From: Hyphomicrobiales bacterium | Lineage (GTDB): Bacteria > Pseudomonadota > Alphaproteobacteria > Rhizobiales > Rhizobiaceae | DNA length: 36,157 nt | Assembly (NCBI GenBank): GCA_024224595.1 | Contig: JAAENI010000303.1 | Location: 1-36,157, forward strand | Direction: 5' to 3' | Part shown: positions 1 to 36,157 of the stretch, piece by piece | How positions within the stretch are numbered: position 1 is the first letter of the stretch | Layout of the letters: each line of letters opens with the position of its first letter | Position numbers and translations under genes: made by a program | The notes under the pieces: model-generated | The model's database searches: none | Told to the model about the DNA's origin: nothing | What the model saw: only the letters and a program-made list of their open reading frames with translations

Positions 1-306
1 AGCAGGATCTCCAATGTGGGAAGCAAGATCACAAATTGCCGGACAGGCAACGCGCAGGTTAGAATCGCCAGCAACCTGGGCATGCGTTGTGCATGCGCCA
101 ATTGTGACCTGATTACCATCGACACTAATGCCAGCCAAATTGTCTATTGCAGCTATGTCAATCAGGTCACTGGGTGCCGCCAGACGTTGTTTCATCGTTG
201 GTATTAGGGTTTGCCCTCCAGCGACGAACTTCCCGTCTTCAGCAGAGCCTATCAATGATACGGCTTCATCAGCGGAGGAAGCGCGGTGATACTTTGTTTC
301 ATACAT
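1..306 (-). CDS. FAD-binding (CoxM-like) subunit of xanthine dehydrogenase/CODH-family molybdoenzyme, truncated at window edge
   Basis: Reverse translation from ATG at 306 gives MYETKYHRASSADEAVSLIGSAEDGKFVAGGQTLIPTMKQRLAAPSDLIDIAAIDNLAGI..., with the CoxM FAD motif AGGQTLIP; runs off the left edge. Confidence 0.88.
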   Translation of the reverse strand, partial: MYETKYHRASSADEAVSLIGSAEDGKFVAGGQTLIPTMKQRLAAPSDLIDIAAIDNLAGISVDGNQVTIGACTTHAQVAGDSNLRVACPAICDLASHIGDPA

Positions 307-321
307 GATTATTTGCTCCGT

Positions 322-2664
322 TCACGCATTTAATGCAGCCCAAACCCTGGACGGGGTGGCTGGCATATTAAGGTTATTGTTACCGATTGCATCGGTTATG
401 GCATTGATTACCGCCGGAGGAGAACCAATTGCTCCCGCTTCCCCGCAGCCCTTCATACCCAATGGATTATTCGGGCATATTGTTTCATGGGTTGAAAGAT
501 TATATGATGGAACATCATCTGCCCTGGGCATAGTGTAGTCCATATAACTGGCTGATAACAACTGGCCACTATCGTCGTATACCGCATTTTCCAACATTGC
601 CTGACCGATACCCTGGGTCACACCGCCATGGACTTGTCCTTCAACAATCATCGGATTGATTATACGGCCAAAGTCGTCGGCAGCAACAAACTGAACAATT
701 TCAGTTGTGCCTGTTTCGGGATCAACTTCCACTTCACAGATATAAGCGCCTGCTGGAAAGGTGAAATTGGCAGGGTCATAAAATGCGCCTTCCTTCAGTC
801 CAGGCTCCATTCCTTCCGGCAGGTTGTGGGCCATATAAGCCGCCAGACAGATTTCATGCCAACCCAGAGTTTTGTCTGTTCCGGCGACTTTCACCTCACC
901 ATTTTCAATAACAATGTCCCCTTCATCCGCCTCCATCAGGTGGGCAGCGATTTTCTTGGCTTTAGCTTCAACTTTATCGAGGGCTTTTGAAATCGCCGAC
1001 ATACCAACAGCACCTGAACGGGAGCCATAGGTTCCCATGCCAAACTGAACTTTATCAGTATCACCGTGAACAACCTGAATATTGCCTGTCGGCAGACCGA
1101 ACCGGTCTGAAGCCAATTGGGCAAATGAAGTCTCATGACCCTGGCCGTGGGAATGCGAGCCAGTGAGAATTTCTATCGTGCCAACAGGATTTACACGCAC
1201 TTCTGCGCTTTCCCATAAACCAACTCCTGCTCCAAGAGAGCCAACGGCTGCTGAGGGAGCAATACCACACGCTTCAATATAACATGACATGCCAATACCA
1301 CGTTTTTTACCCCGACTTTCAGCTTCACTTCGACGGGCTGAAAATCCGTCATAATCGGCAGCCTTCATCGCGGCATCCAGCGTTGCGTTAAAATCACCGA
1401 CGTCATAGGCAAATATGACTGGCGTCTGGTGAGGAAACTCGGTAATAAAATTGTTGCGGCGTAGCTCGGCAGGTGAAACACCCAATTCGCGCGCCGCAGT
1501 TTCCATTATGCGTTCTACAACATATGCGGCCTCTGGTCGCCCGGCACCCCGATAGGCGTCTACAGGTGCGGTGTTGGTGTATACTGAACGTACATTGCAA
1601 TGAACGTTGGCAATGTTGTACTGACCAGACAATAATGTTGCGTACAAATAGGTGGGCACGGATGAAGAAAACAGTGACATATAGGCGCCAAGATTGGCAA
1701 TGGTATCAATCTTGAATCCGACGATCTTGTTATTTGCATCAAAACCAATTTTTGCTTTTGTCACATGATCGCGTCCGTGGGCATCTGCCAGAAAAGCCTC
1801 GGTGCGATCGGCCGTCCATTTTACCGGTACGCCGCATTTACGAGAGGCCCATAGACAGACAATTTCTTCCGGATAGACGAATATTTTTGAACCAAATCCA
1901 CCACCAACATCCGGTGCAATCACTCGCAGTTTGTGTTCTGGCGCCACTTGATAGAAAGCGGAAAGTACCAATCTCGCCACATGTGGATTTTGAGAGGTCG
2001 TATGGAGGGTGAAATGTTCTTCTGCTGCGTCATAATTTGCCAATGCAGCGCGCGTTTCCATCGCATTTGGCGCCAGACGGTTATTGGTTATATCCATTTC
2101 GGTGACATGGGCAGCACCGGCAATAGCCGCTTCAACCTTGTCCACGTCTTCACCGATCTCCCAGTCATATATGAGATTACCAGGAGCATTTTCGTGTATT
2201 TGCGGAGCGCTATCGTTCAAAGCTTCAACGGCACTGACTACAACAGGAAGCACTTCATAATCAACAACAACAGCTTCAGCAGCAGCCTTTGCCTGTGCCT
2301 GAGTCGAAGCAATTACCACAGCTACGGCATCGCCGACATAGCGAACTTTTTCTGTTGCCAGAGCACTCCATGCTCCCATATTCATTGGAGAACCATCTTT
2401 TGAATGTATCATCCAACCGCAAATGATATTTCCAATACCGTCCCCGGTTAACTCTTTTCCATCCAAAACACCAACCACGCCAGACATCGCTTCGGCTGCG
2501 GATTTGTCGATTGACTTGATATTTGCATGGGCATGGGGACTTCTCACAAACGCAGCAAAGTGCATATCAGGCACGGTGAAATCATCTGTATATTTACCTT
2601 TACCGGTAATAAATCTTTTGTCTTCCTTGCGAAGCACCCTTGCTCCGATACCTTCTGCTGACAT
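322..2664 (-). CDS. Molybdopterin-binding large subunit, form II CoxL-like (xanthine dehydrogenase family)
   Basis: 780-aa ORF with VGGGFGSK and AYRGAGR motifs typical of form II CoxL/XDH family; flanked by CoxM- and CoxS-like genes. Confidence 0.93.
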   Translation of the reverse strand: MSAEGIGARVLRKEDKRFITGKGKYTDDFTVPDMHFAAFVRSPHAHANIKSIDKSAAEAMSGVVGVLDGKELTGDGIGNIICGWMIHSKDGSPMNMGAWSALATEKVRYVGDAVAVVIASTQAQAKAAAEAVVVDYEVLPVVVSAVEALNDSAPQIHENAPGNLIYDWEIGEDVDKVEAAIAGAAHVTEMDITNNRLAPNAMETRAALANYDAAEEHFTLHTTSQNPHVARLVLSAFYQVAPEHKLRVIAPDVGGGFGSKIFVYPEEIVCLWASRKCGVPVKWTADRTEAFLADAHGRDHVTKAKIGFDANNKIVGFKIDTIANLGAYMSLFSSSVPTYLYATLLSGQYNIANVHCNVRSVYTNTAPVDAYRGAGRPEAAYVVERIMETAARELGVSPAELRRNNFITEFPHQTPVIFAYDVGDFNATLDAAMKAADYDGFSARRSEAESRGKKRGIGMSCYIEACGIAPSAAVGSLGAGVGLWESAEVRVNPVGTIEILTGSHSHGQGHETSFAQLASDRFGLPTGNIQVVHGDTDKVQFGMGTYGSRSGAVGMSAISKALDKVEAKAKKIAAHLMEADEGDIVIENGEVKVAGTDKTLGWHEICLAAYMAHNLPEGMEPGLKEGAFYDPANFTFPAGAYICEVEVDPETGTTEIVQFVAADDFGRIINPMIVEGQVHGGVTQGIGQAMLENAVYDDSGQLLSASYMDYTMPRADDVPSYNLSTHETICPNNPLGMKGCGEAGAIGSPPAVINAITDAIGNNNLNMPATPSRVWAALNA

Positions 2665-2744
2665 GATATTCCTCCCTATTTTTACAAATCTGCCAGCGGA
2701 AACTTGTGTTTTAACGCCGATTCAAATCTGTTGATTACTAAAAC

Positions 2745-3215
2745 TTAAGCCATTACTTTCGCTGCGGCTTCAATCGAACGCACAATATTATGGTATCCGG
2801 TGCAGCGACAAATATTGCCTTCAAGTTCTTGACGGATGGTTTTTTCATCCAGATTGGCACCGCCGTGCCGGTTAATCATGTCAACCGCTGACATTATCAT
2901 TCCCGGTGTGCAAAATCCGCATTGAAGTCCGTGATTTTCCTTGAATGCCGTTTGTACCGGATGAAGGTCACCGCCATTTGCCAATCCCTCAATCGTGGTT
3001 ACCTCACTACCTGAAGCTTGAATTGCCAACATCGTGCATGATTTAACCGCCTTGCCATCTACATGAATAACACAGGCACCGCACTGGGAGGTATCACAGC
3101 CAATATGGGTACCCGTCAGATTTAGATTTTCGCGTAAATAGGCTGAAAGAAGGGTTCGGTCCTCAACGTCAGCGGAAACTTCCTTTCCGTTGACCGTCAT
3201 TTTCACTGTGCTCAT
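2745..3215 (-). CDS. 2Fe-2S small subunit (CoxS-like)
   Basis: Motifs [21 protein letters not shown] and [10 protein letters not shown]...[10 protein letters not shown]; start chosen at [10 protein letters not shown]. Confidence 0.93.
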
Positions 3216-3375
3216 TATCTGAATTCCTCCCAAAATTACCATTTCCCTGATTATGCAGTGTGATTAAGCCACAACCAAGCATTATTTTTTGAAAAATACC
3301 AATACACCAGAATAGATAGAGTTTTCACACCCATACGGGTTCAATTCGAATGCAAGAACATTAGAATTTCTTCGT

Positions 3376-3906
3376 TTAAGAGGGGAAGCCAAACCGATTT
3401 TCCTGTTTTAAACCTTTCTTCAGGCTCCAGTAAATCACAGGTAAATAACTCAGTGCTGCCAAACCGTTTACAATCCATGGTAGCCACATGATGGCCAATT
3501 CGGTTATACTCTGGGGAAGCAATGGCGTGACAAAACTATCTGCCAAAAACAGGTAGGCCGATAATCCAACTTCATTTCGAAAATATAAAATCAGGAACAT
3601 TGGAATTGCAAACAACATCCACCACCCTGACTGGCTGACATCATGCAAACGACGAACACTCGCGGTAAGCCATGGCAGAAATAGTAGAAGGCCAACAATA
3701 GTTACCGCATACTTTTCTCTGACATCTTCATTGGGCAGATAACCCAGTGCAGGCGCAATAAACTGGAGATCAATCCAACCAGCGATCATGTAATAAACGA
3801 ATAATAAAGCCAGCCAACGCAAATATTGACTTCTCGACATGCGGCCTTCAAATTGGGCATATTGACGAATGGCAGGAGGAATCAATTTGGGCATATCATG
3901 GTCCAT
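3376..3906 (-). CDS. DUF805-like inner membrane protein
   Basis: Multiple hydrophobic segments plus FEGRMSRSQYLRWL and RRLHDVSQSGWWML, typical of DUF805. Confidence 0.7.
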   Translation of the reverse strand: MDHDMPKLIPPAIRQYAQFEGRMSRSQYLRWLALLFVYYMIAGWIDLQFIAPALGYLPNEDVREKYAVTIVGLLLFLPWLTASVRRLHDVSQSGWWMLFAIPMFLILYFRNEVGLSAYLFLADSFVTPLLPQSITELAIMWLPWIVNGLAALSYLPVIYWSLKKGLKQENRFGFPS

Positions 3907-3970
3907 TGAATTGCAATTAACAGCCGGATTTACTCACATACAATCCAACTAACTAAGAGTCTGTTCCAGA

Positions 3971-4435
3971 TTAGCGAACGGCAAAAATTGCCTCTACTTC
4001 GACACTGACATTTGATGGCAACGCGGCAACTCCAACAGCTGCTCTTGCATGAGCGCCGCGTTCGCCCAAAGCCTGTCCAATGAAATCAGATGCGCCATTT
4101 ATCACTTTTGGCTGATCTCCAAATTCAGGTGTTGAAGCAACAAACCCTCCCAATTTGATGCATTTCACAATGCGTTCCAGATCACCTTCACAAGCGATAT
4201 TAACTTGCGCCAATATGTTGATTGCACAGATTTTTGCCGCAGCAATACCTTCCTCTACGCTTACACCTGCTCCCAATAGTCCCGTCTGGGTAATTGCGCC
4301 ATCTTTCAAAGGAATTTGGCCAGAGACAAATACGAGATCACCATGTCTGACAAACCCAACATAACTGGCTAACGGAGTAGGTGGTTGCGGTAGTACAACA
4401 CCGAGATTCTTGAGGTTTTCTGCAATTGTGCTCAT
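3971..4435 (-). CDS. RidA/YjgF-family protein
   Basis: 154-aa ORF with GDLVFVSGQIPLKDG and HARAAVGVAALPSNVSVEVEAIFAV. Confidence 0.85.
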   Translation of the reverse strand: MSTIAENLKNLGVVLPQPPTPLASYVGFVRHGDLVFVSGQIPLKDGAITQTGLLGAGVSVEEGIAAAKICAINILAQVNIACEGDLERIVKCIKLGGFVASTPEFGDQPKVINGASDFIGQALGERGAHARAAVGVAALPSNVSVEVEAIFAVR

Positions 4436-4481
4436 GGTTTCACTCTATCCAAAATATTGAAGGTTTGATGTCGAATTGTAG

Positions 4482-5588
4482 TTAGCTTAATTCAATATAG
4501 CGTTCAAGATGATGATCGGTGTCACCAAATAGATGATCGATCATAATGATGTGCTTGGCATAATGACTGACGCTGGCTTCCCAGGTCATGGCAATTCCGC
4601 CGTGTATCTGAATTGCCTCTTCTGCAATCTGGCGACCGGCTCGGCCTGTCAAATTCTTGGCAGCCGAACAATGCTTTTCCCGTAAATCGCGATGATCATC
4701 CAGAAACCCGGCAGCATTGATAATTGAAGAGCGCATTTGCTCGAGCTCAATTAACACATCAGCCATGCGATGCTGAAGAACCTGAAATTTTCCGATGATA
4801 ACGCCAAACTGTTTGCGTGTGTGCATGTATTCCACGGTCATATCCTTGGCAATTTCACAGGCTCCCAGACATTGCGAACATACAGCAACAATCGCTCTGG
4901 CATGAGCCAATTCAATCAGAGAAAATGCACTGTCTTTTTCACCCAATAACTTTGCTGGGGAATTGGTGAGCATCACATCGGCAGCTCCATAGCCGTCAAT
5001 CGTGGAATAGGAGCGCAATTCAACACCACTGGCTATTGCGTCTACAAGAAACAGACTGATGCCATGTTCATCTTCAACTGCACCGCTGGTTCTTGCAGAA
5101 ACAATTAATTTGTCGGCAGATCCAGCACCAAGCACGACCGATTTATGCCCATTGACAATCCATTCTTCGCCCTGTTGTCGGGCACTGGAGGTGACATACG
5201 CGAGGTCATAACGACTTCCCGGTTCAGAATGAGCCAATGATATCTGTGTCTGACCGGATATCACGCCCTCAATCAAATCGCTGTCAACGGCAGACAAAAT
5301 TGTTCCAGACAATGCACCGGTAGACAGGAAAGGCTCAACGACAAGCGCTTTGCCCAGTTGTTCAAATACCACCATCAGGTCGTCGCCATGCCCTCCAAAT
5401 CCGCCGACTTCTTCACTAAAAAGTGCGCCTATGATGCCAAGATCAGCGAATTCCTGCCACATCTGGGCGGAGAATCCATGCTCGCTCTGTGAATATTCCA
5501 GGCGTTTTTCAATCGGGTATTTATCGCGCAAAAATTTTTCAAGAGTATCGCTCAGTATGCGGCGATCTTCATTCAAATCAAAATTCAT
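4482..5588 (-). CDS. Acyl-CoA dehydrogenase, probable non-catalytic partner subunit
   Basis: ACAD fold motifs (YMHTRKQFGVIIGKFQVLQHRMAD, IQIHGGIAMTWE); the segment LAHARAIVAV lacks the Glu found in the neighbouring paralog. Confidence 0.88.
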   Translation of the reverse strand: MNFDLNEDRRILSDTLEKFLRDKYPIEKRLEYSQSEHGFSAQMWQEFADLGIIGALFSEEVGGFGGHGDDLMVVFEQLGKALVVEPFLSTGALSGTILSAVDSDLIEGVISGQTQISLAHSEPGSRYDLAYVTSSARQQGEEWIVNGHKSVVLGAGSADKLIVSARTSGAVEDEHGISLFLVDAIASGVELRSYSTIDGYGAADVMLTNSPAKLLGEKDSAFSLIELAHARAIVAVCSQCLGACEIAKDMTVEYMHTRKQFGVIIGKFQVLQHRMADVLIELEQMRSSIINAAGFLDDHRDLREKHCSAAKNLTGRAGRQIAEEAIQIHGGIAMTWEASVSHYAKHIIMIDHLFGDTDHHLERYIELS

Positions 5589-5597
5589 TTTTACGCC

Positions 5598-6794
5598 TCA
5601 CAGACCGAGTTTGGTTTTAGAAATAATTCCACGTTGAATTTCATTGGACCCGGCAAATATAGATAGCTTGCGATTGTTAAAGTAATCCGCGGCAATTGGA
5701 TTGGCATAATCGGGGCCGATAGGACTTTCGTTGTAACCTTCATCAAGGGCTTCTGATACAAATGGCAAAGCATAGGGACCCAGTGCGCGGCGAGCCAAAT
5801 CGTTGATTTCCTGACGAATAACCGTGCCCTTGATTTTTAGCATAGAACTTTCCGGTCCCGGTGCAGCGCCAGAATCAGCCTGAGTCAATACTCTTAGATT
5901 AGTTGTTTTCATCGCTTCTAGATCAATTTCCGCCTTGGCCATGCGAGCGGCAAAGTATGGATCCTGTTTTAACGGGCGACCTGATTTCATCTGGGTTGAG
6001 GCAATCGTTTTGAGATGCTCGAGTGCCGCATTTGAAAAGCCAATCCCTGCTGTTCCTGTACGCTCATGGGTTAAAAGATATTTGGCATAGGTCCAACCCA
6101 TGTTTTCTTCACCAACGAGGTTTTCAACGGGAACTTTCACATCGGTAAAAAATAACTCATTCACTTCATGTTCACCATCTAGCAGAATAATTGGCCGAAC
6201 TTCGATACCGGGCGTTTTCATATCGATCAAAAGAAATGAAATGCCTTCCTGGCGTTTGCCTTCGTTGGACGTTCTGACCAGACAAAATATCCAATCCGCA
6301 TATTGGCCTAATGTCGTCCATGTCTTTTGCCCATTAACAATATAATGGTCGCCCTGACGCTCGGCTTTGGTTTTCAACGAAGCGAGGTCTGAACCCGCTC
6401 CAGGTTCGGAATAACCCTGACACCACCAGTCGGTGCCATCCAGAATGCGCGGCAAATAGTGTGATTTTTGTTGCTCAGTACCGAATTTGATTAATACTGG
6501 AGCCAGCATTCCCAGACCGAAAGGCAATATTCTGGGTGCGCCTGCCCGGCAACATTCCTCTTCAAAAATGTGTTTTTGCACCGCGCTCCAACCGGCGCCG
6601 CCCCATTCAGGAGGCCAACTGGGAGCCAGCCAACCTTTTTCATTCAATATTGTCTGCCACTCCTCATAGTCACGTTTGGTCAGTCTCTTACCATTTTTGA
6701 CCAGATCAGAAATACGTTTCGGGAGTTTGGTTGCAAGAAAATCACGGACCTCGTCACGGTAAGCTATTTCACTTTCACTATATCCCAAATCCAT
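5598..6794 (-). CDS. Acyl-CoA dehydrogenase
   Basis: 398-aa ORF with WCQGYSEPGAGSDLASLKTKAE, GQKTWTT and FAGSNEIQRGIISKTKLGL. Confidence 0.92.
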   Translation of the reverse strand: MDLGYSESEIAYRDEVRDFLATKLPKRISDLVKNGKRLTKRDYEEWQTILNEKGWLAPSWPPEWGGAGWSAVQKHIFEEECCRAGAPRILPFGLGMLAPVLIKFGTEQQKSHYLPRILDGTDWWCQGYSEPGAGSDLASLKTKAERQGDHYIVNGQKTWTTLGQYADWIFCLVRTSNEGKRQEGISFLLIDMKTPGIEVRPIILLDGEHEVNELFFTDVKVPVENLVGEENMGWTYAKYLLTHERTGTAGIGFSNAALEHLKTIASTQMKSGRPLKQDPYFAARMAKAEIDLEAMKTTNLRVLTQADSGAAPGPESSMLKIKGTVIRQEINDLARRALGPYALPFVSEALDEGYNESPIGPDYANPIAADYFNNRKLSIFAGSNEIQRGIISKTKLGL

Positions 6795-6839
6795 TTAAAA
6801 TCTCCTGCCAATAAGTGACTTGCAATTTGTTGATGCACC

Positions 6840-7688
6840 ATGAAATATTGTGAGGCAGAATTCAATCAAGAAAAGAAACGAATGAAGATGAGCGAATTAT
6901 CCGCCCGGCATTTTGATACCGCGCTGGCCAGCAGTAAGCCTTTTTACCTGATCGAATTGATTCAGACCAAAGGATCAACACCACGCGATGCTGGTGCCCT
7001 GATGATTGTTGGACAAGACGAAGTATTTGGCACAATTGGCGGAGGCAGTGCCGAATGGGTGGCTGTTCAAACCGCAAGAGAATTTATAAAGGGAGCAGAA
7101 TTCTTTGATCACCAAACCATTACACTGGGTCCTCATATTGACCAGTGTTGTGGGGGCAGCCTGAAAATAACCTATCATCTTGTGGATGAGGAAATACGTT
7201 CAAGAGCAACCGGTTTTACAAAATCGATATCAGCAAAGGAAGTTGTGATTTTTGGAGCAGGCCATACCGGACTGGCTCTGGCCAATGCGTTGCAACTCCT
7301 GGGTTTGGATATCAAATTAGTTGACACAAGGCCCGAATATGTCGAAGTCATCAAGGATCACAAACTTCTCAACCTTGCATTGCCTGAAGAAGCGGTCAGA
7401 TCCGCCGGGGTTCAATCAGTTTTTGTTATTACCACCCATGATCATTCACTTGATTTTCTAATTACTGCAGAAGCACTTTCCAGAGGAGATGCGTGTTATG
7501 TGGGTATGATCGGGTCAACCACCAAGCGTGCCGTTTTGAAAAGCTGGATGGGTGAACACGATTATGATAATTTACTTGTCGAAAACCTACACTGCCCCAT
7601 TGGCGGTACCCGGGTGAAAAATAAGCAACCGGAAATAATCGCAGCCATGTGCGTCGCCGAAATTTTGTGTGCCATCGAATTGGAGTAG
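6840..7688 (+). CDS. xdhC: XdhC-like molybdoenzyme accessory protein
   Basis: GSTPRDAGALMIV, GTIGGGSAEW, FGAGHTGLALANAL and CPIGG; divergent from the ACAD genes and near a molybdo-hydroxylase operon. True start may be an internal ATG near 6882-6888. Confidence 0.85.
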   Translation: MKYCEAEFNQEKKRMKMSELSARHFDTALASSKPFYLIELIQTKGSTPRDAGALMIVGQDEVFGTIGGGSAEWVAVQTAREFIKGAEFFDHQTITLGPHIDQCCGGSLKITYHLVDEEIRSRATGFTKSISAKEVVIFGAGHTGLALANALQLLGLDIKLVDTRPEYVEVIKDHKLLNLALPEEAVRSAGVQSVFVITTHDHSLDFLITAEALSRGDACYVGMIGSTTKRAVLKSWMGEHDYDNLLVENLHCPIGGTRVKNKQPEIIAAMCVAEILCAIELE

Positions 7689-7714
7689 GTTTGACAGCCT
7701 GAAGTTTGTCGCTC

Positions 7715-8200
7715 TTATTCTACCTGATAAGAGATATCAAAAAAATGTTCTTCCAAATTATTTCCATCTCCACCTCTGTCAACAACCAGAAAATCACTTA
7801 CGCCTTCAAGAGCAGTTAGTGTTGCATGCCAGATATTAGCATGAAAATTGACCCCTTGATTGCCCTTCGCGATGAAAGCATGTGGATGTGCCGGTTTGGC
7901 ATTAACGTCTTCGGCGACAACAACCAAAAATGGTCGAGCATTGAGGGGGATAAATGCTTGGGAACCAAGCGGATGACGCTCCATCATCTTAATTTCTATG
8001 GGGAATTTGAATTCTTCGCCGCGGAATATTGATACCAGTGTACGCGGGTTTTCACCGCGCAATTGCACATCTGCTAAATTATGAAACCTAGTTGTTGTTC
8101 CATTATTGATTTTAAATGATTGAGCACCTTCAGTTTCAACGATATTGCCAAACGGGGCGAAGGCACTCTTGGTCAGCGGCTCAATTTTCAGATGGTTCAT
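7715..8200 (-). CDS. allA: Ureidoglycolate lyase (AllA) family protein
   Basis: [37 protein letters not shown] and [14 protein letters not shown]...[18 protein letters not shown] are AllA-like; start chosen at MNHLK. Confidence 0.82.
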
Positions 8201-8277
8201 GAACTGACCTGTTTTGGATTTCGATAACACACCAGCTAATATTAGCCGAAATGGGAAGAAGCGGGAAATATCCCAGA

Positions 8278-8733
8278 TTATGATAATCTGGGTGGAATGG
8301 AATAGGTGACCGTCGCCTGGGCGACAATATGCTCATCTTCTACCCCGATAATGTGTAATTCGCAAATTGCCAATCGCTTCCCCAGTTTAATCAAATCGCA
8401 TCGTGCCATCAAATTGCCATGGGGTGGTTTGGAGAGGAAATTGATATTCAGAGAGGTTGTTACCGCTAGAGCAACTTTACCGATATGACCCAAAATGACC
8501 AGATAAGCTGCAACATCAGCCAGAGCAAACATCGTTGGTCCTGAAACAGTTCCTCCGGGTCGCAAATGATGTTCCTCGATTTGCATGGAGACGGCAACGG
8601 AACCGGGAACCAGTTGTTCGACTTTCCATTGATATGAATCTGCCTGTGGAAAGACCTCTTTCACATATTCAGACAATTCTAGTTTGTTTAGCACTAGCGT
8701 GTAGTTTGGATTTGGCTGTAGTGCCACCGACAT
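8278..8733 (-). CDS. PaaI-type hotdog thioesterase family protein
   Basis: [23 protein letters not shown] and [15 protein letters not shown] pattern. Confidence 0.82.
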
Positions 8734-8741
8734 ATCAGAAC

Positions 8742-9983
8742 CTATTTTGTGTAATCACGTTGATCTTCAATAATCAAACCGTCATTTGGCAAGGATGAAA
8801 CCTGTTCAATCCGACCTTTCATTTTGCAAATTATCGTCAATTTTTGCGCAATGTCCTGCAAATCTGCTTCACCCGAACTGGCGGTGACCTGAAGCGTCAT
8901 CGCATCTCCACCGTCCTGTCTTGAAACTAACAGTCGAGCGGCGCGAATGGACGGGCAGGATTTAACTATTTCGGCCACCTGTTTTGGATCGACAAACATA
9001 CCTTTTATTTTGGTACGTTGATCAGCACGACCCATCCAACCTTTGATGCGCATATTGGTACGACCACAAGGCGATGGCTCGTCCAATATGGCTGATAGGT
9101 CTCCGGTGCCAAAACGAATGAGTGGATAGGCTAAATTAAAATTTGTAACAACCAGTTCGCCGACTTCACCGGCAGGTAGGGGATCATTAGTCCCGGGTCG
9201 CACGATTTCGACAATCAGATCCTCGTTACAAATCATCCCTGGCAATACGACATCATCAACAGCGCTCTCATAGGCGATCACACCCAGATCAGCTGTGGCA
9301 TAGGCCTGCATGACTTTTACACCCCTATTGTTATATTCTTCACGCATTGAGGGAAACAAAGCACCTCCAGATACAATCCCTTTTTTGATTGAAGACAAGT
9401 CCTTAGCCATCTCATTGGCTTTATCCAGAATTGCCTTCAGATAATCCGGTGTCCCCGCGTATGCGTCCGGTTTGATGAATGCCGCGGCTTCAACCTGCAT
9501 CTCGGTATTGCCAATGCCCGCCGGAAAAATACGTGCGCCCATTGCCCGCGCTCCCTCATCCAGGATGAAGCCACCCGGTGTCATGTGGTAAGAAAGCGAA
9601 TTATGCACCAGATCACCTTTCCTAATACCTGCGGCAAAGAATGACCTTGCGGCCATCCATGGATCGATACCCGGTGCCTGGGGTTCCCATACCGGCCCCG
9701 GGGACATGAATATGCGCGAACCATCCAGAAATGAGGTATTGGCAAATCCGCCAAATGGCGGAACGTTTTGTTGTGCCTCCATCAATTCTGCTTTTCGCAA
9801 CACCGGAATTGAAGCCAGCGCCTCTCGTGTTTTGATTGTCGCGCAATCCAGATCTGCAAATCTTTTGCCCCAACTGGCTACTGTCGTCTTGGCTGAAAGA
9901 AGGTATTCAGGTAATCGCGCAAACAAATCCTGTTCTCTGGCTTCAATGCTGCGGGTTTCCAATTCGTCAAAAAACTCGTTCAT
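8742..9983 (-). CDS. Phenylacetate-CoA ligase-like (PaaK-family) AMP-forming enzyme
   Basis: 413-aa ORF with VGELVVTNFNLAYPLIRFGTGDLS and RIKGWMGRADQRTKIKGMFVDPKQVAEI. Confidence 0.85.
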   Translation of the reverse strand: MNEFFDELETRSIEAREQDLFARLPEYLLSAKTTVASWGKRFADLDCATIKTREALASIPVLRKAELMEAQQNVPPFGGFANTSFLDGSRIFMSPGPVWEPQAPGIDPWMAARSFFAAGIRKGDLVHNSLSYHMTPGGFILDEGARAMGARIFPAGIGNTEMQVEAAAFIKPDAYAGTPDYLKAILDKANEMAKDLSSIKKGIVSGGALFPSMREEYNNRGVKVMQAYATADLGVIAYESAVDDVVLPGMICNEDLIVEIVRPGTNDPLPAGEVGELVVTNFNLAYPLIRFGTGDLSAILDEPSPCGRTNMRIKGWMGRADQRTKIKGMFVDPKQVAEIVKSCPSIRAARLLVSRQDGGDAMTLQVTASSGEADLQDIAQKLTIICKMKGRIEQVSSLPNDGLIIEDQRDYTK

Positions 9984-9994
9984 GATTTTCCCTC

Positions 9995-10444
9995 TCAGTA
10001 TTCCGAACGTATAGGCATATATCTGGTAATGGAGGCGGTAATTGTTTCAACATCACCCTCCAGTGCATCAAGGTCAATGGCCAGCGCCTGACCAGTACCG
10101 GCATTAGGCCAAAGATGAACAATGAGTTCAAATTCACTCTCCCTCTGACGCAATAGTATCTCTTTTATCAACTCCCATTCAACCAATCCGCGCCCCCAAC
10201 GTGTATCATTTATCCCTGTTGGCAGGACTGCGAGGACCACTTCATCACGAAAATACTGTAAGGCCATTCTTAACGAAAAGAACGCTAAGAAAATCAGTCC
10301 GGCAATCGCGGTAATGAGATCAGTATTAGGATTTCCGAGTCTCGTAAATACCATCCAGGTCAGACCTGTAACCATGGCAGTAAGGCTTAATGCGACGATC
10401 ATCGCCAACCAGAATTTCGTGCGTGAATAGCGGAATCGATTCAT
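9995..10444 (-). CDS. Small membrane protein of unknown function
   Basis: 149-aa ORF between livF-like and paaK-like genes; two N-terminal hydrophobic segments. Confidence 0.6.
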   Translation of the reverse strand: MNRFRYSRTKFWLAMIVALSLTAMVTGLTWMVFTRLGNPNTDLITAIAGLIFLAFFSLRMALQYFRDEVVLAVLPTGINDTRWGRGLVEWELIKEILLRQRESEFELIVHLWPNAGTGQALAIDLDALEGDVETITASITRYMPIRSEY

Positions 10445-10462
10445 GAAGATCTGTATCGAAAA

Positions 10463-11317
10463 TCAGGCGAGCCAGCGTTTGCGGCGTTTATAATGTTTTA
10501 CATCACGAAACGATCGACGGCCTTCTCCGCCAACACCCAGATAGAATTCCTTCACATCCTCGTTTTCACGCAGTTCCTTTGCCTCACCGTCCATTACCAC
10601 CCGGCCTGATTCAAGAATATAGCCATAAGTCGCGTAACGCAAAGCAACATTGGTGTTTTGCTCGGCCAGTAAGAAAGTGACATCCTCTTTCTGATTGAGA
10701 GCATGAACGATTTCAAAGATTTCATCGACCAGTTGAGGAGCCAGACCCATTGATGGCTCATCCAGCAAAATCATTTTGGGGCGCGACATCAATGCACGAC
10801 CTACAGCACACATTTGTTGTTCGCCACCAGAGGTATAACCGGCAAGAGAACGGCGGCGTTCACGCAAACGCGGAAAATAATCATAAACCATTTCAAGGTC
10901 CCGTTTAATTGCTGCATTTCCTTCTTTTCGGGTAAAAGCACCAGTCAACAGATTTTCTTCGACCGACAAATGTTCAAAAACATGCCGACCTTCCATCACC
11001 TGAATACAACCTCTGCGAACAAGTTCATTGGGTGTTAGATTATGAATTTCTTGACCATCAAGGAGAATATTTCCCTTGGTGACAGCGCCGCGTTCACCAT
11101 GCAGCAGATTTGAAATTGCCCGCAAAGTGGTGGTCTTACCGGCACCATTGGCCCCAAGAATTGCGACAATTCCGCCTTTTGGTACAGTCAGAGAAACCCC
11201 TTTGAGAACCAATATCACGTGGTTGTAAATCACTTCAATATTGTTCACCTGGAGAATATCCTGTGTATTCAGCGGTTCGATATTTTCAGCGATGCTCATG
11301 GGAAATTTCTTCCTCAA
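10463..11317 (-). CDS. Branched-chain amino acid-type ABC transporter ATP-binding protein (LivF-like)
   Basis: Walker A GANGAGKTTTL, signature SGGEQQMCAVGRALMSRPKMILLDEPSMGLAP. Confidence 0.94.
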   Translation of the reverse strand: MRKKFPMSIAENIEPLNTQDILQVNNIEVIYNHVILVLKGVSLTVPKGGIVAILGANGAGKTTTLRAISNLLHGERGAVTKGNILLDGQEIHNLTPNELVRRGCIQVMEGRHVFEHLSVEENLLTGAFTRKEGNAAIKRDLEMVYDYFPRLRERRRSLAGYTSGGEQQMCAVGRALMSRPKMILLDEPSMGLAPQLVDEIFEIVHALNQKEDVTFLLAEQNTNVALRYATYGYILESGRVVMDGEAKELRENEDVKEFYLGVGGEGRRSFRDVKHYKRRKRWLA

Positions 11318-11382
11318 ATATACTCAATTATGGCAACCGGCCCCAAATTATTGTGGGGCCGATTGGTATTATTTAAGAAAAT

Positions 11383-12687
11383 TCATGAACAAGTCTGAGT
11401 TTTCCAGTCTGGTTTGTCAGCAATATATTTTGCTGCGGCTTCTTCGAGCAATGGCCGGATAACATCTGTTTCCGGTGAGATTGGTTCAGAGATTTTTTCC
11501 CAGGCCGAACCGTTCCATTGTTGAACGAAGATACCACCGCCACCTTCATGGTCCTTGCAGGAGGCCTTAATTGGAGCCATAAACCCTTCCAGACCAAGTT
11601 CTTTAAGACGGTCTGCACTCAGGTTAAATGTTTCCAATCCCAGCCGCATATCGGCACCATTGATAACTTTTTTCCCGGTAGATTTTTGAGCAGCCATAAT
11701 CGCTTCAGCTACGATCACGGCATTGGCAACAGCGCGATTATAGAGTACATCGCCAACCTGATCTCTGTCAGTCGTCTGTGTACTTTTCCCGGCATCAAGA
11801 ACATGCGTAAAAATGTCTTTGATCGCAGGGAAGTCAGTGCCAATACCCGAGAAGTTAGCAGCTAGATAGCCTTTGCCGATTTTACCAACGGGAGCAAGAT
11901 CAGCATCCGCTCCTGCCCACCAGTTACCAATGAAATGATCCATGGGAAATCTGATTTTGGCGGCTTCCTTGATCGCAGTTGAGTTCATTGCACCCCAACC
12001 CCACATGATCATCCAATCGGGTTTTTCTTTACGCACATTCAGCCAATGAGATGACTGGTTCTGCATTTCTTTACCGGCTACAGGAAATCTGGCAATTGAA
12101 AAACCCATTGATTTGGATAGTTTCTCCAAAAGTGGCAGAGGTTCACGACCATAGCCGACATCAAGATAAATATATCCAATTTTCTTGCCTTTGACCCCGC
12201 CTTTTGAATCTATGTATTTCAAAATTGCGGATAATTGGCTCCAATAGGTTGTCGGATAATTGAACCCCCAGGGAAACTTTTCGCCAACAGCGGTAGCTGA
12301 CAATCCATAGCCCATCGAGAACACTGGAATTTGATCAACAGGCGCTTTGGGAACCAATTGCAAAGTTATCCCAGTGGACATTGGATTATAGACCAAAGCA
12401 TTTTTGGATTTAGTGGATTCATAACATTCGACGCCTTTTTGGCTGTTATAACCTGTTTCGCACTCTTCAACGACAACTTTTACTCCACCAATACCACCAT
12501 CTCGCTCATTTAGCATAGTCATATAGTCTGAAAAGCCATTGGCAATGGGCACTCCACCACCAGCGTATGGCCCTGTACGGTAACTAAGCGAAGGCAGATA
12601 AAGAGTATCTTCTGCATAAGCATTATTCACCTGCGCACCAGATACCATTGCGACAGCAACTGCACCAAATATAAGTTTTTTGAACAT
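11383..12687 (-). CDS. ABC transporter substrate-binding protein (LivK-like)
   Basis: N-terminal signal peptide MFKKLIFGAVAVAMVSGAQVNNAYA; periplasmic binding protein type I pattern (PYAGGGVPIANGFSDYMTMLNERDGGIGG). Confidence 0.92.
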   Translation of the reverse strand: MFKKLIFGAVAVAMVSGAQVNNAYAEDTLYLPSLSYRTGPYAGGGVPIANGFSDYMTMLNERDGGIGGVKVVVEECETGYNSQKGVECYESTKSKNALVYNPMSTGITLQLVPKAPVDQIPVFSMGYGLSATAVGEKFPWGFNYPTTYWSQLSAILKYIDSKGGVKGKKIGYIYLDVGYGREPLPLLEKLSKSMGFSIARFPVAGKEMQNQSSHWLNVRKEKPDWMIMWGWGAMNSTAIKEAAKIRFPMDHFIGNWWAGADADLAPVGKIGKGYLAANFSGIGTDFPAIKDIFTHVLDAGKSTQTTDRDQVGDVLYNRAVANAVIVAEAIMAAQKSTGKKVINGADMRLGLETFNLSADRLKELGLEGFMAPIKASCKDHEGGGGIFVQQWNGSAWEKISEPISPETDVIRPLLEEAAAKYIADKPDWKTQTCS

Positions 12688-12840
12688 TTAAGTTCCTCCC
12701 TAGACTCTGCGGACTTGCGTTAGTGCAATCCGCTTCACCACTTGAAACCAATCATTAAAAACATGGCAAGCCAGGTTTCTCAGCCTGCCAGTTATTGTTA
12801 ACCTCTGCGAAAATCAACGTAGAGGATTGGTGCGCGCATC

Positions 12841-13917
12841 CTAATATGGAAATGGCCACACACGCAATTTTTGTTTAGCCAACCCCCAGAGCCTGGCAAG
12901 ACCATGGGGTTCAACGATAAGAAAGAAAATAATCAAGCCACCAATAATCATGAAATTTACATGTTCAATTGTGGCAGCATTGATATCCAATCCAAATGTT
13001 CGCGGGATAGCGCGTAGTATTACGGGCAATATCCATATGAAGGCAGCACCCAGGAACGATCCAACCAGGGATCCCAAACCTCCGATTACCACCATGAACA
13101 ATATCAAAAATGAATGATTGATATCGAAGCTTTCAACCTCTGCTGCCCCTAACCAGAAAAACACCATCATAGCACCGGCCACACCGCAATAAAACGATGA
13201 CACCGCAAACGCTGAAAGTTTGGCGTTTAACGGGCGAATTCCCATCAACTCGGCAGCGATATCCATGTCACGAATCATCATCCATGCACGACCAATACGA
13301 CCATGAATGATATTTGATGCAATCCAAGTCATCACGACAACTATTGCCAAAACTATCAGATATCGTGTCGTTGGTGTTGCCGATGCCCCGGTTGCTATGA
13401 TGCCGAAGACTTCTCGTTGCGGAACTTCGATCGCACCTGAATCATTATAATTGTACAACCATGGAATACGAATGAAGCACCACTCCAGAAAAAATTGTGC
13501 GGCAAGTGTCGTAACCACGAGATAGAACCCTTTGATGCGCAAGGAAGGTAGTCCAAACAACATACCAATTACCGCCGAAAAGAAACCCGAGGAAATAATC
13601 AGAACGATAATATTAATATCCGGAAAAATTGTTGTCAGCTTGTAACAGGCATAAGCTCCCACTCCCATGAATGCACCGGTTCCAAGCGAAATCTGCCCGG
13701 TATATCCCACGAGAATATTGAGACCAATGGCGGCCAACGAAAAAATCAAAAACGGAATCATCATAGAAGTGATAAAAAAGTCATTGCCAAATACGGGAAT
13801 GGCTACAAAGGCGATCAACAAATAGATTGCGATCGCCATCCTGTCCTGAAAGATAGGGAATATTGCCTGATCAGCTTTATATGTTGTTTTGAATTGACCT
13901 GCTTCACGGTAAAACAT
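12841..13917 (-). CDS. ABC transporter permease (LivM-like)
   Basis: Hydrophobic 358-aa ORF with GQISLGTGAFMGVGAYA and VIGGLGSLVGSFLGAAFI. Confidence 0.93.
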   Translation of the reverse strand: MFYREAGQFKTTYKADQAIFPIFQDRMAIAIYLLIAFVAIPVFGNDFFITSMMIPFLIFSLAAIGLNILVGYTGQISLGTGAFMGVGAYACYKLTTIFPDINIIVLIISSGFFSAVIGMLFGLPSLRIKGFYLVVTTLAAQFFLEWCFIRIPWLYNYNDSGAIEVPQREVFGIIATGASATPTTRYLIVLAIVVVMTWIASNIIHGRIGRAWMMIRDMDIAAELMGIRPLNAKLSAFAVSSFYCGVAGAMMVFFWLGAAEVESFDINHSFLILFMVVIGGLGSLVGSFLGAAFIWILPVILRAIPRTFGLDINAATIEHVNFMIIGGLIIFFLIVEPHGLARLWGLAKQKLRVWPFPY

Positions 13918-13923
13918 CGTTCG

Positions 13924-14880
13924 TTACACCCTCTCGATTATTTTTTCGCCAAACAATCCCTGGGGTCTGAACAGCAGGAATATCAGTGCAACAACATAGG
14001 CAAACCAGCCTTCAACGCCGCCGCCCAATAAGCCTCCCCAATAAACTTCAAACAGTTTTTCGCTAAACCCAACAATCAGGCCGCCAATAATGGCGCCGGG
14101 AACTGAGGTAAATCCACCCAGGATCAATACCGGCAGGGCTTTCAACGCAACGATTTGCAAGGCAAATGAAACATCAGAGCGCGCACCCCACATAATCCCG
14201 GTTGCAAGCGCAACGATGCCGGCGGCAAACCAGACAATTGCCCAGATTTGATTGAGTGATATTCCAACAGACAATGCCGCCTGATGATCATCGGCTACGG
14301 CCCTGAGGGCGCGGCCAATGCGGGTCTTGGAAAAGAATAATGCCAGGCCAATGACCAGAATTGCTGCAATCAGTGCAGCAGCGATATCCAGATGCTGAAG
14401 AATAACAATGTCATCAAATATATCGATTACCGATGAGCCGGTAGGCAAACCCAATTCTTCTGTTATCATTGATTTTGGTTCACCACCAAATATAAACTCC
14501 CCAAAACCGATGAGGAAATAAGACAGTCCGATCGTCGCCATAAATAATATGAGATCCGGCTGATTGACCAATTTGCGCAACACCACACGCTCAACCGTCC
14601 AGGCCAAAGCACCCATTACTGCCAGCGCTAAAAATAGAGAGACGTAGGCAGGAAGCCCAGCGGCGTGAAACCCAACCAAAGATAGGGCAGCAAAAACCAC
14701 CATGATCCCCTGAGCAAAGTTAAAAACCCCGGACGCCTTGAATATCAAAACAAATCCCAGTGCCAACAGAGAATAGAGTGTACCGGCAACAAATCCTTCC
14801 CACAAAACCTGCAATAAGAATGCGGGACCATTGGCCATTTCCTCAAATGGGTACTGGAAAATCCCTTTCAACAGTTCCAT
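13924..14880 (-). CDS. ABC transporter permease (LivH-like)
   Basis: LLALGFVLIFKASGVFNFAQGIMVV; GGFTSVPGAIIGGLIVG; C-terminal FRPQGLFGEKIIERV. Confidence 0.93.
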   Translation of the reverse strand: MELLKGIFQYPFEEMANGPAFLLQVLWEGFVAGTLYSLLALGFVLIFKASGVFNFAQGIMVVFAALSLVGFHAAGLPAYVSLFLALAVMGALAWTVERVVLRKLVNQPDLILFMATIGLSYFLIGFGEFIFGGEPKSMITEELGLPTGSSVIDIFDDIVILQHLDIAAALIAAILVIGLALFFSKTRIGRALRAVADDHQAALSVGISLNQIWAIVWFAAGIVALATGIMWGARSDVSFALQIVALKALPVLILGGFTSVPGAIIGGLIVGFSEKLFEVYWGGLLGGGVEGWFAYVVALIFLLFRPQGLFGEKIIERV

Positions 14881-15680
14881 CAGTGGGCTACCCCCAGATA
14901 CGCATCTATAACATTTTGATCGGCCTGCACTTGGGCTGGCAAGCCATCAGCAATTTTTTTGCCGTAATCCAGTACAACTATTCGATCCGCCAGATCCATC
15001 ACCACTCCCATATCATGCTCGATCAGTGCAATAGTTGTGCCAAATTGCTGATTGACGTCGATAATGAACCGGCTCATATCTTCTTTTTCTTCCAGATTCA
15101 TTCCGGCCATCGGCTCGTCCAACAATAATAAAGAAGGCTCTGCAGCAAGTGCCCTTCCAAGTTCAACCCGCTTTTGCAATCCATAAGGTAGTTGGCCGAC
15201 GGGTGTCTTGCGAATTGGTTCGATTTCAAGAAAATCTATGATTTCCTCTACTGCACGCCGATGTTCAATTTCTTCGTTCAGCGCAGGGCCATATCTGAAC
15301 ATCTGCCAAAAGAAATTCTTGTGCATTTTCAGTGAGCGACCGGCCATTATATTATCCAACGTCGACATGCCGGCAAATAATGCAACGTTCTGGAAAGTAC
15401 GCGATATACCCTGACAGGCCGCCATATAAGGACGCATTTTGCGACGCTCTTCACCCAGAAATGTAATCGTGCCTACCTGTGGATGATAAAATCCGTTGAT
15501 GACATTCAACATGGAAGTCTTACCGGCACCATTTGGACCAATAATTGCCCGAATTTCGCCTTTGGTAATATCAAAAGAGATATCCTGAATGGCCTTCACG
15601 CCACCAAATGACAATGAAATATCATCGACATGCAAAAGTTCTTCGCCAGTGGCGATATCAGCAACGGTTTTGAGACTCAT
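14880..15680 (-). CDS. ABC transporter ATP-binding protein (LivG-like)
   Basis: GPNGAGKTSMLNVINGFY, GISRTFQNVALF, LLLDEPMAGMN. Confidence 0.94.
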   Translation of the reverse strand: MSLKTVADIATGEELLHVDDISLSFGGVKAIQDISFDITKGEIRAIIGPNGAGKTSMLNVINGFYHPQVGTITFLGEERRKMRPYMAACQGISRTFQNVALFAGMSTLDNIMAGRSLKMHKNFFWQMFRYGPALNEEIEHRRAVEEIIDFLEIEPIRKTPVGQLPYGLQKRVELGRALAAEPSLLLLDEPMAGMNLEEKEDMSRFIIDVNQQFGTTIALIEHDMGVVMDLADRIVVLDYGKKIADGLPAQVQADQNVIDAYLGVAH

Positions 15681-17671
15681 TCAGCAGCCTCCTTATGAGT
15701 AGCCGCAGCAAATTTCTTTACGTCGCGTATTTCGACCGTTGCCGAAATATTACCTTTGCGGCCGTCCTCAAATATGACCTCGGTATCAACGTACTTTTGC
15801 GTTGAACCATCATAAATTGCTTCAATCAGAGGTGCATAGCGTTCTGAAATAAAACTTCTCCGTACTTTCAATGTTCGGGTTAATTCGCCGTCATCAGCAT
15901 CCAGTTCTTTATGCAATACGAGGAACCGGGCGATTTGGGAGCCTGCCATCATCTCTTCTTGAGATAGATCGCGATTGACCTGTTCGATATGCTCTTCCAT
16001 CATTTCATAGACCTGTGGATGAGCCGCCAGTTCCTGGTAACTGGCATAGGAAATGTTGTTGCGTTCAGCCCAGTTGCCAACAGAAGTCAAATCAATATTG
16101 ACGATTACGCCACAAAAATCGTGCCCATCACCAAAAGCCACGGCTTCCTTCACATTCGGGAAAAACTTGAGTTTATTCTCAATATATTTGGGCGCAAACA
16201 ATGAACCATCATTCAACTTTCCAACATCTTTTGCCCGGTCAATAATTCTCAAATGACCGTCATCATCAATGAAACCAGCATCACCGGTATGGACCCATCC
16301 ATCCTTGGTTTTTGTTTCTTTGGTTGATTTATCGTTTTTATAATAACCCACAAAAACACCTGGGGAACGATACATAACTTCGCCTGAATTAGCGATTTCA
16401 ATTTCTACACCCGGCGTTGGTCGACCAACAGTTTCTGCACGAATTTCACCATCGGGTTGCGCAGAGATATATACGGAAGCTTCTGTCTGGCCATAAAGCT
16501 GTTTGAGGTTCAAACCCAGTGAGCGATAAAATTTAAAAATCTCGGGCCCAATGGCTTCACCGGCGGTATAGGCGACCTTCACATTGGTAAAGCCCATCCG
16601 ATTCTTGAGCGGACCGTAAACCAACAATTCACCCGCAAAATATTTTAACCGGTCAACAAACGCCACGTTGTCGCCATTGAGAATTTTTTCTCCGAACTTG
16701 TTGGCGTGATCAAGAAAATAGTGAAACATTTTTTTCTTGAAATTCCCGGCATCATCCATTCGAACCATAATTGCCGTTAGCAGATTTTCAAATACACGTG
16801 GCGGGGCAAAGAAATAAGTCGGTGCAATTTCCCGTCTGTCTTCATCAACTGTTTCGGCGCTTTCAGGGCAGCAAACACAATAACCGGATGCAAATGCCTG
16901 ACCATAGGAAAATACATGATCGCCAACCCAGGCAAGCGGCAGATAAGCAACGACCTGCTCTTTCTCGTCAAATTTGTCAAATTCGTTGGCACTAATTGCT
17001 GTTTTGACCATGTTATCATTTGACAACATTACCCCTTTCGGGCGACCTGTTGTGCCGGATGTATATAACATGACAGCAAGATCACTGCCTTTGGCCTTGT
17101 TGATGTCTTTTATCCATTTTTCGCCTGCATTAGCGGCTAACAACTCTTCTCCCAATTTTTGTACTTCGACGAACGAAATGAGATTATCAGCCTCATAATC
17201 CCTCATCCCCCGATTTTCATCGTAAATGATTGTCTTGAGCGATTTCAGTTTGTCACCCATTGATAGCACTTTGTCGACCTGCTCCTGATCCTGGCAAATT
17301 GCCATGATCGTTTCGGCATGTTCCAGAACATATTCCATCTCTTCGGCAATCGAATCAGAATAAATTGGTACGGGCACAGCTCCCAATGCCTGCGCTGCAC
17401 AAAACGTCCAATACAGTCTGGGCCGATTGCCTCCAATCAATGCGATTTTCTGACCCTTTTTAAGGCCAAGCTTCTTCAATCCAAGTGAAAATGCGCGAAT
17501 TTCATCGTGCATCTGTAACCAGGTCCAGCTTTGCCAAATACCAAAATCCTTATGGCGCATAGCCGGCCTATCGGCAAAACGTTTGGCATTGAGAAGCAAA
17601 TACTGTGGAAAGGTGTCAAGCGCATCATTAGAAAGCCCTGCGCCACGCACTTCAAGTTTATCTGAAGACAT
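15677..17671 (-). CDS. Long-chain acyl-CoA ligase (AMP-forming)
   Basis: YTSGTTGRPKGVMLSN and DGWVHTGDAGFIDDDGHLRIIDRAKD; start placed at MSSDKLEVRG preceded by GGGAGGAG. Confidence 0.92.
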   Translation of the reverse strand: MSSDKLEVRGAGLSNDALDTFPQYLLLNAKRFADRPAMRHKDFGIWQSWTWLQMHDEIRAFSLGLKKLGLKKGQKIALIGGNRPRLYWTFCAAQALGAVPVPIYSDSIAEEMEYVLEHAETIMAICQDQEQVDKVLSMGDKLKSLKTIIYDENRGMRDYEADNLISFVEVQKLGEELLAANAGEKWIKDINKAKGSDLAVMLYTSGTTGRPKGVMLSNDNMVKTAISANEFDKFDEKEQVVAYLPLAWVGDHVFSYGQAFASGYCVCCPESAETVDEDRREIAPTYFFAPPRVFENLLTAIMVRMDDAGNFKKKMFHYFLDHANKFGEKILNGDNVAFVDRLKYFAGELLVYGPLKNRMGFTNVKVAYTAGEAIGPEIFKFYRSLGLNLKQLYGQTEASVYISAQPDGEIRAETVGRPTPGVEIEIANSGEVMYRSPGVFVGYYKNDKSTKETKTKDGWVHTGDAGFIDDDGHLRIIDRAKDVGKLNDGSLFAPKYIENKLKFFPNVKEAVAFGDGHDFCGVIVNIDLTSVGNWAERNNISYASYQELAAHPQVYEMMEEHIEQVNRDLSQEEMMAGSQIARFLVLHKELDADDGELTRTLKVRRSFISERYAPLIEAIYDGSTQKYVDTEVIFEDGRKGNISATVEIRDVKKFAAATHKEAAE

Positions 17672-17800
17672 CGTTTGGTATTCTCCTCCCTTGTGGCCAT
17701 CTGAGATATTGTCAAAGCCAACAGTTTTCCCAGCTGTTTGACAGCGCAACATCCTACCCATGCTCAATTTTCCAGAGCCTGACACCGGTACGGATGATAT

Positions 17801-17861
17801 GTGACAAATTTTTGTGTTTAGCACAACAGTTTTGTCACTAACCATTTGGTATTAGACCAAA
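17801..17861. promoter_or_regulatory. Two adjacent dyads upstream of the acyl-CoA ligase/liv operon: GTGACAAA-n22-TTTGTCAC with inner TTGTG-TTTAG-CACAA, and TTTGGT-ATTAG-ACCAAA
   Basis: Exact inverted repeats read at 17801-17838 and 17845-17861, 130-190 bp upstream of the predicted start. Confidence 0.4.
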
Positions 17862-18014
17862 ATTGCATCCGAAATTGATCCCAACGATGGTATACAATAT
17901 TGCCAGTTCATTGTGATTATTTTATTTGCCCGCAGCAGGTGTGTAGCCCAATCAAAGCTGGATTTAAACGTTTTGTAGGGTTAATAGGATAGTAATTTCC
18001 ATCAAATACGACTG

Positions 18015-18278
18015 CTAGTGGATTATTCGAGACAAAAGGAACCCATAGACGGTTATCCAGGTTCATCGGGTAGGCGCGTGATGTGCAGTGGTGCTGGCAC
18101 CATAAACATCGTGCAACACCCCCGATGAGCATGGATAACCGCCCTTCGGGTCCAATATATCGGCTTTTCGCTGCGTCGTGCTTTCTTGAAGGTGGCCCGA
18201 ACCGCCTACGAAAGCACTTCTATCGAGAAACGGGTATATTGGATCTATGGGTTTCTTTTGTCTCGAACAATCCACTAG
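18015..18278 (+). repeat. 264-bp nested inverted-repeat element (34-bp imperfect terminal inverted repeats enclosing two hairpins); MITE-like or structured RNA
   Basis: Left arm CTAGTGGATTATTCGAGACAAAAGGAACCCATAG (18015-18048) pairs with right arm CTATGGGTTTCTTTTGTCTCGAACAATCCACTAG (18245-18278), 32/34 Watson-Crick; inner hairpins at 18051-18140 and 18150-18244. Confidence 0.85.
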
Positions 18279-18285
18279 AGATTGC

Positions 18286-18795
18286 ATGGCCGATATCAGA
18301 CAACCTAACACAGCACTGCACGAGAGACTGCGTAGCGCATTTGGCAGTTATGTAACCGGGGTTACTGTAGTCACTGCCCGCACTGACAGTGGTGAGCCTG
18401 TCGGATTTACCGCGAACTCATTTACGTCTGTTTCACTTGATCCGGCATTGCTGTTGGTCTGTGTGGGGAAAAATCTTTCAAGTTATCAGGTGTTTTCTAC
18501 GACTGGTAGTTTTGCTGTGAATATTCTTGGCAGTGATCAAAAATTACTGGCCAATCGATTTGCCAGATTTAAGGGAAATCGTTTTGAGGATGTGGAATGG
18601 CAGTATAGTGAATTGCATTGCCCCCTGCTTGCTGGCAGCTGTGCCTGGTTTGATTGCCGTGTATTTAAACGTGTGGATGCTGGTGATCATGATGTTTTGA
18701 TCGGGCAAATTCACAATTTTTCCGATCATGGCGAAAATGGTCTAGGATATTTTCGCCATGAGTTTTTTTCAACAGACCGTCGGATTCTTACCTGA
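18286..18795 (+). CDS. Flavin reductase-like domain (FMN-binding split barrel) protein
   Basis: YVTGVTVVTARTDSGEPVGFTANSFTSVSLDPALLLVCVGKNLSSYQVF... is classic flavin reductase; start placed at MADIRQPN because the upstream ORF codons lie in the inverted repeat. Confidence 0.9.
   Translation: MADIRQPNTALHERLRSAFGSYVTGVTVVTARTDSGEPVGFTANSFTSVSLDPALLLVCVGKNLSSYQVFSTTGSFAVNILGSDQKLLANRFARFKGNRFEDVEWQYSELHCPLLAGSCAWFDCRVFKRVDAGDHDVLIGQIHNFSDHGENGLGYFRHEFFSTDRRILT
18727..18769 (+). terminator. Apparent intrinsic terminator inside the 3' end of the flavin reductase CDS
   Basis: Perfect 12-bp stem CATGGCGAAAAT/ATTTTCGCCATG with a 10-nt loop, followed by AGTTTTTTTC. Confidence 0.6.
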
Positions 18796-18804
18796 CAATG
18801 ACTG

Positions 18805-20253
18805 TCACAATCTAATGGCTACATTTTTTGTCTGAATATAATTAGACAAGGCTTCGCGACCCTTTTCGCGTCCATATCCGGACTTTCCATAGCCACCAAA
18901 AGGCGTTTCAACGCCGCCTGCGAACCATTCATTGACAAATATCTGACCCGCGCGGAGTTTTCGCGCTGTATTCATTGCACGGTCAAGATCGCGGGTAAAA
19001 ATGCCGCCGACCAGACCATATTGAGTGCCGTTAGCAATCTCAATTGCCTGGTTTTCACTTTGATATTTCATAATTGAAATGACCGGACCAAATACTTCTG
19101 TCTGACCCAACTCACCAGCCGGATCGACTTTGTCAATGATGGTCGGTTGCAAGAAGCTACCGTGATGATTTAGCCGATGTCCTCCGGTCACGATACGCGC
19201 ACCATCATGACCGGCACGCTGACAAAATGCCTCAGCTTTATCACGCTGATTTTTGTTGATCATGGCACCCATATTTAACCCGGGTTGGGTTCTTTCTATC
19301 CCGGGACCAACTGAAATTGATTGAGCCAGTTCAACTGCGCGTTCGACTACCTCATCGTGAATATCTTCATGAACTATAGCGCGTGACATTGCCGAACAGA
19401 CTTGGCCGGAATTTGTAAATATGCCGGCGCGAAGTGATTTGATGAAGTTGTCCAAATCAGCATCAGAACTGACAATTGCCGCGGATTTTCCACCCAGTTC
19501 AAGTACGCAGGGCACTATGTTTTGTGCAGCTGATGCAGCAATTCTAATGCCAGTTGCAAGTGAGCCGGTAAATACCATTTGATTGACATCGCCATGTTCA
19601 CTCAAAGCCGCACCAGCTTCATCGCCTAATCCGCATATTAAATTCAGGGCACCCTTTGGTAATCCAACAGCTTCTGCTGCGCGGGCCAGATATTGACTGC
19701 TCAAAGGTGCCAGTTCCGGCGATTTTACGACACAGGCATTTGCGGTAGCTATCCCTGCGGCAATTGAACGGGCACTAATTTCCAACGGGAAATTCCAGGG
19801 TATTATTTGAGCCGAAACCCCATACGGCTCGTAAATAGTAAAATCAAGATAGTTTTGACCAAGCGGAATTGATTTCCCTTCGAGGGTTTCCACCTGATTT
19901 CCGTAATATTCATAATAGCGAGCGCAATTTGTCGCCTCGTTTTTTGCTTCCCAGAGTTGCTTGCCTTGTTCGAGGCAGAGAATATTCGCGATTTCTTCAA
20001 CATGATCGAGTAACCATTCACCCATTTGCCTGATCAGTCGGCCTCTTTCGACAGGGCGCATAGCGCTCAGGGCACCCGATTCATGACAGGCTTTTGCGGC
20101 AGACACCGCTCTGGCAGTATCTTGCCTGTTGGCCAATGCCTGCCAGGCCAAATGTCCACCGGTTGCAGGATTTTCTATCGACAGACGCTCTGAACCACCA
20201 TCGGCCCATTGGTTGTCAATATAGTTTTTCCAGTACTCGGCAATATTCGACAT
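18805..20253 (-). CDS. Aldehyde dehydrogenase family protein
   Basis: 482-aa ORF with IIPWNFPLEISARSIAAGIATANACVVKSPE, VLELGGKSAAIV, FTNSGQVCSAMSR and PFGGYGKSGYGREKG. Confidence 0.94.
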   Translation of the reverse strand: MSNIAEYWKNYIDNQWADGGSERLSIENPATGGHLAWQALANRQDTARAVSAAKACHESGALSAMRPVERGRLIRQMGEWLLDHVEEIANILCLEQGKQLWEAKNEATNCARYYEYYGNQVETLEGKSIPLGQNYLDFTIYEPYGVSAQIIPWNFPLEISARSIAAGIATANACVVKSPELAPLSSQYLARAAEAVGLPKGALNLICGLGDEAGAALSEHGDVNQMVFTGSLATGIRIAASAAQNIVPCVLELGGKSAAIVSSDADLDNFIKSLRAGIFTNSGQVCSAMSRAIVHEDIHDEVVERAVELAQSISVGPGIERTQPGLNMGAMINKNQRDKAEAFCQRAGHDGARIVTGGHRLNHHGSFLQPTIIDKVDPAGELGQTEVFGPVISIMKYQSENQAIEIANGTQYGLVGGIFTRDLDRAMNTARKLRAGQIFVNEWFAGGVETPFGGYGKSGYGREKGREALSNYIQTKNVAIRL

Positions 20254-20404
20254 TGGGGCTGTTCCTATTTTGTTTTACATTAATACATTGCTAAATATCG
20301 TATTGTTACTGGTAATAGCCCGTTTTGTGTAATTCAACACTTGGGCAATCCAATATATTGCCCATATTCAATACAGGAAACGAACGACAAGTCCTGACAA
20401 AAAA

Positions 20405-21050
20405 ATATAATCAGAACCAATTTAACCAGAACAGATATGTAAACGTGCACTGGCCGAATAGTGTACACAACAGGGGAACAAATTTCGGCACAAATATCAG
20501 AAAGTCAGCTTCGAAGTTACGATGTGTTTCGTCGAGCAAGTGAAAATGCAATTTTGGCAGTGTGTGATTGTGTTGTGGTAAAATTCTCAACACAAATTTT
20601 TGGAGACTCAATTTCATGTGAGCCGAATACAACAAAGGCATTGATTGAATTGCTAGTCGAAAAAAACCGGCGCTGACAAAAAGAATTCATGAATTTGGTA
20701 CAATGGCGGTTCGCTTCAAGGTCCAAAACGAGTTACCGAGGCTGGCGGAAGCGGTAAGCGACGATGATGCTGAAAGTGTCAGTTTCGACATTCCCACTCA
20801 TTCTGAAATGGCAAGCCGTGTGTGTACCTACCGCGCGGCGGTTACCAAGGAATTGAATTATCTGGCATCGTTTGGATTGTTTAAGAGTCTGTTCAAGAAT
20901 ACCAACGTTCCGGCGAGTTGCTGGTCATACGGACTGGTAGATTGCTGGATAATGCCTTCATCGCAAACCCGGAAATTGACACACAGGTGCAGGTGTTACA
21001 CCCTAAACTTGCTAAATCGATTATTCTCTTTGGAAAACATTTATCTTGAT
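20405..21050 (+). pseudogene. Frameshifted Crp/Fnr-family regulator remnant
   Basis: Fragments in successive frames: ...AILAVCDCVVVKFSTQIFGDSISCEPNTTKALIELLVEKNRR (20461-20673), then LTKRIHEFGTMAVRFKVQNELPRLA...PTHSEMASRVCTYRAAVTKELNYLASFGL, then ELLVIRTGRLLDNAF in a third frame. Boundaries approximate. Confidence 0.65.
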
Positions 21051-21130
21051 CGGGGTAGACATTGTCTTCAACCTGAATTTGAATGGGTTGCAGTACCGGA
21101 GCGTATCGCATTCAACGGGGGAACAGTACT

Positions 21131-22222
21131 ATGACATCAGACAATTCACGCAAAACAAATGGGCGCGGCCGCCTGTTTGACAGTGTCCTGGAAACGATCG
21201 GTGACACACCTTGTATACGCATCAATAATCTTGGTCCGGATCATGTGAAAATCTATGTCAAAGCAGAGTTATTCAATCCTGCCGGTTCGGTAAAAGACCG
21301 TCTGGCGATCAGTATCATTGAAGAGGCAGAAAAAAACGGTGAACTCAAATCCGGGCAAACCGTAATTGAGGCAACCAGTGGCAACACCGGCATTGGCCTG
21401 GCCATGGTTTGCGCTGCAAAGGGCTATCCACTTGTTGTCACAATGGCCGATAGTTTTTCAATAGAACGACGCAAATTAATGCGGTTTCTGGGCGCGAAAG
21501 TAGTTCTGACACCTCGCACAGATAAAGGCTTTGGCATGGTTCAAAAAGCCAAAGAACTGGCTGAAACCAACGGCTGGTTTTTAGCCCAACAGTTTGAAAC
21601 ACAAGCCAATGCCAAAATCCATATGAATACGACAGCGCAGGAAATATTATCAGACTTTGAAGGCGAAAATCTCGACTACTGGGTAAGTGGCTACGGAACC
21701 GGTGGTACAGTGAGCGGTGTTGCCCGTGTATTGAGAGAAAAGCGGCCAAATACCAAAATAATTCTAAGTGAACCTGCCAATGCGCAGTTGATTGGAAGTG
21801 GCGAAGTTCAGCAACGCAATGAAGATGGATCTCCCAGCGTGGGCCATTCCGCTTTTGAACCGCACCCGATTCAGGGATGGACCCCTGATTTTATTCCACT
21901 TGTCCTGCAAGAGGCAATTGACAATGAGTATTTTGACGATCTGATTGCGATTCCTGGACCTGTAGGAATCGAATACTCACAAAAGCTGGCGAAGCAGGAG
22001 GGTATCTTCACCGGCATTTCCGGCGGTTCTACATTTGCGGCAGCACTACAAGTAGCTGAAACGGCGGAGCCGGGTTCAGTAATTTTGTGTATGTTACCCG
22101 ATACCGGGGAACGCTATCTTTCGTCACCTTTGTTTGATAGCGTACCGGAATATATGAGTGATGAGGAAGAAGCGCTTTCGGTTTCCACACCAGGTTATCA
22201 TATGCCACCACAGGATTCCTGA
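21131..22222 (+). CDS. PLP-dependent cysteine synthase family protein
   Basis: ETIGDTPCIRINN, NPAGSVKDRLA, EATSGNTGIGLA, GYGTGGTVSGVARVL; start at MTSDNSRK. Confidence 0.92.
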   Translation: MTSDNSRKTNGRGRLFDSVLETIGDTPCIRINNLGPDHVKIYVKAELFNPAGSVKDRLAISIIEEAEKNGELKSGQTVIEATSGNTGIGLAMVCAAKGYPLVVTMADSFSIERRKLMRFLGAKVVLTPRTDKGFGMVQKAKELAETNGWFLAQQFETQANAKIHMNTTAQEILSDFEGENLDYWVSGYGTGGTVSGVARVLREKRPNTKIILSEPANAQLIGSGEVQQRNEDGSPSVGHSAFEPHPIQGWTPDFIPLVLQEAIDNEYFDDLIAIPGPVGIEYSQKLAKQEGIFTGISGGSTFAAALQVAETAEPGSVILCMLPDTGERYLSSPLFDSVPEYMSDEEEALSVSTPGYHMPPQDS

Positions 22223-22324
22223 TCAATTTTATTTGGAAAATGAGCGCCTGCTATACACAGCACTTCACGTGAACCATACAATTTGCAAAAAGGCCGATGT
22301 TATGGGCGATGCCAGTCAATGCCC

Positions 22325-23485
22325 TTAATCCATATGGTGGGGTACGCCCTTCCACCAGGTTTGTTCAACGTGATTTTCATCACTCAAATGTACTATATTT
22401 GCAAATGCTCCAGATCGCAGATTTCCAAATTCATTTGAAGCCTGAATACAATTTGCCGGATAAGAACTAGCCATCCTGATGGCTTCAAAGCGGCTGACAC
22501 CTATTATATCCTGCATGTAGCGCACTGCGGTAATCATATCCAGGTCTGCACCCGCCAATGTACCGTCTGCCAACTTGAGGCAGCCATTTTGTCTGTATAT
22601 CGTTCTATCATTCAGTTTGAATGATTTGATTTTTGTACCAATGGTAGACATGGCATCTGTCACCAGAAAAATCTGACCAGGGCCTTTTTTGGCGGCAAGT
22701 GCCACTGATATCGCTACCGGGTCAACATGAATCCCATCAGCAATAAGCCCGGTATAAACAGAGCCTATATTGAGCGCAGCACCGACTATTCCAGGTTCAC
22801 GATGGTTGAGTGGGCTCATTGCATTAAAAAGATGAGTTACACACCGTGCACCGGCATCAATCGCTGTTTCAGCCTCCAGATATGATGCATTTGAGTGACC
22901 AAGGCTAACAATTACTCCCGCGTTAGATAACTCTTTTATTTGCTCATTCGTTACGGATTCCGGAGCAAGAGTAACCAATAGATAAGGTAATTTGCCTGCT
23001 GCCATCATTAATAATTGCACATCAGCTGCCTCCATTTCGCGAATAAATGAGGGCTTATGAGCTCCATGTTTTGGTTTCGATAAATGCGGCCCCTCGAGAT
23101 GCAGCCCAATAAATCCCGGCACAGATTGTTGATAAGCCTCAATGCCTGCTTCAATGGCTCTGCGAGTAATTTGTGGACTGTCAGAAATCAGCGTTGGTAA
23201 CATCGCAGTTGTGCCAAATTCAGCATGGGAGGCGCACATTAATTTAATCGCATCGACATCTGGTCGCTCATTAAGCAGAACACCGCCGCCACCGTTAACT
23301 TGCAAATCGATAAATCCGGGCGCAATCAGCCCACCGTCTAATTCGGTTACCTGACAATCAGTGGGTAAATTTGAATGTTCAACAATTCCAACAATTCTGG
23401 GCCCGGAAATTATTAGCGCAGAATTTTCATAGGCTAATTTGCCATCAAAAATCTCACAGCCGATAATCGCTCTGAAAACGCTCAT
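22325..23485 (-). CDS. nagA: N-acetylglucosamine-6-phosphate deacetylase
   Basis: GLIAPGFIDLQVNGGGG, GLHLEGPHLSKPKHGAH, VTHLFNAMSPLNHREPG, LVTDAMS. Confidence 0.93.
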   Translation of the reverse strand: MSVFRAIIGCEIFDGKLAYENSALIISGPRIVGIVEHSNLPTDCQVTELDGGLIAPGFIDLQVNGGGGVLLNERPDVDAIKLMCASHAEFGTTAMLPTLISDSPQITRRAIEAGIEAYQQSVPGFIGLHLEGPHLSKPKHGAHKPSFIREMEAADVQLLMMAAGKLPYLLVTLAPESVTNEQIKELSNAGVIVSLGHSNASYLEAETAIDAGARCVTHLFNAMSPLNHREPGIVGAALNIGSVYTGLIADGIHVDPVAISVALAAKKGPGQIFLVTDAMSTIGTKIKSFKLNDRTIYRQNGCLKLADGTLAGADLDMITAVRYMQDIIGVSRFEAIRMASSYPANCIQASNEFGNLRSGAFANIVHLSDENHVEQTWWKGVPHHMD

Positions 23486-24525
23486 ATTGTCTCAGTCACT
23501 TTTTTTAGATTGGGAGGCGTATCGGGATCACGTCCACGTCTGATTGCCAGATTTTCAATAAATGAATAGAACGAAATTACCAGCAGTAATGGATCGGTTA
23601 AGGGGTGAGATGTTGCGATAAATGGAAGCTGTTGGGCATCACTGACTTTGTTGGAGGTGGCAAAAACATCTGCTCCCCTTTGGGCCAACTGATCAGCTGT
23701 AGAAATTATTGAGGGTTGTGATGCGTCGCGTGCAGCCAGGGCCAATACCGGAAAGTTTTCTCCTACAATTGAAACTGGTCCATGGAGGACTTCCGCTGAT
23801 GAATAGGATTCAGCGTGGATTTGGCAGGTTTCCTTGAATTTTAGTGCTACTTCATTGGCGATTGCAACTGATGGCCCGCGACCCAGGATCAGCAACGAAC
23901 TCTCATCAACCAAGCGCTCTGACAATTTATCCCAATTACAGTTTATCCCGCTGGCAGCCTGCTGTGGAAGATTGTGCAGCGCGGTCAACAACTGCGAGTC
24001 ATTCATCCAATATGCCAGCAACAATAAGCCGCTGGTTATGCAATTCACAAAAGTTTTTGTTGCCGCCACACTTTTTTCAGGACCCGCGCAAATATCGATT
24101 GTATGAGAACAAACTAAAGCCAGTGGCGACATCGGATCATTGGTGATGGCAATTGGCACCGCTCCACCAATTTTTGTACTGTTCGCCATAGCGACAATAT
24201 CCGGGCTCTTACCTGATTGGGAGATTGAAATACTGGCGGAATTATCGAGCTTTAGTGTCGCATCATAAATGGAGGCAATGGACGGGCCAATAGATGCAAC
24301 GGGAATTCCCGCATTCAATTCAATGGCATATTTCAAATACGAACAGGCATGATCAGAAGACCCTCTGGCAATTGTTGATATAAACCGGGGATCTATATTT
24401 GACAGTTCTTCTGCTGCATTTTTGATTGCAACTCCGGATTGATCTAACAACCTTTGAAGTGCATCTGGTATGTCATTGATTTCTGAACGCATTCTGGACT
24501 GCGTATGGTTGGGTTGGATATTCAT
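23482..24525 (-). CDS. SIS-domain glucosamine-6-phosphate deaminase-like protein (NagB-II/AgaS type)
   Basis: IARGSSDHACSYLKYAIE, SISQSGKSPDIVAM and KFKETCQIHAESYSSAEVLHGPVSIV; ATGA overlap with gntR. Confidence 0.86.
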   Translation of the reverse strand: MNIQPNHTQSRMRSEINDIPDALQRLLDQSGVAIKNAAEELSNIDPRFISTIARGSSDHACSYLKYAIELNAGIPVASIGPSIASIYDATLKLDNSASISISQSGKSPDIVAMANSTKIGGAVPIAITNDPMSPLALVCSHTIDICAGPEKSVAATKTFVNCITSGLLLLAYWMNDSQLLTALHNLPQQAASGINCNWDKLSERLVDESSLLILGRGPSVAIANEVALKFKETCQIHAESYSSAEVLHGPVSIVGENFPVLALAARDASQPSIISTADQLAQRGADVFATSNKVSDAQQLPFIATSHPLTDPLLLVISFYSFIENLAIRRGRDPDTPPNLKKVTETI

Positions 24526-25298
24526 GTTTCACCTGTGGCAATCTGCAATTCGGCAACAAAATCATAGGTGTCGCCGCGATAGATGGATTGGGTAAATTCA
24601 ACAATTTGACCCGTGGAAAGATAAGACAGACGTTCAATATTTAGACTGGCGGCACCTTCTGAGGTCTGCAGGAGTTCCGCATCAGATTTCCCCAGATTGT
24701 TTGCAGAAATCCGTTGAATTGCCCGACTTGGCTTAAAACCACACCTGTCTAAATGGTCATAAAGTGATTTGCCGACATTTTCAGGATCAGGAAGATATTG
24801 TGGTGACAATGCCGCCCTTTCAATTGCCAGTGGAATATCATCGGCAATTCTAAGACGAGAAATTCGTGATACCTGTGAATCTGCCATGAGACCAAGCGCC
24901 ATGGTCTCTCTTGGAGAGGGTGAAAACAGCCCTTTTTCCAACCAGATCGAACGCACTTCCTTGCCGCGTCTTGCCATATCTTCTGAAAAGGAAGTCAGAA
25001 TGGAAAGGGACTGCTGTACCTTACCCAGTTCTGGGGCAACCGAAGTACCTGATCCTTGTTTTTGGACAACCAGTCCATCGCGAACGAGCTCCTGGACTGC
25101 TTTGCGAACTGTTATGCGCGATACATTTCCAATCTCCGCAATTTTTCGTTCAGATGGCAGCGGTTCACCCGGTTTTATCCCTCCATTTTTTATGGTAGCG
25201 ACAAGATGATCCCGCAACTGGGCATAAAGCGGGCCGCTACGTTTTTTCGCCCACTTTTGCTGCTCAAAAATATTATCTGCTGGTTCAAACAACGTCAT
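24522..25298 (-). CDS. GntR/HutC-family transcriptional regulator (NagQ/NagR-like)
   Basis: PLYAQLRDHLVATIKNGGIKPGEPLPSERKIAEIGNVSRITVRKAVQELVRDGLVVQKQGSGTSV plus UTRA-like C-terminus; start at MTLFEPAD. Confidence 0.92.
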   Translation of the reverse strand: MTLFEPADNIFEQQKWAKKRSGPLYAQLRDHLVATIKNGGIKPGEPLPSERKIAEIGNVSRITVRKAVQELVRDGLVVQKQGSGTSVAPELGKVQQSLSILTSFSEDMARRGKEVRSIWLEKGLFSPSPRETMALGLMADSQVSRISRLRIADDIPLAIERAALSPQYLPDPENVGKSLYDHLDRCGFKPSRAIQRISANNLGKSDAELLQTSEGAASLNIERLSYLSTGQIVEFTQSIYRGDTYDFVAELQIATGET

Positions 25299-26172
25299 AT
25301 TCCCGGTGTTGTGAAAAATTCCTGACGGCCAGAGAAAGGGCACCGCTTGCGCTATCACCGATTGGATCGCAGATTATGGAAGTAAAACGCTCACCGATGA
25401 GTTTGGAATACTTTTCTCCAAGGCCACCGAGCATGCACAGTTGCTGGTTGCAGTTCGCCAAAATCGCGTCAAGTGTCGCCTCAACATCACTTACCGCGTC
25501 TTGAAGAATTGTCATTGCGATCGGATCATCTATTTTGGCATGTTCAAATATCAGTGGTGCAAATTTGCCAAATTCACCTGGTTTTGCGGTGTGGGCGTAT
25601 TCAACAATGGTTTGCGGGTCATTTTCAAATTCCGAAAGAACATAACGGGTCAATCCGGAACCTTCGATAATACCATCAAAACTTAAAAGTGTTTCCTGGA
25701 GAAGCGATCTTCCAAGTCTCGATCCGCTGCCCAGGTCACCGACAGTGAAACCCCAACCGCCAGCCGTGCGAGTGATACCTTTTTTGCGATAGACAAATAC
25801 AGACCCCGTTCCAATGACTGCCACGACACCATCTGCATCGCCTATTGCTCCTTGAAGAGCCATCATAGCGTCGGTTTCGATTCGACATCGCCTAAAAGGC
25901 AGGGCCTCCTTCATATCCCTGGCATAATCTCCGATATTTGCTCCAGCCAGTCCAAGATAGACACTGGCGGTGGAAAGTTCGTCAACAGACAGGCCCGCGT
26001 CTGCAACCGCTTTCCTACAGGCTTCAACAATATTTGATACGGCAGAAGAATATCCAGTCATGATATTGGCTGGACCGGATTTTCCGTATCCCAGGTGATT
26101 GCCCTCAAGATCACCGACAATTGCACGACAACCGGTTCCTCCTCCATCAACACCTAAGAATACGGACATCAT
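25285..26172 (-). CDS. BadF/BadG/BcrA/BcrD-type amino-sugar kinase (N-acetylglucosamine or MurNAc kinase)
   Basis: FLGVDGGGTGCRAIVGD, VAVIGTGSVFVYRK and AGGWGFTVGDLGSGSRLGRSLLQ; amino-sugar gene context. Confidence 0.88.
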   Translation of the reverse strand: MMSVFLGVDGGGTGCRAIVGDLEGNHLGYGKSGPANIMTGYSSAVSNIVEACRKAVADAGLSVDELSTASVYLGLAGANIGDYARDMKEALPFRRCRIETDAMMALQGAIGDADGVVAVIGTGSVFVYRKKGITRTAGGWGFTVGDLGSGSRLGRSLLQETLLSFDGIIEGSGLTRYVLSEFENDPQTIVEYAHTAKPGEFGKFAPLIFEHAKIDDPIAMTILQDAVSDVEATLDAILANCNQQLCMLGGLGEKYSKLIGERFTSIICDPIGDSASGALSLAVRNFSQHREYDVV

Positions 26173-26184
26173 TTACTCCTTTCA

Positions 26185-26209
26185 TATATAATACCAATAT
26201 AATACCATT
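26185..26209 (-). promoter_or_regulatory. Candidate GntR operator, leftward operon
   Basis: Minus strand AATGGTATTATATTGGTATTATATA (11-bp direct repeat TGGTATTATAT x2), 24/25 identical to 26318-26342. Confidence 0.65.
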
Positions 26210-26317
26210 AACCAAGTAATTTTTTAGTAATTTTCAATCCACAAGGTAAATTATTGAAAAATATCAATTAAATTATTCACAATCTGTAAAAAAATTATTT
26301 GCGAGTCCATATAGACA

Positions 26318-26342
26318 AATGGTATTATATTGGTACTATATA
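26318..26342 (+). promoter_or_regulatory. Candidate GntR operator, rightward operon
   Basis: Plus strand AATGGTATTATATTGGTACTATATA just upstream of the murQ ribosome-binding site. Confidence 0.65.
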
Positions 26343-26358
26343 TGTTGGAGGAACTGAG

Positions 26359-27300
26359 ATGACCAAACTAGTGACAGAACAGTCGAGCGAATATTCGAAG
26401 TATCTGGATACTTTGAGTTCGGATGTGATTCTGTCGATCTTGCACAAAGGCCAGATTGCCGCAGCAAAATCTGTCAGCAATTCCATGCGTGAAATCGAAA
26501 ATGCCGCCCTGCTGTTGGCTGATACGATCAATGGCGGAGGCAATATTATATATGCTGCTGCCGGAAGCTCTGCCTTAATGGCATTTGCTGATGGTCTTGA
26601 ACTGCCTGGAACTTTTGGCATCAAAAATGAAAGAATTAAGATTCTCATGGCTGGTGGCAATGCCAGCCTGACAAATATGACCGGGGATACGGAAGATGAT
26701 TGCGGCCAGGCAATCGATGATATCCGCTTGGCAAATGCAACTCCAGATGATTGCCTGATCTGTCTGTCCGCAAGTGGCTCAACACCATACGCTTTGTCAG
26801 CGCTTGAAGCTGCTCGTGCTGCTGGAGCGCGGACCATTGCGATAGCCAATAACCCCGACAGGCCATTGCTGATGAAAGCAGATATTTCAATTTATCTTGC
26901 CACGCCGCCCGAAATCATTTCCGGTTCAACAAGGCTTGGAGCCGCAACAGCTCAAAAAATTTGCCTTAATATGATGTCAACCCTGATGGCCGTGCAGCTT
27001 GGGCATATTCATGGCGGCGACATGGTTAATCTTCAAGCTGATAATACCAAACTCAAAACACGAGCTGCCAGAATAGTGCACGATATTGCAGGTTGCAGCG
27101 CAGAGCAGGCAGATGCTTTTCTTGACAAAGCCCAAAGCTCGGTAAAACTGGCTGTCTTATTGGCGTCAGGCGCACCGGATTTGACATCCGCTAAAAAAAT
27201 ACTTGAAAGTAATGGTCAAAAATTGCGAGCATCGCTTTCAGCTATAAAAAGGGCCCAGGTCCAAAACAATACCCACTCAATAACACAACTAAGGGAGTAA
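26359..27300 (+). CDS. murQ: N-acetylmuramic acid 6-phosphate etherase
   Basis: SIS-type MurQ pattern (LVTEQSSEYSKYLDTLSS, LLADTINGGGNIIYAAAGSSA, GDTEDDCGQAIDDI, HGGDMVNLQADNTKL); start after GGAGGAACTGAG. Confidence 0.88.
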   Translation: MTKLVTEQSSEYSKYLDTLSSDVILSILHKGQIAAAKSVSNSMREIENAALLLADTINGGGNIIYAAAGSSALMAFADGLELPGTFGIKNERIKILMAGGNASLTNMTGDTEDDCGQAIDDIRLANATPDDCLICLSASGSTPYALSALEAARAAGARTIAIANNPDRPLLMKADISIYLATPPEIISGSTRLGAATAQKICLNMMSTLMAVQLGHIHGGDMVNLQADNTKLKTRAARIVHDIAGCSAEQADAFLDKAQSSVKLAVLLASGAPDLTSAKKILESNGQKLRASLSAIKRAQVQNNTHSITQLRE

Positions 27301-27304
27301 AGTA

Positions 27305-28564
27305 ATGACAACCAAATTTATCAATGCAACATTGCTCGCAGCGACGATGCTGGGTTCAGCAAGTCTGGCTCAGGCAGCGGATGTGACACTGACAATAGAA
27401 AGCTGGCGCAATGATGATCTCGCAATATGGCGGGACACCCTAATTCCGGCCTTTGAAGCCAAAAACCCAGGCATCAAAGTAATATTTGCACCGGTAGCGC
27501 CGACAGAATATAATGCCCTGGTAAATTCAAAACTCGATACCGGTGCTGCTGGTGACCTAATCACCTGCCGCCCATTTGACCTGTCCCTGTCATTATACGA
27601 CAAAGGTCATCTGGCATCCATCAATGATATTGCCGGATTGGCTAACTTCTCTGATTCTGCTAAATCTGCCTGGTCAACTGATGATGCGAAAACAACATTT
27701 TGCATGCCGATGGCGTCAGTTATTCACGGCTTTATATACAATAAAGATGCGTTCAAGGAATTAGGGCTTTCGGTTCCAACTACCGAGGCTGAATTCTTCG
27801 CTGCCCTTGATAAAATCAAGGCAGATGGCAACTATATCCCAATGGCTATGGGTACCAATGACCAATGGGAAGCCGGTACAATGGGCTTCAATAACATTGC
27901 TCCCAATTATGTAAAAGGTGAAGAAGGCCGCCTTGGCCTGATTGATGGCAGCCAAAAACTTACCGATGCCAACTGGGTAGCTGTCTATGAACAGCTGGCA
28001 AAGTGGAAACCCTATCTGGGTGATGGATTTGAAGCTCAGAGCTATCCCGATAGCCAAAACCTGTTTACACTCGGACGTGCTGCGATTTATCCGGCTGGCT
28101 CATGGGAGATTTCAGGCTTTAACAAACAGGCAGATTTCAAAATGGGTGCATTCAAGGCACCAGTGAAAAATGCCGGGGATCAGTGTTACATTTCTGACCA
28201 TACCGACATTGCCATGGGTATGAATGCGCACACAAAACATCCTGTAGAAACCAAAAAATTTCTCGACTGGATGGGTGGAGCAGAATTTGCGAGCCTTTAT
28301 GCAAATGCATCACTTGGCTTTTTCTCCCTTTCCAACCACAAGGTATCTATGAGCGATGGACTTGCTCAGGAATTTGTTTCCTGGCGCGGCGAATGCAAAT
28401 CTACTATTCGCGCATCGTATAAAATTCTCGGTCGTGGGAAACCAAGTCTGGATCTGGACCAGTGGAATGCAGCTTCAAACGTAATCAAAGGCAATCAAAG
28501 CCCTGTTGATGCGGCAAAATGGACCCAGGAACGTTTGGCAAAATGGTATAAACCACAAATGTAA
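27305..28564 (+). CDS. Sugar ABC transporter substrate-binding protein
   Basis: Signal peptide MTTKFINATLLAATMLGSASLAQA followed by type 1 sugar-binding protein pattern. Confidence 0.92.
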   Translation: MTTKFINATLLAATMLGSASLAQAADVTLTIESWRNDDLAIWRDTLIPAFEAKNPGIKVIFAPVAPTEYNALVNSKLDTGAAGDLITCRPFDLSLSLYDKGHLASINDIAGLANFSDSAKSAWSTDDAKTTFCMPMASVIHGFIYNKDAFKELGLSVPTTEAEFFAALDKIKADGNYIPMAMGTNDQWEAGTMGFNNIAPNYVKGEEGRLGLIDGSQKLTDANWVAVYEQLAKWKPYLGDGFEAQSYPDSQNLFTLGRAAIYPAGSWEISGFNKQADFKMGAFKAPVKNAGDQCYISDHTDIAMGMNAHTKHPVETKKFLDWMGGAEFASLYANASLGFFSLSNHKVSMSDGLAQEFVSWRGECKSTIRASYKILGRGKPSLDLDQWNAASNVIKGNQSPVDAAKWTQERLAKWYKPQM

Positions 28565-28570
28565 TATCAA

Positions 28571-28602
28571 TTCAGGGTCCACGCATTATTGTGGACCCTG
28601 AA
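28571..28602 (+). promoter_or_regulatory. Strong hairpin between substrate-binding protein and permease genes (attenuator/mRNA stabiliser candidate)
   Basis: Perfect 12-bp stem TTCAGGGTCCAC/GTGGACCCTGAA, loop GCATTATT, no T-tract after it. Confidence 0.6.
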
Positions 28603-28640
28603 GTCTAATAGAATCAAGTCAGATCCATCTTTCGCATCCA

Positions 28641-28700
28641 GATAGATAGATAGATAGAATGATAGAATGATAGAATGATAGAATGATAGAATGATAGAAT
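28641..28700 (+). repeat. Short tandem repeat: (GATA)3 then (GATAGAAT)6
   Basis: Read directly; six perfect 8-bp units at 28653-28700 preceded by three GATA units. Confidence 0.97.
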
Positions 28701-28787
28701 GATCAAAACTGCGCATATTCTTAAAGTCAAAACAACAAATGAACTGCTCCAGCGCTAATATTTACTGAAGTCTTACACCTTGGAAAA

Positions 28788-29720
28788 ATGATGACTAAAG
28801 CTGTACCTGGCAAAAAAATATTTCGATGGCATATTGCAGTTTTTCTTCTTCCGGCAGTCGTGGTTTATTCACTCATCATGGTTTTGCCACTGTTTGGCAC
28901 GTTGCAACTATCTCTATATAGCGAGGTAGATTCTAAACAGATTTTTGTCGGTCTGGGAAACTTCATGACATTGTTTGGAGACCCGCTTTGGTCTGGGCAA
29001 TTCTGGAATGCACTGATCAATAATATCTGGCTCTTTATCGTCCATATGTGCGTGCAGAATCCAATAGGCATTCTACTGGCCGCTTTACTCAGCAGTCCGG
29101 TGTTAAGATTTCGGGGATTTTATCGCGGCGCCATATTCGTACCGACCCTGCTGTCGTTTGTGATTGTTGGTTTCGTCTGGAAACTCATCCTGTCGCCTCT
29201 TTGGGGTGTTGCTCCCTCCCTGATGGATATGGTCGGTTTGAAAAGCCTTTTTCTTCCCTGGCTTGGCAAAGAGGCTTATGCCCTGACTGCTTTATCACTG
29301 GTATCTGTGTGGCAGTTTATTGGCATTCCGATGATGCTGATATATGCGGCATTGCTTTCCATTCCAGATGAAATTCTGGAAGCAGGAGAATGTGACGGAC
29401 TTACCGGGCTATCTGCATTCTGGAAAATCAAATTACCGCTGATCTTGCCATCAATTGGCATTATCTCAATTCTGACATTCGTTGGCAATTTTAACGCATT
29501 TGATTTGATCTATGTAACCCAGGGCGCGTTGGCAGGGCCAAATTTCGCTACTGATATCCTCGGCACCTTCATGTTTCGTACGTTCTTCGGGTTTCAACTG
29601 CAGTTGGGCGATACCCACATGGGGGCTACTGTTGCATCTGTAATGTTTCTCATCATCCTGGTCGGGGTTTGTATCTATTTATTCGGCATTCAAACGCGGT
29701 TACGCCGCTATCAGTTTTAA
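28788..29720 (+). CDS. Sugar ABC transporter permease
   Basis: Hydrophobic 310-aa ORF with EAGECDGLTGLSAFWKIKLPLILPSI (EAA loop). Confidence 0.92.
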   Translation: MMTKAVPGKKIFRWHIAVFLLPAVVVYSLIMVLPLFGTLQLSLYSEVDSKQIFVGLGNFMTLFGDPLWSGQFWNALINNIWLFIVHMCVQNPIGILLAALLSSPVLRFRGFYRGAIFVPTLLSFVIVGFVWKLILSPLWGVAPSLMDMVGLKSLFLPWLGKEAYALTALSLVSVWQFIGIPMMLIYAALLSIPDEILEAGECDGLTGLSAFWKIKLPLILPSIGIISILTFVGNFNAFDLIYVTQGALAGPNFATDILGTFMFRTFFGFQLQLGDTHMGATVASVMFLIILVGVCIYLFGIQTRLRRYQF

Positions 29721-29731
29721 GGAATTGCCCT

Positions 29732-30571
29732 ATGTCCGTTGCCCGTAGATCAATATCCAGATCATTTGCTACCCATCTGATTTTGGGTCTTTATACAATT
29801 ATTGCACTGTTTCCTGCATTCCTGATTATCATCAATTCATTCAAAACCCGAAAAGCAATATTTCGCTCTCCTCTTTCTCTGCCAGATAGTGAAACTTTTA
29901 GTCTGGTGGGCTACCAGGAAGTTTTTAGGGGTGGAGAGTTCTTTTTCTATTTTCAGAATTCGCTCGTTGTTACCGTCCTTTCCCTGTTTTTTGTATTGTT
30001 GTTTGGCGCGATGGCTGCATTCGCCCTTTCTGAATATCGTTTCAGAGGAAACTTGTTTTTGGGCCTGTTTCTGGCATTGGGCATCATGATCCCAATTCGA
30101 CTGGGTACAGTTGCCATTTTAAAACTGATGGTTGCTACCGGTCTTGTGAATACATTAACTGCATTGATACTGGTTTATGTTGCCCAGGGGATTCCACTGG
30201 CGGTCTTTATTCTTTCAGAATTCATGAAGCAGGTTTCTGATGACCTCAAAAACGCCGGCCGCATTGATGGCCTGGGTGAATTTACCATATTCTTCCAACT
30301 GGTTCTCCCGTTAATCCGACCGGCACTTGCAACCGTTGCGGTATTTACCATGATCCCAATCTGGAATGACCTCTGGTTTCCCTTGCTGTTGGCAAATTCT
30401 GAAGAAACCAAAACCGTAACACTAGGCGCGCAACAATTCATTGGCCAATATGTTACCAACTGGAACGCGGTATTGGCCGCCCTTTCGCTGGCGATTTTGC
30501 CGGTATTGGTTCTTTACCTGATTTTTTCCAAGCAGTTGATCAGAGGTATCACCGCTGGGGCAGTCAAATGA
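29732..30571 (+). CDS. Sugar ABC transporter permease (second)
   Basis: EAA-like loop KNAGRIDGLGEFTIFFQLVLPLIRPALATVAVF; start at MSVARRSI. Confidence 0.92.
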   Translation: MSVARRSISRSFATHLILGLYTIIALFPAFLIIINSFKTRKAIFRSPLSLPDSETFSLVGYQEVFRGGEFFFYFQNSLVVTVLSLFFVLLFGAMAAFALSEYRFRGNLFLGLFLALGIMIPIRLGTVAILKLMVATGLVNTLTALILVYVAQGIPLAVFILSEFMKQVSDDLKNAGRIDGLGEFTIFFQLVLPLIRPALATVAVFTMIPIWNDLWFPLLLANSEETKTVTLGAQQFIGQYVTNWNAVLAALSLAILPVLVLYLIFSKQLIRGITAGAVK

Positions 30572-31647
30572 CCGGATCAAACGATATATTAAGTGTTTTG
30601 GTGGTTGGACTGGGAAATATGGGCCAAAGTCATGCATTGGCCTATCATTCAAACCCCGGATTTGAAATTGTTGGCCTGGTCAATCGATCAAAAGTTAATC
30701 TACCGGTTGAACTTAGATCCTATCCTTACTTTGATGATTTTCTCGGAACTTTGGAACAACTAAAACCCGAACTGGTGTCAATCAACACCTATTCCGACAG
30801 CCATGCAGATTATGCCATCAGCGCTATGGAAAGCGGTTCCCATGTGTTTTTGGAAAAACCGATTGCTACGAACGTGGAAGATGCGGAACGCGTTGTAGAA
30901 GCGGCAAAACGCTATAAACGTAAATTGGTTATTGGCTATATATTGCGGCACCATCCATCATGGATGACGCTGATTGATGAAGCGCGCAAACTAGGCGGGC
31001 CCTATGTGTTCAGACTTAACCTCAACCAGCAATCATATGGAAAAACCTGGAAAACACATAAACAACTAATGGAATCCATGTCCCCTATTGTTGATTGCGG
31101 TGTTCACTATGTGGATGTGATGTGTCAGATAACCGATGCTAAACCTGTCAAAGTGCGCGGAATGGGCGTGAGACTGTCTCAGGAAGTTTCAGCGAACATG
31201 TATAATTATGGGCATTTCCAGGTGCTGTTTGATGATGATTCTGTGGGTTGGTATGAAGCCGGTTGGGGACCGATGATTTCGGAAACTGCATTTTTTGTCA
31301 AAGACATCATTTCACCCAATGGCAGCGTCTCCATTGTTGTCGAAGACGGCGTTAAATCAGATGACATCAATGCTCATACTAAAACGTCCAATATCCGCAT
31401 CCACCATAGTAAAGTCGATGAGCATGGTGAATTTTATAAACAGGACGTGATGATGTCAATGGAAGACGAACCCGATCATCAGGGCCTTTGTGATCGCGAA
31501 CAGCAATTTGTTTTACAGGCAATTCACAACAATATCGATCTCGATCGGCACCTGAGTGATGCGGTGCAATCACTGCGCATTTGCATGGCGGCAGATGAGA
31601 GCATTCGCAGTGGCAAAGAAATCCTAATCAGCAATTTCAGGAGTTAA
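30568..31647 (+). CDS. Gfo/Idh/MocA-family oxidoreductase
   Basis: VVGLGNMGQSHALAYHSNPGFEIVGLVNRS, HVFLEKPIATNVEDAERVVEAA; 4-nt ATGA overlap with upstream gene. Confidence 0.92.
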   Translation: MTGSNDILSVLVVGLGNMGQSHALAYHSNPGFEIVGLVNRSKVNLPVELRSYPYFDDFLGTLEQLKPELVSINTYSDSHADYAISAMESGSHVFLEKPIATNVEDAERVVEAAKRYKRKLVIGYILRHHPSWMTLIDEARKLGGPYVFRLNLNQQSYGKTWKTHKQLMESMSPIVDCGVHYVDVMCQITDAKPVKVRGMGVRLSQEVSANMYNYGHFQVLFDDDSVGWYEAGWGPMISETAFFVKDIISPNGSVSIVVEDGVKSDDINAHTKTSNIRIHHSKVDEHGEFYKQDVMMSMEDEPDHQGLCDREQQFVLQAIHNNIDLDRHLSDAVQSLRICMAADESIRSGKEILISNFRS

Positions 31648-31650
31648 ATC

Positions 31651-32652
31651 GTGGGTGCACTACGACTTAGAGACATTTATAAATCTTTCGGATCCGTTGA
31701 GGTGCTCAAGGGAATTGACCTTGAGGTAGATGATGGTGAATTCATCATATTTGTTGGGCCATCAGGCTGCGGTAAATCCACCCTTTTGCGAATTGTTGCT
31801 GGCCTGGAAGACGCCACATCTGGCCTTGTTGAGATTGACAAAACAGTAGTGAACTACACGCCGCCAAGTAAAAGGGGTATTGCGATGGTCTTTCAATCCT
31901 ATGCCCTTTATCCGCATCTAAGTGTTCGCGACAATATGAGCCTCGGCTTAAAGCAAGGAAAAAAACCACCCGCTGAAATCAGTGAACGGGTGGATCACGC
32001 TTCTAAAATGCTTTCACTGGATGAATTTCTTGATCGCCGACCTGCAGAATTGTCAGGAGGACAGCGCCAGCGGGTTGCCATCGGGCGTTCGATTGTAAGA
32101 AAGCCATCTTTGTTCCTATTTGATGAGCCTCTCTCAAATCTCGATGCTGCTTTGCGGGTAAACACCAGATTGGAAATTGCCGGACTGCATCGTGAACTAA
32201 AATCCACCATGATATATGTTACTCATGATCAGACTGAAGCAATGACACTGGCTGATCGCATTGTTGTTTTAAATGACGGGTATGTAGAACAAATCGGCAG
32301 CCCAATGGACCTCTATAACAATCCGACAAATCTTTTTGTCGCTGGATTTATCGGTTCTCCCCAAATGAATTTTATTGATGCCGATAAACTCGGGATATCA
32401 GATGCAAAAACTATCGGCATCAGACCAGAACATATTTCTGTCAGGCAAAAAAAGGGCGATATTGAAGGTGTTGTTTCCCACGTGGAACATATGGGAGCAG
32501 ATACTAATCTGTATCTCGATTGTGACAAAGCCGGTTTGATTTCTGTTCGGTTATTTGGAGAACATTCATTCGAGATTGACAGCAAACTCAAGGCCAAGTT
32601 TCAACGCGACCGCATTTACAAATTTGATGATGCCGGTAAAACTATTTCCTAA
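31651..32652 (+). CDS. Sugar ABC transporter ATP-binding protein (UgpC/MalK-like)
   Basis: GTG start; GPSGCGKSTLLRIVAGLE, LSGGQRQRVAIGRSIVRKPSLFLFDEPLSNLDA. Confidence 0.94.
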   Translation: MGALRLRDIYKSFGSVEVLKGIDLEVDDGEFIIFVGPSGCGKSTLLRIVAGLEDATSGLVEIDKTVVNYTPPSKRGIAMVFQSYALYPHLSVRDNMSLGLKQGKKPPAEISERVDHASKMLSLDEFLDRRPAELSGGQRQRVAIGRSIVRKPSLFLFDEPLSNLDAALRVNTRLEIAGLHRELKSTMIYVTHDQTEAMTLADRIVVLNDGYVEQIGSPMDLYNNPTNLFVAGFIGSPQMNFIDADKLGISDAKTIGIRPEHISVRQKKGDIEGVVSHVEHMGADTNLYLDCDKAGLISVRLFGEHSFEIDSKLKAKFQRDRIYKFDDAGKTIS

Positions 32653-32669
32653 TATTATTTTCCCGTCCC

Positions 32670-33806
32670 ATGATCAATTCAAGAATTGCCGTATATTTTT
32701 TGTTTTTTGTCAATGGCATGCTGATTGGTAACTGGGCACCACAAATTCCTGAATTTGCCAATCGTCTGAACATTGATGAAAGTCAAATGGGTTTGATGAT
32801 TGCCATATTCGGAATTGGCTCACTTATCAGTATGCCAATCATCGGAATCATGGTGACCAAATTTGGAAACGCACCAGCAAACAAATTTACCAGCCTGGTT
32901 GCCACATCTTGCCTTTTGTGGCTTGCAATTGCTCCAAATATTCTTGTTGCGGCAATTGCGATATTTGTTTTTGGCGCCTTTATTGCTGGAATGGATGTGG
33001 CAATGAATGCGATGGCGGTTGATGTTGAGCGCAAAATCAAAACTCCCATCATGTCATCATGTCATGGGTTTTGGAGTCTGGGAGGATTGGCTGGGGCAGT
33101 CAGTGGCGGATATGCCATACAATTCCTGGGAAGCACCGGTCAAGCTCTGTTTACATTTATTTCTACCTTGATGCTTGTAATGTTGGCCTGGAGGCAAATC
33201 GCTGATAATCAGCTGACAGAAAAAAGGCAACAGACCCCCATTCGTTTTCCCAAAGCACCACTGCCATATCTAATAGGAATAGTTGCGCTTTTTTCAGCAT
33301 TACCCGAAGGTGCAGTTATCGACTGGAGTGCCTTTTATTTACGAGAAGAAATTGGGGCGGATGCCCTTACTTCATCTTATGCATTTGGATCATTCTCAGC
33401 GGCAATGGCATTTGTCCGGTTTCTGGGTGATCCTGTGCGAAAAAAACTGGGAGCGGTGAAAATGGTAAAGATTTGCTCACTGGTGGCGGCGTTTGGTTTG
33501 TTGCTTAGCGGGCTTTCCACGACACCTGAATTAATTATCACCGGATTTGCCATAACAGGCCTTGGACTATCAAATCTTATTCCGATCGCCTTTTCTGCAG
33601 CTGGCAATTTGCCTGGTGTAGCTCCAGGTATCAGCCTTTCGCTGACCACAACAATTGGTTATTCAGGTGTTTTAGTAGCACCGGCAATTTTGGGTTATAT
33701 GGCAGAATTTGCGGGATTTTCAATATTATTTACCAGTTTGTCGATACCTTTGCTTGCTGTTTTTTTTCTGGCACCGATGACCTCACATGCTGATTATCGA
33801 GAATAA
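32670..33806 (+). CDS. MFS transporter
   Basis: 378-aa, about 12 hydrophobic segments; FFVNGMLIGNWAPQIPEFANRLNIDESQMGLMIAIFGIGSL. Confidence 0.87.
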   Translation: MINSRIAVYFLFFVNGMLIGNWAPQIPEFANRLNIDESQMGLMIAIFGIGSLISMPIIGIMVTKFGNAPANKFTSLVATSCLLWLAIAPNILVAAIAIFVFGAFIAGMDVAMNAMAVDVERKIKTPIMSSCHGFWSLGGLAGAVSGGYAIQFLGSTGQALFTFISTLMLVMLAWRQIADNQLTEKRQQTPIRFPKAPLPYLIGIVALFSALPEGAVIDWSAFYLREEIGADALTSSYAFGSFSAAMAFVRFLGDPVRKKLGAVKMVKICSLVAAFGLLLSGLSTTPELIITGFAITGLGLSNLIPIAFSAAGNLPGVAPGISLSLTTTIGYSGVLVAPAILGYMAEFAGFSILFTSLSIPLLAVFFLAPMTSHADYRE

Positions 33807-33981
33807 ATCTCAAAACAACTTCAAAACCCTGACTTTTAAGTTTATCTGCCAAATCCTCAGCATCATTACGCGGATTCCTCAAAGGAGCGGCATTTTCGTA
33901 AGCCGAATTGCCGGCTACCAGCGCAACACGTTTAGATGCATTTGCAACACTGTCCCCGCAAGCCAGAAAACATATCAGCAT
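33800..33981 (-). pseudogene. Truncated caspase-like (peptidase C14) N-terminal fragment
   Basis: ASKRVALVAGNSAYENAAPLRNPRNDAEDLADKLKSQGFEVVL matches the N-terminus of the adjacent full gene, then homology stops near the end of the MFS gene. Confidence 0.7.
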
Positions 33982-34196
33982 TAAAAACGCTAACAGTTTT
34001 CCTTGCCGATAATATTAAAGCGAAATGGTTTAAGTTTTTGGACATTTAGCTGCCGCTTCTCGAGTTAGTCTCAACACACCAATATTCACCACATTCTGGC
34101 AGTTGCGGCAAATTGCTGCCACGCTGTTCCCTATGTAAACCAATTTGCAAGCCTATTGACGTGCTACTTAATCCTTTTTCTCGGAGATAATTAGGC

Positions 34197-35915
34197 CTAT
34201 CCTTTTGCAGCAAGACGAATGGCGTCCATGGTTGCTGGTCCAAAATCTCCATCTACCTTACCACGGTAATAACCGGTACTTTTCATCTTGCGTTGAAATT
34301 CGATGCGAAACTGCAAATTCCAGGTCTTAGCATTCTTCAACATATCATTGAGCGCAAATTTGTATCCTCTATTCAATGATTTAAAAATCCACTCGGCTGA
34401 TTTTTTCTTGTCATCAGGCACACCGTTGCCACTATAATAAAGACTTCCCAGGTCATACATGGCCCCAAGACTATCTTGGTTTGCTGCCTTTTCAAACAAT
34501 CGGGCAGCTTCCTGGTAATCTTTGGTTACGCCCTGCCCATTTTTGTACAGTAATCCAAGATTTCGAGTAGCATTTACATGATCTTTGTTAACGGCAATAC
34601 GGTAAAGGCGGGCAGCTTCTGAGTAGTCTTTGGGAACGCCCCGACCTTTTGTATAAGCAATAGCCAGATTGTAGGTGGCGTTCAGGTGCCCTTTGGATAC
34701 CCCAATTTTGTAAAGACGCGAAGATTCGTAAAAATCCTGTTCTACACCACTGCCATTGGCATAAAATACACCCAGATTATAGATCGCGTATACATAACCT
34801 TTGTCCGCCGACAGGCGATAGAGACGTGCTGCCTCGACGTAATTCTGCTTCAGCTCTTCTTTTCTGGCTTTCTTGAATATCTCGCTACCGCTCTGTTTGC
34901 TGTCAGGGTCTTTACGTACGGTATTTTCCGCCACCGGTGGCTTTTTTAATTGCAACTGTTCTTGCAGCGACCTTATTCTAACCCGCGCAAATTTGGTATA
35001 AATACTGTTTGGAAACTGTTTGGCAAAAATTTCCAAAACTTCAATATTGGAACTGTCTTTAATCTGTTTATAGACGTTTTCTGCTTCATCACGAACAGGA
35101 TTCACCTTTTGCAGTGCCGGCTTGTTTACTGTTGGTGCCACCAACGTAATTTTTTGATCAAGAAAAAAGAAACTCCCGGTGATCGAACTTGTTTCCCATG
35201 GCACCTGTTTACTGGAAGTTGCCTCAAGCACGGATCTGCGTGCGTGTTTGAATACCTGCTCAATTGTCAATCCACGGGTTTTGATGGCCTTTGCAAGCGC
35301 TGCTGAATAGGGGGAATTCTTGCCTCTGCCATCAGATGCAATCGAGCCCGGCGCAGTGGCATAGGCAACATAAGTTCCCTTGGGCGCATCAACTGGCGCC
35401 AAGCCCCGTGTTGCGGAACGAAAAGAACGGGCAAACGGGTTATTTCTGCAAGCGTCCAACACTACAATATTGATCGAGGAACTGGAAGAATCCATTAGTC
35501 TCAGGAAGGAGTTGACATCAATTGCTTCCAGATCAACTTCATCTTCATCAGAAATTTTTGCATTGACCGGAACCAGATAATTTTTGCCACGAACCTGAAT
35601 ACCATGCCCGGCAAAATAAAACAGGCCAGCCTCTGGGCTATTGCGCAAACTGCGTCCAAAATCCAACATGGCTTTTTTTATGGTTCGGTAGTCGGCATCG
35701 AGAATTTTTGTTACCTCAAAATCGGCTTCTGTCAGTGAGGCAGCCATCAGATTGGCATCATTAACAGGATTTTTTAAGGGTGATGTATGTTCATAAGCTG
35801 AATTGCCGATGACTAGTGCTACCCTTTTTGCCGCCAAAGTCGAACTGGTTGCGAAAACCAGTGCAACAAACAAAAATAACATTCTACCTAAGATAGTTTC
35901 GCTCAAAACTCTCAT
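34197..35915 (-). CDS. Secreted caspase-like protease with Sel1 repeats and peptidoglycan-binding-like C-terminus
   Basis: N-terminal hydrophobic signal; KRVALVIGNSAYEH, catalytic-type YFAGHG and VVLDACRNNPF; several Sel1 repeats (AARLYRLSADKGYVYAIYNLGVFYANGSGV...); C-terminal STGYYRGKVDGDFGPATMDAI. Start after GGAGGAATGCT. Confidence 0.9.
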   Translation of the reverse strand: MRVLSETILGRMLFLFVALVFATSSTLAAKRVALVIGNSAYEHTSPLKNPVNDANLMAASLTEADFEVTKILDADYRTIKKAMLDFGRSLRNSPEAGLFYFAGHGIQVRGKNYLVPVNAKISDEDEVDLEAIDVNSFLRLMDSSSSSINIVVLDACRNNPFARSFRSATRGLAPVDAPKGTYVAYATAPGSIASDGRGKNSPYSAALAKAIKTRGLTIEQVFKHARRSVLEATSSKQVPWETSSITGSFFFLDQKITLVAPTVNKPALQKVNPVRDEAENVYKQIKDSSNIEVLEIFAKQFPNSIYTKFARVRIRSLQEQLQLKKPPVAENTVRKDPDSKQSGSEIFKKARKEELKQNYVEAARLYRLSADKGYVYAIYNLGVFYANGSGVEQDFYESSRLYKIGVSKGHLNATYNLAIAYTKGRGVPKDYSEAARLYRIAVNKDHVNATRNLGLLYKNGQGVTKDYQEAARLFEKAANQDSLGAMYDLGSLYYSGNGVPDDKKKSAEWIFKSLNRGYKFALNDMLKNAKTWNLQFRIEFQRKMKSTGYYRGKVDGDFGPATMDAIRLAAKG

Positions 35916-36157
35916 AGCATTCCTCCAGTTCATATCCATTAACGACGTACCAAACAAATTGCCCAATCCGCATCGTTACCATTAATAATGATCTAATAAT
36001 TGGTATGTACTCCTGCGCCTGAATTGACCTGACAATTTCTGCGGTGGTGAGTCAATGCACCGCAGGGCAATTTTATTTGGTTAGTGCATCGTGTCCGCAT
36101 GACCCAAAAATACAAATCAGTTTCCCTGACCCACGAACAGCGCTTGTCTGGAAACGG

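Follow-up and report, generated by a model that had tools for sequence, protein, structure and literature searches.

An IS630-type mobile element carrying two inverted hairpin modules that may act as folded RNA

The 264 bases at positions 18015-18278 of the window, the whole stretch of 36,157 nucleotides analysed here, form, to judge from their sequence, a mobile element that is non-autonomous and of IS630/Tc1-mariner, not IS5, type. With moderate confidence, we explain them as a MITE with IS630-type mobility that carries two head-to-head hairpin modules, the module acting as folded RNA, and within this explanation the window copy is an older, diverged member of the group termed type I. The element apparently represents an undescribed family of MITE-borne inverted hairpin pairs found in many alphaproteobacterial genomes. 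The original prediction had offered either a MITE or a structured RNA, and the best answer appears to be both. Evidence for the MITE half comes from three dispersed copies with terminal inverted repeats (TIRs), from TA flanks and from ends common to a known transposase family; the RNA half is supported by family-wide covariation and a single-strand bias, and the function itself we infer.

Structure and position of the element

The element is a nested palindrome whose limits had been predicted exactly to the base. Of the 35 positions in its arms (18015-18049 and 18244-18278), 33 are complementary; the arms enclose two hairpins, and the TIR core occurs twice in the window against zero occurrences expected by chance. 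The left terminal inverted repeat (18015..18049, plus strand) reads C, then TA at 18016-18017, presumed to be the target copy, and then GTGGATTATTCGAGACAAAAGG; its right counterpart (18244..18278, minus strand) has TA at 18276-18277. Between them lie hairpin module A (18049..18142, sense on the plus strand), the central linker CCCTTCGGG (18142..18150) and hairpin module B (18151..18243), a diverged inverted copy of A whose sense strand is, by homology, the minus strand. The linker is the counterpart of the family's conserved CCTTCGG, which is the same in most elements of alignment A2 (described below).

In the predicted plus-strand fold, the outer stem carries hairpins A and B and, between them, a tiny hairpin formed by CCCTTCGGG, and this mini-hairpin makes the proposed three-way junction formally a four-way one. 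Both strands of 18005-18288 fold far more stably than dinucleotide shuffles, with a minimum free energy (MFE) of -151.5 kcal/mol for the plus strand against -81.4 +/- 4.9 for the shuffles (z -14.2) and of -141.3 kcal/mol for the minus strand (z -11.8); none of the shuffles reached the native MFE on either strand. The window copy has 9 G.U pairs when the plus strand is folded, in agreement with the earlier count of about nine, and 6 when the minus strand is folded, which correspond to six A-C oppositions on the plus strand rather than the two counted before. From one copy (9 versus 6) a strand argument is weak, and it became testable only once relatives were known. A tRNA/tmRNA scan found none.

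Upstream lies a divergent host gene for an AMP-binding (acyl-CoA synthetase-like) enzyme (15677..17845, minus strand; PF00501, E 4.2e-67), and downstream a flavin reductase gene (18286..18795, plus strand; PF01613, E 6.7e-42). The flavin reductase ATG (18286) stands 7 bases past the end of the element, which probably therefore lies in the 5' leader of this gene, where the window copy would have inserted. This spacing, together with a copy in contig C482 that also stops shortly before an ATG, is what would be expected of an immobile cis-regulatory RNA or attenuator of the flavin reductase gene. However, the same-genus genome G001 has both neighbour genes and an alignable spacer without the element, and copies elsewhere adjoin unrelated genes. 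We consider such a reading extremely improbable and a cis-regulatory origin already refuted; an acquired effect on the flavin reductase gene is possible. The syntenic site in G001 lacks the element, but the spacer has diverged so far that it does not locate the junction base-precisely.

A search of the host genome, as had been proposed, revealed two more full copies, in contigs C482 and C207, with identities of 84% and 79%. Blastn found the type I element in none of the 100 relatives searched, and neither type I nor type III elements (see below) gave blastn matches in plasmids and phages.

Ends, target site and mobilisation

The arms tie the element to a known transposase family. The left end of ISAr1-like IS630 elements is matched by the first 24 bases of the left arm at 92% identity and by the first 25 bases of the right arm at 96%. 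Since both arms are left-type ends, the element did not arise from the IS by simple internal deletion, and its interior, unlike the arms, has no relation to the IS and recurs in elements with entirely different arms. When 85,462 species genomes were scanned for TAGTGGATTRWTCGAGACAA, 16 stretches were found, most of them the left ends of IS elements of about 1.15 kb with a DDE_3 transposase, which plasmid annotation assigns to the IS630 family and in some cases to the ISAr1 family. In ISAr1-like IS630 elements of Mesorhizobium, Agrobacterium, Neorhizobium and Asticcacaulis, the same 20-mer forms the left end.

TA is present at both ends of 41 distinct full family elements (cTAg in 17, cTAa in 6, others besides), a duplication that was read from the flanks and not from a base-precise empty site. 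CTAG is the commonest flank, and the outer bases are often unequal between the two ends, which rules out the 4-bp IS5-type (YTAR) duplication suggested in the original prediction. An IS5-type element, in which the 4-bp CTAG would be duplicated at both ends, was rejected; the signature is instead the IS630/Tc1-mariner TA inside CTAG, in line with the arm matches. The IS630-family element ISY100 inserts at TA and duplicates it (PMC2170065), and a preference of IS630 for TA in CTAG is cited in the reference list of that paper. An IS630/Tc1-mariner-type transposase, now or formerly, would act on the TIRs and insert the element at TA, preferably within CTAG. Movement by such a transposase is well supported for type I; for types II and III, the TA flanks suggest the same.

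In the host genome, a 926-contig draft, a search run without a positive control gave no protein match to an ISAr1-like transposase, and two DDE_3 fragments of other kinds were present. Type II and III arms were absent at 17 DDE_3 loci of the host and its relatives and matched no IS, and comparison of the arms of eight other types with plasmids, in search of IS ends, gave nothing usable. The complete genome G099 held no autonomous element, only full dimers and internal-deletion products, and no pair of half elements flanking a gene. The module was likewise absent from type I-like ends in other genomes of the order and from ISAr1-like loci. In G096 and G001, IS630 genes adjoining a single-module copy at first resembled an autonomous element, a reading that was rejected: at L174:2606-2769 (G096) the IS630 starts at the CTAG end of the single-module element and is therefore read as a later insertion. 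This arrangement suggests that these elements create new IS630 landing sites.

A wider family with a conserved interior

Through a weak match of hairpin A, a second group with a high copy number and different arms (types II and III) came to light in the host genome. Type III was matched in 13 of 150 relatives (E <= 1e-6), mostly at full length and in complete genomes among them; these relatives probably belong to the order Hyphomicrobiales, class Alphaproteobacteria, as indicated by those IS carriers that are named and by the organisms ranking among the best protein matches of a window gene. Thirty such elements make up alignment A2, in which hairpin B can be read as A inverted and diverged. 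In G099, 18 full copies at 84% or more stand beside many decayed ones.

A covariance model (R1) was built from 29 A modules, all from other, differently armed elements and none of type I. Applied to the window with filters off, R1 recovered hairpin A on the plus strand (65.0 bits, E 1.1e-13; 21 bits antisense) and hairpin B on the minus strand (27.6 bits, E 1.6e-4; 16.5 bits on the plus strand), and it had no matches in 74 kb of non-member control loci. Among about 384 additional genomes of the class, it found the module in at least 11, a lower bound obtained with strict filters and with at most ten candidates scored per genome; two of the 11 (G391 and G578) were counted without a check by eye. 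Eight of the 11 genomes have both modules on opposite strands about 8 bp apart, and the arms in these class genomes are unrelated in sequence. The module, of about 95 bases, has conserved internal loops (consensus AAGGC opposite AACG) and a capped stem GTGGTC/GACCAC followed by AAG, and these interior loops are kept across many families while the flanking stems are rewritten.

The route through Rfam that had been proposed yielded nothing: no match to Rfam 15 above the gathering threshold was found in the window and 12 loci, and a permissive search gave weak chance matches only. Four pattern matches in viral contigs included no module. The literature searched held no description of the family, which is not proof of novelty.

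Several variants of the layout were observed. Single-module forms, either arm-A-arm (about 164 bp) or arm-B-arm, occur for example at L135 (C207:14720-14883) and L130 (C703:5525-5687) and may be either ancestors or deletion products. In three G001 copies (L138, L151 and L162) CCTTCGG is replaced by a linker 12 bp longer, CCTGAGCCGTGGTTTTTGGGG in two of them and one base different in the third. Type III occupies at least 40 places in the host genome (L104-L137, e.g. C809:18171-18438 and C469:1943-2209), many at contig ends, and probably causes part of its fragmentation into 926 contigs; such copies may account for some assembly breaks in genomes of this kind.

Covariation and single-strand constraint

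Of the 84 pairs in the complete element, 60 have changed on both sides. Since the arms must match anyway as TIRs, the structural claim rests on the modules. Among the 29 A modules, 24 of 36 pairs have changed on both sides. This amounts to 153 cells, compared with 43.6 +/- 7.8 after shuffling and 18-33 in slid registers; shuffling leaves relatedness in, and the slid registers keep relatedness yet fall far short.

Under selection for DNA pairing alone, equal numbers of G.U and A.C cells would be expected. Hairpin A instead has 88 G.U against 22 A.C cells (52 against 21 without two conserved wobbles, p 4e-4), and hairpin B shows the reverse, 12 against 40 (p 1e-4), as predicted from its inversion; these p-values are optimistic because the cells are not independent. 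The reversal in B runs opposite to the bias expected of a structure computed on the plus strand. The outer arms, with 23 G.U and 27 A.C cells, have no strand bias. In an alignment-free comparison with one element per genome, the own strand folded better than its complement in 21 of 21 A modules and 18 of 20 B modules. The corresponding counts for type I copies are 2 of 3 for A and 0 of 3 for B, the window's B among the failures, and the window copy may thus be partly decayed. Selection therefore seems to act on a single strand. For hairpin A this is the plus strand and for hairpin B the minus strand; neither strand of the outer arms is constrained. This strand rule differs from the one originally suggested, in which pairing looked preserved on the plus-strand RNA.

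These data also bear on whether the element is a purely selfish palindrome, in which pairing arises from template switching (quasi-palindrome correction) and TIR matching and the interior has no function. The outer arms change together between genomes without strand bias, as TIRs must, and the frequent internal deletions and solo ends are signs of palindrome instability. Such correction would be strand-blind, however, yet A and B are biased to opposite single strands, and the interior loops are conserved across many families despite their rewritten flanking stems. We regard this possibility as already disfavoured and quite improbable.

Genomic setting and possible function

By simple ORF calls, 20 of 50 elements end exactly at the stop codon of a neighbour and none at a start, compared with 7 of 50 CTAG sites elsewhere in the same flanks that coincide with stops. 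CTAG contains a stop codon, and insertion there keeps the stop on both sides, since the first base of the element is G and the last is C. The location at gene 3' ends fits read-through RNA, but it also follows from CTAG targeting. Convergent neighbours outnumbered divergent ones 19 to 5, not significantly so against a local control of 10 to 6.

Our preferred reading is that the module's role lies in RNA made by read-through transcription. As modelled here, with a hairpin module of roughly 95 bases present twice, head to head, in the interior, transcription from either side would first meet a correctly folded module whichever way the element had inserted, because the modules are inverted. At gene ends, the module RNA would protect, terminate or insulate transcripts that read through, and with read-through RNA handled there, insertions would be tolerable. 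That the module works as a folded RNA is what the covariation and strand bias suggest. More tentatively, and as a possibility we would not yet call probable, the module may be an undescribed functional non-coding RNA conserved across the Alphaproteobacteria, carried as a head-to-head pair in MITEs whose ends were swapped between IS630-type transposases, and acting independently of orientation.

The strand bias itself does not separate RNA from single-stranded DNA, in which G.T wobbles are tolerated too. The same mobile element could thus carry modules that fold as single-stranded DNA, on the lagging strand or during transposition, and are recognised by a protein in the manner of attC or REP hairpins. 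One sense module per strand would suit replication in either direction, and the unbiased outer arms (23:27) are compatible with this. Yet the ends on which IS630-type transposition acts are double-stranded (PMC2170065), the neighbourhood of the modules yielded no partner protein gene, and the gene 3' end location fits read-through RNA, with the proviso on CTAG targeting given above. We judge a DNA role unlikely, and retain folded RNA as the preferred reading.

If the modules are functional RNAs, they would constitute a class-wide structured RNA missed by Rfam, perhaps because it resides in repeats, and would explain how small mobile elements become harmless at gene ends.

Relation to known repeats

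MITEs are usually short-lived, genome-specific deletion derivatives whose interiors decay fast. The present family reverses this logic, in that the interior is old and conserved and the ends change. With the IS630/Tc1-mariner MITEs, here with an ISAr1-like mobiliser, the element shares TIRs, TA in CTAG, a non-coding interior and dispersed copies. Integron attC sites and REP-RAYT hairpins also conserve structure over sequence and have a preferred strand; the likeness is one of working style only, since the module has TA flanks and no integrase or RAYT link. REP/RAYT (REPIN) elements, GTAG-tagged hairpins of 20-40 bp, were considered and rejected, the modules being about 95 nt long with TA ends and lacking GTAG at the foot of the hairpin.

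Correia repeat enclosed elements (CREE) of Neisseria are short and non-coding, with TIRs that begin TATAGTGGATTAA (PMC5039591). Their ends share the 9 bases TAGTGGATT with the window arm, which may reflect convergence or an old transposase link, but they differ in host class and interior. RIME of Rhizobium and Br-REP1/2 of Bradyrhizobium are palindromic intergenic repeats from hosts of the same bacterial class. In 3'-UTRs, Br-REP1 is found among three stem-loops (PMC5082802); its consensus CCGGAATCTCGAGATTCCGG is absent from the module consensus. Br-REP1/2 are different repeats. RIME1 and RIME2 (Rhizobium intergenic mosaic elements) are cited in PMC2873474.

Solo ends and adjoining repeats

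The host genome also contains about ten solo type I ends, comprising the terminal 14-34 bp, whereas a reversed control pattern occurred 0 times. Their outer end is fixed and their inner end ragged, and in one of them 27 bp of one arm is joined to CCACTAG; they would be deletion products of an unstable palindrome. Three (L030, L019 and L042, in C251, C894 and C405) span gene stop codons, and two of these sit just upstream of the next gene's start, where a residual regulatory effect is possible. In the flanks of L044 and L034 (C894:40681 and C195:140), solo ends of type I lie directly against type III ends and against a further repeat beginning CTAGCAGGCTGTCGGACTT, likewise starting at CTAG, which is likely to represent a third repeat family.
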